64,000 bases of DNA from Flavobacteriaceae bacterium (lineage in GTDB: Bacteria; Bacteroidota; Bacteroidia; Flavobacteriales; Flavobacteriaceae). Each line of letters opens with the position of its first letter. Position 1 is the first letter of the stretch. A program made the translations under genes and the position numbers. The notes under the pieces were generated by a model. It saw only the letters and a program-made list of their open reading frames with translations, was not told where the DNA came from and did no database searches. Below are positions 1-64,000 of the stretch, one piece after another. Where the stretch lies: contig JABAYY010000097.1 in the NCBI GenBank assembly GCA_018608765.1, positions 1 through 64,000 on the forward strand. The letters are read 5' to 3'.

Positions 1-275
1 CCTGGTAAATCTTTTACCCTTCCACCTCTAACTAATACTATCGAGTGCTCTTGTAAATTATGTCCTTCACCACCGATGTATGCGTTGACTTCGTTTCCAT
101 TTGTCAACCTAACTCTTGCAACTTTACGCATTGCTGAATTTGGTTTTTTTGGAGTCGTCGTGTAAACACGCGTACACACACCACGTCGCTGAGGACAAGA
201 ATCTAAAGCAGCCGATTTACTCTTCTTAGTTATTTTGGCTCTTCCTTTTCTTACTAATTGTGAAATTGTTGGCAT
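1..275 (-). CDS. rpsL: 30S ribosomal protein S12 (3' part lies outside the window)
   Basis: Reverse complement from ATG at 275 reads [92 protein letters not shown], a textbook S12. Confidence 0.98.
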
Positions 276-319
276 ATTCTATATACAGTTTTTTTTAAAA
301 TCCTCTTCTTAGAGGGCTG

Positions 320-350
320 CAAAGGTACACATTAAAATGAATTATTCAAA
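320..350 (-). promoter_or_regulatory. Bacteroidota-type promoter (TTTG-N19-TACCTTTG) for rpsL
   Basis: Minus strand: TTTG (rc of caaa 347-350), 19 nt, TACCTTTG (rc of caaaggta 320-327); matches the TTTG / TAnnTTTG consensus. Confidence 0.7.
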
Positions 351-428
351 CCATAACCCTATAATTTTAAAATATTTACGTTTTTTTTAGGTGTTTAAAT
401 ATTTAGAAACTTTTTTCGTTAAATTTAC

Positions 429-2132
429 ATGGAATTTATAAATGTACCGGATCAATTGAAATTATTTTTTAGAGTTTTATGCGTATTTGGTGTTTTTAGT
501 TTTAGTACTGCACAAGAACTTCAATTAAAAATTATCAGTTCAGATTCCATTGAAACAGATCTGATTAAATCCATAGGCTACTCTAAAACCTTTGAAAACT
601 TCGACGCCTTGCAAACTGAAGTCGCTCTTTTTAAGAAACAGCTGTATCAACGTGGTTATATTGAAACTCAAATTCTTAATATTTCACAAACCCCTCCTTT
701 AATAGTTGCTCAACTTTCACTTGGCAATAAATATGATTCCATAAGACTCTATGCCGATAAAACCATTTTTGAGTTTTTAGAATTAGAAGGCGTTAAAAAT
801 CTCAAAAGCAGTCCTTATTATATAATAGAAATCGCAGCACTAGAAACCCTCCTAAATTCACTCACTGAATTTTTAACCGCAAAAAGCTACCCCTTTGCTT
901 CCATTGCATTAAAAAAGATCACACCTATTGACAAGTCAACACTCAAAGCAAACTTGGTCGTAGAAACTAAGAAAGCACGACAACTACAATCTGTGGAAAT
1001 TAAAGGTTATGAGAAATTCCCGCGATCGTTTATAAAGCATTATTTGGGTATAAAAAAAAACACGCCATTTGACCTCAAGGCAATTCAAACTAAAACGAAA
1101 GCGATGGATCAACTTAGGTTTGCCAGACAGCTTCGTCCTGCAGAAGTGTTGTTTACTCAAGATACAACACGAGTTTATTTGTATTTAGAAAAAATAAAAA
1201 GCAATCGTTTTGATGGGTTTATTGGGTTTGGTTCGGATGAAAGCACTGGAGCACTAGATATAAATGGCTACCTCAACCTAAATTTGATTAATAATTTAAA
1301 TTTCGGAGAAGCGTTTCGACTTAACTATAGGAGTGATGAAAATGATCTAAAAACATTTGAGACGCAACTCACACTTCCTTACTTATTTAAAACTCCAATT
1401 GGAAGTGAACTCGAACTAAATATTTTCAAAAAAGATAGCACATTCACAACCGCCGAGCAAGCCGCTAGAGTGTTTTATCAGATTAATCCAAAGCAAAAAG
1501 TTTTTTTAGGAATTCGATCGACGCAATCAAATGCTTTACAATCAGAAACGATCAGCGATGTACGCAACTATAAAACGAGTGCTTATGAGCTCAAATACAC
1601 CTACCAACAGCTAACGACTCAAAATTCACTATTTCCTATTACAAGTGAATTAGAGCTTCGATTGTCTAAATCCAATCGAAAAACTATGAGCACAAAAACG
1701 AATCAAACACTATATTTCCTAAAAGCGTCTAAAATATTTAACCTGAATCGGAAGAATAGTTTTCACATACTACTGCAGGTGCAGGGAATTGATTCAGACA
1801 CCTACTTAGAAAATGAACTCATCCGATTTGGAGGGATTAATTCCATAAGAGGGTTTGAAGAAAACAGCATAAATACCACAGGACTAGGGGTTTTAGTTAC
1901 GGAATACCGCTACCAACTAGGTCCTACTCTTTATGTGCACTCTATTATTGATGCGGGATATTTTGACACCCCCTCTCAATCGAACCAAAAACTATATGGA
2001 TTTGGATTTGGATTTGGGCTTCTAACAGATGCAGGCCTCTTAAAATTCAATTTAGCAAATGGACAAACAGAGAATCAGAACTTCAGATTCTCAGATTCTA
2101 AAATCCACTTAAGCTTGAGAACTACTTTCTAA
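429..2132 (+). CDS. Outer-membrane protein of the BamA/TamA (Omp85) surface-antigen type
   Basis: Signal peptide (FSFSTAQ), POTRA-like segments, 'FGGINSIRGFEENS' barrel motif, C-terminal aromatic residue (LRTTF). Confidence 0.75.
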   Translation: MEFINVPDQLKLFFRVLCVFGVFSFSTAQELQLKIISSDSIETDLIKSIGYSKTFENFDALQTEVALFKKQLYQRGYIETQILNISQTPPLIVAQLSLGNKYDSIRLYADKTIFEFLELEGVKNLKSSPYYIIEIAALETLLNSLTEFLTAKSYPFASIALKKITPIDKSTLKANLVVETKKARQLQSVEIKGYEKFPRSFIKHYLGIKKNTPFDLKAIQTKTKAMDQLRFARQLRPAEVLFTQDTTRVYLYLEKIKSNRFDGFIGFGSDESTGALDINGYLNLNLINNLNFGEAFRLNYRSDENDLKTFETQLTLPYLFKTPIGSELELNIFKKDSTFTTAEQAARVFYQINPKQKVFLGIRSTQSNALQSETISDVRNYKTSAYELKYTYQQLTTQNSLFPITSELELRLSKSNRKTMSTKTNQTLYFLKASKIFNLNRKNSFHILLQVQGIDSDTYLENELIRFGGINSIRGFEENSINTTGLGVLVTEYRYQLGPTLYVHSIIDAGYFDTPSQSNQKLYGFGFGFGLLTDAGLLKFNLANGQTENQNFRFSDSKIHLSLRTTF

Positions 2133-2389
2133 AAAGGTGATTAATTAATTTTGTTAAAATAGTAATAAAAAACAACTTAAATTAATGGTATTTTGCAATT
2201 ATTAATAATTTATTTTTAAACCTTAAAAATAAATTATACTCAAATTAAGAGCTAAAAAACAGGTTGTTTTTGAGAAAATAAAAATTTAAATCTAGTTTCG
2301 TTTTAGATAATTAAAATTTTGTTAAACAAAATTTAGGATTTTAACACTTTAATCATCAATTTTGTGATATGAAAATAAACACAAACAAA

Positions 2390-5300
2390 ATGAAAACAAA
2401 ATGTAATGTGATGCTCTCGCTACTATTGGCGTTTGTAATTCAAATTTCTTTTGCACAGCAAAAGGATGTTTCAGGAACAGTTACTGATAGTGACGGAATG
2501 CCTTTAATAGGTGCTACGGTCGTTATCACAGGGACTTCCTCAGGAACAACAACAGATTTTGATGGTAAATTTAGTATCAGCTCTTCAGTTGGTGACACTT
2601 TAACATTCAGCTATCTAGGTTATGCCGACCAAGTTGTAACAGTTGATGCTACAAGCAGTATGACTGTTGTCATGCTAGAGGACGACTCTCAACTAGATGA
2701 GGTTGTTGTCACGGCTCTTGGTATTTCAAGAGACAAAAAATCGATTGGTTATGCCTCACAACAAGTTAGTGGAGACGCAGTATCTACAGTAAAAGTAGAC
2801 AACATTGCTAGCTCACTTTCTGGAAAAGTAAGTGGAGTACAAATCAAAACAAACAATAACTTTGGAGGGTCTGCGAACTTTCTAATTAGAGGGGTTAGTT
2901 CCTTAACAGGAAACAATCAGCCATTGTTTGTTGTAGATGGAATTCCAGTTTCTAACAACATCAACAATTCGTCACAACAACAAGGCGGTCGTAAAGGGTA
3001 TGATTATGGAAATGCTGCGATGGATATCAATCCAGATGACGTAGAGTCTATTAACATCCTTAAAGGTGCAGCTGCATCTGCAATTTACGGTTCACGTGGT
3101 GCCAATGGAGTTGTAATTGTTACAACTAAAAAAGGTGGACAAGGAAAAACTAAAGTTACTGTAACTTCTAGTGCACAGATTGGTTCTATTGATAAGAGTA
3201 CTTTTATTAAGTATCAAGATCAGTATGGAGCAGGATATGGTACTTATTATGGTTCAACAGGCTATTTCGAAGATTGGGACATGACTGGTGACGGAAATGA
3301 CAACTTAGTTGTACCAACTTATGATGATGCTTCTTTTGGGGCGCCATTAGACGGTCAGTTAGTTTACCAATGGGATTCTTTTGTTCCTGAACACAGAAAC
3401 TTTGGAGTTGCAACTCCTTACGTTGCTGGACAAACGACTCCGGTAGATTTTTTCGAAACAGCAACTCAATTTAACAATTCAGTTAGTATTTCTGGTGGAG
3501 ACGACAAAACAAGTTATAGATTAGGATATACCAATACTGAAATTAATGGGTATATGCCAAACTCTAAATTAAACAAAAACAGTTTAAACTTTAGCGGAAC
3601 ATTAAAAGTGAATGATAAAATCACTGTTGGTTCTTCTGCTAACTATTTAGTTCAGCAAACTGTCGGAAGAAATTCTACAGGATATGGTGATAACTTAATG
3701 GCACAATTCAGACAATGGTGGCAAGTAAATGTTGATCTTAAAGATCAAGAAGACATCTTTAACAAGACTGGTAAAAACTATTCTTGGAACAACGAAGGAG
3801 CGCTTACTGGACCTGGTTCTGGTGGAGAACTTATTGGACACTACTGGGATAACCCATACTGGACACGTTACAAAAACTTCCAATCAGATGAAAGAAATCG
3901 TTTCTTTGGAAATGTTTTTGCAACACTTGAAATTAACGACTGGTTAAGCGTAACTGCTAAAGGAGCTGTTGATACCTATAATGAATTAAGAGAAGAACGT
4001 AGAGCTATTGGTTCTGTGGCAACTCAATTTGGTATTTTAGGAGACGATGAAGGATCTGGATACGATAGAGTAGACATCCTTTTCTCTGAATATAATTATG
4101 ATTTAATGTTCAACGTGAACAAGCAATTAACTGCCGACATTAGTTTAGACGGAGTATTTGGAATTAATGTAAGAAAAGAAAGCTATAGCTACTTAAGAAA
4201 TTCTACAGCTGGTGGTTTAGCAATTCCTAACATTTTTGCACTTTCTAACTCTTTAAGTTCAAATCCTAAACCGATTGAAAGTTTAAGAGAGAAGCAAGTG
4301 AACGGATACTATGCACAAGCATCTTTAGGATATAAAAACATCTTGTATTTAGACCTTACGGACCGTATCGATGTGTCTTCAGCACTACCTTCTGAAAACA
4401 ATAGCTATAACTATTATGCAGCAAGTTCAAGTTTAATATTCTCTAAATTAGTGGATTTTGAATGGTTAAACTTTGGTAAGTTAAGAGCTGGATATGCAGA
4501 AGTAGGTAATGATTTACCAGCTGGAAACGTATTTGACACTTATTCTACTTTGAATAACTTTGGGAATGCTAGTTTATTCTCTTACGGATCTACAAAAAAC
4601 AACGCAAGTTTAAAGCCAGAAAGAACAAAAGAAATTGAAGTTGGTTTAGAAGCTAAAATGTTTAACAATGCGGTTGGATTTGACTTTTCTTGGTACAAGA
4701 AAAACACTGAAGATCAATTGATGCCTGCAGCAGTAACAACTTCTACTGGGTTTTCAAACAGATGGGTAAATGCTGGTGAGATCCAAAATAAAGGAGTTGA
4801 ATTAGGTATTTATGCAACACCATTTAAAAACGAAAACTTTAGCTGGGACTTAAGTGTAAACTGGGCTAAAAATGAAAGTTTAGTAGTTGATTTATATGGA
4901 GACCAAGAAAACTTACAATTAAATAGTTTTCAAGGTGGAATTTCTATAAATGCGACCGTTGGTCAACCTTACGGAACTATTAGAGGAACAGGGTTTAACA
5001 TGCATGAAAATGGTCAAAGAATAGTAAATTCTAGTGGTTATTATGAAGCAGTTGCCGATCAAATCATTGGGGATGTAAATCCAGAATGGAATGGAGGTAT
5101 TACAAATACGTTCAAGTATAAGGATTTCAAATTATCTTTCTTAATTGACATTCAAAAAGGTGGTGATGTATATTCTTTAGATATGCATTACGGACAAGGA
5201 ACTGGATTGCCTGACTTCACGACAGGAACTAATGACCTTGGAAACCCAATTAGAAACACACTCGCAAATGGTGGTGGGGTTATTCTTCCTGGTGTAACTG

Positions 5301-5647
5301 CTGATGGAGCTCCAAACACAACTAGAGCAAGAACAGATTATTATGCTGGAATTTGGTACTGGGGTAACTCATCAAGAAATCCAGCTGAACTGACTGTATA
5401 CGACGCATCTTACATCAAATTGAGAGAATTAACGCTAAGTTATGACCTTCCAGTTAGTAAGTGGACGAAAGGCTCAATTTCTGGTGGTAGCTTAACGCTA
5501 ATCGGAAGAAACCTTTGGATTATTGATAAAAATGTTCCTTTTGCAGATCCAGAATCTGGTTTAGGAGCTGGAAACGCTCAAGGATACCTTTCAGGATCTT
5601 TCCCTACTCTAAGAACAGTAGGACTTAATTTAAACTTAGAATTTTAA
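2390..5647 (+). CDS. SusC/RagA family TonB-linked outer membrane protein (ORF opens at 2369; start at 2390 preferred)
   Basis: Signal peptide, carboxypeptidase-like regulatory domain (VSGTVTDSDGMPLIGATVVI), TonB box/plug (LDEVVVTALGISRDKKSIGYA), plug motif (ILKGAAASAIYGSRGANGVVIVTTKKG), C-terminal F. MKTK start aligns with the other two SusC genes. Confidence 0.95.
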   Translation: MKTKCNVMLSLLLAFVIQISFAQQKDVSGTVTDSDGMPLIGATVVITGTSSGTTTDFDGKFSISSSVGDTLTFSYLGYADQVVTVDATSSMTVVMLEDDSQLDEVVVTALGISRDKKSIGYASQQVSGDAVSTVKVDNIASSLSGKVSGVQIKTNNNFGGSANFLIRGVSSLTGNNQPLFVVDGIPVSNNINNSSQQQGGRKGYDYGNAAMDINPDDVESINILKGAAASAIYGSRGANGVVIVTTKKGGQGKTKVTVTSSAQIGSIDKSTFIKYQDQYGAGYGTYYGSTGYFEDWDMTGDGNDNLVVPTYDDASFGAPLDGQLVYQWDSFVPEHRNFGVATPYVAGQTTPVDFFETATQFNNSVSISGGDDKTSYRLGYTNTEINGYMPNSKLNKNSLNFSGTLKVNDKITVGSSANYLVQQTVGRNSTGYGDNLMAQFRQWWQVNVDLKDQEDIFNKTGKNYSWNNEGALTGPGSGGELIGHYWDNPYWTRYKNFQSDERNRFFGNVFATLEINDWLSVTAKGAVDTYNELREERRAIGSVATQFGILGDDEGSGYDRVDILFSEYNYDLMFNVNKQLTADISLDGVFGINVRKESYSYLRNSTAGGLAIPNIFALSNSLSSNPKPIESLREKQVNGYYAQASLGYKNILYLDLTDRIDVSSALPSENNSYNYYAASSSLIFSKLVDFEWLNFGKLRAGYAEVGNDLPAGNVFDTYSTLNNFGNASLFSYGSTKNNASLKPERTKEIEVGLEAKMFNNAVGFDFSWYKKNTEDQLMPAAVTTSTGFSNRWVNAGEIQNKGVELGIYATPFKNENFSWDLSVNWAKNESLVVDLYGDQENLQLNSFQGGISINATVGQPYGTIRGTGFNMHENGQRIVNSSGYYEAVADQIIGDVNPEWNGGITNTFKYKDFKLSFLIDIQKGGDVYSLDMHYGQGTGLPDFTTGTNDLGNPIRNTLANGGGVILPGVTADGAPNTTRARTDYYAGIWYWGNSSRNPAELTVYDASYIKLRELTLSYDLPVSKWTKGSISGGSLTLIGRNLWIIDKNVPFADPESGLGAGNAQGYLSGSFPTLRTVGLNLNLEF

Positions 5648-5658
5648 CAATATAAAAG

Positions 5659-7083
5659 ATGAGAAAAATGAAAAATTACTTATTAAGCTTATTGTGTGTT
5701 ACTTTCGTCCTTACTTCATGTGGAGTTGATGAGAGTTTAAATGTGGACCAGAAAAACCCAAGCGAAGTACCAGCTGGGGGTCTATTCACAAATGCTTTGA
5801 AAAACCTGGGAGATCGAATGAACTCCTGTAGTGTTAATGAAAATGTCTTTAGACTATATGCACAATACTGGGCGCAAACAACGTATCCAGATGAAAGCCA
5901 ATACAATCAAGTTACAAGAAATATTGGTGGAAACCTATGGACAACAATGTACCGGGATGTCCTTAAAGATTTGAAAGGTGCTAAAGAGCTAGTAGAAAAT
6001 GGAGAAGCTCCAAGTCAAGCTCAATTAGCAATCATCAAGTTTATGGAAGTATATGCTTTCTCTATATTGGTTGACACTTTTGGTGACGTTCCTTTTACAG
6101 AAGCTTTAGATCCATTAAACCCATCTCCTATGTATGATGATGCTGAAACTATTTATACTTCATTAGCATCTCATTTAGATGAGGCTATTGCAGACTTAAG
6201 TAGTGGAGCTGGATTTGACGCAAGTCAAGACATCGCTTACGGAGGAAACGTTTCGCAATGGAGACAAGCTGCTGTTTCTTTAAAATTAAGAATGGCAATG
6301 CGATTAGCGGATTCTAATCCATCAGCTTCACAAACAATGGCAGAAGCTGCATTTTTAGCAGGACCTATCGTTGCTAATGCTGATAATTTTGGAATTAACT
6401 ATTTAGCATCTGCTCCAAACACAAATCCTTTATGGGTTTCTCTTGTTCAGAGTGGACGTAACGATTTCGTTGCTGCAAATACGTTAGTAGACGCAATGAA
6501 TCCTACAAATGATCCTAGACTTGGATCGTTCTTTAGAATGTACGAAGGTGCATATGTAGGTGGAGATTATGGGAATGCAAATGGAGCAGGAAGCAATTCA
6601 AATATATCTGACTTAATGAAGTCACCAGATTTAAAAGGAGATTTGATTACAGCAGCTGAAGTACACTTTTTATTATCAGAAGCTGCTGCTAGAGGTTACT
6701 CTGTAGGAGGAACTGAAGAAGCATACTACAACTCAGCTATTGAAGTTTCTATGGATGAATGGGGAGTAAGTTCTTCGGATACTGCTGCTTATTTAGCTTT
6801 AACAGAAGTTGCATACGCAACAGCTGCTGGAGACTGGAAACAAAAAATTGGATCTCAGAAATGGATTGCAATGTTTAACAATGGTTATGAAGGATGGACT
6901 GCATGGAGGTTATTAGACTTAGGTTTAAATGGCCCTGTAGTTGACGGAATAACATTAGATATCCCTACAAGATTCCTTTACCCTACTTCTGAAGCAACCT
7001 TAAATGGTTCTCAGTATGACAGTGCAGCTTCAGCTATTGGAGGTGACACAAAAACAACTAAAATATTCTGGGACGTTAATTAA
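5659..7083 (+). CDS. SusD/RagB family nutrient-binding outer membrane lipoprotein
   Basis: Lipobox (FVLTSC), directly downstream of SusC, SusD-like helical sequence including 'EVHFLLSEAAARGY' and 'KWIAMFNNGYEGWTAWR'. Confidence 0.9.
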   Translation: MRKMKNYLLSLLCVTFVLTSCGVDESLNVDQKNPSEVPAGGLFTNALKNLGDRMNSCSVNENVFRLYAQYWAQTTYPDESQYNQVTRNIGGNLWTTMYRDVLKDLKGAKELVENGEAPSQAQLAIIKFMEVYAFSILVDTFGDVPFTEALDPLNPSPMYDDAETIYTSLASHLDEAIADLSSGAGFDASQDIAYGGNVSQWRQAAVSLKLRMAMRLADSNPSASQTMAEAAFLAGPIVANADNFGINYLASAPNTNPLWVSLVQSGRNDFVAANTLVDAMNPTNDPRLGSFFRMYEGAYVGGDYGNANGAGSNSNISDLMKSPDLKGDLITAAEVHFLLSEAAARGYSVGGTEEAYYNSAIEVSMDEWGVSSSDTAAYLALTEVAYATAAGDWKQKIGSQKWIAMFNNGYEGWTAWRLLDLGLNGPVVDGITLDIPTRFLYPTSEATLNGSQYDSAASAIGGDTKTTKIFWDVN

Positions 7084-7109
7084 TAACCTACCATTTTATT
7101 AGTCTAATT

Positions 7110-7151
7110 AAGAAGTCATCTGAATTTAATTCGGGTGACTTCTTTTTTTTA
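7110..7151 (+). terminator. Rho-independent terminator after the first SusCD pair
   Basis: aagaagtcatctgaatttaattcgggtgacttctttttttt: hairpin followed by a T run. Confidence 0.8.
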
Positions 7152-7376
7152 TTAGAATACCGCCCTAAACATCTATACAATTAGAAAACATAATTCTTCA
7201 AGTTTTCTGACCTTAAAACACCTTCCACTCTCAGTATCATTAAGATTAATTTTAGCCTTAACCCTCTTGAGCTCAAAAATCAAATGTTAAAGGAATGTTA
7301 AAATATTAGGAGTACGTTTTTTTTATTAACTTATTATTAAGACTTTTGGGGAAGACTAATTATAAACAATGAAAGA

Positions 7377-8710
7377 ATGAAAACCAAATTTACAATGATC
7401 TTAACGCTTTTTATGGCGTTAATTGTGCAATTAACCTTTGCACAGCAGAAAACAGTTACAGGAACGGTTTCAGATGAAAACGGCTTACCACTCATTGGCG
7501 CCACCGTTGTCATCTCAGGAACATCATCTGGAACCACTACCGATTTTGATGGCAACTACAAAATTAATGTCAACACAGGCGATGTGTTAAACTTTAGTTA
7601 TGTAGGCTACAAAAGCAAAGTGGCTACCGTAGGGGTATCTAATACGATTAACCTAGCACTCGAACTCGACAACACTTTGGATGAGGTAGTTGTGACAGCC
7701 TTGGGTATTAAACGAGAAGAGAAAGCTCTTGGATACGCTACTCAAAACTTAACATCTGAAAGTCTTACCACTGTTAGAGATGGCAACATCGTGAATGCTT
7801 TAAGTGGTAAAATTGCTGGAGTTAGTATTACTAATTCTTCTGGAGCAGTAGGATCCGATAGTAGAATTGTAATTAGAGGAATTTCCACTATATCTGGTGG
7901 CACTCAACCTTTAATTGTGGTTGATGGTGTTGTAATGGATAACATTTCATACGGAGACTCAAATTCTGGCGGAGGAAATAGTACTCCTAATGGAATCGCC
8001 GATTTGAACCAAGACGATATTGAATCTATTAATGTTTTAAAAGGGGGTGCTGCATCAGCACTCTATGGAATGCGAGGATCCAATGGTGTACTTGTTGTCA
8101 CTACCAAATCAGGGCAGCAATCTACTAAGTTAGGCATCAATATTGCGTCAAGCGTGAGCTTTGAAAACGTCTATATTCTTCCTGATTATCAAAATTCATA
8201 CGGTCAAGGGTCTAGTTCAACATATTTTGAGTTTGTGGACGGAGTTACCGGTCATGGAGGAGTTGATGAAAGTTGGGGACCTGCTTTGGACTCTGGTCTA
8301 GAATTTATACAATGGATTGGGCAGGATCGTATAGCTATAATGTAGCTGGTGGAGCCCTAGAAGTGACTGTAAACTATTGTTCAGCAGATTTTGACCTTAT
8401 ACTTTATACGGCAGCAGGTAGTTACGTACAGTATATTCTTGGTACTGCTAGTTGTCCAGAAGAAGATCAGTTAAGTGGTCTTTCGGATGGTAGCTACTTC
8501 CTTGTAGTGGACCTTTATGACAACCCTTTCTCAACTTTAAACACTGGACAACCTATGCCAATCACACTTACTTTGAACCAAGAGCATTTCCCAGATACTG
8601 GAACAACAATCGTTCATGATGGCTATACCACAGACAGTAGCGGTGGACTTCAAGCAATTGCAACATTAGATGTTGTAGGAGGGTATAATTACACCATTAC
8701 GCCTTTGTAA
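7377..8710 (+). pseudogene. SusC/RagA N-terminal fragment joined out of frame to the C-terminal part of another secreted protein
   Basis: 7377-8310 encodes signal peptide, CarboxypepD-like domain and plug (to DESWGPALDSGLEFIQW), then stops at 8345. The other frame (8273-8710) continues with a PPC-like domain (YSYNVAGG...DFDLILY...DGSYFLVVDLYDNP). No beta-barrel region is present. Confidence 0.85.
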
Positions 8711-8731
8711 AATAAAATTATTTTTAATTCT

Positions 8732-8760
8732 AAAACCACCCAACAGGGTGGTTTTTTTTT
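8732..8760 (+). terminator. Rho-independent terminator after the SusC remnant
   Basis: aaaaccaccc-aaca-gggtggttttttttt. Confidence 0.85.
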
Positions 8761-8900
8761 ACAACTTAAGTAGAAAAAAACCCATAGAAACAACCAAATG
8801 TTAAGGTCAAGAGCAATTTTATGCTTAAAGCTTTAGTCTATAAAACTCTCAGACCTAGCCCCAACCCCACTAAATACATAAAAAAGAGAACCCTTTCTTA

Positions 8901-8922
8901 ACCACCCAAACAGGTGGCTTTT
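8901..8922 (+). terminator. Second, weaker terminator-like hairpin similar to the one at 8732
   Basis: accacc-caaaca-ggtgg-cttttat; near copy of the upstream stem. Confidence 0.45.
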
Positions 8923-9130
8923 ATGATTAAAAGATAAATCTAGAGAAATTTTGAACAAATAAAATTGAAGTTTAGTTTATAATAACAATAGTATAACTAA
9001 ACATAATCCACTAATATGACCACATATACCTTATAATGTTTAATTAATATTGAATATTTATAAACAAAATGTTGGATATTTGAGTTATAATCGTCACTTT
9101 TGCGATGACTAATTTAAATAAATAACAAAA

Positions 9131-12100
9131 ATGAAAACAAAGTTTAGTGGAATGCTAATGCTAATGTTAGCGTTAGTTGTGCAAATTTCATTTGCACAAG
9201 AAAAGAAAGTTTCAGGAAATGTTTCTGATAATAACGGACTACCATTACCTGGTGCAACTGTTGTTATAGATGGAACTACATCTGGAGTTTCAACTGATTT
9301 TGATGGTAATTATTCTATTAACGCTAAAGTTGGTGACGTACTAGCTTTTAGTTACATAGGATATGCTAACCAATCACAAACTGTTGGAGCAAGTAACACA
9401 ATTAATGTAGTTTTAGCTACAGATACTAACTTAGATGAAGTAGTAGTACAAGCTTTTAGAACAACTTCTAAAGCAACTTCTAACATTGCTTCGACTACGG
9501 TAACTGCTCAAACCATTGAGTCCAGACCAAATGCTTCTTTTGTTCAAACATTACAAGGACAAGTAGCAGGTCTAAACATTACAACTGGTAATGGACAACC
9601 TGGTGGAAACAGTCTAATTAACTTAAGAGGGGTCTCTTCTATTTCTGGTAACACAGAGCCATTATTTATTATTGATGGTGTACCAGTAGATGAAGATAAC
9701 TTTAGAAGTTTAAATCCAAATGATATTGCTTCATTATCTGTTCTTAAAGATGCAGGTGCAACAGCAATTTATGGTAACAGAGGGGCAAATGGTGTAATCA
9801 TCATTAATACCAAAGTTGGAGCGTATGAAACAGGTTTAAAAGTGACTTACAGTGGCTTAACAAGTTTCTCTAACTTACAAGGGAATGATTACAACCTAAT
9901 GAATTCTAGAGAGCAACTGCAATTAGAAAAAGATTTCGGTGCTGGATTTGGAGCAACACTTTCTGATGTTGAATTAGAAGAGCGTGCAACTCAAGTGAAC
10001 ACAGACTGGTTAGATGTATTCTTTGGAACTGGACTTACTCAGAGTCATAACCTAAGTTTATCTTCAGGAGGTAAAAACCTTAACTCATTTACATCTTTAG
10101 GATTTCAAGATCAAGAAGGTATTTTAAAAAGAGCGAGTACGTTAAAGCGTTTCAACTTTAGAAACAATATCAACGGGAAATCTAATAGTGGAAAATTCAG
10201 ATATAGCACTAACTTATCTTTGAACTACTCTGAAAACAATGAAGCTAACAGTATTGGCTCAGGAGCTATTAACAGAAACTTTGCACTTGGTGCTAACATG
10301 AGTGTACCATACATTTCTCCTAGCTCTTATATTTCTGGAGAGGGAAGTAACATTCCTGTGAATTTTGCAAACACACCTCTAATGTTATTAGACCGTTTGG
10401 AAACTTACACAAGACGTGAAGATGAAATTAAAGTAATTGCAAGTCTTAAAGCTAGTTATGATATTACTGACAACCTTACTTTTAACAGTAGATTTGGAGC
10501 GGATTTCACAGACGAACAATTATTAAGAGTAGAGGCTCCAACCTCTTTTAATGCTCAATTATTTGCTCAAGCAGGAAACGAAACTCCTGGGTTTTCAGTT
10601 CAAAACTCAAACAGATCTATCTTCCTAAACTTTAACAACTCATTAAGCTATACAAATACATTTGCTGAAAAACACAGTTTAGAAGTATCTCTATTTACAG
10701 AATACTTTAAAGCACACTGGAGAAGCTTTGGTGTAAGTCAAGAAGGTTTTGATCCAGCTACATTTTATCCTGGTGACGGTGCTGCTTTCGTAGATGACAA
10801 TGCTGCCAATGATAACTTTGTGGATACAGCTTCTGCAAATATTCAAAATGCAGGTTTATTCTCTTACTTTGCATATGCTGATTATGATTATGACAAAACT
10901 TACGGAGTTTCTGCTACTATTAGACGTGATGCTTCTTACCGTTTTGCTGACTCTAATAAATGGGGTACTTTCTGGTCTGTTTCTGGACGATGGAATGTTT
11001 CTAACGAAAGCTTCATGCAAAACTTAAGTTTTGTAAACAGCCTGAAACTTAGAGCTTCTTACGGTACTGCTGGTAACCAACGTATTGTTGATTCTGGTGG
11101 GTCATTTGCACCTTTTGGAGCGGCTGATTTAACTAGAGATCTATTCGTAACTGGTGGTCAATATGGTGGTGTCAACGGACTTTCATTTGGACAAATTGGA
11201 AACAATTTACTTAAATGGGAAACTGTTGTACAAGCGAACTTAGGTGTTGATTTTTCTTTATTCAACAGAGTACGTGGTAGTTTTGATGTATACAAAAAAA
11301 ATACTGAAGATTTATTCTTCCCAACTCCTATCTCTCCAGCACTTAACGGAGCTCAAACATCAATTAGTGCTAACGTAGGAGAAATACAAAACAGTGGTTT
11401 CGATTTAGAATTACACTATGATGTCTTAAAAGCTGCAAAGCAAGGAGGACTTAATGTAACATTGAATCTTGTTGGAAATTACAACAAACAAGAAGTAATC
11501 AGTCTAGGTTCTGGTGGAGATATTCCTTTCGGACTTAGAGTTGGAGGCGTACTTAGCGAAATCTATGCTGCACCATATGTGGGTGTGAATCCTGCAAACG
11601 GTAATATGTTATTCGAAGACATTAATGGAGATATTACTGAGAACTTAGTAGAATCTGATCAAAGAGCAACAGGACTAAATATTTATCCAGATTACCAAGG
11701 TAGTTTTGGTTTTGACGCAGACTTTAAAAATTTCTTCTTAACAACGCAGTTTAACTATGCTATTGGAGTAGATCGTTATGATTTTGATTACAACAACTTC
11801 ATGGATCCTAATTCTATTGGACAGTTCAGACACTCTAGAGATCTTTTAAATGCTTGGCAACAACCAGGTGACATTACAAATGTACCGTCACTTAATGCAT
11901 CTAACTACGCAGATCAAGGATTCTCAGACAGAGATTTAAGAGAAGCTGATTACTTAAGATTACGTTTTATCCAGTTCGGATACAACATTCCTAAAGTAAT
12001 TTTAGACAAAACAGGATTCTCATACATCCGTGCATTTGTTGGAGGTGAAAACTTAGTAACGTTTTCTAAATGGAGAGGATTTGATGCTGAAGGTACTGGA

Positions 12101-12163
12101 GCAGCTGGAAATGGATATCCAACACCAAAGACATTTTCTGTAGGACTTGAATTTGGATTTTAA
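9131..12163 (+). CDS. SusC/RagA family TonB-linked outer membrane protein
   Basis: Signal peptide MKTKFSGMLMLMLALVVQISFAQ, CarboxypepD-like domain, TonB box LDEVVVQAF, plug motif VLKDAGATAIYGNRGANGVIIINTK, C-terminal F. Confidence 0.95.
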   Translation: MKTKFSGMLMLMLALVVQISFAQEKKVSGNVSDNNGLPLPGATVVIDGTTSGVSTDFDGNYSINAKVGDVLAFSYIGYANQSQTVGASNTINVVLATDTNLDEVVVQAFRTTSKATSNIASTTVTAQTIESRPNASFVQTLQGQVAGLNITTGNGQPGGNSLINLRGVSSISGNTEPLFIIDGVPVDEDNFRSLNPNDIASLSVLKDAGATAIYGNRGANGVIIINTKVGAYETGLKVTYSGLTSFSNLQGNDYNLMNSREQLQLEKDFGAGFGATLSDVELEERATQVNTDWLDVFFGTGLTQSHNLSLSSGGKNLNSFTSLGFQDQEGILKRASTLKRFNFRNNINGKSNSGKFRYSTNLSLNYSENNEANSIGSGAINRNFALGANMSVPYISPSSYISGEGSNIPVNFANTPLMLLDRLETYTRREDEIKVIASLKASYDITDNLTFNSRFGADFTDEQLLRVEAPTSFNAQLFAQAGNETPGFSVQNSNRSIFLNFNNSLSYTNTFAEKHSLEVSLFTEYFKAHWRSFGVSQEGFDPATFYPGDGAAFVDDNAANDNFVDTASANIQNAGLFSYFAYADYDYDKTYGVSATIRRDASYRFADSNKWGTFWSVSGRWNVSNESFMQNLSFVNSLKLRASYGTAGNQRIVDSGGSFAPFGAADLTRDLFVTGGQYGGVNGLSFGQIGNNLLKWETVVQANLGVDFSLFNRVRGSFDVYKKNTEDLFFPTPISPALNGAQTSISANVGEIQNSGFDLELHYDVLKAAKQGGLNVTLNLVGNYNKQEVISLGSGGDIPFGLRVGGVLSEIYAAPYVGVNPANGNMLFEDINGDITENLVESDQRATGLNIYPDYQGSFGFDADFKNFFLTTQFNYAIGVDRYDFDYNNFMDPNSIGQFRHSRDLLNAWQQPGDITNVPSLNASNYADQGFSDRDLREADYLRLRFIQFGYNIPKVILDKTGFSYIRAFVGGENLVTFSKWRGFDAEGTGAAGNGYPTPKTFSVGLEFGF

Positions 12164-12188
12164 TACTAAACCTTAAAAACATAAAAAC

Positions 12189-13661
12189 ATGAAAAATATA
12201 TTTAAATTCATTTATGCTTGTTTGATCTTATCAATCGTAAGCTGTAATGATGCCATCGAAATCGAACAACCGGGTCGATTGGGCGCAGAAAATGCCTTTC
12301 AAGATGTTTCAGACTTAAGAGCTGGTTTATTAGGTGCTTACAATTTCTTAGATACTACTAACGAAATTGGACTCACTGCAGCAATGACAGATGAAACTCA
12401 CAAAGGGAAAGACAATGGAGGTCAGAATAATGACGAACAGAACTTTAATGTAAACAGTTCTAACGGATATGTATCTGGCATATGGGGATCTAATTATGGT
12501 GCAATAGGAATGGCTAACAGAGTCATCCAAGCTGCGGCTTCAATTGATTCTTCAGAAGATCAAGCAGAATATGACAACATATTAGGACAAGCACATGCTA
12601 TTAGAGCATTTGCACATTTCCAAATACTTACATACTTCTCAGCTGACTATACAGATGATTCCGCACTAGCTGGATTGCTAGTAACAAGTCCTGCAGAAGA
12701 TATCTTCGAAGCAAGACCAAGAAGTACTAATGGTGAATTCTACACGGCAATCGGTGCTGATTTAGATATGGCAGCAGATTTAATCAATTCTTCTGAAGGT
12801 GTTACTTTTATGGGAGATGATTTTGTAACAGCACTAAGAGCGAGAATGGCTGCTTATAGAGGAGACTACGCAATGGCAGATACATATGCTGCATCTTTGT
12901 TATCCACTTACTCTATTGCAGACCAAACTGAATACTCAGCAATGTTTGAAGACAGTGATTTCACTGAAGTAATTTTTAGCCTCGAAAGATCTATTGGAGA
13001 TTCTTACGATGGTCAAGGAACTGCTGGTGGTGGATGGGCAGGAAGCTTATTTGCTTTTATCGATGCTAGTTCTAGTGGAGGTCCATTTATGGAAATGAGT
13101 CGTTCTGTTTTCAACATTTTAGATGGAACAGCTGATGTACGTTTGACAAGAAACTTAAACGTTGCAGAATCTAGTATAGATCCTACATACCAAACAAACG
13201 ATAACTCTATTAATGATGATGTATTATTAGTATTTAAGTATCCTGGTGGAACACAACCTCTTTTAAATGATCTAAAAGTATTTAGAGCTTCTGAAATGTT
13301 ATTCATTAGAGCTGAAGCTTCTGCTGATGCTGGAGATCTTACAGGCGCTGCAACATTTCTTAAAGAATTAAGAGATGCACGATATGGTGCTCCTCAAGCT
13401 CTACAGTCATTTAATACTCAAGAAGATGCATTTGGAGCTATTCTTGACGAAAGACGTTTAGAACTTTTATTTGAAGGTCACAGATGGGTAGACTTGAAGC
13501 GTTTAGGAAACAGAGGAGACAGAGCAATTGATAGAGATTCTAAAGAGTGTGAAAACTTAGCAGGATGTTCATTACAAAACTCTGACTATAGATTTACACT
13601 ACCTATTCCTTTAAGCGAAACAACTGCTAACAGTGGAGCTGTACAAAACAATGGCTATTAA
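12189..13661 (+). CDS. SusD/RagB family nutrient-binding outer membrane lipoprotein
   Basis: Lipobox (LSIVSC), C-terminal 'LDERRLELLFEGHRWVDLKRLG' typical of SusD/RagB. Confidence 0.95.
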   Translation: MKNIFKFIYACLILSIVSCNDAIEIEQPGRLGAENAFQDVSDLRAGLLGAYNFLDTTNEIGLTAAMTDETHKGKDNGGQNNDEQNFNVNSSNGYVSGIWGSNYGAIGMANRVIQAAASIDSSEDQAEYDNILGQAHAIRAFAHFQILTYFSADYTDDSALAGLLVTSPAEDIFEARPRSTNGEFYTAIGADLDMAADLINSSEGVTFMGDDFVTALRARMAAYRGDYAMADTYAASLLSTYSIADQTEYSAMFEDSDFTEVIFSLERSIGDSYDGQGTAGGGWAGSLFAFIDASSSGGPFMEMSRSVFNILDGTADVRLTRNLNVAESSIDPTYQTNDNSINDDVLLVFKYPGGTQPLLNDLKVFRASEMLFIRAEASADAGDLTGAATFLKELRDARYGAPQALQSFNTQEDAFGAILDERRLELLFEGHRWVDLKRLGNRGDRAIDRDSKECENLAGCSLQNSDYRFTLPIPLSETTANSGAVQNNGY

Positions 13662-13679
13662 TTAAAAAACTATATAATT

Positions 13680-14435
13680 ATGAAAAAATTTAGAATATTA
13701 ACTGCTCTTTTTGTTTTTGGAAGCTTTATGGCTTGTGAACAAAACGAAGCAATCATAGACAATGTGTATGACAACAATGGGCAAACCGGAGTTGGATTTA
13801 CAACATCTTCCACTTCAGTTGCAGTGCGACCTGAAGGTGCTTCAGCTACCGTAGGGGTACAAGCAACAACTACATCAGGATCAGCTAGAAGTTATGATGT
13901 CGTTGTAAACGCAACATCAACAGGAACAATCGGTGATTACACCATCGGAACTGTTACAATACCAGCAGATTCTTACGACGGAACACTATCGGTAAGTTTT
14001 GTAGATACAAACCTTGTAGAAGGTGTACCTTACACGTTAGTATTGGATTTAGAGTTACCAGCAGGAATTGCTGTTGTAGGTTCTAAAACAACGACTATTA
14101 ACTACAACAAATACTTAATTTGTAACGATTTTGTATTGGTAATGAATGAAGATTCTTATTCAGATGAACGTAGTTGGGATGTTACAGATGCAGCGGGTGA
14201 CGTTGTAGAATCTGGGGATGGATATGAGTATGTGTCAGGAGGTCAACAAATTGTTGAAACGATGACCTTAGCGGATGGATGTTATACATTCACAATTTAT
14301 GACTCATACGGAGATGGTCAATTTGATGGAGCAACTACTGGAAACTATTCTTTGGACTGTTCCATTATTAATGTTGCCAGTGGCGAAGGAAACTGGGGTG
14401 CATCAGATAGTACAGAATTTTGTGTTAACCCATAA
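13680..14435 (+). CDS. Lipoprotein with C-terminal 'CYTFTIYDSYGDGQFDG'-type domain
   Basis: Lipobox (FGSFMAC), downstream of SusCD; motif often seen in secreted peptidases and associated adhesin-like domains. Confidence 0.7.
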   Translation: MKKFRILTALFVFGSFMACEQNEAIIDNVYDNNGQTGVGFTTSSTSVAVRPEGASATVGVQATTTSGSARSYDVVVNATSTGTIGDYTIGTVTIPADSYDGTLSVSFVDTNLVEGVPYTLVLDLELPAGIAVVGSKTTTINYNKYLICNDFVLVMNEDSYSDERSWDVTDAAGDVVESGDGYEYVSGGQQIVETMTLADGCYTFTIYDSYGDGQFDGATTGNYSLDCSIINVASGEGNWGASDSTEFCVNP

Positions 14436-14458
14436 ACTAATAAATTAAATAATAAAAT

Positions 14459-15370
14459 ATGAAAAATATAATAAAATCAATTAGCTTACTATTAGTCCTA
14501 ACACTAACAGTGTCTTGTGATAAAGATAGTAGTGAAGATTTAGGCTATGCAGCTCAAGAAGAAAGAGGGTGGGTTCAGTTTTTAACTACCAACCCTGCTC
14601 AAATTGGAGTATTCCAAGGAGCTACAGGAACAATTGACCTAGATGTGAATATTCAAGTACCAACAACAAGTTCTGATTTAACTATCAACTATGCTTTACA
14701 AAGTGTTTCTGGTGCAGATCCAAGTACTATTTTTTCTAACTCAGGGGCTGTAGTAGCACCTGCTGGAAAAACAAGTTATGCTGGACCTGACAACGATACT
14801 GGATTTGAATACACATACTTAGCAATGATCTCTTTAGATCTTGCAGATTTGGATGGAACAACACTAACAGAGCCAATGATATTTGATTTGGTTCTTACAG
14901 GTACAAGTTCATCTAGTATAACAGCAGGCTTAGAAGGTGAAACTTTCCCTGTAACTCAAAGGATAGTAATCAATCCATCTATCAGCGCATTTGCTGGTGC
15001 TTTTACGGTTGATGAAATATTCACTGGAGGTAGTAATGCAGGTTTAGTTTTAGCTACTGCATTTGGTGAAAGCTATCAAGTTGAATTAACAATGGTAGAA
15101 GGCGATTCAACTGCTTCTACTATGTTAGTTACAAATTCAGATGGATTTGATGCGTATTATCCAGCAGGAACTGTTATAACATTTAAACTAGACGGAACTT
15201 TAGACGTGGATGATGGATTTAATTTCAACATCCCTTATCTTGCAGGTTTTAGCTACCACTTTGTTGATACTACGTCATATGACTATGCGACAGGTATCAT
15301 AGTTTGTAGTGGAGATTTTGGATATCCAAATAATTTTGGACCTTACCAAACAACGCTTATAAAGCAGTAA
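14459..15370 (+). CDS. Hypothetical SusCD-associated lipoprotein
   Basis: Lipobox (LTVSCDKDSSED) with acidic residues just after Cys, compatible with a surface lipoprotein; operon position. Confidence 0.65.
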   Translation: MKNIIKSISLLLVLTLTVSCDKDSSEDLGYAAQEERGWVQFLTTNPAQIGVFQGATGTIDLDVNIQVPTTSSDLTINYALQSVSGADPSTIFSNSGAVVAPAGKTSYAGPDNDTGFEYTYLAMISLDLADLDGTTLTEPMIFDLVLTGTSSSSITAGLEGETFPVTQRIVINPSISAFAGAFTVDEIFTGGSNAGLVLATAFGESYQVELTMVEGDSTASTMLVTNSDGFDAYYPAGTVITFKLDGTLDVDDGFNFNIPYLAGFSYHFVDTTSYDYATGIIVCSGDFGYPNNFGPYQTTLIKQ

Positions 15371-15402
15371 ATCTATTAATTTATTTTTACAAATTAGATA
15401 AC

Positions 15403-15435
15403 AAAAAAGCCTGTGAAATTCACAGGCTTTTTTTA
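15403..15435 (+). terminator. Rho-independent terminator between lipoprotein and S8 peptidase
   Basis: aaaaaagcctgtgaa-att-cacaggctttttttaa. Confidence 0.9.
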
Positions 15436-15448
15436 ACTCCTATAACCA

Positions 15449-17398
15449 ATGAAAAAGTGTGTTTTAATTGTCTCTGTACTAATCGCTGGTTTAAACATGG
15501 TACACACACAAACCGATACACAAATTGAAACAATTGTTAGCGCAAGTTTAAAAGAGAGAAATATCGCACTACTCGATAAGATAAACGAAAGCAACAATGA
15601 AAAAGAAAGTCGGATAGCCTTATACCTAAGTCAAAATCCGGGTACACAACGCGACTCTTATATCGAAGATAAAAAATATACAATTATTGATGTTATTGAT
15701 GGAACCCCTATAAAAATCACAGTTCATAATGCAAATGCAGCCATCGCAACCAGAGCCAATTACATGCTCACTAATGGTGAATTAGGACTTGAGATTGAAG
15801 GTCTAGGAATGACTGTAGGAGTCTGGGATCAAGATAATGTATTAGAAAACCATGTAGAGTTTGTAGGAACATTTCCAAATACAAATATTTCAAGAGTCAC
15901 TACACCAGATTTTGATATAGAACAAACCTATGGCAACCACGGAACACATGTTGCAGGAACCATTGCAGCTAAAGGCATTAGGTCCGAAGCAAAGGGAATG
16001 GCACCAAAATCTACAATTATTTCTTACACTTGGGGCAATGACAAAGCTGAAGCATTAAATGAAGCAAGCACCAATGGACTGTTAATTTCCAATCATTCTT
16101 ACGGCGTTCCCGCAGTGGATGCTGATGGAGAAGAATACCTACCCGATTATTATATAGGTGGCTATACAGGAGAAGCAAATGCTTGGGATGAAATTCTCTA
16201 CAATAATCCTTACTACCTCCAAGTAGTCTCCGCAGGAAATAATGGAAATAGCCCAAACAGTAACGCAAGTACCGATGGATACGACAAGCTTACAGGTGAA
16301 AAAAATTCAAAAAATAATTTAGTTGTAGCCAATGCTCAAGACCCAACAATCAATTCAGAAGGTGAATTAACTGCACTCAACATCAACTCCTCTAGCAGTC
16401 AAGGACCCTCAGATGATGGAAGAATTAAGCCAGACATCACTGGAAATGGAACTGGACTAATATCCCCTACAAGTTCATCAACAGATACTTATGGGAATTA
16501 TACAGGAACCTCAATGGCAGCACCAAATGTAGCTGGATCAATAGTGTTATTACAACAATACTACTCAGAATTAAACAATGGTACATTTATGAAATCTGCT
16601 ACTTTAAAAGGATTGGTATGTCATACAGCCGATGATGATTTTGTTAGAATTGGGCCAGACCCCGTATATGGATGGGGACTGTTAAATACTAAAGTAGCCG
16701 CTGAAACCCTGTTAGATGCTAACAATGGAAGTGCTGCGATTTATGAAAATACTTTGTTTTTTGGAGACACCTTTACAACAACTTTTGATGCAGGAAACTC
16801 TAACCCTATCAGTGCAACACTATGTTGGACAGATCCTGCGGGAGCTATTCAGCAGAATGCAAACAGTACAATACCTGTAGTCGTAAATAATTTAGATGTA
16901 GAAATTACAGCTCCGGATGGGACAATATACTATCCTTGGAGATTGAACCCAGTGAACCCTACTGGGAGTGCTCTAAGAAATGATGTAAATAATGTAGATA
17001 CGGTTGAAAATATTGATATTGACTCTCCAAGCGAAGGAACATACACCCTTACAGTTAGTATGCGAGGGCTTGTTTCAGAAGGTTCTCAAGATTATTCTTT
17101 GATAATCACCAGTGGTGACTTTGTGTTAAGCACAAATTCAAAAACAGAAAATGTATTAAATGTTTGGCCAAACCCTGCAAAACAAACACTTAACTTCAAA
17201 TTTGCATCTACATCAGATGCAACTTGTTTGGTACAACTTATAGATCTTCAAGGCAGAACCGTCTATACAGAAAACATATTGGGAAGAACTGCTTTAATTA
17301 AAGGACAGCTGAATACCACCAATTACACAGAAGGAGTTTATTTTTTAACCTTAAAACAAGGTTCTAAAAAAACCTTCAAAAAAGTGATCATTCAATAA
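15449..17398 (+). CDS. S8 family (subtilisin-like) serine peptidase with T9SS type A sorting domain
   Basis: His motif YGNHGTHVAGTIAA, Ser motif GTSMAAPNVAGS, C-terminal 'NVLNVWPNPAKQTLNFKF...GVYFLTLKQGSKKTFKKVIIQ' T9SS domain. Confidence 0.92.
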   Translation: MKKCVLIVSVLIAGLNMVHTQTDTQIETIVSASLKERNIALLDKINESNNEKESRIALYLSQNPGTQRDSYIEDKKYTIIDVIDGTPIKITVHNANAAIATRANYMLTNGELGLEIEGLGMTVGVWDQDNVLENHVEFVGTFPNTNISRVTTPDFDIEQTYGNHGTHVAGTIAAKGIRSEAKGMAPKSTIISYTWGNDKAEALNEASTNGLLISNHSYGVPAVDADGEEYLPDYYIGGYTGEANAWDEILYNNPYYLQVVSAGNNGNSPNSNASTDGYDKLTGEKNSKNNLVVANAQDPTINSEGELTALNINSSSSQGPSDDGRIKPDITGNGTGLISPTSSSTDTYGNYTGTSMAAPNVAGSIVLLQQYYSELNNGTFMKSATLKGLVCHTADDDFVRIGPDPVYGWGLLNTKVAAETLLDANNGSAAIYENTLFFGDTFTTTFDAGNSNPISATLCWTDPAGAIQQNANSTIPVVVNNLDVEITAPDGTIYYPWRLNPVNPTGSALRNDVNNVDTVENIDIDSPSEGTYTLTVSMRGLVSEGSQDYSLIITSGDFVLSTNSKTENVLNVWPNPAKQTLNFKFASTSDATCLVQLIDLQGRTVYTENILGRTALIKGQLNTTNYTEGVYFLTLKQGSKKTFKKVIIQ

Positions 17399-17412
17399 AC
17401 AATCACTTTTTT
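17378..17412 (+). terminator. Terminator overlapping the 3' end and stop of the S8 peptidase gene
   Basis: aaaaaagtgat ... atcactttttt; stop codon TAA lies in the loop. Confidence 0.7.
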
Positions 17413-17423
17413 AAAGTTCATTT

Positions 17424-17455
17424 AAAAGCGGGTTTTGAAAAGAATCCGCTTTTTT
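17424..17455 (+). terminator. Second tandem terminator downstream of the S8 peptidase gene
   Basis: aaaagcgggtt-ttgaaaag-aatccgcttttttgg (one G-U pair). Confidence 0.7.
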
Positions 17456-17487
17456 GGTTAAATACTTTAAAATTGATGTGTAATGTG

Positions 17488-17495
17488 TACTTTTG
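17488..17495 (+). promoter_or_regulatory. -7 type box TACTTTTG immediately upstream of rlmB
   Basis: Matches TAnnTTTG; ATG of rlmB starts 4 nt after the box. Confidence 0.6.
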
Positions 17496-17499
17496 CGGC

Positions 17500-18234
17500 A
17501 TGGAGAAAGAAACCAAAATATACGGCCTTCGCGCCATCATTGAAGCCGTGGAAGCAGAAAATACCATAGACAAGGTTTTTTTACAAAAAGGACTCAGTGG
17601 CGAATTATATACAGAGTTGGAAAAACTGTTGCGGAAGCAAAATATCAACTTTTCGTATGTGCCTGTTGAAAAACTAAACCGTTTAACGCCTCATAACCAT
17701 CAAGGCGCAGTAGCCAATATGTCACCAATCGCATTTTACGATTTGGAAGAACTGATCAACGCTGTCAAAGAAACCAAAGAAAACCCATTGTTTCTCCTCC
17801 TCGATCAACTTAGTGATGTCCGTAATTTTGGAGCCATCATCAGAACTGCTGAATGTACTGGCGTGGATGGAATTATCATTCAAAAAAGTGGCGGAGCTCC
17901 CATAAATGGAGACACAGTTAAAACAAGTGCAGGTGCGGTATTTAATATTCCCATCTGTAAAGTGGACCACATCAAAGATGCCATGTTTTATTTACAGGCT
18001 TCCGACATAAAAGTCATTGCAGCCACCGAAAAAACAGACAATACAATTTACGATATCGATTTTAAACACGGATGTGCCATCATTATGGGTTCTGAAGACA
18101 GAGGAATTAACCCTTCTATTTTGAAATTGGTAGATGACAAAGCAAAACTCCCTATGTACGGCAGTATCGCCTCTTTAAATGTTTCTGTAGCATGTGGTGC
18201 TTTTCTTTATGAAGCCGTCAGACAACGCCTCTAA
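17500..18234 (+). CDS. rlmB: 23S rRNA (guanosine(2251)-2'-O)-methyltransferase, SpoU/TrmH family (ORF opens at 17473)
   Basis: MEKETKIYGLRAIIEAVEAE; SPOUT motifs 'LLDQLSDVRNFGAIIRTAECTGVDGIIIQ', 'IMGSEDRGINPSILKLVDDKAKLPMYGSIASLNVSVACGAFLYEA'. Confidence 0.92.
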   Translation: MEKETKIYGLRAIIEAVEAENTIDKVFLQKGLSGELYTELEKLLRKQNINFSYVPVEKLNRLTPHNHQGAVANMSPIAFYDLEELINAVKETKENPLFLLLDQLSDVRNFGAIIRTAECTGVDGIIIQKSGGAPINGDTVKTSAGAVFNIPICKVDHIKDAMFYLQASDIKVIAATEKTDNTIYDIDFKHGCAIIMGSEDRGINPSILKLVDDKAKLPMYGSIASLNVSVACGAFLYEAVRQRL

Positions 18235-18962
18235 ACATCCTTTTCTTTAAAGTTATAACGTATTTCTAAAGAAGGATCTGCCGTGTGGATTTCTTCCTCT
18301 GACTTTTCAATAAAATTTCCAGCTTCGTCAAACTGTTGTAAAAATGGATCTTGGGATTCATCATAGTGTTCATGTTCCCAAATATATTTTGGAGGTTTGG
18401 CAATGGCAGTCTTGAAAATTAAGGCAAAAATTAACCCCACCAATAGTCCTGACAAATGTCCTTCCCACGACATATTTTCTTTAATCGGAAACACATACCA
18501 CAACATACTACCATAAAGAAAGATGACTAAAAACGAGAGAGCTATTAAGCGGTAATGCTTAGAGAAAATTCCTTTAAAAAGCATAAAACTCATCAACACA
18601 TAGATAAGACCACTAGCACCAATGTGGTAGCCAGTACTTCCTATACCCCAGGTAAAAAGTCCTGAGAATAGAATTCCATATAAAATAACCTTCCACGCAA
18701 TCGGACGGTAAAAATAAAACAAGGCCGTTGACAACACCAATAACGGCGTAGAATTATGATACAAATGTTCTAAACTTCCATGGATAAAAGGACTAAAAAT
18801 AACACCCCTCAGCCCTGAAAGCGTCCTTGGAAATACGCCCAAGTAATTCAAACGGAATCCAAACCGAACTTCAGCCCAAAACACAATCCAAATCAACAAT
18901 ACAAACGCTATTGGATACCCAATGACGCCTGTAGAAAATCGAAATGGTTGTTGTGGATTCAT
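18231..18962 (-). CDS. Rhomboid family intramembrane serine protease
   Basis: Multi-TM; 'GASGLIYVLMSFMLF' (GASG active-site motif), 'WEGHLSGLLVGLIFAL' (His); start at MNPQQPFRF. Confidence 0.88.
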   Translation of the reverse strand: MNPQQPFRFSTGVIGYPIAFVLLIWIVFWAEVRFGFRLNYLGVFPRTLSGLRGVIFSPFIHGSLEHLYHNSTPLLVLSTALFYFYRPIAWKVILYGILFSGLFTWGIGSTGYHIGASGLIYVLMSFMLFKGIFSKHYRLIALSFLVIFLYGSMLWYVFPIKENMSWEGHLSGLLVGLIFALIFKTAIAKPPKYIWEHEHYDESQDPFLQQFDEAGNFIEKSEEEIHTADPSLEIRYNFKEKDV

Positions 18963-19047
18963 GGTTATAAATTTACTAAACACTAGCAAATAACCCGCCA
19001 AAAAATGGCAATATGTTAGAATGTCAGATTTATATAAAAAAAAACTT

Positions 19048-19055
19048 TAGTTTTG
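19048..19055 (+). promoter_or_regulatory. -7 type box TAGTTTTG immediately upstream of rarA
   Basis: Matches TAnnTTTG; ATG starts at 19060. Confidence 0.6.
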
Positions 19056-19059
19056 TAGG

Positions 19060-20337
19060 ATGAATGCACCCTTAGCAGAACGCTTACGTCCAAAAAAACT
19101 GGCCGATTACATCAGTCAATCACACCTTATTGGATCCAACGGAGCATTAACACAAGCCTTAAAACAAGGATTAATTCCCTCCATGATTTTTTGGGGCCCT
19201 CCTGGCATCGGAAAAACCACCCTTGCCACCATCATTGCTACCGAGTCCGAACGCCCTTTCTATACCTTAAGCGCCATCAGTTCGGGTGTTAAAGATGTAA
19301 GAGAAGTCATTGAAAAAGCAAAACAAAGTGGCGGTTTATTTACCACCAAAAATCCCATTTTATTTATAGATGAGATTCATCGCTTTAGCAAATCACAACA
19401 AGATTCTCTCTTACAAGCTGTAGAAAAAGGCTGGGTAACACTCATTGGAGCCACGACAGAAAACCCAAGTTTTGAGGTTATCTCTGCGCTACTCTCCCGT
19501 TGTCAGGTTTATACCTTAAAACCTTTTGACACCAAGGATTTAGAGGCGCTACTAAAACGTGCGATTGAAACAGATGAAGAACTCTCAAAAAAGAAAATTA
19601 AACTCTTAGAAACCGAAGCATTGCTACGGCTTTCAGGGGGTGATGCTCGGAAATTGTTAAATATTTTTGAACTGATTGTCAATTCGGAAACCGCTACCAA
19701 AGTGACCATTACAAATCAATTGGTCTTAGATAAGGTTCAAAACAGTACCGTTTTGTATGATAAAACAGGCGATCAGCATTACGATATTATTTCGGCCTTT
19801 ATTAAATCTATTCGTGGTAGCGACCCAAATGGTGCGGTCTATTGGTTGGCACGGATGCTAGAAGGTGGAGAGGATGTAAAATTTATTGCACGACGCATGC
19901 TTATTCTTGCAAGTGAAGATATTGGAAACGCCAACCCAACTGCTTTGGTATTAGCTAATAGTACTTTTCAATCTGTTGCAGCGATTGGCATGCCCGAAAG
20001 TCGGATTATCTTGAGTCAATGTGCAACCTACTTGGCCTGCTCTCCAAAGAGTAATGCAGCTTATGCGGCAATCAATCATGCCATTGATGTTGTGAAAAAT
20101 ACAGGAAATCTTGCAGTGCCCCTTGATATTCGGAACGCGCCCACTAAATTAATGAAAGATTTAGGCTATGGCGAATCCTATAAATATGCTCATAATTACG
20201 ACTTAAATTTTGTGTCACAGGAATTTTTACCTGAAGGAATAGAAAATACACAGTTTTACAAACCTGGAAACAATACCCGTGAAAATGCGCAACAAGAATT
20301 TTTGAAACAACGTTGGAAAGACAAGTATAAGTCCTAG
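19060..20337 (+). CDS. rarA: Replication-associated recombination protein A (AAA+ ATPase, MgsA/RarA)
   Basis: [25 protein letters not shown], Walker [11 protein letters not shown], Walker [20 protein letters not shown]-terminal [20 protein letters not shown]. Confidence 0.96.
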
Positions 20338-21134
20338 CGTTGAATGTTTAAGGCTTCAATCGTAGTGTTGCCATTTTCAATATATTCACGAACCCAGCTT
20401 TGTCCACGTTTATAAATAATTCCATCTCTTCCATCAATGATATAAACATTCTCAAACAGGGTGGCATGCGTTGAATATTTAACGAATTCAGAAACTGAAT
20501 CTATAAAATCATAGCCCGAATTGGTTTGTTTGACAATTAACTCTGTAGCCACCTCAGCGGCTGGAACCAGTTCGACAAGTTCTTGAACTTCTTCCACTTT
20601 TTCTTTCATAGGTTCAGTAACAACTACAGGGGCCGGTTCAACAATTATTTTGACTGGCAGTGTTGGAGGGGTTGGAATTGGTAGTACATTCGTACTATTT
20701 GAATCCGTATAAACATAATTAAACTCACTTAAAGCAAAAGCTTCACGGAGTGCTTCGTGATATGCTTTTTGATATTCCTTGAGTTTCGATTTACCAATTT
20801 CGGAAGAAAAAACAACTGTATTTTTACAATTGGTAAGTACCAGTTGTAGTTTTGAGGATAACAACCCTTTAATCTTAACCACATTTGCGTTTAGCAATAA
20901 ACAATTATTTTTTGCTAAATCCATTGGATAATTATCCGATTTATTCAACACTGTAAATCCATTTTTTTTGAGTAAAAACGTTGTTAACGAGTTTAGTTGA
21001 TACTGGTCATTTGATTTTAAAAAATCAAATTTCTCAGCAACTGAAACGTATTTATAATCATTAATACTCGATTGAGCCCATGAACTTATAGTGGCACTCA
21101 ATATTAGAAGAAAAATATAAATTTTAGTTTTCAT
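20334..21134 (-). CDS. Hypothetical secreted/periplasmic protein with Pro/Val/Glu-rich linker
   Basis: Signal peptide (ATISSWAQ), linker PIPTPPTLPVKIIVEPAPVVVTEPMKEKVEEVQELVELVP; overlaps upstream gene by 11 nt. Confidence 0.7.
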   Translation of the reverse strand: MKTKIYIFLLILSATISSWAQSSINDYKYVSVAEKFDFLKSNDQYQLNSLTTFLLKKNGFTVLNKSDNYPMDLAKNNCLLLNANVVKIKGLLSSKLQLVLTNCKNTVVFSSEIGKSKLKEYQKAYHEALREAFALSEFNYVYTDSNSTNVLPIPTPPTLPVKIIVEPAPVVVTEPMKEKVEEVQELVELVPAAEVATELIVKQTNSGYDFIDSVSEFVKYSTHATLFENVYIIDGRDGIIYKRGQSWVREYIENGNTTIEALNIQR

Positions 21135-22527
21135 AATTTTTAAATATATAGTTAAAGCCTAGTTGTAAAGATACGCTTTGAGATTTAGCTAAGTTTTGAT
21201 ATTCCAATAAATTATCAGCCATAATGTAAAACTGTACAGATCCTAAAGCCGCAGACATGCCCAGTCCAACATTATTAAATGAAAATGCATCTACGGTATA
21301 GGATGCTTTTAGCTGTAGACCTTTATAAAACTTCCTATAGTAAAATGCCGAAAGTGCCCACTGAAAATGATTGGGACGTTTCATAGCAAAAAGGTGTGCC
21401 CCTACTCTATTTTGAAACGATGTATCCGATTTATCAAGACAATTACATTCTTTGTCTGTTTTTCTTCCAAAATTATAACTTACCGAACTATTGAGTTTTA
21501 ATGGCCGCCATTTTGTGTATGAAGTTGTAGTACTATCTATTTCAAATAACTCATCAAAATCATTCTTAACCTCATCCCAATAATCTTGAGCTGTTTGTCC
21601 TGAAACTACCTGTGGAAACACCGACTGAATACCATCATATTCTAAATATCCATCTAAAATATAATTTTTAACGTCCTTAGAATAATTGATAAAACCAATA
21701 TCTTGAAGACTAGCATCAATTGTCCATTCGGGAGCGTGTTGATAGGTAAACCCTAGGTCAACTCCCACGCCTAGATTCCCACCAAATAATAAACGTTTCT
21801 TTAAAATCGCTGTTCCCGCACTAGCGTTAGGTTCGTCCAAAAATGACAGGCCAGAAGTTTGTAATTTCATATCGAGATCAAAAATATGATTCAGATTATT
21901 ATTAGCACTTGGATACGTTATAAAAGAGCCTTTATTTTCTGTCGAAGATGCCTGAGCAATGCTAGAATATACTTTACCCCTCAGTCCTAATGTCCATTTA
22001 GAATTGATTTTTTTATTCACACCGATGTGAAAAACAGATAAGACCTCTGCACTCACATTCAACTGACCAAAATCGAAACGCCTGTTTAAATTATTAAAAT
22101 TCCCTTCATAAGCTAGAACCGCTAAATCTTTGGGGAAGTATGAAAATACATCAGACTCTTGATACAACCCAAAAGAGATGAATACCATGTCTTCTAAAGA
22201 AGTTCTCAGAGTAAGTCCCGCTGAAAAAATATCTAATTGTTGATTAAATCCAAAAAAATCCTTGGCATCCATATCATAAACAACGTCTCGAATTTTTTGA
22301 TTAAAATCCTTCCCATCATCCGCAAAAACATCAAATGCAGAAAATCCAGTGATGCCCGCACTAAAATGAATATGAGAAAGTAAAGGCACACCTATATAGC
22401 CTCGATAATCGACTTGAGCCCCAGGGTTTAAAAGAATCTGTTGCGGGACTTCTTTAAATCCATAAAGAAGCTGCTTATTTTGTGCATTTAGGGATACAAA
22501 AAATCCAAAAAACAATAACCACCTCAT
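21124..22527 (-). CDS. Outer-membrane beta-barrel protein, DUF5723-like
   Basis: Signal peptide (VSLNAQ), 'LLNPGAQVDYRGYIGVPLLSHIHFSAGITGF' opening and glycine/aromatic beta-barrel repeats. Confidence 0.7.
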   Translation of the reverse strand: MRWLLFFGFFVSLNAQNKQLLYGFKEVPQQILLNPGAQVDYRGYIGVPLLSHIHFSAGITGFSAFDVFADDGKDFNQKIRDVVYDMDAKDFFGFNQQLDIFSAGLTLRTSLEDMVFISFGLYQESDVFSYFPKDLAVLAYEGNFNNLNRRFDFGQLNVSAEVLSVFHIGVNKKINSKWTLGLRGKVYSSIAQASSTENKGSFITYPSANNNLNHIFDLDMKLQTSGLSFLDEPNASAGTAILKKRLLFGGNLGVGVDLGFTYQHAPEWTIDASLQDIGFINYSKDVKNYILDGYLEYDGIQSVFPQVVSGQTAQDYWDEVKNDFDELFEIDSTTTSYTKWRPLKLNSSVSYNFGRKTDKECNCLDKSDTSFQNRVGAHLFAMKRPNHFQWALSAFYYRKFYKGLQLKASYTVDAFSFNNVGLGMSAALGSVQFYIMADNLLEYQNLAKSQSVSLQLGFNYIFKNYEN

Positions 22528-23096
22528 GAAGATATTTTTAAATAGAAAACTCCCTTGGATGTCAAACGAATACTACCTTCTGAATCAGGGGTTAAAACGG
22601 ATCCTGTAGGACTTGATGCCAAGGAAATTGTAATGTCTAATTTGTTGGTAGATTTAAGTGCTAATAAACTCATGTTTTCAAAAACCTCAACATATTCAGT
22701 AATCAAAGGTGAGTTTGTTGGAGAATTATCAATATCAATCGAAAACGAGTGCTGAAGCGTATCTGCAGTGTCATAAAAATCCATTTTAATCTGAAAAGCC
22801 TTATTAATACTGTTCGTTATTTCAAAAACCAATTCGGCTTTGATAAGATTCTCAACAATAAAATCTGAGGTGAAGACCTCTAAAACAACTAGATCAGAAA
22901 TGAATGGCACTTCACTACCCGAAGCATCCAAAAAAGAGTCGGGGGTTTCCTGAGCTTTCACTAAATTAACCTCCATAATAGGAGTTATAACTAAAGTATC
23001 AGATTGCTCAAAATCTGTATCCTTAATACAGGAAAAACAGACTCCAAGAAGAATAATGATGGCTAGAATTTTTTTAAAAAAAGATTGTTTTCTCAT
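22524..23096 (-). CDS. Hypothetical lipoprotein
   Basis: Lipobox-like LGVCFSC; 4-nt overlap with downstream barrel gene suggests translational coupling. Confidence 0.65.
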   Translation of the reverse strand: MRKQSFFKKILAIIILLGVCFSCIKDTDFEQSDTLVITPIMEVNLVKAQETPDSFLDASGSEVPFISDLVVLEVFTSDFIVENLIKAELVFEITNSINKAFQIKMDFYDTADTLQHSFSIDIDNSPTNSPLITEYVEVFENMSLLALKSTNKLDITISLASSPTGSVLTPDSEGSIRLTSKGVFYLKISS

Positions 23097-23150
23097 AATA
23101 AAACTGGGCTTAAACTATTATGGTAAACGAACAAATTACAATTTTATGTT

Positions 23151-23840
23151 CTAAATATAATTTTTTAATTCTAATAAATGATCCACTCCAATGATATTTG
23201 TCTTTAGAATTTCTTTGTGATAATTAAAACAAATAGCCTCCATTCCAAAGTTAAGTGCCCCCATAATATCGGCTTCAAGGTTATCTCCTATCATCAAACT
23301 TTCTTCTGTAGTTGCTTTAGCCATTTGAAGCGCATGGTTAAAAATTCTAGGGTTTGGTTTTTTGACACCTACCATTTCAGAATTGGTTACGGTTTGGAAA
23401 AAATGATCAATATTAGATTGATTTAGTTTGCCATGCTGAACTTCTTTAAACCCATTGGTGATGATATGGAGTTTATAATTAGGCTGTAAATATTCTAAAA
23501 GCTCAATCGTCCCTGGAAATAAGTGATTAAAGGTCGAAAGATATGTGATATAATCATCCGATAATTTATGGATGATTCTTGTAGATACTTCCACCTCTAA
23601 CGCTTTAAAAGCATCATTAAGTCGCGCAAATTTTAAGTTCTTTTTGTCAATCTTCTCTTCTCGATAGAGCTTCCAGTACTGAAGATTAATGGGGACATAA
23701 ACCTCCAAAAAGACATTCAAATCAAGATCTAAATTGTTTAATTTAAATATTTTTTCAAAGGTCAAAGCGGAGTTTTTATCAAAATCCCACAGTGTGTGGT
23801 CGAGATCGAAAAAAATATGTTTTTTATGATGAAATGTCAT
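23151..23840 (-). CDS. YjjG-family noncanonical pyrimidine nucleotidase (HAD hydrolase)
   Basis: HAD motifs FFDLDHTLWDFDKNS, HIITNGFKEVQ, KKPNPRIF, MIGDNLEADIMGA. Confidence 0.88.
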   Translation of the reverse strand: MTFHHKKHIFFDLDHTLWDFDKNSALTFEKIFKLNNLDLDLNVFLEVYVPINLQYWKLYREEKIDKKNLKFARLNDAFKALEVEVSTRIIHKLSDDYITYLSTFNHLFPGTIELLEYLQPNYKLHIITNGFKEVQHGKLNQSNIDHFFQTVTNSEMVGVKKPNPRIFNHALQMAKATTEESLMIGDNLEADIMGALNFGMEAICFNYHKEILKTNIIGVDHLLELKNYI

Positions 23841-25131
23841 TTGTAGAATCTAGTATAATATTAAATAATGATTTGAAATCGGTCCAACGCTTGATAGGGC
23901 TAAATGCATAGTTATGAAAAATAAATGTAAACCTACCATTTACCATTTTGACTTCCGAAATCGCTTTTAATAACGTTTCTTTTTTGTCTAAAAAAGAGGC
24001 GTGTTTAAGAAGTACAGAGTCCATTAATTGAAAGGGATGAATCATAAGGGGTGTCTGTATTTCAAAATCTAAATCATAAAATAAAAACGGCGTACAAGTG
24101 CCCGCTCTAAATCCAATCGATTCTGGATACCCCATCGTATAGTCTGCATTAATTTCGAGATCAATATAATTTCGATAAGTAGACGGTAAATTTACTTTAG
24201 AAAACGATGAACGTGCGGAGGTTGTCACGGAGTTTACAATCGAATCCATTTGTCGTTTTTCAGATTTTAAGATAGCAACAGAGTCCAACGCCATATAAGA
24301 TGCTTTGATCCCTACTTTACAATAATCAGCCACCGATTTAATCAAGGAGACAAATTCCTTTTTGTTGATACTATTGTTTTTATCGTAAGTGGTTAAATTT
24401 CCTATTAAGAAAAATACGTTAAACTTTGTTTTGGTTGTTTTTTGACGGTTAATAATCCATTTAAAATTGTCAAAAGGATCTTTTTTGAACCCAAACAGTA
24501 CTGGAAAGCGATCGTACAAAAATTTAAAACGAAACCGAAATAAATCAGATCCAATCCCTCCTATAGTTCTTAAAAACCCTTTGTTTTTAAAATAATAAGC
24601 GACAGGAACATCAATGACAGGATTAATTGAAAACTGGCGAGAATCAAATTTGTGGTTTGGATACTGAACTTGTAAAGCAGCCTTAAATTTATAGGCCCAG
24701 ATATCAATCACTGGCTGGTGTAAAAATCCAGATTGAAAGGCTAAACTCTCTTCTTTGGTAAACCGACCATAATTATCTTTTACATGTGGCAAGTATTCTT
24801 CATATCGACTTAACAAATAAAATGCCGCCGAAAAAATATCAAATGGAAGGTGGCTTTTTTCACCACTACTAAAAAAGCACTTCGTATCCTCCCAGGTTTG
24901 AACATTGAGTTCTAGGTCGGACAAACCCTGTTCTAATAAAAGTCCATTACTCCTCACAAAAAACTCACTTCCTAAAGGTTGAGGCCCGTAAGACATTTTA
25001 AGACTGTCATGTGCAATAAATTCTTCAATTACATTTGTAAAAGAAACTGGAAGATTAAGAATTCGTGTACATATTTGTTTAAAAACAAATTTGAGTCTCG
25101 GCGTTATCTTGGATGTATAAACTAATAGCAT
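23824..25131 (-). CDS. Polysaccharide deacetylase family protein (DUF7033-like N-terminus)
   Basis: Typical Bacteroidota deacetylase-like layout ('SGEKSHLPFDIFSAAFYLLSRYEEYLPHVKDNYGRF', 'GFRAGTCTPFLFYDLDFEIQTPLMIHPFQLMDSVL'). Confidence 0.75.
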   Translation of the reverse strand: MLLVYTSKITPRLKFVFKQICTRILNLPVSFTNVIEEFIAHDSLKMSYGPQPLGSEFFVRSNGLLLEQGLSDLELNVQTWEDTKCFFSSGEKSHLPFDIFSAAFYLLSRYEEYLPHVKDNYGRFTKEESLAFQSGFLHQPVIDIWAYKFKAALQVQYPNHKFDSRQFSINPVIDVPVAYYFKNKGFLRTIGGIGSDLFRFRFKFLYDRFPVLFGFKKDPFDNFKWIINRQKTTKTKFNVFFLIGNLTTYDKNNSINKKEFVSLIKSVADYCKVGIKASYMALDSVAILKSEKRQMDSIVNSVTTSARSSFSKVNLPSTYRNYIDLEINADYTMGYPESIGFRAGTCTPFLFYDLDFEIQTPLMIHPFQLMDSVLLKHASFLDKKETLLKAISEVKMVNGRFTFIFHNYAFSPIKRWTDFKSLFNIILDSTNDISS

Positions 25132-25829
25132 TATAATAAACTTTCATCGGCAAAACTAAAATAGTTCTTTTCTGTGACAATTATATGGTCTAAGACTCTA
25201 ATATCTAAACTTTCAGCAGCTGATTTAAATTTTTCTGTTAATAAAGTATCGGATTCACTTGGATTAGGTACGCCAGATGGGTGGTTGTGCACCAAAACAA
25301 TCGCTGTGGCAGAATGCTCCAATGCTTGCTTCATTACAATGCGAACATCCACAATAGTACTTGTCATCCCTCCTTTACTCAAGTGTGTTTTTGCTAAAAT
25401 TTTATTGGAATTATTGAGAAATAAAACCCAGAACTCTTCATGGGAAAGGTGTCCTAAAAGAGGATTCATAATTTCAAACACCGACCTACTCGTATTGATT
25501 TTGTCCAATTTTTTTTGGTCGGTTTCGCGCCGGCGGCAACTAATTTCCATGGCAGCTGCAATTTTAATGGCTTTAGCTTCTCCTATTCCTTTGAACCTCA
25601 TTAATTGAGTGATTGATAATTTTCCTACACTTTGTAAATCATGACCCACACTTGCCAAGATTCGTTTGGATAAATCAACCGCTGTTTCTTGTACTGTTCC
25701 AGAGCCTATTAAAATTGCCATCAATTCTGCGTTGCTTAACGAACGGGCTCCTTTATCTCTTAATTTTTCACGGGGGCGGTCATCTTGAGACCAATTTTTT
25801 ATGGAGAATGATTTGGGGGACATTGTCAT
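25131..25829 (-). CDS. radC: RadC family JAB-domain protein
   Basis: 'DDRPREKLRDKGARSLSNAELMAILIGSGT', JAMM motif 'VLVHNHPSGVPNPSESD', 'LDHIIVTEKNYFSFADE'. Confidence 0.95.
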   Translation of the reverse strand: MTMSPKSFSIKNWSQDDRPREKLRDKGARSLSNAELMAILIGSGTVQETAVDLSKRILASVGHDLQSVGKLSITQLMRFKGIGEAKAIKIAAAMEISCRRRETDQKKLDKINTSRSVFEIMNPLLGHLSHEEFWVLFLNNSNKILAKTHLSKGGMTSTIVDVRIVMKQALEHSATAIVLVHNHPSGVPNPSESDTLLTEKFKSAAESLDIRVLDHIIVTEKNYFSFADESLL

Positions 25830-25861
25830 AAATATTTGAGGTTATTATTATGGATTAAAAA

Positions 25862-27226
25862 TCAACTTGGGTCGGATACCTTATTTTTAAGAGCTGCAAA
25901 GTCCAAACCTCCATAACTTCCAGAGCTCATGAGCAGAACTGTTTTTTGAGTAAATTCTAAGGAAGTTATATAGTTTTTAAAAAGCGTGGGGTCTGTAAAA
26001 ACAATTAAGTCCTTACGCTCAAAAGCAGTTTCTATTTGGATTTCACTTACTGAATTTAATCTTTTTATTTCAACAGCCTCTGGCGAATAAAACACCACTG
26101 CTGTATCAGCTGCATCTAAAGTCCCTTTATAGTGTTCTAAAAACTCAGCATTTAAACTACTGTAAGTATGCAATTCTAAACATGCAACTAAGGGTCGCTT
26201 TGGATACTGTGACTTTACGGCTTCCGTAGTCGCTTTCACCTTACTTGGAGAGTGTGCAAAATCTTTATAAACGACACAATTGGCATTTTTAGCTACGAGT
26301 TCTAAGCGCTTACTTGCACCCGAAAAACTAGAAATTGCTTCGTAAAAATCATCTTGATCAACCCCCATTTGTTGGCAAATCCACTTTGATCCTGCAAGGT
26401 TATTCAAGTTATGGGCTCCAAAAACTTCAAGTGGAAGTGGCCCTTCTTCTGTGTCTAAATAGGTAACACCCCCATCAATCGTATGCTCAGGAGTTTGATA
26501 CGGAAATTTACGAATTTGATTATCGCTGTCTTCAACGATTGATTTTACATTAAGATCCTCGGAATTGTAAGAAATACTTCCCCCTACAGTAATACTATCT
26601 ACAAATATTTTAAACTGCTCTAAATAATTTTCAAAGGTTGGAAATACGTTGATATGATCCCATGCAATACCACTTAAAAGGGCAATATTAGGTTGGTATA
26701 AATGAAATTTTGGACGGCGGTCAATTGGAGAGCTTAAATATTCATCCCCTTCAAGTACCATAAAATCGGCATCATCTGTAAGTTTCACCATCACATCAAA
26801 ACCTTCCAACTGCGCACCTACCATATAATCGACTTCAATATCGTGGTAATTTAAAACATGTAAGATCATGGCTGTGATGGTTGTTTTCCCATGACTTCCT
26901 CCTATCACTACACGTGTTTTATGTTTAGATTGCTCATATAAAAACTCTGGATATGAATATATTTTAAGTCCTAATTCCTGTGCCTTTAAGAGTTCAGGAT
27001 TGTCCTGTTTGGCGTGCATTCCAAGCACCACCGCATCTAGGTTCTTAGTGATTTTATCTGAGTACCACCCAAAACTAGCTGGCAACAGTCCAGCAGCGTT
27101 TAATCGCGATTTAGAGGGCTCAAATATAGTGTCATCGCTACCAGTAACTTGCATTCCTTTATGGTGAAGCGCTAATGCTAAATTGTGCATCGCAGCACCT
27201 CCTATTGCAATAAAATGTACATTCAT
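25862..27226 (-). CDS. mpl: UDP-N-acetylmuramate:L-alanyl-gamma-D-glutamyl-meso-diaminopimelate ligase (Mur ligase family)
   Basis: 'HFIAIGGAAMHNLALALHHKGMQVTGSDD', 'VVIGGSHGKTTITAMIL', 'LEGDEYLSSPIDRRPKFHLYQPNIALLSGIAWDHINVFPT'. Confidence 0.92.
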   Translation of the reverse strand: MNVHFIAIGGAAMHNLALALHHKGMQVTGSDDTIFEPSKSRLNAAGLLPASFGWYSDKITKNLDAVVLGMHAKQDNPELLKAQELGLKIYSYPEFLYEQSKHKTRVVIGGSHGKTTITAMILHVLNYHDIEVDYMVGAQLEGFDVMVKLTDDADFMVLEGDEYLSSPIDRRPKFHLYQPNIALLSGIAWDHINVFPTFENYLEQFKIFVDSITVGGSISYNSEDLNVKSIVEDSDNQIRKFPYQTPEHTIDGGVTYLDTEEGPLPLEVFGAHNLNNLAGSKWICQQMGVDQDDFYEAISSFSGASKRLELVAKNANCVVYKDFAHSPSKVKATTEAVKSQYPKRPLVACLELHTYSSLNAEFLEHYKGTLDAADTAVVFYSPEAVEIKRLNSVSEIQIETAFERKDLIVFTDPTLFKNYITSLEFTQKTVLLMSSGSYGGLDFAALKNKVSDPS

Positions 27227-27273
27227 TGTATGAGTTTATGAGAGGTAAATATACGGAATGAGCTTAGATTTCT

Positions 27274-28188
27274 TTAAGGCTTTAACAATAAAATTAATTG
27301 CTTTTCTTTCATCGCAGGTTTGAAATCTGGCTGTACTAAGAGAGCTTTTTCAAGGGAATCAAGTGCCTCCTGGACTTTATTTTGAAGTTTAAATATCTGT
27401 GCTTGAAGTAAATAGGCAACTTCTAAAGGTTCGCGGTCTTTGGATGAAAAATCTTCAATATAAACTTGGATATAATACTGACCAGTAGAAAGCTGTGTGT
27501 TAAGTACAACACAAGCAGAAGCAACAAGGAAATGTATAGAGTTGTTATGGAATTTAAAATGGGAGGGCTTTGATAATTTTGACTGAGAGTAAGCTAATTC
27601 GTTCAGGCTGTCTAAACCTTTTTTATAACATGCCTTTGCCAATACCTCTCTATTAGAATTTTCATAAACATAGGCTTTGGCAAAATACCCTTGCGGATTG
27701 GAAAGCACTTCTAACTCACTCGCATAGATCATTGCTTTGTCATAACTCCCACCCAAAAAACCAGGAAGTTGAGTGTATAACTCTACCATCGCCCAACGAA
27801 CTTCTTTATCAGTAGGGTCTAATTCTGCTGCTTTAAGAAACGATGTTTTTACTTTAGAAATTAACCCTAGAGCTTTAAGTTTTGACCCCTCTTTGGCTAG
27901 TTTCCCTAAAACACCCCCATACTTATAATGGGAAGTCGCGTTATAAGGATCTAAATCACGAAATTGTTTGTAGTACGTTGCAGCTTTGTCCCAGTTACTT
28001 TGAAAACCATAAGCATCCCCCATTAACTCTAACAAGACTAAATCTTGCGGCGTTTTAGACAAATAAACTTCTAGCTTCTGAACAGCTTGGGTGTAGTTTT
28101 TAGTTTCAAATAAGGGCTCAAATTCTTTGGTATAGTTTTGACCTATTAATAAGTATGGACATAACAAAATCAGTAAGAATTTTTGCAT
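27274..28188 (-). CDS. Tetratricopeptide repeat protein, secreted
   Basis: N-terminal signal, TPR periodicity. Confidence 0.75.
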   Translation of the reverse strand: MQKFLLILLCPYLLIGQNYTKEFEPLFETKNYTQAVQKLEVYLSKTPQDLVLLELMGDAYGFQSNWDKAATYYKQFRDLDPYNATSHYKYGGVLGKLAKEGSKLKALGLISKVKTSFLKAAELDPTDKEVRWAMVELYTQLPGFLGGSYDKAMIYASELEVLSNPQGYFAKAYVYENSNREVLAKACYKKGLDSLNELAYSQSKLSKPSHFKFHNNSIHFLVASACVVLNTQLSTGQYYIQVYIEDFSSKDREPLEVAYLLQAQIFKLQNKVQEALDSLEKALLVQPDFKPAMKEKQLILLLKP

Positions 28189-28200
28189 GCCTTCATTTTT

Positions 28201-29199
28201 TTAACGGTTTAACATCGCCCACAAACTGTCTTTGAGTTGAATAATTCCTGATTGGGCTACCGAGGAAATAAACAAATAATCGATGGGTAATTCTGCATCT
28301 AACTCTTCAGTTAGTTCCGCTTTCAACTCTTCGTCAAGCATATCACTTTTAGAGATTGCAATCAAACGATCTTTGTCTAGCATTTCTGGGTTATAGCGAC
28401 GCAACTCATCTAATAAAATATCATACTGCTTTTTGATATCATCCGCATCGGCAGGAATTAAAAACAAAAGGATAGAGTTTCTTTCTATATGTCGTAAAAA
28501 ATAATGTCCAAGACCTTTTCCTTCTGCAGCACCTTCAATAATACCAGGGATGTCAGCCACCACAAACGATTGGTAATCTCTGTATTCTACAATCCCTAAA
28601 TTTGGTTTTAGAGTTGTAAACTCATAATCAGCTATTTTTGGTTTTGCGGATGTAATTACAGATAATAATGTTGATTTTCCAGCATTTGGAAATCCAACCA
28701 ATCCTACATCAGCTAGAATTTTGAGCTCAATCGTCACATATTTTTCCACCATTGGAAGTCCAGGCTGTGCATACCGTGGAGTTTGGTTGGTTGAGGATCT
28801 AAAATGCCAATTTCCTAAACCGCCTTTACCTCCTTCACAAAGGATAACTTCTTCATGGTTTTCAGTAATTTCAAAAAGAACTTCGTTTGTGTCTGTATCT
28901 CGAAGCACAGTTCCTAAAGGCACATCTACATACACGTCTTCTCCATCGGCTCCTGTACTACGGCTTTTACTTCCGCTTCCTCCGTGACCGGCTCTAAAGT
29001 GACGTTTGAATTTCAAGTGGTGTAATGTCCACAAATGTTCATTTCCACGAACAATTACATGACCTCCACGACCCCCATCACCCCCATCAGGACCGCCTTT
29101 TGTGATAAATTTTTCTCTATGTAGGTGCACTGATCCCTTTCCTCCGTTTCCAGAGCAAGCAAACATTTTTACATAATCAACAAAATTACCTTCAGTCAT
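28201..29199 (-). CDS. obgE: GTPase ObgE/CgtA
   Basis: Obg fold '[43 protein letters not shown]', G domain '[12 protein letters not shown]', '[27 protein letters not shown]'. Confidence 0.97.
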
Positions 29200-29214
29200 C
29201 TAATGAGTTTTATA

Positions 29215-29787
29215 TTACAGTGTATTAATTACTGTATTCAATCGGACCGTAATATCTTCAACAGATCCTACACCATCCACGCCAAAATACTTATCCTTCG
29301 CCGCATAATACGACTTTAGAATTGCTGTTTCGCCGTAATATATTTTTATTCTATTTCTAACAACCGTATCATTGGCATCGTCTGGTCTGCCGCTAGTTTC
29401 ACCTCTTTTAAGAAGACGTTCCACCAAAACCTCGTCATCCACTTCCAATGCTATCATTGCACTAATTTCAGTATTGTAAGAATTTAAAAGCGCATCTAAA
29501 GCTTCAGCCTGTAACACATTTCTAGGAAATCCATCAAAAATAAATCCTTTTGAATCTAGATTTTTAGCGACTTCTGCACTTAGCATATCAATCGTAACTT
29601 GATCTGGAACCAACTCACCTTTATCCATAAAAGACTTAGCTAACGTCCCTAATTCGGTCTCATTTTTAATATTAAAACGAAACACATCTCCAGTAGAAAT
29701 ATGGATCAAACTATAAGTCTCTTTTAAAAAAGCAGCTTGCGTTCCTTTACCAGCGCCCGGAGGGCCAAATAACACTAAATTTTTCAT
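29215..29787 (-). CDS. adk: Adenylate kinase
   Basis: 'MKNLVLFGPPGAGKGTQAAFLKETYSLIHISTGDVFR', 'FIFDGFPRN'. Confidence 0.96.
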   Translation of the reverse strand: MKNLVLFGPPGAGKGTQAAFLKETYSLIHISTGDVFRFNIKNETELGTLAKSFMDKGELVPDQVTIDMLSAEVAKNLDSKGFIFDGFPRNVLQAEALDALLNSYNTEISAMIALEVDDEVLVERLLKRGETSGRPDDANDTVVRNRIKIYYGETAILKSYYAAKDKYFGVDGVGSVEDITVRLNTVINTL

Positions 29788-29969
29788 TTTTATTCAAACT
29801 TTAAAATACTGACTTCAAAATAAAGCCAATCTTAGCAACTAAAATCGAGCTGCAAAGATAATCAATTGTAAAGGTTTTGATTCGTTTTGATGCCCGATTT
29901 TAGTGTTCGATTTCATTTTTAAGTGTATTTTTGTAGTGTATTTATAAAATCGTTCAAGAAAATCTTAAA

Positions 29970-31124
29970 ATGGAGTATTTCTCATCAAACTTCAAACTTG
30001 GTATTTTAGGTGGCGGTCAGCTCGGGAAAATGTTACTTTACACAACTCGAAAATTTGACATTCATACCTGTGTTTTAGACCCCAGTCCAGAAGCCCCAAG
30101 CAAACTTGCCTGTAATGAATTCTTTCAAGGAGATTTGATGGATTATGACACTGTTTATAATTTCGGTAAAAAAGTAAATACCCTCACCATCGAGATTGAA
30201 AATGTCAATGTGGATGCCCTCAAAGCACTTGAAAAAGAAGGAGTAAATGTATTTCCTTCTTCAAAAACATTAGAAACCATTCAGAATAAAGCAAAACAAA
30301 AATTGTTTTATATCGATCATAATTTACCAACAGCCCCTTTTAAAAGGTTTGCTTACACCGATGAAATATATACCGCTATTGAACACAGCAGTATTGAATT
30401 TCCTTTTGTATGGAAAAGTGCTCAGTTTGGTTATGACGGAACTGGCGTAAAAATTGTGCGCTCCGTTGCTGATTTGAAAAATTTACCAAATGTAGAGTGT
30501 ATTACTGAAGATCTAGTTCCTTTTAAAAGCGAACTAGCGGTGATTGTCTCTAGGAATGAAAAAGGAGACGTGAAAATCTATCCCGTTGTCGAAATGGAAT
30601 TTCATCCAGAAGCGAACCAAGTAGAATATGTATTATGCCCCGCTAGAATTTCTAAAGAAATTGCAACCAAAGCTGAATTAATTGCCCTAAAAACATCCGC
30701 AGCATTTGAGCATGTGGGACTTCTGGCGGTTGAATTATTTCTAACTCAGGACGATGAAATTCTGATCAATGAAGTGGCCCCTAGACCACATAATTCTGGA
30801 CATCAAACGATAGAAGCTAGCTACACCTCCCAATTCGAGCAACATATTAGAGCGATTTTAGGATTGCCAATGGGCAGCACTGAAAACAAACTAAGCGGTG
30901 TGATGGTCAATTTAGTCGGTTCTGAAGATTATACAGGAGAAGTTGTTTACCAAAACATAGAGAAATTAATGGAAATGGATGGCGTGACACCACACATCTA
31001 TGGCAAAAAAGAAACACGTCCCTTTCGAAAAATGGGACATGTAACTATCGTTCATTCGAATATTGATACTGCACGAACAATAGCACAAAAAGTGAAACAG
31101 TCAATCAAAGTAATAAGTAAATAA
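29970..31124 (+). CDS. purK: 5-(carboxyamino)imidazole ribonucleotide synthase
   Basis: 'KLGILGGGQLGKML', ATP-grasp 'NEVAPRPHNSGHQTIEASYTSQFEQHIRAILGLP'. Confidence 0.96.
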   Translation: MEYFSSNFKLGILGGGQLGKMLLYTTRKFDIHTCVLDPSPEAPSKLACNEFFQGDLMDYDTVYNFGKKVNTLTIEIENVNVDALKALEKEGVNVFPSSKTLETIQNKAKQKLFYIDHNLPTAPFKRFAYTDEIYTAIEHSSIEFPFVWKSAQFGYDGTGVKIVRSVADLKNLPNVECITEDLVPFKSELAVIVSRNEKGDVKIYPVVEMEFHPEANQVEYVLCPARISKEIATKAELIALKTSAAFEHVGLLAVELFLTQDDEILINEVAPRPHNSGHQTIEASYTSQFEQHIRAILGLPMGSTENKLSGVMVNLVGSEDYTGEVVYQNIEKLMEMDGVTPHIYGKKETRPFRKMGHVTIVHSNIDTARTIAQKVKQSIKVISK

Positions 31125-31125
31125 T

Positions 31126-31611
31126 ATGGCACAAGTAGGAATCATTATGGGAAGCGACAGCGACATGCCTGTCATGAAAGAAGCAATAGCAATTCTAGAA
31201 GGATTTGATATCCAATTTGAAGTGGACATCGTATCTGCACACCGAACCCCTGAAAAGTTATTTGACTATGGATCAAAAGCGCATCAGCGTGGTTTGAAGG
31301 TCATCATTGCCGGCGCTGGAGGCGCTGCACATTTACCTGGAATGATCGCCTCTTTAAGTCCTTTACCCGTGATTGGTGTTCCTGTAAAATCTAGCAACTC
31401 AATTGATGGATGGGACTCTATCTTATCCATATTACAAATGCCAGGAGGAGTTCCTGTAGCAACTGTTGCTTTAAATGGTGCTAAAAACGCTGGCATTTTA
31501 GCTGCACAAATCATTGGAGCATCTGACAGCTGTGTTTTAGATAAAATATTAATTTACAAGGAAGGCTTGAAAGCTAAAGTCCTTGAAGCATCAAAGAACA
31601 TTAACTCCTAA
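31126..31611 (+). CDS. purE: 5-(carboxyamino)imidazole ribonucleotide mutase
   Basis: 'VGIIMGSDSDMPVMKEA', 'VSAHRTPEKLFDY', 'AGAGGAAHLPGMIAS'. Confidence 0.97.
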   Translation: MAQVGIIMGSDSDMPVMKEAIAILEGFDIQFEVDIVSAHRTPEKLFDYGSKAHQRGLKVIIAGAGGAAHLPGMIASLSPLPVIGVPVKSSNSIDGWDSILSILQMPGGVPVATVALNGAKNAGILAAQIIGASDSCVLDKILIYKEGLKAKVLEASKNINS

Positions 31612-31630
31612 GTTTCCCTAAACAGTCCAA

Positions 31631-33661
31631 ATGAATATACTCGATACGCGTTTTGAAACGCCTTTCAATACCGCTCCATTTTCAAAAATAAAAACAGATG
31701 CTTTTTTACCTGCATTTAGAAAAGCGATTGAAAGTGCCAAAAATGAAATTAATCAGATTGTTGAAAATAAAGCAATACCTTCATTTGAAAACACAATTGA
31801 AGCCTTAGATTACACAGGAGAGCAACTCGATCGAATTTCGAGTATATTTTTTAATTTGAATGCAGCTGAAACGAACGAAGAAATTCAAAAAACAGCCCAA
31901 GAAGTATCTCCATTATTAACTGAATTTTCAAATGATGTAGCTTTAAATACAGCTCTCTTTGAACGAGTTAAATCCGTTTACAACACAAAAGAATCGCTGT
32001 CATTAACCGAAGAGCAAAAAACACTTTTAGATAAGAAATACAAAGGATTTTCGAGAAATGGTGCCAACCTTAGTAACGATCAAAAAGAAGTGTTACGCAG
32101 CATTGATAAAGAGCAAAGTCAACTTAAACTTACCTTTGGAGAAAATATTTTAGCAGAGACCAACCGCTACGAACTTCTGATTTCAGAGCTGTCAGATTTA
32201 GACGGACTTCCAGAAGGTGCCATTGAAGCAGCCAAACAATTAGCGGAAGAAAAAGACAAAAAAGGATGGTTAATCACACTTGACAATCCGAGCTACATCC
32301 CTTTTATGACCTATGCAAAAAACAGAGTGTTACGAAAAGAATTGGCACTCGCATTTGGACAAAAAGGTTTTAAAAATGACAACTTAGATAACCAAGAAAT
32401 CGTTTTGAAAATAGCGCAATTACGCTACCAGAGAGCACAGCTTCTGGGGTATCTAACACATGCACATTTTGTGTTAGAAGAACGAATGGCTAAAACACCT
32501 GAAACCGTGGGTTATTTCTTAGAAGATCTTTTAGAAAAAGCACAGCCAGCAGCCAAAAAGGAGTTTGAAGAACTGGAGAGTTTCGCTAAAGAACTAGACG
32601 GCATTGATCGTCTGGAAAAATGGGACAGTGCCTATTACTCTGAAAAATTGAAACAAAAACGCTTCAATTTTGATGATGAACAATTGAAACCTTACTTCAA
32701 ATTAGAAAACGTAATTGAAGGGGCTTTTGAAGTCGCACAAAAATTATTTGGATTGCAGTTTATCCAAACAGATGTTGTTGAAACCTATCACAAAGAGGTG
32801 ATGACTTACAAAGTAGAGGATTCTAAACAAAATTTAGTAGCCATTTTTTATGCTGATTTTTTTCCAAGAGCAGGCAAACGCAATGGCGCTTGGATGACCT
32901 CTTTTAAATCTCAGTATGTAAAAGATTCTGTAAACGAAAGACCACACGTGTCCATCGTTTGTAATTTTACAAAACCGACAGCAACAAAACCGTCTTTATT
33001 GACATTTAACGAAGTTACCACACTTTTTCATGAATTTGGACACGCACTTCATGGGATGTTAGCAGACACCGTATATCCTAGTTTATCGGGTACTAGTGTG
33101 GCCTGGGACTTTGTAGAATTACCAAGTCAAATCATGGAAAATTGGTGCTATGAAAAAGAAGCGCTGGCTCTCTTCGCTAAGCATTATGAAACTGGGGACA
33201 GCATTCCAATGGAGCTTTTTGACAAAATAAAAGCAGCCTCTACATTTCAACAAGGAATGCAAACTCTTAGACAGTTGAGTTTTGGCTTGCTAGACATGAG
33301 CTGGCATGGAATTGATCCAACCGAAATAACAAATGTAAAGCAGCACGAAAGCGCTGCATTCTTAGAGACACAGTTGTTTCCAGACGTGGCAGAAAATTGC
33401 ATGTCAACTGCTTTTGCACACATATTTCAAGGAGGCTATTCTTCAGGGTACTACAGCTATAAATGGGCCGAAGTTTTAGATGCAGATGCCTTTGAATATT
33501 TTAAAGAAAATGATCTTTTTGATCCAAAAATCGCAGCAGCTTTCAAAACTCATGTATTAAGCAAAGGCGGCACGGAAGATCCTTTGGAATTGTATGTTAA
33601 ATTTCGAGGACAAAAACCAAAAGTGGAAGCCTTACTAAAACGATCCGGTCTTTTGAACTAA
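31631..33661 (+). CDS. M3 family metallopeptidase (peptidyl-dipeptidase Dcp type)
   Basis: HEXXH motif 'LFHEFGHALHGML', 'FVELPSQIMENW', 'FAHIFQGGYSSGYYSYKWAEVLDADAFEYF'. Confidence 0.93.
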   Translation: MNILDTRFETPFNTAPFSKIKTDAFLPAFRKAIESAKNEINQIVENKAIPSFENTIEALDYTGEQLDRISSIFFNLNAAETNEEIQKTAQEVSPLLTEFSNDVALNTALFERVKSVYNTKESLSLTEEQKTLLDKKYKGFSRNGANLSNDQKEVLRSIDKEQSQLKLTFGENILAETNRYELLISELSDLDGLPEGAIEAAKQLAEEKDKKGWLITLDNPSYIPFMTYAKNRVLRKELALAFGQKGFKNDNLDNQEIVLKIAQLRYQRAQLLGYLTHAHFVLEERMAKTPETVGYFLEDLLEKAQPAAKKEFEELESFAKELDGIDRLEKWDSAYYSEKLKQKRFNFDDEQLKPYFKLENVIEGAFEVAQKLFGLQFIQTDVVETYHKEVMTYKVEDSKQNLVAIFYADFFPRAGKRNGAWMTSFKSQYVKDSVNERPHVSIVCNFTKPTATKPSLLTFNEVTTLFHEFGHALHGMLADTVYPSLSGTSVAWDFVELPSQIMENWCYEKEALALFAKHYETGDSIPMELFDKIKAASTFQQGMQTLRQLSFGLLDMSWHGIDPTEITNVKQHESAAFLETQLFPDVAENCMSTAFAHIFQGGYSSGYYSYKWAEVLDADAFEYFKENDLFDPKIAAAFKTHVLSKGGTEDPLELYVKFRGQKPKVEALLKRSGLLN

Positions 33662-34477
33662 AGACAAAATAACCACCAAAATAAGAGCAAAAACTGGAAC
33701 AGCTTCCACCCAAAAAGCAGCGTAATACCGATCCTGTTTTTTCTTGCTTTTAGCCAAAAACACAGCTAATAGAACAGTTGAAAAAATAAGTATTAGAAAC
33801 TTATTTTGACTGAACTGATATTTGAAAAATTCTAACAAAATAGAATCTCCTAACAAAGCATAGCCTATAATCTTAGTATTTCGAATTCCTATTTTTTGTG
33901 GAATGGTTGAAAGGTGAACTTGATCTACATCTAAATCACGAATCTCGAAAGGGAGCATTAAGACAATGACTATAAAAGTGCGTTGTAGCACTAAAATCCA
34001 ATGGTCAGCGACGAGTGTTTGTTGAGATTCTAACACAGGCAATACCACTGTTGTCATCGCCCAAACAATTGCAATAATATAAATTTTAACCCCGCCGATA
34101 GACCTTAGGTTTTTAGGAGTTTTGACTCCCATTGGAATCGCATAAAAAAAGGTAATCAACGCTAAAAACACGAATAGAATTTGACTGCTTTGTTGAAGTT
34201 TAAAAAAAACAGATGCAAATCCTATCAAACTCATAACAGACACCAATTGAATGTATTTTAATTTAGTTGTAAGAGAACGGTAATAAAACTTCGTAAAGCC
34301 AAAATACTTGACAAAATTATAGCCTGTAACAGAAGCACAAAAGGTCGCACTGTAAAAAATCGCAGAAGTATTTAAGTCAAACTCATAGGCTGTTAAAGCA
34401 CAAAAAGAAACCACAGCAAATGCGACATGAATACTGCTATTTATATAAAAATCTAGGAAGCGCTTAAACCGAGTCAT
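33635..34477 (-). CDS. Polytopic membrane protein, UbiA prenyltransferase-like
   Basis: Multi-TM; 'FYAIPMGVKTPKNLRSIGGVKIYIIAIVWAMTTVVLP' and 'LPFEIRDLDVDQVHLSTIPQKIG' resemble UbiA-type proteins. Confidence 0.6.
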   Translation of the reverse strand: MTRFKRFLDFYINSSIHVAFAVVSFCALTAYEFDLNTSAIFYSATFCASVTGYNFVKYFGFTKFYYRSLTTKLKYIQLVSVMSLIGFASVFFKLQQSSQILFVFLALITFFYAIPMGVKTPKNLRSIGGVKIYIIAIVWAMTTVVLPVLESQQTLVADHWILVLQRTFIVIVLMLPFEIRDLDVDQVHLSTIPQKIGIRNTKIIGYALLGDSILLEFFKYQFSQNKFLILIFSTVLLAVFLAKSKKKQDRYYAAFWVEAVPVFALILVVILSLVQKTGSF

Positions 34478-34563
34478 GGGACAAAAATAAGGAAACTGTT
34501 AATAACCCTTTTAATTGTTTAATAACTTTAAACCACTATGAATTAAAACATTATTAAATTCCT

Positions 34564-34571
34564 TAATTTTG
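34564..34571 (+). promoter_or_regulatory. -7 type box TAATTTTG upstream of gcvP
   Basis: Matches TAnnTTTG, 24 nt before ATG at 34596. Confidence 0.5.
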
Positions 34572-34595
34572 TTCTTTATTTATGAATCCTACACG

Positions 34596-37448
34596 ATGAA
34601 AACAGATGTATTTGCCCTAAGGCATATTGGACCAAGAGAAGCACACTGCAATGAAATGCTACAGCTTGTTGGGTCAAATTCTATTGAAGAATTAATCAGT
34701 GAAACCGTCCCTGATAACATTCGACTCCAGTCGCCCCTAAACTTAGATGCGCCTTTAAGTGAACAAGAATATCTTGAACACATTCATCAGCTCGCCTCAA
34801 AAAATAAGGTTTATAAATCTTTTATTGGAATGGGCTACCATCCTTCCAATCTCCCAGCAGTTATTCAACGAAATATTTTAGAAAACCCAGGTTGGTACAC
34901 AGCTTACACACCCTACCAAGCTGAAATTGCTCAAGGCCGTTTGGAAGCATTGCTCAATTATCAAACCATGATAACGGACTTGACAGGTATGGAACTTGCC
35001 AATGCCTCATTATTAGATGAAAGTACTGCTGCTGCTGAAGCGATGGCACTACTATTTGCAGTACGTCCAAAAACGCAAGCAAAAGCAGGCACCGTAAAGT
35101 TTTTTGTTTCGAATGAAGTTCTACCACAAACACTCTCCGTCCTGAAAACACGCGCAACTCCGATTGGAATTGAATTGGTGTTAGGAGCTGTTGACGATTT
35201 TGATTTTTCAACCGAGTTTTTTGGCGCACTGCTTCAATACCCAGGAAAATCAGGCGTTATTATAGATTTAGAATGCTTTATTTCTAAAGCAAATCAAAAC
35301 GAAATAAAAGTAGCTGTTGCAGCTGATATCCTTAGCTTGGTTTCTTTAGAAGCACCTGGAAAATTGGGCGCTGATGTGGTGGTTGGTACCACCCAACGTT
35401 TCGGAATCCCTATGGGTTATGGCGGACCACATGCAGCCTATTTTGCAACAAAAGAAGCATACAAACGATTTATTCCTGGAAGAATTATTGGGGTCACCAA
35501 AGACATGGATGGCAACCGCGCTTTGCGAATGGCGCTACAGACACGTGAACAGCACATCAAAAGAGATCGGGCAACATCCAACATTTGTACCGCACAAGTA
35601 TTGCTTGCAGTCATGGCAGGAATGTATGCTGTATATCATGGCCCAAAAGGCTTAAAATATATTGCCAATAAAGTTCATTCTACTACTGTCACCTTAGCGA
35701 ATGCTTTGGAAGGTTTAGGGTTCGAATTGGTACATAAATCCTTTTTTGACACCATCCAAGTTAGCGTTCCTGAGAATTCTGATCTCAGAGTCAAAGCAGA
35801 ACAAAACGAAGTTAATTTTTATTATTCAGATGCAACAACCGTTTCTATCTCCATAAATGAAACTTCAACACTCTCAGACCTTAACTTGATTGTATCCATT
35901 TTTGCAGAGGTTTATAACAAAGAAGCAATCCAACTTCAATCACTGAGCTCAAACACAAGAATCCCAGAAACTGCACAACGTGGTTCTGAATTTATGACCA
36001 ATGTAATTTTCAACAGTCACCATTCAGAAACGGAATTGATGCGTTACATAAAACGTTTGGAACGTAAAGATTTATCCTTAAATTTCTCTATGATTTCATT
36101 GGGTTCTTGCACAATGAAACTCAATGCTGCCGTAGAAATGCTGCCTTTAAGCTGGCCAAATTGGGGTAATATTCATCCGTTTGCACCCGTGGATCAAGTA
36201 GAGGGCTACAGAACTGTACTCACTAAACTCGAAGAACAGCTCACCGAAATCACTGGATTTTCAGGGACGTCTCTTCAACCAAACTCAGGTGCTCAAGGAG
36301 AATTTGCAGGCCTGATGGTTATAAGAGCCTATCATGAATCTAGAGGAGATACACACCGAAAAATATGCATCATCCCATCGTCTGCACACGGAACCAATCC
36401 TGCAAGTGCTGTAATGGCAGGCATGAAAGTTGTCGTGACAAAATCATCTGAAAATGGAAATATTGATGTTGAAGATTTAAGAGAAAAAGCGACCCTCCAT
36501 AAAGACAATTTAGCAGCCTTAATGGTAACATACCCTTCTACCCATGGAGTGTATGAATCTGCGATTAAAGAAATTACTCAAATCATTCACGATAATGGTG
36601 GACAGGTTTATATGGATGGCGCAAATATGAATGCACAAGTTGGTCTAACAAATCCCGGGAATATTGGTGCAGACGTCTGCCACTTAAATCTACATAAAAC
36701 ATTTGCAATTCCTCATGGTGGTGGTGGCCCTGGAGTTGGTCCTATATGCGTTGCCAAACAATTAACGCCCTTTTTACCTGGAAATCCGTTGATTGAAACC
36801 GGCGGAACAGCCGCTATTAATTCCATATCTGGAGCGCCCTTTGGCTCGTCCTTAGCCTGTTTGATTTCCTATGGCTATATCAAAATGCTAGGAGCCGACG
36901 GATTGACCGATTCTACAAAAATTGCGATCCTAAATGCCAATTATATTAAAGAACGTCTTCAAGGTCATTATAACACACTATACTCTGGAGAACAAGGACG
37001 TGCTGCCCACGAAATGATTATTGACTGTCGCGGTTTTAAAGCCAACGGCATTGAAGTCGTAGATATTGCCAAACGACTTATGGACTTCGGGTTTCATGCG
37101 CCTACGGTTTCCTTTCCAGTTGCTGGTACCATGATGATTGAACCTACAGAAAGTGAAGGCAAAGCAGAGATGGATCGTTTTTGTGATGCTATGATTGCAA
37201 TTAGAAAAGAAATTGAAGTAGCAACCAAAGACCAACCTAATAACCCCCTAAAAAATGCACCGCACACCCAAGAGATGCTCACCAAAGATGTGTGGGAATT
37301 CCCTTATAGCAGAGCCGTTGCCGCATTTCCATTAGAATATATAAAAGAAGATAAATTTTGGCCGTTTGTTCGTCGCGTAGATGACGCGTATGGCGATCGA
37401 AATTTAATATGTACATGTGCTCCAATTGAAGCATATGAAGAAGCTTAA
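34596..37448 (+). CDS. gcvP: Aminomethyl-transferring glycine dehydrogenase (P protein; ORF opens at 34569)
   Basis: 'FALRHIGPREAHCNEML', PLP region 'NLHKTFAIPHGGGGPGVGPICV', full-length single-chain P protein. Confidence 0.97.
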   Translation: MKTDVFALRHIGPREAHCNEMLQLVGSNSIEELISETVPDNIRLQSPLNLDAPLSEQEYLEHIHQLASKNKVYKSFIGMGYHPSNLPAVIQRNILENPGWYTAYTPYQAEIAQGRLEALLNYQTMITDLTGMELANASLLDESTAAAEAMALLFAVRPKTQAKAGTVKFFVSNEVLPQTLSVLKTRATPIGIELVLGAVDDFDFSTEFFGALLQYPGKSGVIIDLECFISKANQNEIKVAVAADILSLVSLEAPGKLGADVVVGTTQRFGIPMGYGGPHAAYFATKEAYKRFIPGRIIGVTKDMDGNRALRMALQTREQHIKRDRATSNICTAQVLLAVMAGMYAVYHGPKGLKYIANKVHSTTVTLANALEGLGFELVHKSFFDTIQVSVPENSDLRVKAEQNEVNFYYSDATTVSISINETSTLSDLNLIVSIFAEVYNKEAIQLQSLSSNTRIPETAQRGSEFMTNVIFNSHHSETELMRYIKRLERKDLSLNFSMISLGSCTMKLNAAVEMLPLSWPNWGNIHPFAPVDQVEGYRTVLTKLEEQLTEITGFSGTSLQPNSGAQGEFAGLMVIRAYHESRGDTHRKICIIPSSAHGTNPASAVMAGMKVVVTKSSENGNIDVEDLREKATLHKDNLAALMVTYPSTHGVYESAIKEITQIIHDNGGQVYMDGANMNAQVGLTNPGNIGADVCHLNLHKTFAIPHGGGGPGVGPICVAKQLTPFLPGNPLIETGGTAAINSISGAPFGSSLACLISYGYIKMLGADGLTDSTKIAILNANYIKERLQGHYNTLYSGEQGRAAHEMIIDCRGFKANGIEVVDIAKRLMDFGFHAPTVSFPVAGTMMIEPTESEGKAEMDRFCDAMIAIRKEIEVATKDQPNNPLKNAPHTQEMLTKDVWEFPYSRAVAAFPLEYIKEDKFWPFVRRVDDAYGDRNLICTCAPIEAYEEA

Positions 37449-37458
37449 TACACACACT

Positions 37459-38517
37459 ATGAATATCAAAATTACAGGAGTCGGGAGTTACATTCCAAAA
37501 ATAGTACAGAAAAATGAAGCCTTTAAAGACCATTCATTTTTAAATATTGATGGATCTGAAATCCCATCCTCTAATGAGGTGATTGTAGAAAAATTTAAAG
37601 CCATCACAGGCATTTCCGAACGCCGTTATGCAGAAAACCATCTGACAGCTTCTGACCTTGGAGCATTAGCCGCCGAAAAGGCGATTGCAGATGCTGGAAT
37701 CGATGCTGAAACTTTAGATTACATCATTCTTGCACATAACTTTGGAGATGTCAAATCGGGTTCTGTTCAAAGTGATATTTTACCATGTTTGGCAGCACGT
37801 GTCAAAAACAGTTTAAAAATAAAAAACCCAAAGTGTGTAGCTTATGACATTCTTTTTGGATGTCCAGGTTGGGTTGAAGGCGTCATTCAGGCACAAGCTT
37901 TTATCAAAGCTGGGATGGCCAAAAGATGTTTAGTGATTGGAGCTGAAACACTCTCGAGAGTGGTCGATCCACACGACAGAGACTCTATGATTTACTCGGA
38001 TGGTGCAGGAGCCACCATTATTGAAACAACAGATGATGATGGCGGAATATTATCCCATGAATCAGCTTCTTACACTCTTGACGAAGTCTATCATTTATTT
38101 TTTGGGTGTTCAAATAACAAATCCTCTGAAGAAGACACACGTTACATAAAAATGTATGGACGTAAAATTTATGAATTCGCTTTATCAAATGTCCCTGCTG
38201 CAATGAAAACATGTTTGGACAATAGTGGAATGGATATCAAGGATGTGAAAAAAATATTGATTCATCAAGCAAATGAAAAAATGGACGAGGCGATTGTAAA
38301 GCGTTTTTATAGACTTTACAAAACACCTGTTCCTGAGGGCATCATGCCAATGAGTATTCATGAATTAGGCAATAGTTCAGTAGCAACCGTACCTACTTTA
38401 CTTGACCTCATCAAAAGTGGGCATATGGAAGATCACGAAATTAATAAAGGAGATATTGTTATATTTGCTAGCGTTGGTGCAGGAATGCACATCAATGCTA
38501 TCACCTATAAATACTAA
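37459..38517 (+). CDS. 3-oxoacyl-ACP synthase III (FabH-like) family protein (ORF opens at 37417)
   Basis: Cys in 'ILFGCPGWVEG', His in 'LIHQANEKM', Asn in 'ELGNSSVATVP'; C-terminal 'FASVGAGMHINAITYKY'. Confidence 0.88.
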   Translation: MNIKITGVGSYIPKIVQKNEAFKDHSFLNIDGSEIPSSNEVIVEKFKAITGISERRYAENHLTASDLGALAAEKAIADAGIDAETLDYIILAHNFGDVKSGSVQSDILPCLAARVKNSLKIKNPKCVAYDILFGCPGWVEGVIQAQAFIKAGMAKRCLVIGAETLSRVVDPHDRDSMIYSDGAGATIIETTDDDGGILSHESASYTLDEVYHLFFGCSNNKSSEEDTRYIKMYGRKIYEFALSNVPAAMKTCLDNSGMDIKDVKKILIHQANEKMDEAIVKRFYRLYKTPVPEGIMPMSIHELGNSSVATVPTLLDLIKSGHMEDHEINKGDIVIFASVGAGMHINAITYKY

Positions 38518-38518
38518 T

Positions 38519-39040
38519 ATGTACGCTACTCATTTTCCTAAGAAACGTTACAAGAACACGCTAGAATTTCTTAAGCGACACATAGCACCTTCAGAAACCA
38601 TTTTAGATTTAGGCGTTGAAAACCCTTTTTCAGAACTTCTAAAAACAGAAGGCTACTCTGTGAGCAACACATCTGGGGAAGATTTGGATGTCAATACGAG
38701 TGGTCTGGAAACTGATACTTCTGATGTGGTGACCGCCTTTGAAATTTTTGAACATTTGTTATCTCCCTTTACAGTTTTAAAAAATATCAAGTCTAAAAAA
38801 TTAGTGGCTAGTATTCCACTAAGATTGTGGTTTGCATCTGCCTACAGAAGTAAAACTGATATGAGAGACCGGCATTTTCACGAGTTTGAATCTTGGCAGT
38901 TTGATTGGTTACTAGAAAAAACGGGGTGGAAAATTATTGCTAGTGAAAAGTGGACAAATCCTACCAAAAAAATTGGCTTTCGGCCTTTACTCCGTTGGTT
39001 TACCCCAAGATATTATATTGTTTACGCCGAAAGAATTTGA
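38519..39040 (+). CDS. Class I SAM-dependent methyltransferase-like protein (ORF opens at 38402)
   Basis: 'ETILDLGVENPFSELL', 'DVVTAFEIFEHLLSP'. Confidence 0.7.
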   Translation: MYATHFPKKRYKNTLEFLKRHIAPSETILDLGVENPFSELLKTEGYSVSNTSGEDLDVNTSGLETDTSDVVTAFEIFEHLLSPFTVLKNIKSKKLVASIPLRLWFASAYRSKTDMRDRHFHEFESWQFDWLLEKTGWKIIASEKWTNPTKKIGFRPLLRWFTPRYYIVYAERI

Positions 39041-39894
39041 AGTTTTATATTGTCATACCTGCCCATAATGAAGAAGTCTTCATTGAACTCACACTTCAGT
39101 CGTTAATAAATCAATCTTTATCCCCTAGCAAAGTTGTAGTAGTAGACGATAATTCTACGGACACAACAGCATCCATCGTCACAAACTTATCCAAACAACA
39201 TCCATGGATTTCGTTAGTTTCAAATACCTCCTCCGAGGCACACTTGCCAGGTGGAAAAATTATCAATGCTTTTTATAAAGGGTTTAATTCTTTAGATTCA
39301 GAATACGATATCATTTGTAAATATGATGCAGATGTGATATTCCCTGAGAATTATTTAGAAACCCTCGCAAAACATTACCAAAACAATCCACATCTTGGCA
39401 TGGTTGCAGGGCATTGTTTTATAGAACAACATGGAAGTTGGGTATTGGAAGACCTAACCTCCAAAGATCACATTCGAGGGGGGTTGAAAGCCTACAGAAA
39501 AGATTGTTTTTTAGAAATTGGAGGTCTCAAAACATCAATGGGATGGGATACTATTGACGAGTTGCTAGCTCTGTACTACGGATGGGAATTTAAAACTGAT
39601 GATTCATTGCATGTAAAGCACCTCAAACCAACGGGTGCAAATTATAATAAGGGGGCTAAACATTTACAGGGAACTGCTTTGTATAAAATGCGCTATGGAA
39701 TTACTTTAGCATTTTTATCAGCCTTAAAGTTAGCTTACAAAAAACAACGTATATCTCTTTTTTGGGATTATATGACAGGCTATATCAAAGCATCTAGACA
39801 AACTGAGCCCTTTCTTATAACAGAAGACCAAGGAATATTTGTAAGAACTTACCGTTGGAAAAATATCAAACGGAAATTCAGGCTTCGACGTTAA
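39037..39894 (+). CDS. Glycosyltransferase family 2 (probable TTG start; ORF opens at 38950)
   Basis: 'LKFYIVIPAHNEEVFIELTLQSLINQSLSPSKVVVVDDNSTDTTASIV', 'KYDADVIFPENYLE'. TTG overlaps the TGA stop of the methyltransferase (TTGA). Confidence 0.85.
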   Translation: MKFYIVIPAHNEEVFIELTLQSLINQSLSPSKVVVVDDNSTDTTASIVTNLSKQHPWISLVSNTSSEAHLPGGKIINAFYKGFNSLDSEYDIICKYDADVIFPENYLETLAKHYQNNPHLGMVAGHCFIEQHGSWVLEDLTSKDHIRGGLKAYRKDCFLEIGGLKTSMGWDTIDELLALYYGWEFKTDDSLHVKHLKPTGANYNKGAKHLQGTALYKMRYGITLAFLSALKLAYKKQRISLFWDYMTGYIKASRQTEPFLITEDQGIFVRTYRWKNIKRKFRLRR

Positions 39895-40936
39895 CCATCC
39901 AATTCAATTCGTCAGGGAGAGTTCCAATTCGAACTCCATTGATGGTATCCAAAACCAATTGCCCCACAGGACTTGTATCCGACACATGAATCAGCGACTC
40001 TTTGTATCCAATCTCTTGAATCATTGCAATACCTACGGCAGTACCGGTTCCAAAGGCTTCTTCTAATTGCCCATTATTTGAGGCTTCTATAACCTCATCA
40101 ATAGTGATCGGACGTTCTTCCACCTCATACCCTTTATGACGTAAAAATTCAATGACACTCATACGGGTAATCCCTGCTAAAATTGAGCCATCTAAGGAGG
40201 GGGTAACAAAGGCACCATTAATTTTAAAAAAGATATTCATAGTACCAACTTCTTGAATGTATTTAAACTCATTAGCATCTAACCAAAGTACTTGGTCGAA
40301 TCCTTTGGATTTAGCAATTTCAGTTGGAAGCACTGCAGCTGCGTAATTTCCTGCGGCTTTAGCTTCTCCTGTACCTCCGTGTGCAGCACGAATAAACGTG
40401 GTTTCTGCATACAAACGAACTCGGTTGGTATAGATTGGTTTTGACGGTGAAGCCATTACAATAAATTTATAAGAATTTGCGGCACGCATTCCAATAAATG
40501 CTTCATCAGCAAACATAAAAGGACGCAGATATAAGGCGCTTCCTTCATGAGGAGGAATCCACTTTTGATCCAAATGCACGAGTTGTTTCAATGCATCTAC
40601 AAACAGTGTTTCAGAAAACTCAGGCATTCCCAAACGGCGGGCACTAAAATTCAGACGTTCGGCATTTTTTTCGGGACGAAATAATAAAGGGGTCCCTGAA
40701 GCACCGAGTGTTGCTTTCATTCCTTCAAATAAGGCTTGTCCATAATGCAAGGCCATACAAGCTGGATGCATTGGAATTGCCTCCATTGGCGTTATTCTAG
40801 GGTTTTTCCATTGTCCATCTTCATAATCACACACAAACATATGGTCTGTAAACGTTCGCCCTAGGGCAATATTATCAAAATCGAGTGTATCGACTTTGGA
40901 CTCCTTAACTGTGGTGATTGAAATTGAATTTGACAT
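39878..40936 (-). CDS. ilvE: Branched-chain amino acid aminotransferase
   Basis: 'YGQALFEGMKATLGASG', 'AAGNYAAAVLPTEIAKSKGFDQVLWLDANEFKYIQEVGTMNIFFKING'. Confidence 0.95.
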   Translation of the reverse strand: MSNSISITTVKESKVDTLDFDNIALGRTFTDHMFVCDYEDGQWKNPRITPMEAIPMHPACMALHYGQALFEGMKATLGASGTPLLFRPEKNAERLNFSARRLGMPEFSETLFVDALKQLVHLDQKWIPPHEGSALYLRPFMFADEAFIGMRAANSYKFIVMASPSKPIYTNRVRLYAETTFIRAAHGGTGEAKAAGNYAAAVLPTEIAKSKGFDQVLWLDANEFKYIQEVGTMNIFFKINGAFVTPSLDGSILAGITRMSVIEFLRHKGYEVEERPITIDEVIEASNNGQLEEAFGTGTAVGIAMIQEIGYKESLIHVSDTSPVGQLVLDTINGVRIGTLPDELNWMVNVEA

Positions 40937-40974
40937 TGATTTAATGTATTTTAAGATGAGCTTAAACTATGAAC

Positions 40975-41727
40975 TTATGTATACTTTTGTAATTGTGTTT
41001 TTGTAAAATCACTTAACACCAAACGACCACTAATAGAGGCACGTTCTTGCAATAATTTATCCCAATGCTCGGTGCCTTCCCAAAAGGTTTTTTTTAATTT
41101 CTGAAGGGCCTCAGGGTTGTATTCGCAAAGGAGTTCGGCGAGCAATTTTACTTCTGTATCTAAGACTTCTTTTGAAGCACAAACTTTCATGAACAATCCT
41201 TTTTCTTGCGCCCATTGTGCCGAGAAAAATGTAGAAGACTCCAAAGTTAATTGAGACATCGCACTTAAGCCAATTTTACGAGTTACGGCAGGCTCAATTA
41301 CAAAAGGACCTATCCCAATTGTGAGTTCACTTAGTTTTATTTCTGAATGAGTCGTTGCCAAACAATAATCGGTCGCTGCTGCCAAACCAACGCCTCCTCC
41401 AACTGCTTTTCCTTGCACGCTACCAATGGTGATTTTAGGACAGTTACGGAGGGCGTTTATGACGTTAGCGAAACCTTCAAAAAATGCTGCTCCTTGCTGT
41501 GGATTTGAAATTGCCACCAGTTCATCAAAACTAGCCCCTGCACAAAACGTACGGTCACCACCACTTTTAAGAACAATAACTGCAACAGATGGATCTGCAC
41601 CAGCAGTTCCAATTAATTCCGTAAGCCTTGCTAACATTTCTGAGGGCAGAGCATTGTGAGGCGAGTTATAAAATTCAATATAACCGACTTTATTTTCGAC
41701 ATTTAAGTGAACGTAAGAACTTGACAT
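40975..41727 (-). CDS. Enoyl-CoA hydratase/isomerase family protein
   Basis: Crotonase fold 'TFCAGASFDEL', 'ITIGSVQGKAVGGGVGLAAATDYCLATTHSEIKLSELTIGIGP'. Confidence 0.9.
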   Translation of the reverse strand: MSSSYVHLNVENKVGYIEFYNSPHNALPSEMLARLTELIGTAGADPSVAVIVLKSGGDRTFCAGASFDELVAISNPQQGAAFFEGFANVINALRNCPKITIGSVQGKAVGGGVGLAAATDYCLATTHSEIKLSELTIGIGPFVIEPAVTRKIGLSAMSQLTLESSTFFSAQWAQEKGLFMKVCASKEVLDTEVKLLAELLCEYNPEALQKLKKTFWEGTEHWDKLLQERASISGRLVLSDFTKTQLQKYT

Positions 41728-41782
41728 ATCGCTTGAATTTGTTTAGGCTAATATACTAGAATTTTAGGGTTTTAGCTATTAC

Positions 41783-42730
41783 CTAAAACTTCATAAACGG
41801 AAACTGAGACTCCAAGGCTTGCGCCTTCTTAGATAAGGACGACAAAAATGCAGTATGTTCTATTGACAATGGATTAAAAGGTTTGTGAGCAAAGCCTTTT
41901 TGGAGTTGATTCACTTCTTGCATTGTAGAATGTACTTGAGCGTCTATCCAGATAGATTTGAATTTGTCCCAAATATAATCGATGGCAATCTGATTCGGAT
42001 GCACCATATCTTCATTATAAAAACGATAATCTCTAAGCTCGTCCATTAACAACTCATAGGAAGGAAAATAGCGTGTGTTTTCGGTTGTATTTATTTCCGT
42101 ATGAAGTGCCGCCATAATATGGGCTTTGCTTTGATTGTTTTCAACAAAACCATCTTTAAGGTGTCGAACAGGCGAAATCGAAAATATAACAATCACTTCA
42201 GGATTAAATGATTTTAGTATTGAAACAATTTCTTTAAAAGAGTCTTTAAGTTGATCGACACTTAAAATAGATTTCTCAAATTCTTTTTGCGGTTGTTTAT
42301 GACAGTTTGCCACCGTGGATTTTGTCTCAATATGTTTATAAATCCAAGCCGTTCCGAATGTTAAAATGACATGTGACGCATTTTTTAGCTGGTTTTGAGT
42401 TGATTTTAAAGCAGAATTCAAACGCTCTAAAATTTCGGGTTTAGATATCGAATTTAATCGCGAATGTGCTTGAAAACTTTGCCAACAACCGTTACTAAAA
42501 AAAACATCCTTTTCAGTGTAAGGATTGTTACAGTGCGCTCTTTTAAGTAAATCTAAAATCGCGATAGGGTGAAACAACACACCCAAGGGGTTCGTCTCGT
42601 TTTGGAATTTATAATATGAGAATTTGTCCGCTATATTTTCAGCAAAACAGGACCCTAACAATACCAATTTTGAATGGTAATTAATGGCGGGTGTTTGTTT
42701 CTCTAAAGGGAGTTGCGTTTGAAGTTTCAC
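41783..42730 (-). CDS. GSCFA domain-containing protein
   Basis: 'KLVLLGSCFAENIADKFSYYKFQNETNPLGVLFHP'. Confidence 0.9.
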   Translation of the reverse strand: MKLQTQLPLEKQTPAINYHSKLVLLGSCFAENIADKFSYYKFQNETNPLGVLFHPIAILDLLKRAHCNNPYTEKDVFFSNGCWQSFQAHSRLNSISKPEILERLNSALKSTQNQLKNASHVILTFGTAWIYKHIETKSTVANCHKQPQKEFEKSILSVDQLKDSFKEIVSILKSFNPEVIVIFSISPVRHLKDGFVENNQSKAHIMAALHTEINTTENTRYFPSYELLMDELRDYRFYNEDMVHPNQIAIDYIWDKFKSIWIDAQVHSTMQEVNQLQKGFAHKPFNPLSIEHTAFLSSLSKKAQALESQFPFMKF

Positions 42731-42739
42731 CAGCTTATA

Positions 42740-45352
42740 TTATAAGATGTAGGATTTGGCTTTTTCTAAAGCCTCTTGCAATCCTGCTGGATTCTTTCCG
42801 CCTGCAGTTGCATAAAACGGTTGTCCGCCGCCGCCGCCTTGAATATAACTTCCAAGTTCGCGTACAATGGTTCCAGCGTTTAGCCCTTTAGAAGCTACTA
42901 AGTTCTTGGACACGTAACACGACAACAAAGCTTTCCCTTGGACTTCAGCTCCAAAAAGGAGCACTGAATTATCAAACTCCTGTCCTATTTCAAAAGATAA
43001 ATCTTTGATACCTGTGGCATCTAAATCTACCAACTTAGCTAAAAACTGAACTCCGTTAATAGTTTCAATTTCTTGTTTTAAATTTCCTTTCATTGACGCT
43101 GCTTTGTCTTTTAAAAGAGCTTCAATTTGTTTTTTGAGTTTTGAATTTTCAGCTTTTAAATCACCCAGAGATTTGACAGGGTCAGTTGAGTTATTAAGAG
43201 CTAATTTTATCTGGTCAAAACGTGCATTATTTTGAACATAAAATTCTTTTGCTGCATCATTTGTAATGGCTTCTATACGACGAATCCCTGATGCTACAGC
43301 GCCTTCCGACTTGATTTTAAAATGCCAGATGTCTGCAGTATTTTTAACGTGAGTTCCTCCACATAATTCAATCGAATTTCCAAAACGAATGGTACGAACT
43401 ACATCACCATATTTTTCACCAAAAAGTGCCATCGCTCCTTCTGAAACTGCTTGTTCCATTGGTACGGCTGGTTGCTCTATTAATTCTAATTTCCCCTCAA
43501 TTCGCGCATTCACAAAACTCTCAATATCTTTTAATTGCTCTGGTGTGATTTTTGCAAAATGAGAAAAATCAAAACGCAAATATTTCGAATGTACTGCAGA
43601 GCCTTTTTGTTCTACATGTGTTCCTAAGATTTCTCTTAAAGCTTGGTGTAATAGATGGGTAGCTGTGTGGTTACATTCGGTACGGAATCGTTGATTAACG
43701 TCTACGATGGCCGTAAACGTATCCGTAAGGTTTTTAGGTAAATCCTTCGCAATATGAATAGCTACATTGTTTTCTCTTTTGGTATCAAGAATATAAACGA
43801 TATCTCCATTAGCAGATTCTAAATACCCTTTATCTCCAACCTGACCACCACTTTCTGAGTAGAATGGTGTGAGATTAAACACAAGCTGATATTGTTCTCC
43901 GTATTTTGCTGAAGTAACTTTTCTATATCTTACTAGTTTAACAGATGTTTTTAGCCTGTTATAGCCTACAAATTCTTGCACATCGTCTTCCATGAGAACA
44001 GTCCAATCTTCCGTAGAGACTTCACTCGCAGCTCTAGAGCGGGTTTTTTGTTTTTGGAGTTCTTGTTCAAAACCAACCGTATCTAAAGTCATGTTTTTTT
44101 CACTCAAAATCAGTGCAGTTAAATCTACAGGAAAGCCATAAGTATCGTATAATTCAAAGGCTTTATCGCCAGAAACATGCATACCTTTTGTTGTTTCTAT
44201 AATACGGTCTAACAACACCAATCCTTGATCGAGGGTTCTTAAAAAAGAGGCTTCCTCCTCTTTAATCACATTTTGAATTAATTGTTTTTGTGCCAGAAGT
44301 TCCGGGAATACAGCTCCCATTTGTTTGGTCAATATAGATACCAAACGGTACATAAATGGTTGTTTTAAATCCAAAAATGTAAATCCATAACGAACAGCAC
44401 GTCGCAAGATTCTACGAATCACATACCCTGCCCCTGTGTTGCTTGGTAATTGACCATCAGAAATTGAAAATGCAACGGCTCTTACATGGTCGGAAATCAC
44501 ACGAATCGCAATATCTTGTTTTAGTTGCTCCCCATAATCCTTACCTGAAATAGTTTCAATTTCTCGAATGATCGGAGTGAAAACATCGGTGTCATAATTG
44601 GAGGTTACATTTTGAAGCACCATACACAGGCGTTCAAATCCCATACCTGTATCAATATGTTTGTTTGGCAATGGTTCTAAACTCCCGTTTGCTTTACGGT
44701 TAAATTCCATAAAAACCAAGTTCCAAATTTCTACGACTTGGGGATGATCTTTATTAATCAGTTCTTGACCAGGAACTTTATCTTTATCTTCTTTAGATCG
44801 AATGTCTACATGGATTTCGCTACAAGGTCCACAAGGTCCTTGCTCTCCCATTTCCCAAAAATTATCATTTTTATTTCCCATCAAAATCCGGTCTTCAGGG
44901 ATCAAGGCTTTCCATAAATCATAGGCTTCTGAATCCATAGAAGTACCATCGTCTTTACTCCCTTCAAATACGGTCACATATAGAATTTCTTTGTCTATTT
45001 TATATACCTCCGTTAATAATTCCCACGCCCATTCAATGGCTTCTTTTTTGAAATAATCTCCAAAACTCCAGTTTCCTAACATCTCAAAAAGCGTATGGTG
45101 GTAGGTGTCATACCCAACTTCTTCCAAATCGTTGTGTTTTCCTGAAACTCTTAGACATTTTTGAGTGTCGGTAATTCGGTTCTTTGGCGGGGTGCCTTGA
45201 CCGAGAAAAAAGGCTTTGAAAGGTGCCATTCCCGAATTGACAAACAACAGAGAAGGATCGTCCTTGACAACCATAGGTGCGGATTGTAAAACTTGGTGTT
45301 TTTTGGATTCAAAAAAGGCTAAAAATTGAGATCTTATATCTTGAGATTTCAT
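42740..45352 (-). CDS. alaS: Alanine--tRNA ligase
   Basis: '[41 protein letters not shown]', '[16 protein letters not shown]', '[14 protein letters not shown]', C-terminal '[14 protein letters not shown]'. Confidence 0.98.
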
Positions 45353-45404
45353 GTAAAAATGTTAAGCTTAGTGTAATAATTTGTTTTTAATTCGAAACAA
45401 TTTA

Positions 45405-45412
45405 TATATTTG
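45405..45412 (+). promoter_or_regulatory. -7 type box TATATTTG upstream of the M23 peptidase gene
   Basis: Matches TAnnTTTG; TTTG at 45380-45383 about 21 nt upstream. Confidence 0.5.
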
Positions 45413-45476
45413 TTCAAAAGGTCCTCTTTATTTATCAGAGAATCTATCATCCAACAAAAATAGAACTTTTTAGGCA

Positions 45477-46448
45477 ATGTCTAATGTAAAATATTACTAC
45501 GATCCCGAAACGCTTACCTATCGTCAGATAATTCGCAAAAAGAGAACCACTTTTAAGCGTACATTGGTGTTCTTATTGGCGGCGAGTATTGTAGGATTTT
45601 TATTTGTTTTGGTTGGGGGTCAATATTTTGAATCTCCAAGGGAAAAAGCACTAAATCGTGAGCTGCAAAACCTAGATCTTCACTTCAATCTTCTGAACAA
45701 AAAAATGGAAGAAGTAGAAGCTGTACTCACAAATATTGAAGATCGGGATAATGCTATTTATCGTCTTTATTTTGAGGCCAATCCTATTCCAGAAGCCCAA
45801 CGTAAACAAGGGCTGGGTGGTGTCAACCGCTACCAAAAATACGATGGCTTTAATAATTCGGAGTTAATCATTGATGCAAACAAACGAATTGACATTCTTC
45901 AAAAACGTATTATAGTCCAGTCTAAATCTCTTGATGAGATTACAGATCTAGCTAAGGATAAAGAGAGTTTTTTAGCAAAAATACCCGCAATTCAACCCAT
46001 CAAAAACGAGGATTTGACTCGTATGGCGTCAGGCTATGGGTATCGAAGTGATCCTTTTACAAAGGTTCGTAAATTTCATTATGGAATGGATTTTACAGCC
46101 CCCCGCGGCACACCAGTCTATGCGACAGGTGATGGCGTGATTAAACGTGCAGATGGCCGTTCCTCAGGATATGGACGTCACATCCGAATTGATCATGGTT
46201 ATGGCTATGTAAGTTTGTATGCTCACCTTTATAAATACAATGTCAAAAGAGGTCAGAAAGTGAAACGAGGGGATCTTATTGGCTATGTAGGAAGTACAGG
46301 ACGCTCCCAAGCACCGCATCTACATTACGAAGTTTTTAAAGATAAGAAACGTATTAACCCTGTTAATTTTTATTATGGCAATCTAAGTCCAGAGGAATTT
46401 AATACGTTGTTAGCTATTGCATCGCTTGAAAATCAATCTTTAGATTAA
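45477..46448 (+). CDS. M23 family metallopeptidase (LytM domain) with N-terminal TM and coiled coil
   Basis: 'GYRSDPFTKVRKFHYGMDFTAPRGTPVYATGDGVI', 'APHLHYEVFKDKKRINPVNFYYG'. Confidence 0.95.
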   Translation: MSNVKYYYDPETLTYRQIIRKKRTTFKRTLVFLLAASIVGFLFVLVGGQYFESPREKALNRELQNLDLHFNLLNKKMEEVEAVLTNIEDRDNAIYRLYFEANPIPEAQRKQGLGGVNRYQKYDGFNNSELIIDANKRIDILQKRIIVQSKSLDEITDLAKDKESFLAKIPAIQPIKNEDLTRMASGYGYRSDPFTKVRKFHYGMDFTAPRGTPVYATGDGVIKRADGRSSGYGRHIRIDHGYGYVSLYAHLYKYNVKRGQKVKRGDLIGYVGSTGRSQAPHLHYEVFKDKKRINPVNFYYGNLSPEEFNTLLAIASLENQSLD

Positions 46449-46777
46449 TGCATTTAGAACTTCCTACAAAACGTTACTACAGTATTGGAGAAATCGCAAA
46501 AGCCTTTGATGTTAATGCCTCTTTGATTCGCTTTTGGGATAAAGAGTTTAAAGCTCTTAACCCTAAAAAAAACGCGAAAGGCAACCGTCGTTTTACGCCA
46601 GAGGACGTTCAAAATTTTAAGTTGATATATAACTTGGTTAAAGAACGTGGTTACACCCTTGAGGGTGCCAAAACGTATTTAAAAGAACAAGACCAAAAGT
46701 CACTTGATAACTTTGAAATCATCACAAAACTAGAACGGGTTAAAAATGAATTAATAAAAATTAAGAATCAACTATAA
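46448..46777 (+). CDS. MerR family transcriptional regulator
   Basis: 'RYYSIGEIAKAFDVNASLIRFWDKEFKALNPKKNAKGNRRFTPEDVQNFKLIYNLVKERGYTLEGAKTYL'. Confidence 0.93.
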   Translation: MHLELPTKRYYSIGEIAKAFDVNASLIRFWDKEFKALNPKKNAKGNRRFTPEDVQNFKLIYNLVKERGYTLEGAKTYLKEQDQKSLDNFEIITKLERVKNELIKIKNQL

Positions 46778-46789
46778 AATCTAATTGTT

Positions 46790-47389
46790 ATGAAAAAATC
46801 GTTCCTACCTTTAATTATTATCGCTTTAGTTCTGTTTGGAATTTATAACTGGGCGGTTGGGTTTAATAATACTGCTATTGAGTATGAAGCAAATGCAAAA
46901 ACGGCATGGTCTAATGTAGAGAGCTCGTACCAGCGACGAGTGGATCTTATTGGAAACCTTGTCAAAACAGTTGAAGGTGCTGCTGATTTTGAGAGAAACA
47001 CCCTTACAGAAGTTATAGAGGCACGAGCAAAAGCAACCTCAACTACAATAGATCCCACTAACATTACACCCGAAAATTTAGCCGCTTTTCAACAGGCGCA
47101 AAGCGGTCTTAGCAGTGCGTTGTCTAAACTTTTAGTCACTGTCGAGCGCTATCCTGATTTAAAAGCAAATCAAAACTTCCTGGATTTACAAAATCAGTTG
47201 GAGGGAACGGAAAATAGAATTAATGTAGCTAGGAACCGTTTTAATGAATCCGTAAATACTTATGATATTTTTACTAAAAAATTCCCTAATTCCGTTTTAT
47301 CAGGTTGGTTTGGATTTGATGAAATGACACGATACAAGGCAAATGCTGGTTCTGAAAATGCTCCAGAAATTGATTTCGATTTTAACTAA
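46790..47389 (+). CDS. lemA: LemA family protein
   Basis: 'AWSNVESSYQRRVDLIGNLVKTVEGAADFERNTLTEVIEARAKA', 'RNRFNESVNTYDIFTKKFPNSVLSGWFGF'. Confidence 0.95.
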   Translation: MKKSFLPLIIIALVLFGIYNWAVGFNNTAIEYEANAKTAWSNVESSYQRRVDLIGNLVKTVEGAADFERNTLTEVIEARAKATSTTIDPTNITPENLAAFQQAQSGLSSALSKLLVTVERYPDLKANQNFLDLQNQLEGTENRINVARNRFNESVNTYDIFTKKFPNSVLSGWFGFDEMTRYKANAGSENAPEIDFDFN

Positions 47390-47835
47390 TGGTAGTTCTT
47401 GAAAACTTTTTGAGTACTGAAGAAGAAAACGAAATTGTTGAAGCCATTCGGCAAGCAGAACAAAATACGTCTGGGGAAATTCGTGTACACATAGAAAACA
47501 GTAGCTCATTACCTATTGAAGAACGGGCCAAAGAGGTGTTTCATCATTTAAAAATGGATCGTACTAAACTTCAAAATGGGGTTCTTATTTATATTGCGGT
47601 TTCCAATCATCAATTTGGAATTTTTGGCGATAAGGGCATTGACACAAAAGTAAATTCAACATTTTGGAATGACACCCGAGACGTGATGCGGAACTTATTC
47701 AAAAAAGGGGAATTCAAAGACGGGATTATACAAGGGATTCAAACGGCTAGTAAAGCACTTGAAAGTCATTTTCCTTGGGAATCAAACGACACCAACGAAT
47801 TATCAGATTCAATTTCAAAAGGGTCTATTTTATGA
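47389..47835 (+). CDS. TPM domain-containing protein
   Basis: 'SGEIRVHIENSSSLPIEERAKEVFHHLKMDRTKLQNGVLIYIAVSNHQFGIFGDKGID'. Confidence 0.9.
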   Translation: MVVLENFLSTEEENEIVEAIRQAEQNTSGEIRVHIENSSSLPIEERAKEVFHHLKMDRTKLQNGVLIYIAVSNHQFGIFGDKGIDTKVNSTFWNDTRDVMRNLFKKGEFKDGIIQGIQTASKALESHFPWESNDTNELSDSISKGSIL

Positions 47836-48623
47836 GGACACGATTTCAAAATAGCAGATTGCTAGCTGTCTTACTACTTCTATTTATTTCCGTTGTAGCT
47901 AATGCACAATACAACATCCCGGTGAAGCCTGCAGTTCAAACGAGCGTTTACGATTATAGCAACCTTTTAAATCCGCAAGAAGCTTCTAATTTAGAGCAAA
48001 AACTCATTCGGTATTCCGATAGCACATCGACACAAATTGTGGTAGCGATTATAAATTCTACGGAAGGAGAATACATTAACTACCTTGCTACCAATTGGGC
48101 ACAAGAATGGGGTGTTGGAACTGCAAAAAAAGATAATGGAATTTTTATTCTGTTAGCGAAAAATGATCGAAAAATAAATATCAGCACTGGGTATGGCGTA
48201 GAGCATTTGCTAACTGATAAAATATGCAGTCGAATTATCCAAGAATCCATTATCCCTTATTTCAAAAAGAACGATTATTCTGGTGGCTTAGAGGCTGGAA
48301 GCTTACAAGTTTTCAAAGTCTTGACAGGGGAGTTTAAAGCGGACGAAAAAACAGATAAAAAAGGGATTAAGTTTGAAACCATTTTGTTTCTAATTTTTAT
48401 CTTTTTTATTGTCGTTATAATCTTATCAAAATCTAAAAGAAATAACAATAACAGTGGAGGAAAACGTCGGACTAAAAGTCTTTTGGATACTATACTACTG
48501 AGCAGCCTAGGAAGTAGAAGTTTTGGAGGTTCTTCTAGTTCTAGTGGAGGGTTTGGTGGAGGGTTTGGTGGTGGCTTCGGCGGCGGTAGCTTTGGCGGCG
48601 GCGGTGCTTCTGGAGGTTGGTAA
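47832..48623 (+). CDS. TPM domain-containing membrane protein with Gly/Ser-rich tail (ORF opens at 47775)
   Basis: 'VYDYSNLLNPQEASNLEQKLIRYSDSTSTQIVVAIINSTEG', TM segment, tail GGSSSSSGGFGGGFGGGFGGGSFGGGGASGGW; ATGA overlap with upstream TPM gene. Confidence 0.9.
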   Translation: MRTRFQNSRLLAVLLLLFISVVANAQYNIPVKPAVQTSVYDYSNLLNPQEASNLEQKLIRYSDSTSTQIVVAIINSTEGEYINYLATNWAQEWGVGTAKKDNGIFILLAKNDRKINISTGYGVEHLLTDKICSRIIQESIIPYFKKNDYSGGLEAGSLQVFKVLTGEFKADEKTDKKGIKFETILFLIFIFFIVVIILSKSKRNNNNSGGKRRTKSLLDTILLSSLGSRSFGGSSSSSGGFGGGFGGGFGGGSFGGGGASGGW

Positions 48624-48625
48624 CC

Positions 48626-49930
48626 CTATTTTTTACGCATGTAAACCGTGATAGGTACACCCTTAAAATCGTATAATTCTCTTAGTTTATTTTCCAAAAA
48701 ACGCTTGTAAGGTTCCTTTACGTACTGTGGTAAATTACAGAAAAATGCAAATTGGGGTTGCGGTGTCGGAAGTTGCATGATGTATTTTATTTTAACAAAC
48801 TTACCTTTCAAAGCTGGGGGTGGGTAGTTTTCGATGATAGGTAATAAATCATCATTTAGAACACTTGTTTTAAGACGCTTAGATCGGTTTTTATACACTT
48901 CCAAAGCGGTTTCCATCGCTTTGTAAATACGTTGTTTTGAGAGTGCTGAGATAAACACAATTGGCACATCTGTAAAGGGCTTTATTTGTTCTCGAATGTG
49001 TGTCTCAAAGGCTTTAGTAGTTTTGGTATCTTTCTCAACTAAATCCCATTTATTCACCAAAATCACAATTCCTTTATGGTTACGTTGTGCCAACCAAAAA
49101 ATATTTTGAACTTGGCCATCAAATCCACGTTGGGCATCACATACCAACAAACAAACATCGGCATGTTCGATGGCGCGAACAGAACGCATAACAGAATAAA
49201 ATTCTAAATCTTCTTTAACTTTTGCTTTACGTCGAATTCCGGCAGTATCCACTAAATTAAACTCAAAGCCAAATCGATTGTATTTTGTATCAATTGAATC
49301 ACGAGTGGTTCCTGCAATGTCCGTCACTATGTAACGATCTTCTCCAATCAATGCATTTATAAAAGAGGATTTACCAGCATTGGGACGTCCTACGACTGCA
49401 AAACGTGGCAAAGTCACTTCTTCTACTTCTTCTACATCTGGTAAAGCTTCTACTAGGGCATCTAGCAGATCGCCTGTACCGCTTCCATTGATACTCGCAA
49501 TGGTAAAATATTCTCCTAATCCTAAGGCATAAAATTCAACCGCATCTTGCTCTCGCATTGCGTTGTCCACTTTATTGATGACTAAAAAAACTGGTTTTTT
49601 AACCTTTCTAAGCAATTTTGCAACATCTTCATCCATTCCTGTAACGCCTGATTCTACATCAACCATAAATATAATGGCATCTGCTTCTTCAATCGCCAAC
49701 TCAACTTGTTTGTCGATTTCGGCTTCGAACACATCGTCACTTCCAAGAACATATCCTCCTGTATCAATTAACGAAAATTCTTTACCGTTCCAATCACTCT
49801 TGCCATAGTGACGATCACGAGTTACGCCACTCACAGCATCTACAATGGCTTCTCGCCTTTGAATCAACCGATTAAAAAAGGTAGATTTTCCTACATTTGG
49901 ACGTCCTACTATCGCTACAATATTGCTCAT
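48626..49930 (-). CDS. der: Ribosome biogenesis GTPase Der (EngA; ORF opens at 49951)
   Basis: Two G domains: '[15 protein letters not shown]' and '[15 protein letters not shown]'; KH-like C-terminus. Confidence 0.97.
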
Positions 49931-50048
49931 ATGCTTATAAAATTGCTGCAAAAATAGGAAATATCCTTTTGGTAAGCTCTTTTTTATGGAAGTTTAAAAA
50001 TATATAAATACAAATCAATATCTTTAGGAACCCCTAAAATCGATTAAA

Positions 50049-50465
50049 ATGCAAATTAGTAACGAAATTGTCTTAAGACCGCGCTTTTCTCAAGCGCTAG
50101 ACATCAACCAAAACAAAGTTTTAGAACTATTTGAAAATGCTAAAAATAGTCAAAACGCTATCAAAATAAATATCCTAGATAGCCATGTGTTTTTGAAAAT
50201 TCCCATAGCGCACCAGCATTTTTGGTCACCCCAGCTCAATTTAGAAGTTTTAAAAACAAACCAAGCATCCTGCACCATTAAAGGATTATTTGGACCCAGC
50301 CCAACGGTTTGGACGCTTTTTATGTTTTTTCATTTTATGACAGCTAGTTTATTTTTGGGGTTTGGAATTTGGACTTATACTAACTGGTCTTTAGATACTG
50401 AATTTACTCGCCCACTGGTCTTAATGTTTAAAATGATGTATGGTATTGAAATGGCTTTGAATTAA
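50049..50465 (+). CDS. Hypothetical protein with C-terminal hydrophobic segment
   Basis: Intact ORF between housekeeping genes; no family recognised. Confidence 0.55.
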   Translation: MQISNEIVLRPRFSQALDINQNKVLELFENAKNSQNAIKINILDSHVFLKIPIAHQHFWSPQLNLEVLKTNQASCTIKGLFGPSPTVWTLFMFFHFMTASLFLGFGIWTYTNWSLDTEFTRPLVLMFKMMYGIEMALN

Positions 50466-50607
50466 AAAAAATACTTCATCTAGCACTCTTGCTAAAACTC
50501 TAACTTTAATTAGTGTCGCCAGCAATTGAAATTTTATTATTAAATTAGTTCCTTTAATATAGCTTCACTCTTTGTGCAAGAATAATAGCTTTGATATAGA
50601 AAACGAA

Positions 50608-51231
50608 ATGAGCATAGAAAAAGCATATAATATTTGGGCAAATCAATATGACACAAATAAAAATCTGACAAGAGATTTAGATAAACGAAGTACTATAGAA
50701 ACCTTAAGTAAATATAAATTTGAGACTGTCTTGGAATTGGGTTGTGGCACAGGAAAAAATACAAAATGGTTGCTAGAAAAAGCAACGCACATAATTGGAT
50801 TGGATTTTTCTCAAGAGATGCTAAACAAAGCGAAAGAAAAAATATTTGATGAACGTGTCACGTTCAAAAAAGCAGATCTTAATGAAAATTGGGACGTTGA
50901 CACTGATTCTTTGGAACTAGTAAGCTGTAGTTTAACCCTTGAACATATAAAAAACTTGAATCATATTTTCTATCAAGCTAGTTTAAAACTTAAAGAAGAT
51001 GGTTTATTTTTTATCAGTGAATTACACCCATTCAAACAATACTCAGGAAGCAAAGCCAGATATGAGACTGAAAATGGCACAGAGGAATTAGAAGTTTATA
51101 TTCATCATATTTCGGAATACATTGAAAATGCTAAAACCAACGGCATGGAGCTAGTGGAATTAAAAGAATGGTTTGATGAAGGTGTTGAAAATGAAATACC
51201 AAGATTGATTTCTTTTGTGTTCAAAAAATAA
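50608..51231 (+). CDS. Class I SAM-dependent methyltransferase (ORF opens at 50572)
   Basis: 'VLELGCGTGKNTKWLLEKATHIIGLDFSQEMLNKAKEK'. Confidence 0.88.
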   Translation: MSIEKAYNIWANQYDTNKNLTRDLDKRSTIETLSKYKFETVLELGCGTGKNTKWLLEKATHIIGLDFSQEMLNKAKEKIFDERVTFKKADLNENWDVDTDSLELVSCSLTLEHIKNLNHIFYQASLKLKEDGLFFISELHPFKQYSGSKARYETENGTEELEVYIHHISEYIENAKTNGMELVELKEWFDEGVENEIPRLISFVFKK

Positions 51232-51288
51232 ACACCCATAATCTATTCCACGACATACTCTACTTCGCTATTCAAAAAAATTGAATCT

Positions 51289-52170
51289 TTAAGAATTATT
51301 ATATCCAAAACGCTTCAATTGGTTTTGGCTAGAACGCCAATTTTTATTCACTTTGACATACAATTCTAAGTGGACTTGCTTGCCAAAAAACTTCTCTAAA
51401 TCTTTTCGAGCTTCTACGCCTACTCTTTTTAGAGCGGATCCTTTATGACCAATAATAATTCCTTTTTGAGTTTCGCGTTCTACCATAATCACAGAACGCA
51501 TGCGGATAATGTCCTCCTCTTCAAAAAATTCTTCTGTAACAACCTCAACGGCATACGGAATTTCTTTTTTGTAATGCATCAAAATCTTTTCACGGATTTT
51601 TTCATTCACAAAAAATCGTTCTGGTTTGTCTGTCAATTGATCCTTGGGGTAATAGGCAGGTGATTCTGGCAATAGTTCTAAAATACGATCAAAAACATTT
51701 TTCACATTAAAACCTTCCAATGCAGAAATAGCAATAAATTCTGCATTTGGAACTTTTTGTTGCCACAATTGAGCTTGAGTTTCCAATTGCTCTTGGTTGG
51801 AAGTATCAATTTTATTTAACAACAATAAAACAGGTTTCTTGGAGGCTGTAATTTTATTGAAAAACGCTTCATCCTTCAGTTCTTTTTCTCCAATTTCAAC
51901 CATATAGATTAAAATATCAGCATCTTCAAAAGCAGATTTTACAAAATCCATCATAGAACTTTGTAATTCATAAGCTGGCTTAATAATACCAGGAGTATCC
52001 GAAAGAATCACCTGAAAATCGTCGCCATTTACAATCCCTAAGATTCGGTGACGCGTGGTTTGCGCCTTGGAAGTTATAATAGATAATTTTTCACCTACAA
52101 AGGCATTCATTAACGTTGATTTTCCGACGTTGGGATTTCCGATAATATTTACAAAACCTGCTTTGTGCAT
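51289..52170 (-). CDS. era: GTPase Era
   Basis: 'GFVNIIGNPNVGKSTLMNAFVGEKLSIITSKAQTTRHRILGI', KH domain 'IIGHKGSALKRVGVEARKDLEKFFGKQVHLELYVKV'. Confidence 0.97.
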   Translation of the reverse strand: MHKAGFVNIIGNPNVGKSTLMNAFVGEKLSIITSKAQTTRHRILGIVNGDDFQVILSDTPGIIKPAYELQSSMMDFVKSAFEDADILIYMVEIGEKELKDEAFFNKITASKKPVLLLLNKIDTSNQEQLETQAQLWQQKVPNAEFIAISALEGFNVKNVFDRILELLPESPAYYPKDQLTDKPERFFVNEKIREKILMHYKKEIPYAVEVVTEEFFEEEDIIRMRSVIMVERETQKGIIIGHKGSALKRVGVEARKDLEKFFGKQVHLELYVKVNKNWRSSQNQLKRFGYNNS

Positions 52171-52230
52171 TTACTTTTAAATTTTCACAAAGTTACAACC
52201 TTCCTTTTAGACTATCTAAGAATTAAATAC

Positions 52231-53244
52231 TTAAGAACTTTGGGTGTTGCGCATAAAAGATTCGGCTTTGCTCACCATGGCACTGCTCCCGCAGATAAAC
52301 GGCACGCGTTGATGAAGCTCTGTTGGAGTAATATCTAAGATTCTTGAAAACCCATCACTGGCTTTACCTTTGGCTTGCTCGGCGAGAAAGGCCATTGGAT
52401 TACACTCGTAGAGTAAGCGTAGTTTTCCCTTGGGATTTTTGGAACTTGTGGGGTATAAATAAATCCCTCCTTTAATCATATTACGATGGAAATCAGAAAC
52501 CAACGATCCTATATATCGCGATGTATAAGGGCGATCTCCTTCTTCCATTTGACAATATTTAAGATAATTTTTGATCCCTTGGGGGAAATGAATATAATTA
52601 CCCTCATTGACAGAGTAAATTGTCCCATGCTCAGGAAACTGCATTTGAGGATGTGATAAATAAAACGTGCCAATTGCTGGATTTAATGTAAAACCATTAA
52701 CGCCATCGCCAGTGGTATACACCAACATTGTGGAAGTTCCATAAATGATATAACCAGCCGCCACTTGCTCGCTTCCTTTCTGTAAAAAATCTTCTTCTTT
52801 AACAGGTGTTCCTACAGGGGTCACACGTCGGTAAATTGAAAAAATAGTTCCTACAGACACATTCACATCAATATTGGAGGACCCATCTAATGGGTCTATT
52901 AAGACGATGTATTTATTTTGATGATTTTGATCGTTGCTATTAATCGCTATAAAGCTATCTTCTTCTTCACTAGCAATTCCACACACAATGTTACGATTCA
53001 CAAGCGTTTGAATAAATTTTTCATTGGCATATACATCCAATTTTTGCTGATCTTCTCCTTGAATATTAGTATCACCTACAGTCCCCAGAATGTCAACTAA
53101 ACCGGCTTTATTAACTTCATAATTGACCACTTTTGCAGCCAATCGAATGGAGTTAATTAACCGTGATAATTCTCCTGAGGTATATTTGAATGACGATTGG
53201 TGTTCGATGATAAATTCACCTAGAGTTTGGTGTTTTTGGGACAT
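52231..53244 (-). CDS. fbp: Class 1 fructose-bisphosphatase
   Basis: '[27 protein letters not shown]', '[40 protein letters not shown]'. Confidence 0.97.
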
Positions 53245-53334
53245 TGTGAGTCAATTTTTTTACAAATATCTAAATTTTTAGACAACTACAACGTTTTCGT
53301 AGCTGTTTTATTAGATATTTATAAAAGGCTCAAG

Positions 53335-53342
53335 TATCTTTG
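53335..53342 (+). promoter_or_regulatory. -7 type box TATCTTTG upstream of the GNAT gene
   Basis: Matches TAnnTTTG; the ORF start at 53340 lies inside it, so 53361 is the better start. Confidence 0.5.
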
Positions 53343-53360
53343 AATCAGCAAATACAAATA

Positions 53361-53843
53361 ATGAACTACCACGTAAGAAAAGCAGTGACTAGCGATATGA
53401 AACAAGTTTTAAACTTGATCACAGAACTCGCTATTTTTGAAAAAGAGCCCAATGCCGTTGAAATCACGGAAGCGGACTTAATAGCCAAAGGGTTTGGAGA
53501 AAATCCTGAATTTGATTGTTTTGTGGCAGAATCAGATCAAAAAGTAATAGGAATTGCTTTGGTTTACACTCGATTTTCCACCTGGAAAGGAACCGTATTA
53601 CACTTAGAAGATTTAATTGTTTCAGAAAGCACACGTGGACACGGAGTTGGATCGGCACTCTTAGACCAAGTTATTATCTACGGAAACAAAAAAGGTGTCA
53701 AACGTATTTGTTGGGAAGTCATTGACTGGAACACGCCTGCTATTGATTTTTACGAAAATAAAGGAGCTCGAGTGATGCGGGACTGGAATGTTGTCCAATT
53801 AGATGCTCAAGGCATAAAAAATTATATTTCAAAACTTAACTGA
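53361..53843 (+). CDS. GNAT family N-acetyltransferase (ORF opens at 53340)
   Basis: 'YHVRKAVTSDMKQVLNLITELAIFEKEPNAVEIT', 'LEDLIVSESTRGHGVGSALLDQVI'; diamine acetyltransferase-like. Confidence 0.88.
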   Translation: MNYHVRKAVTSDMKQVLNLITELAIFEKEPNAVEITEADLIAKGFGENPEFDCFVAESDQKVIGIALVYTRFSTWKGTVLHLEDLIVSESTRGHGVGSALLDQVIIYGNKKGVKRICWEVIDWNTPAIDFYENKGARVMRDWNVVQLDAQGIKNYISKLN

Positions 53844-55093
53844 TGCAGATATTTAAATTTGGTGGCGCTTCTGTAAAAGACGCCGATGGTGTGAAAAACT
53901 TAGCCCATGTCCTTTCAAAAGTTGGCTATAACAACACGCTCATTGTGGTTTCGGCAATGGGAAAAACCACCAATGCAATGGAAACAGTGATTGCAAATTA
54001 TTTTGATGCCAAACATCAGTTGCAAAGCTCTTTACAAGAAGTTAAAAAGTTTCACAACAACATTCTGCTAGATTTATTTGAGAACGAAAAACATCTCGTT
54101 TTTAAGACCGTTGATAAATTATTTCAAGAGATTGTCCTCTTTTTTGACCATAACAAATCACCTAACTACAATTTTGTGTACGATCAAGTTATTGGTTTTG
54201 GAGAGTTGATTTCAACTACAATTATCAGTCATTATCTAAATGAAATTGGCATTACTAATACTTGGCTGGACGTAAGAACTTATATAAAAACAGATGATTA
54301 TTATCGAAATTCAAAAGTGAATTGGAACCAAACACAAGAATTGATTTCATCGCAAGTGGACAACTCAAAATTAAACATCACTCAAGGGTTTTTAGGAAGT
54401 GATTCTAACAACTTCACAACCACACTTGGACGTGAAGGGAGTGATTATACAGCAGCAATATTTGCCTATTGTTTGAATGCAAATTCCGTGACTATTTGGA
54501 AAGATGTCTCTGGAGTTCTCAATGCTGATCCTCGCTATTTTGAGAATGCTGAATTATTGCATCGAATCTCCTATACAGAAGCCATTGAGCTTTCTTATTA
54601 TGGCGCATCTGTGATTCACCCAAAAACACTTCAACCCTTACAACGTAAAGAAATTCCGTTATATGTTAAATCGTTTTTAAACCCCGAAAATAAAGGAACC
54701 AAAGTTGGAAAAGATTTAATTTTAAACCCAAAGGTTCCTTGTTATATTTTAAAAAACAATCAAGTGTTAATATCACTTTCATCGCTTGATTTCTCATACA
54801 TTGTCGAAGACAATATTAGCCATATTTTTAGTTTATTGCACGACTACAAGATGAAAGTTAGCATGATTCAAAACTCTGCAATTAGCTTTTCTGTATGTAT
54901 CGAGAACAACTATAATAATTTGGAACGTTTATTATTACATTTAAAAGCAAAGTATAAAGTATCGTCGCACAAAGATGTAAAGCTTTATACAATTAGACAC
55001 TACACCCAACAAGCAATCCAAGATTTAGAAGCTGAAAAAGAAATTCTTTTAAAGCAAATTACCCCTGAAATTGTACAGATTATTACAAAGTAA
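53843..55093 (+). CDS. Monofunctional aspartate kinase
   Basis: 'FKFGGASVKDADGVKNLAHVL', 'TTTLGREGSDYTAAIFAYCLNANSVTIWKDVSGVLNADPR', 'YYGASVIHPKTLQPL'; TGATG overlap with GNAT gene. Confidence 0.92.
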   Translation: MQIFKFGGASVKDADGVKNLAHVLSKVGYNNTLIVVSAMGKTTNAMETVIANYFDAKHQLQSSLQEVKKFHNNILLDLFENEKHLVFKTVDKLFQEIVLFFDHNKSPNYNFVYDQVIGFGELISTTIISHYLNEIGITNTWLDVRTYIKTDDYYRNSKVNWNQTQELISSQVDNSKLNITQGFLGSDSNNFTTTLGREGSDYTAAIFAYCLNANSVTIWKDVSGVLNADPRYFENAELLHRISYTEAIELSYYGASVIHPKTLQPLQRKEIPLYVKSFLNPENKGTKVGKDLILNPKVPCYILKNNQVLISLSSLDFSYIVEDNISHIFSLLHDYKMKVSMIQNSAISFSVCIENNYNNLERLLLHLKAKYKVSSHKDVKLYTIRHYTQQAIQDLEAEKEILLKQITPEIVQIITK

Positions 55094-55142
55094 ACACCCA
55101 ATTAATACAAAAATGATTAGGTTTGTATAAGACCCCAAAACT

Positions 55143-56954
55143 ATGAGTATCGTAACCTCCAAAGAAATTGCGAAAGCCATTAAAGTTGATAACTATGGAT
55201 TTATTGGCACTTTTTTTGGCTGGATTTTAATGAAAGTATTGAAGATTTCTACAATAAATAGAATCTACAATAAAAACAAACATAAATCCGATGTTGATTT
55301 TTTAAACGGACTCTTAACTGATTTTCAAATTCGGTTTGAAATTCCAGAAGAAGACCTAAAACGACTCCCAAAAGACGGGGCATACATCACGGTTTCCAAC
55401 CATCCCTTGGGTGGAATAGATGGCATTTTATTGTTGAAATTAATGCTCGAACAACGCAGTGATTTTAAAATTATAGCCAATTTTTTATTGCACCGTATCA
55501 AACCCTTAGTGCCTTACATCATGCCCGTAAATCCGTTTGAAGATCACAAAAATGTCAAGTCAAGTATTGCAGGATTTAAGAACTCTTTGTTACATTTACA
55601 AAACGGTCACCCCCTAGGTATATTTCCAGCAGGTGAAGTTTCTACCTATAAAGATGGGAAACTGGTAGTCGACAAACCTTGGGAACCTGCCGCCATGAAA
55701 CTGATGCAACGCGCCGAAGTCCCGATTGTTCCTATTTATTTTCACGCCAAAAACAGTTCGTTGTTTTACAGACTCTCAAAACTGAGTGCTTCCCTAAGAA
55801 CCGCCAAACTCCCGTCGGAATTGTTAACTCAAAAGAAACGCGTGATTAAGGTAAGAATCGGAAAACCAATTAGCGTAAAAGATCAAAAAGAACACGAGAC
55901 TTTAGAGGCCTTTTCAGACTTTGTCAGACGAAAAACCTATATGCTTTCGAACACTTTTGAAAAGGCTAAAATATTAACAAATCTTTCTTCGAGTTTAAAG
56001 GTAACCAAGTCACCAAAAAAAATTGTGACACCCACACCAACGGAAATTATGTGTGCAGAAATCGAGAGATTGAAATCCGAAGATCATCGTCTTTTAACAA
56101 GTAAAAACTACAAAGTATATTTGGCCCCCGCAGCTAAAATACCAAACATCTTGCATGAAATTGGACGCTTGCGGGAAATCACCTTCAGAGAAATTGGAGA
56201 AGGCACAAACAAAGCCATTGATTTAGATAATTTTGATGGCTATTACCACCATATGTTTTTATGGGATACCGAGGCAAAATGTCTGGCCGGTGCCTACCGA
56301 ATGGGTTTAGGGAGTGAAATTTTCAAAGCTAAAGGAATAGATGGATTTTACCTACAAGACTTATTTCGTTTTGAACCCGAGCTTTACACTATGATGAGCC
56401 AATCAATTGAATTGGGACGTGCTTTTATAATTAAAAGCTATCAACAAAAACCAATGCCTTTATTCTTACTTTGGAAAGGAATTGTACATACCACACTTCG
56501 TTTTCCAGAATATAAGTATTTAATTGGCGGAGTGAGTATCAGTAATCAATTTTCAAATTTCTCTAAATCCTTGATGATTGAGTTTATGAAATCACATTAC
56601 TACGATCCGTATTTGGCTCAATACATCCACCCAAAGAAAGAGTTTAAAGTAAAACTCAAAGATGCTGATAAAGATTTTGTGTTTGATGCCACGGCAGATG
56701 ATTTGAATAAGTTCGATAAAATTATTGACGAAATTGAACCTGGGGCATTACGAATGCCAGTACTCCTCAAAAAATACATCAAACAGAATGCTCGTCTGAT
56801 TGCGTTCAATGTGGACCCGCTGTTTAATAATGCTGTGGATGGACTGATGTACATTCGTATTGCCGATATTCCTGATAGCACTGTACGCCCCGTGATGGAA
56901 GAGTTTCAAGCAGAGCTGGAACGTAAGTACCGCCCAACCAAACAAGAAGAATAA
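55143..56954 (+). CDS. Bifunctional acyltransferase: N-terminal PlsC-like domain plus C-terminal OlsB-like GNAT domain (OlsF-like)
   Basis: 'VSNHPLGGIDGILLLKLMLEQRSDFKIIANFLL', 'LGIFPAGEVSTY'; second domain 'LAPAAKIPNILHEIGRLREITFREIGEGTNKAIDLDNFDGYYHHMFLWD...ELGRAFI'. Confidence 0.85.
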   Translation: MSIVTSKEIAKAIKVDNYGFIGTFFGWILMKVLKISTINRIYNKNKHKSDVDFLNGLLTDFQIRFEIPEEDLKRLPKDGAYITVSNHPLGGIDGILLLKLMLEQRSDFKIIANFLLHRIKPLVPYIMPVNPFEDHKNVKSSIAGFKNSLLHLQNGHPLGIFPAGEVSTYKDGKLVVDKPWEPAAMKLMQRAEVPIVPIYFHAKNSSLFYRLSKLSASLRTAKLPSELLTQKKRVIKVRIGKPISVKDQKEHETLEAFSDFVRRKTYMLSNTFEKAKILTNLSSSLKVTKSPKKIVTPTPTEIMCAEIERLKSEDHRLLTSKNYKVYLAPAAKIPNILHEIGRLREITFREIGEGTNKAIDLDNFDGYYHHMFLWDTEAKCLAGAYRMGLGSEIFKAKGIDGFYLQDLFRFEPELYTMMSQSIELGRAFIIKSYQQKPMPLFLLWKGIVHTTLRFPEYKYLIGGVSISNQFSNFSKSLMIEFMKSHYYDPYLAQYIHPKKEFKVKLKDADKDFVFDATADDLNKFDKIIDEIEPGALRMPVLLKKYIKQNARLIAFNVDPLFNNAVDGLMYIRIADIPDSTVRPVMEEFQAELERKYRPTKQEE

Positions 56955-57029
56955 TTATTTTCCTTACGTTTTAATTACACTTTTCCCAATAAAGTATCGC
57001 GATTAAAAACCATAGATGGAACCCTTATT

Positions 57030-57446
57030 TTAAAAACGCTCCGCTACAAATGCTTTCATATATTCTTTAATTTCGGTACGTGCTTTTAAGAACGCTGCGT
57101 GCTTTTCTTCGTCGGAACCAATCAATTTTGAGGGGTCATAGAAATTATGATGTAAACGCATCGCATTGGTACTTGGAATGAATGGACAGTTTTCATTGGC
57201 ATGATCACAAACGGTAATAATATAATCAAAATCGACATCTGCATACTCATCCACATGGTTAGACGTATGTTCTGAAATATCAATTCCGTCTTCTTTCATA
57301 ATGGCTGCAGCTCCTGGGTTGATGCCATGTGTTTCAATGCCTGCACTATAAATGTTAGCTTGGTTTGCTGCAAATTGATTTAAATAGCCGTGTGCCATTT
57401 GACTTCGGCACGAGTTTCCAGTACAAAGGACTAATATATTCTTCAT
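57030..57446 (-). CDS. Low-molecular-weight phosphatase/ArsC-like protein (ORF opens at 57500)
   Basis: 'MKNILVLCTGNSCRSQMAHGYLNQFA', 'ITVCDHANENCPFIP'. Confidence 0.85.
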   Translation of the reverse strand: MKNILVLCTGNSCRSQMAHGYLNQFAANQANIYSAGIETHGINPGAAAIMKEDGIDISEHTSNHVDEYADVDFDYIITVCDHANENCPFIPSTNAMRLHHNFYDPSKLIGSDEEKHAAFLKARTEIKEYMKAFVAERF

Positions 57447-57618
57447 GTATTTTGTTTTTCGAACGTTAAAATATCGCATGCAATAGTAAGACCTTCTCAC
57501 TTAAAGATGGTTATCAAATTGTTAAGAATTCAGTACTAAAACCAACTATGACAGATTGTTTAATTAGATTAACACAAGTTGTACCTCTATTGAAATACGC
57601 CTACGATGTGCTGCTTTT

Positions 57619-58074
57619 TTATTTTTTTATTTGAGATTCATAAAGAGCAATCCATTCATCCATTGAGAGTTTCGCTGCGAGCTGACCGATGAGCGCATAA
57701 GGGATCATGTCTATTTTTTTGAAGCGAATACAGCTTTTTCCCATATCTAGTTTTGCTGTGCTGTGTTTTGGATATTCCGCTATAAACCAATCTAAAATTG
57801 CTTTATTTGCGTACATCCCTAAATGATAAATAGCAATAAAATTTTTCTGAGACGCTAAATTCATGAAAGGTAATGGCAGCTTAGGGTTGCAATGATAACC
57901 CTCTGGATAGCTAGAAAATGGCACTACATAACCAAGCATCCCGTAGTTAATGCATTCCTGAAATTTCGGGTCTATGTGATCCAAGATTGTTTGTCTTAAC
58001 TTTTGAACCGTTACCTTTCGATCTTCTGGTAATTGAGCGATGTATTCTGATGGTGTATTTGGTTTAGAATTCAT
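57619..58074 (-). CDS. DUF1801 domain-containing protein
   Basis: 'TPSEYIAQLPEDRKVTVQKLRQTILDHIDPKFQECINYGMLGYVVPFS', 'GKSCIRFKKIDMIPYALIGQL'. Confidence 0.85.
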   Translation of the reverse strand: MNSKPNTPSEYIAQLPEDRKVTVQKLRQTILDHIDPKFQECINYGMLGYVVPFSSYPEGYHCNPKLPLPFMNLASQKNFIAIYHLGMYANKAILDWFIAEYPKHSTAKLDMGKSCIRFKKIDMIPYALIGQLAAKLSMDEWIALYESQIKK

Positions 58075-58101
58075 AATTTAGAATGTTTGAGGACTCTAAA
58101 T

Positions 58102-59037
58102 TTAATGAAAATAGTTGACAATTTTATCAACGATGGTTTGTGCTAATTTTTGATGACTTTCTACAGTCCATCCTGCAACGTGTGGAGATAACATCACATT
58201 ATCTGCTTTTAGCAAATAATCCAACGCGGGAGGAGGTGTATTTGAAAATAAATTTTCAAATGATGATTTTTCGTATTCTAACACATCTAATCCTGCGCCT
58301 AAAACGGTTTTAGACTTCAGTGCAGCTACTAAGTCTGAAGTGATGACGCAACTACCTCGAGCGGTATTAAGAAGCCAAAATGGGTGTTTAAATTGATGGA
58401 TGAAATTCGTATCAATCATCTGATAAGTCAACTCGGTATGGGGTACATGAAGGCTTAATATTTGTGCGTTTTTTTGGAGTATTTCTAGTGATACTTGCTG
58501 TGCATTTTCATCACCAACATTGGGTTTGAGATCGTGACAAAGGACTTCAACATCAAAACCGCGTAGTTTCTTTGCAAATGCTTTACCCATATGTCCATAC
58601 CCAATAATACCAACAGTTTTTCCATCGAGTTCCAGTCCACGATTGGCTTCTCGTTGCCAACGGCCTTCCCGAACTTCTCGATCTGCGGTATGAAGTTTAT
58701 TAAACAATGCTAACAACATGCCAAGCGCGTGTTCCCCTACAGCATTTTGATTGCCCTCAGGAGCAGCTATTAATTGAATCCCTTTGGACTGAGCGTATTC
58801 AGTATCTATATTTTCCAATCCTGCTCCTACCCGACCTATAAATTTAAGATTGATAGCTTTGTCTAAAAAAGCCGAATCAATACGGAACCGACTTCTTATA
58901 ATGAGCCCATCATAGGTGTGAATTTTAGATTCGATCGCTTCTTTTGAACTGAAATAATCTTCATGATTCGTATGTCCTAAGGCTGCTAACTGTTCTATTA
59001 ATAAGGGATGATTGGAATCAAGATGTAAAACGTTCAT
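58102..59037 (-). CDS. D-isomer-specific 2-hydroxyacid dehydrogenase (SerA-like)
   Basis: 'FIGRVGAGLENIDTEYAQSKGIQLIAAPEGNQNAVGEHALGMLLAL', 'TVGIIGYGHMGKAFAKKLRGF', 'LLNTARGSCV'. Confidence 0.9.
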   Translation of the reverse strand: MNVLHLDSNHPLLIEQLAALGHTNHEDYFSSKEAIESKIHTYDGLIIRSRFRIDSAFLDKAINLKFIGRVGAGLENIDTEYAQSKGIQLIAAPEGNQNAVGEHALGMLLALFNKLHTADREVREGRWQREANRGLELDGKTVGIIGYGHMGKAFAKKLRGFDVEVLCHDLKPNVGDENAQQVSLEILQKNAQILSLHVPHTELTYQMIDTNFIHQFKHPFWLLNTARGSCVITSDLVAALKSKTVLGAGLDVLEYEKSSFENLFSNTPPPALDYLLKADNVMLSPHVAGWTVESHQKLAQTIVDKIVNYFH

Positions 59038-59038
59038 C

Positions 59039-60409
59039 TTAAATATTTAGGATGAGTTTTGCAATTGAAAAGTAAATCAAAATTCCAAAAATATCATTGC
59101 TTGTAGTGATAAAAGGTCCGGTTGCAATGGCTGGATCAATTCCTTTTTTATGTAGAAATAACGGGATGAAGGTTCCTATAATTCCAGCAACGATGATCAC
59201 AACAACTAGGGATGATGAGATTGCTAACGCGGTTCGCACATCTTGTTTCCAAATCCATACAAAGACGAACAAAAACAAGGCTAAAATAATTCCATTGAGA
59301 GCTGCTAAAAACATTTCTTTTATCAGTCGGTTATTGACACTACCTCTCACTTCATCATTAGCCAAACCTTGTACGATAATCGCAGAGGATTGAACGCCTA
59401 CATTGCCAGCCATAGCCGCAATTAATGGGGTGAACAATAAAATTAAAGGAAAATCGTCAATGATGGTTTCAAATCCACCCATGATAATGGCGGCTCCAAC
59501 CCCTCCTAAAAGTCCTAAAAATAACCAAGGTAGACGTGCACGGGTCAAGTCGAGAATACTGTCTTCCGCATCAACATCTTGTGTAATACCGGCAGCTAAT
59601 TGGTAATCTTTTTCAGCTTCTTCAATAATAACATCTACAATATCATCAATCGTAATTCTTCCTAAAAGTACTTTATCATCATTGATAACAGGGATGGCTT
59701 CTAAATCGTATTTTGCCATTAATTTGGCAACTTCTTCTGCAGCTTCGTCCACGTGAACGGAGTCCACTTTTGGGATATAAATATCTTTTATTTTGGTCTC
59801 ATTATTAGCAATCAAAAGGTCTTTCAAAGACAATCGTCCGATGAGTTTTTCATCTTTGGTGACCACATAGATGGAATGTACACGCTTGACATCTTTAGCT
59901 TGCGCTCTAATTTTCCGTAAACAACCAGCAACGGTCCAAGTTTCATACACTTTCACAAGTTCTTTTGCCATCAACCCACCAGCAGTATCTTCATCATATT
60001 TCAAGAGTTCTTGAATGTCAGCAACCAGCTCCTTATCGTCCATTTGGGCGATTACTTTTTGCTTACGCTCAGGAGATAAATCGGCTAATAAATCGGCTGC
60101 ATCATCAGAGTCGAGCTCTTGCACTTCCTCAGCGATTTCTTTGACAGAAAGATTTTGTAGTACTTTTTCACGAACGTCATCTTCCAATTCTGCTAAGATA
60201 TCGGCAGTTGTTTCGCTATCTAAAAGTTTAATAATATAGGTAGCTTGATCTAGATTTAAATCGTCTAAAATTTCAGCAATATCCGCATAATGCACGTCTT
60301 GTAATTGCTCCAAAACAGCTTCATCATCCTTAGCATCAATGAACCCATTAAGGGCATCGATTAAAGCCTCGGTGATCTCAAAAGGGATATGTTCCTTAGT
60401 TTTTTCCAA
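59039..60409 (-). CDS. mgtE: Magnesium transporter MgtE
   Basis: N-domain repeats, CBS domains, TM domain 'AMAGNVGVQSSAIIVQGLANDEV'. Confidence 0.96.
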   Translation of the reverse strand: MEKTKEHIPFEITEALIDALNGFIDAKDDEAVLEQLQDVHYADIAEILDDLNLDQATYIIKLLDSETTADILAELEDDVREKVLQNLSVKEIAEEVQELDSDDAADLLADLSPERKQKVIAQMDDKELVADIQELLKYDEDTAGGLMAKELVKVYETWTVAGCLRKIRAQAKDVKRVHSIYVVTKDEKLIGRLSLKDLLIANNETKIKDIYIPKVDSVHVDEAAEEVAKLMAKYDLEAIPVINDDKVLLGRITIDDIVDVIIEEAEKDYQLAAGITQDVDAEDSILDLTRARLPWLFLGLLGGVGAAIIMGGFETIIDDFPLILLFTPLIAAMAGNVGVQSSAIIVQGLANDEVRGSVNNRLIKEMFLAALNGIILALFLFVFVWIWKQDVRTALAISSSLVVVIIVAGIIGTFIPLFLHKKGIDPAIATGPFITTSNDIFGILIYFSIAKLILNI

Positions 60410-60420
60410 AATTAAACTAG

Positions 60421-61194
60421 TTATTGATCTGTTTCTATTGCTAATGTCAAATCTATAAACGCCTGAACACTCAGTTGTTCGGGGCGTTTGTCAAAGATAG
60501 TATTTGCTTTTAAATTATCCGATAAATTATAAGTTTTTAAGCTATTTCTCAAGGTTTTTCGACGTTGTTGAAAGGCAGACTTAACAACTCTAAAAAATAA
60601 TTTTTCATCACAAGGCAACGAATAATCCGCTTTTCTGGTGAGACGCAAAACTCCAGACTCTACTTTTGGTGGCGGAATAAACACTGATGGCGGAACAGTA
60701 AACAAATAGTCTGCCTCATAAAATGCTTGAACCAAAACAGACAATATGCCATACACTTTACTGCCTTCTTTTTCGCAAATGCGTTGTGCCACTTCTTTTT
60801 GAAACATTCCTGAAAACTCTGGAATTTGAGCTCTGTTTTCTAAGGCTTTGAACACAATTTGAGTTGAGATATTGTAAGGAAAGTTTCCAATAATAGCAAA
60901 AGACTTGTTTTCAAAAGACTCGCTAAAATCATACTTTAAAACATCTTTTTGAATAATTCGAGGTGCTAAATTTAAGAAGTTAGCTTGCAAATATTCTACA
61001 GATTCTGGATCAATTTCAATGACATGGGTTGTGATTGGTTTCTCTAGAATGTACTTGGTCAAAACACCCATTCCAGGTCCGATTTCCAAAACATCGGTAT
61101 AGCCTTCCAAGGTTAAAGTGTCCGCAATTTGTTTCGCGATCATTTCATCATTTAGAAAATGTTGTCCTAAGTATTTTTTTGCTTTTACAGTCAT
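60421..61194 (-). CDS. rsmA: 16S rRNA (adenine(1518)-N(6)/adenine(1519)-N(6))-dimethyltransferase
   Basis: '[24 protein letters not shown]', '[16 protein letters not shown]', '[18 protein letters not shown]'. Confidence 0.97.
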
Positions 61195-61518
61195 TTAGTG
61201 AGCGTTTACAGTAAATTCATCTATCCATTCTAACTCCGTTCTAAAAGCTAACATTTTGTCACCAAATTTCTGCAATCCTTCCGCTTGAATAGCAGCCGCA
61301 TGCAGTTTATGATAGGATTCCAATGCCTCTTTTGAGTGGGCTAAATACTGTATGGAATAGGTCAAACCTCCCATGGATTCTTCAACCAAAACTTTTGTAA
61401 ACGTCGCTTTTAAAAAGAACCCCGTTGCCAGTACTTTTGGAATGTGTAGTTTGATCCATACCAACCATTCGTCATGGATACTCTCTTCAATATTTGCGGT
61501 TACGCTATAAATTACCAT
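61195..61518 (-). CDS. DUF4286 family protein
   Basis: 'MVIYSVTANIEESIHDEWLVWIKLHIPKVLATGFFLKATFTKVL', 'GGLTYSIQYLAHS'. Confidence 0.88.
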   Translation of the reverse strand: MVIYSVTANIEESIHDEWLVWIKLHIPKVLATGFFLKATFTKVLVEESMGGLTYSIQYLAHSKEALESYHKLHAAAIQAEGLQKFGDKMLAFRTELEWIDEFTVNAH

Positions 61519-61535
61519 TGGTTAATCTGTTCTAA

Positions 61536-63317
61536 TTAATTGATTGAATCCCCTCTTAATATACGGTATTGTTTTCTTGCCTCCACAAAATGAATACTGT
61601 CTTCGTGGTTAAAGATAATGGTTTCATAATTAAGTTTTGCTTTCTCTATTTGTAGGAGTTTTGTTCTGTATAATTCTGCTAGATAAAAGTAGGCATCGTC
61701 CACCAAAATATCGTCTTTATAGTCTGTAATGATACGTATGTAATTCGCCTCTGCTTTGGAAAACTGCTTTTGAGTCTCGTACAGTTGTGCTTGCACCAAT
61801 AAGGTTTGATCAATAATAGGATCTGTTTTATGGTTTTTAAGAATGGAATCTAAAACTGCGAGGGCTTCTGATGGTTTTTTTTGAATGCTTAATAATTCTG
61901 CTTTGGCGTACAACTTTAATGCAGAATGAAGGGAGTCACTTCCTCTGTGATCAGAAATCAAAAGTTGTAATTCTAAAGCATCGTTTGCGGTCAATTGAGA
62001 CGTAGAAGACTTCAATACTTTTAGCTGTGTTTCTGCCCACTCAAAATCTCCTTTATAATAACTTGTTTTGGCGGCTTTAAAACGCGCTTCTTGAGACAGT
62101 GTACTGTTTTTAACACGCATCTGAATTTGCGTATAATAAATCAATGCTTGGTTAAACTTGTTTTGTGTCACTAAAATATCGGCGAGTTTCATTTTCAGCT
62201 CTGAAGACGCTAAATCTGTTAAGTTCGCTTTTAGAGCTGTTTTTAGAAAAGTGATTGCAACCTCAGGGTTTTGATCATAAAAGGCTAAAAACTGTGCATA
62301 CGACAGCTGTAGAGCAACCGTCTCAACCCCTAACTTATACGTGTCAATCAACGATTCATAGCGGGCTTTTATCTCTTTATAACTACCAGGTTTAGATTGT
62401 TCTAACTGAAGCTCCAAACGACTGCAATTGGCTTGAATTTGCAAACGCGGTTCTTTAGCATTTTGAATGATAAACTCAAAAACAGAAAGCGCCATGTCAT
62501 AGGAATTTGCTTCTTGAGCCAGAAGTGCTAAATTGATCATTCCTTGCAAAGATTCTGGTGTACGTCTATAGACTGCCTTTTCTTGTATAAACGCTTTTTT
62601 AAAGTCGTTTTGTTGTACATAAAGCCAACTCAACCATTGGTTCCAAAGCGGGTTCGGCTTGGTTTGAAGCTTTTTTAATAATACATTTTTAAATAGCTGA
62701 TTGTAGGGTTGATTGGCATCTTCAGAAATATATTCAGAGAGCAAACGCATAACTTGACTCATATAGGGCGGGTTGGTTTCGACATAGTCAAGATACCGCT
62801 CCATCATTTTTTCAATATTTTGTTGGGTCGCATATAGGCCGGCTAACTGGTAATAAAAAGCGTCATTAGGCACTTTTTCTAAACCCATTTCATACGCCCT
62901 AATAGCGTAATCAATTAATGAATGATCTTCAAACCGTTGGGCAACAGCATAAATATAATTGGACTGAATTTCAATACTTTTCAACGCTTTTTCATAGTAC
63001 AGGTCTGCCTGTGTCAATTGATTTTGAAGTTGATAATTATACCCCAACTCCACAAGATTCTGTGGGTAATTAGAACGTTTAATTTGGGTTTCAATCTCTT
63101 TTTGAGCAGCTTTGTACTGACCGAGTTGCTGATGACACTCAATGACTCTAAGGAAATAATAGGAATTGCTCCGTTGTTTGTTAAGTAGTTTTTGATACAA
63201 CGTTAATGCTTTTTCAAAGGCACCTTGTTCAAAATAATCTTTGGCTGAGCCTGTGCTGATCTGAGCCGAGGCAAGGAAGCAAAAAATGCTAAAAAAAAGA
63301 GTTACTATTGATTTCAT
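61536..63317 (-). CDS. Secreted tetratricopeptide repeat protein (ORF opens at 63377)
   Basis: Signal peptide MKSIVTLFFSIFCFLASAQ followed by many TPR-like helices. Confidence 0.85.
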   Translation of the reverse strand: MKSIVTLFFSIFCFLASAQISTGSAKDYFEQGAFEKALTLYQKLLNKQRSNSYYFLRVIECHQQLGQYKAAQKEIETQIKRSNYPQNLVELGYNYQLQNQLTQADLYYEKALKSIEIQSNYIYAVAQRFEDHSLIDYAIRAYEMGLEKVPNDAFYYQLAGLYATQQNIEKMMERYLDYVETNPPYMSQVMRLLSEYISEDANQPYNQLFKNVLLKKLQTKPNPLWNQWLSWLYVQQNDFKKAFIQEKAVYRRTPESLQGMINLALLAQEANSYDMALSVFEFIIQNAKEPRLQIQANCSRLELQLEQSKPGSYKEIKARYESLIDTYKLGVETVALQLSYAQFLAFYDQNPEVAITFLKTALKANLTDLASSELKMKLADILVTQNKFNQALIYYTQIQMRVKNSTLSQEARFKAAKTSYYKGDFEWAETQLKVLKSSTSQLTANDALELQLLISDHRGSDSLHSALKLYAKAELLSIQKKPSEALAVLDSILKNHKTDPIIDQTLLVQAQLYETQKQFSKAEANYIRIITDYKDDILVDDAYFYLAELYRTKLLQIEKAKLNYETIIFNHEDSIHFVEARKQYRILRGDSIN

Positions 63318-63369
63318 CAAGGAGTTTTTGTAACTATCATAAATGCCCAAAAATCTTTCGAGGCGATCA

Positions 63370-64000
63370 CTAATCAATCATCGAAAACCCTGTGTAAGGC
63401 ACTAAAACCTCAGGGATATGAATGCCTGCATCGGTCTGATAATTTTCTAATATTCCAGCTAATACGCGTGGCAATGCTAATGAACTTCCGTTCAATGTAT
63501 GTGCTAATTCTGATTTGCCCTCACTGTTTTTGAAACGTAATTTTAAGCGATTGGCTTGAAAGGTTTCAAAATTAGAAACTGAAGAAATTTCTAACCAACG
63601 GTCTTGAGCCGTTGAAAAAACTTCAAAATCATAGGTCAATGCCGATGTGAATCCTAAATCTCCTGTACAGAGTTTCAATATTCGGTAAGGTAATTTTAAT
63701 TCTTCTAGAATTGACTTGACATGTTCTACCATTCCATCAAGCGCTTCATAGGATTTAGACGGATGCTCTACACGCAGAATTTCCACTTTATCAAATTGGT
63801 GCAAACGATTTAAACCACGAACGTGTGCGCCATAACTCCCCGCTTCTCTACGAAAACAAGGCGTATAGGCAGTCAATGTTTTTGGGAGATCGCTTTCTTG
63901 CAATAAAACGTCTCTAAAAATATTGGTGGCTGGCACTTCGGCGGTTGGTATCAAGTATAAATCATCGGCGGTGACGTGGTACATCTGCCCTTCTTTATCG
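63370..64000 (-). CDS. serS: Serine--tRNA ligase (N-terminal part outside the window)
   Basis: 'EGQMYHVTADDLYLIPTAEVPATNIFRD', 'CFRREAGSYGAHVRGLNRLHQFDKVE', 'EISSVSNFETFQANRL'; reading frame stays open to the window edge. Confidence 0.96.
   Translation of the reverse strand, partial: DKEGQMYHVTADDLYLIPTAEVPATNIFRDVLLQESDLPKTLTAYTPCFRREAGSYGAHVRGLNRLHQFDKVEILRVEHPSKSYEALDGMVEHVKSILEELKLPYRILKLCTGDLGFTSALTYDFEVFSTAQDRWLEISSVSNFETFQANRLKLRFKNSEGKSELAHTLNGSSLALPRVLAGILENYQTDAGIHIPEVLVPYTGFSMID

Follow-up and report, generated by a model that had tools for sequence, protein, structure and literature searches.

Microhomology deletions and gene remnants are known in bacteria. Among the described systems closest to the locus analyzed here is the intergenic shufflon of region EE in Bacteroides fragilis, where alternative ragA/susC pairs are brought behind one promoter by inverted repeats that span the susC start (PMC5729914), and in a survey of PULs of North Sea Flavobacteriia, PULs without susCD were counted as incomplete subtypes (PMC6298971). 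Our literature searches returned no description of scars of the kind reported below. The window, by which we mean the whole stretch of 64,000 nucleotides that was analyzed (G000:C77:1-64000), comes from the MAG of a marine flavobacterium, of 2.07 Mb in 105 contigs (87% complete, 6.6% contaminated). Between the SusCD1 and SusCD2 operons it carries a short locus that is very probably the deletion scar of a SusC-SusD-LP1-LP2 uptake operon formerly situated there (Table 1). This interpretation draws on both halves of the scar, a syntenic intact relative, a word shared at the junction, and the finding that the missing genes occur nowhere else in the assembly. We take the remnant for a deletion scar of an ordinary kind and fairly recent date, within what may be a SusCD cassette-exchange slot.

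Table 1. Features of the scar and its surroundings, in window coordinates.
Feature	Position	Strand	Remarks
BamA-like gene	429-2132		left border of the slot, beside rpsL in relatives; named by sequence resemblance
SusC1	2369..5647	+	intact, upstream; body 96% identical to G009 SusC1
SusD1	5659..7083	+	intact; borders the scar on the left, as in G009
SusC remnant	7377..8315	+	codons 1-313 of the lost operon's first gene, by profiles and orthologous position in G009
Leader, aa 1-108	7377..7700	+	slot-type MKTKFTMILTLFMAL..., common to same-position SusCs of several species
Plug portion	7701..8315	+	closest to SusCs of other genera
Putative deletion junction	8309..8315	+	7-bp microhomology ACAATGG; parental words in G031 SusC and G016 LP2
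LP2 C-terminal remnant	8309..8710	+	~130 codons of the operon's fourth gene; frame differs from that of the SusC remnant
Out-of-frame codons	8316..8345	+	9 codons, IGQDRIAIM, and stop TAG
Former operon's terminator-like hairpin	8732..8755	+	AAAACCACCC/GGGTGGTTTT and a T run
SusC2	9131..12163	+	intact; borders the scar on the right, as in G009 and G003
SusD2	12189..13661	+	intact, downstream
RNA methyltransferase-like gene (called rlmB)	17476..18234	+	right border of the slot; named by sequence resemblance

The left half of the scar is an ORF (7377-8345, 322 aa) that follows SusC for 313 codons, up to ...DESWGPALDSGLEFIQW (...GLEFIQW), and then runs through exactly the nine foreign codons and the stop that a first-pass annotation had described. 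The signal peptide, CarboxypepD-like domain and plug recognized by that annotation are present; the domain and the TonB plug agree with our profile searches, in which the remnant scored 58.4 bits for the TIGR04057 SusC signature (cut-off 46.2), 59.5 bits (5e-16) for Pfam Plug, and 1e-17 for CarbopepD_reg_2. By these scores, the SusC identity of the remnant is not a matter of chance. With regard to membership of the SusC/RagA family, the plug and the SusC signature are present, the beta-barrel is missing, and the full-family TIGR04056 score of 278.6, from an alignment to profile positions 1-238 of 981, lies below the curated 368.25. Because it encodes no barrel, the remnant cannot transport. 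No SusD partner was found directly downstream of it or within the scar, and the Bacteroidetes-type motif TAnnTTTG was found upstream of SusC1 only, and not upstream of the remnant.

The right half, WAGSYSYNVAGGALEVTVNYCSADFD..., occupies 8318-8707 in another frame with its stop at 8710, consistent with the earlier description of a tail in a different frame (from about 8321 on) followed by a good terminator. This frame has an ATG at 8312, but has lost its signal peptide. In amino acids, the tail is 93% identical to a longer frame in G016, whose LP2 runs ~60 codons further beyond the junction, and 79% identical to a 293-aa lipoprotein in G009; judging by these identities, its kinship to both is not due to chance. 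The description of the tail as PPC-like could not be upheld, as no PPC model in Pfam matched the tail or its full-length homologue in G009; no other Pfam family matched the tail either, and the fold predicted for the LP2 C-terminus from an alignment of two sequences had a pLDDT of 33. A programmed frameshift joining the two halves was considered and rejected, as no sign supported it.

An intact counterpart is found in G009, a genome of the same genus that is closed in one contig and 99% complete. At its locus L029, the gene order is BamA-like gene, SusC1-SusD1, SusC3-SusD3-LP1-LP2, SusC2-SusD2, and the window matches this order gene for gene, except that 7377-8710 replaces the four-gene operon. 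The two halves correspond to SusC3 up to codon ~313 and to LP2 from codon ~160, with ~5.1 kb between them in G009. In other words, the window lacks the SusC barrel, SusD and LP1 in full, and LP2 up to codon ~160; a SusD-like_2 (PF12771) lipoprotein is among the G009 neighbours that are gone. Since the nearest relatives of the plug belong to other genera, the pre-deletion operon lacks an exact representative, and the length of ~5.1 kb is an estimate. The internal deletion of a third SusCD operon that had been proposed is thus strongly supported by the syntenic G009 operon, by the genes being absent elsewhere in the assembly, and by the microhomology junction, and the relative with an intact operon that had been suggested as a check exists, in that G009 holds its operon between the same two SusCD operons. 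The loss of the barrel, the SusD and the start of a lipoprotein was correctly anticipated, but the operon comprised four genes, with LP1 and LP2, rather than the three of a SusC-SusD-lipoprotein arrangement.

In the 87% complete assembly of G000, no orthologue of SusD3, LP1, the SusC3 barrel or the LP2 N-terminus was found elsewhere; the best SusD match to SusD3 is SusD1, at 34%, and the empty search for the LP2 N-terminus, which had no control genome alongside, is weak taken alone. These absences bear on the idea that the scar is an assembly artefact, either a MAG chimera or a strain collapse, and that the operon is really present in the genome. The window is MAG-derived, and a strain mixture behind the assembly is possible; the number of contigs, the level of contamination, and the SusC paralogues standing in tandem would all suit such an artefact. 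However, assembly k-mers are usually longer than the 7-bp word shared at the junction, where no long repeat was found either; the missing genes are nowhere in the assembly, and G003 carries a similar scar within a contig of 576 kb. We therefore consider an artefact highly unlikely.

The breakpoint had been put at 8311-8325 in the first-pass annotation, which gave the approximate position, while our own placement at 8309-8315 overlaps with that span without coinciding with it. At the junction, the window reads GAATTTATACAATGGATTGGGCAGG, the SusC of G031 reads GAATTTATACAATGGGATTC / GAATTTATACAATGGGATTCT, and the LP2 of G016 reads GATTTAACAATGGATTGGGC / GATTTAACAATGGATTGGGCAGG; the word common to both parents is ACAATGG. 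Because these parental sequences come from other species, we infer the 7-bp word from them, and regard it as well supported. In the mechanism that we propose, ACAATGG in SusC codons ~311-313 would pair with its counterpart around LP2 codon ~160, an event of the replication slippage or end-joining type would remove the sequence in between, and the 5' part of SusC would thereby join the 3' end of LP2 and its terminator out of frame. That there was a single event, as well as its exact length and molecular mechanism, is likewise something that we infer.

When its parts are compared separately, the remnant is a mosaic, and more than a shortened version of the G009 operon. Its first 108 aa are 90% identical to G009, whereas aa 109-314 are 61% identical to G009, 79% to G385 and 73% to G031. 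G009 and G006 have the plug in common (95%) and differ in the leader (67%). From ~8397 to ~9130, which covers the tail and the spacer, the window is mostly 90-100% identical at the DNA level to G016 (L030), with a drop at the start of SusC2, although G016 is distant within the genus (84% amino acid identity in GcvP) and the nearer G009 (93%) is more diverged in the tail. Such a pattern could be taken to mean that an LP2 tail and spacer from a G016-like donor replaced the operon by illegitimate recombination, making the locus a product of exchange and not of simple deletion. The first ~80 bp beside the junction, however, are only 70-85% identical to G016, so the junction was not made with a G016-like donor, and the 4.25-kb G016 contig (JAQWYU010000269.1, from a Flavobacteriaceae MAG) may be misbinned; we deem a replacement of this kind unlikely and prefer a deletion. 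Based on the leader/plug/tail mosaic and the G016-like 3' end, the operon was probably already recombinant before it was deleted. The G016-like stretch at 8397-9130 could itself represent either a recent exchange or the misbinning of the G016 contig.

The remnant is most likely non-functional and decaying, while a truncated product that still functions is possible, though unsupported. No stops or frameshifts have accumulated in the remnant, which would also suit retained function. In a neutral simulation, the probability that neither frame was interrupted was 0.10 at 5% divergence and 0.01 at 10%, so an unselected scar must be young relative to the species splits; under the deletion reading, both frames are still open because the scar is young. 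The truncated SusC might instead be a functional exported leader-plus-plug protein (e.g., one that acts as a decoy or that regulates TonB or SusD interactions), which became fixed in an ancestor and was maintained by selection, with G003 as a further-reduced descendant. Besides the open frames, this would accord with the situation in G003, where SusC leader codons 1-37 are joined in frame to the LP2 tail (L031 10759-11109) and SusCD1 is also missing: the same two genes are affected, the deletion contains that of the window, the 117-aa product keeps a signal peptide and is predicted to be exported, and the pairwise dN/dS of the tail is ~0.10. Pairwise values of this sort mix the time before and after a deletion, however, and here mostly reflect pre-deletion time; moreover, the G003 fusion is without a plug, so no common product has been kept, and the scars in G001 and G012 stop at other places. 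A selected truncated protein is therefore very unlikely in our view. The deletions in G003 and the window are likely independent, although, since the one contains the other, a shared older deletion remains conceivable.

G003 is one of three related species with other SusC-leader scars at this locus. In G001, a leader of ~96 aa runs out of frame into a different tail, and the next SusC is split into two frames, of 530 and 425 aa (L034:6502-10365). In G012, a leader of ~69 aa ends in stops and is followed by foreign fragments that include a sorting-domain-like tail; this stub (L041:16154-17999) adjoins a BamA-like gene that is also split into two frames. A 183-aa leader ORF in G007 runs into Ns and was therefore not counted as a scar. 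Outside the genus, a SusC of G021 (L033:6213-9317) is split into frames of 310 and 685 aa, by deletion, frameshift or sequencing error. Leader stubs made up 4 of 11 inside the slot versus about 4 of 115 elsewhere (p=0.002), a value that is indicative only, because the counts were made by hand, short frames were checked for contig ends only, and the slot was chosen after the stubs had been seen. Given that three related species carry similar leftovers, the gain and loss of uptake genes seems to have been repeated at this locus.

The position of the operon is shared well beyond the genus. We examined the plug-group SusCs of 20 non-genus genomes from 15 genera, namely those that matched best among 400 genomes of the family and the first set of relatives, and asked whether the operon is bordered by rpsL/rpsG or the BamA-like gene on one side and by rlmB/mgsA on the other; both flanks were present in 13 genomes, one flank in six, and neither in one. 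SusD and LP1 accompany the operon in every fetched stretch that reaches that far, and a relative of LP2 does so in most, but not all. Slot-type SusCs have leaders (aa 1-105) that are 75-90% identical (75-84% for the window against G004, G010, G006, G007 and G008), whereas their bodies are 28-47% identical for most pairs, with window/G009 (60%) and G010/G008 (70%) as exceptions. The leader dS lies below the gcvP dS for window/G009 (0.53 versus 0.77) and window/G010 (0.72 versus 1.10), and above it for window/G006 (2.07 versus 1.19) and window/G004 (0.84-1.12 versus 0.57). Leader and body are most cleanly decoupled in two cases: G006.1/G008.1, from genomes with 97% GcvP amino acid identity and a dS of 0.19, have a leader dS of 0.28 and bodies that are only 33% identical, and the two tandem SusCs of G004 (L095, reverse complement, positions 2238 and 7243) have a leader dS of 0.24 and bodies that are 31% identical.

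On the strength of these comparisons, we lean towards regarding the rpsL-rlmB slot of the genus as a cassette-exchange site, in which the leader (aa 1 to ~105) would stay fixed while the body, SusD and lipoproteins are swapped or deleted. Recombination near SusC codon 100-120 would exchange or delete cassettes behind the fixed leader; close species would end up with the same leader on unrelated transporters, and lost cassettes would leave leader scars. Leaders that are kept while bodies are exchanged or deleted would explain both the mosaic remnant and the other scars. The G006/G008 pair makes it possible to test how nutrient receptors are exchanged behind a constant leader in marine flavobacteria, a question of relevance to substrate range and possibly to receptor-directed phages. 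The single scar, in itself, is routine gene loss, of less weight than this wider pattern, and cautions against annotating 7377-8345 as a working SusC.

Compared with SusC/RagA TonB-linked proteins (TIGR04056/TIGR04057), the remnant is alike in its leader, CarboxypepD-like domain, plug and signature motif, and differs in having no beta-barrel. It resembles bacterial microhomology deletions in the 7-bp word at its junction and in the fused ends of an operon, and differs from them in that several species have leader scars at one slot. No inverted repeats turned up at the SusC starts of the window, its single inverted pair (31 nt, 77%) lying elsewhere, and no invertase was recognized on reading the ORF list of the window. 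In outcome, the locus resembles the B. fragilis shufflon, where alternative SusC/D-like pairs change places while the point near the susC start codon from which they are expressed stays fixed; here, however, the genes stand in tandem in a single orientation, and the differences lie between species and are not phases of one strain.
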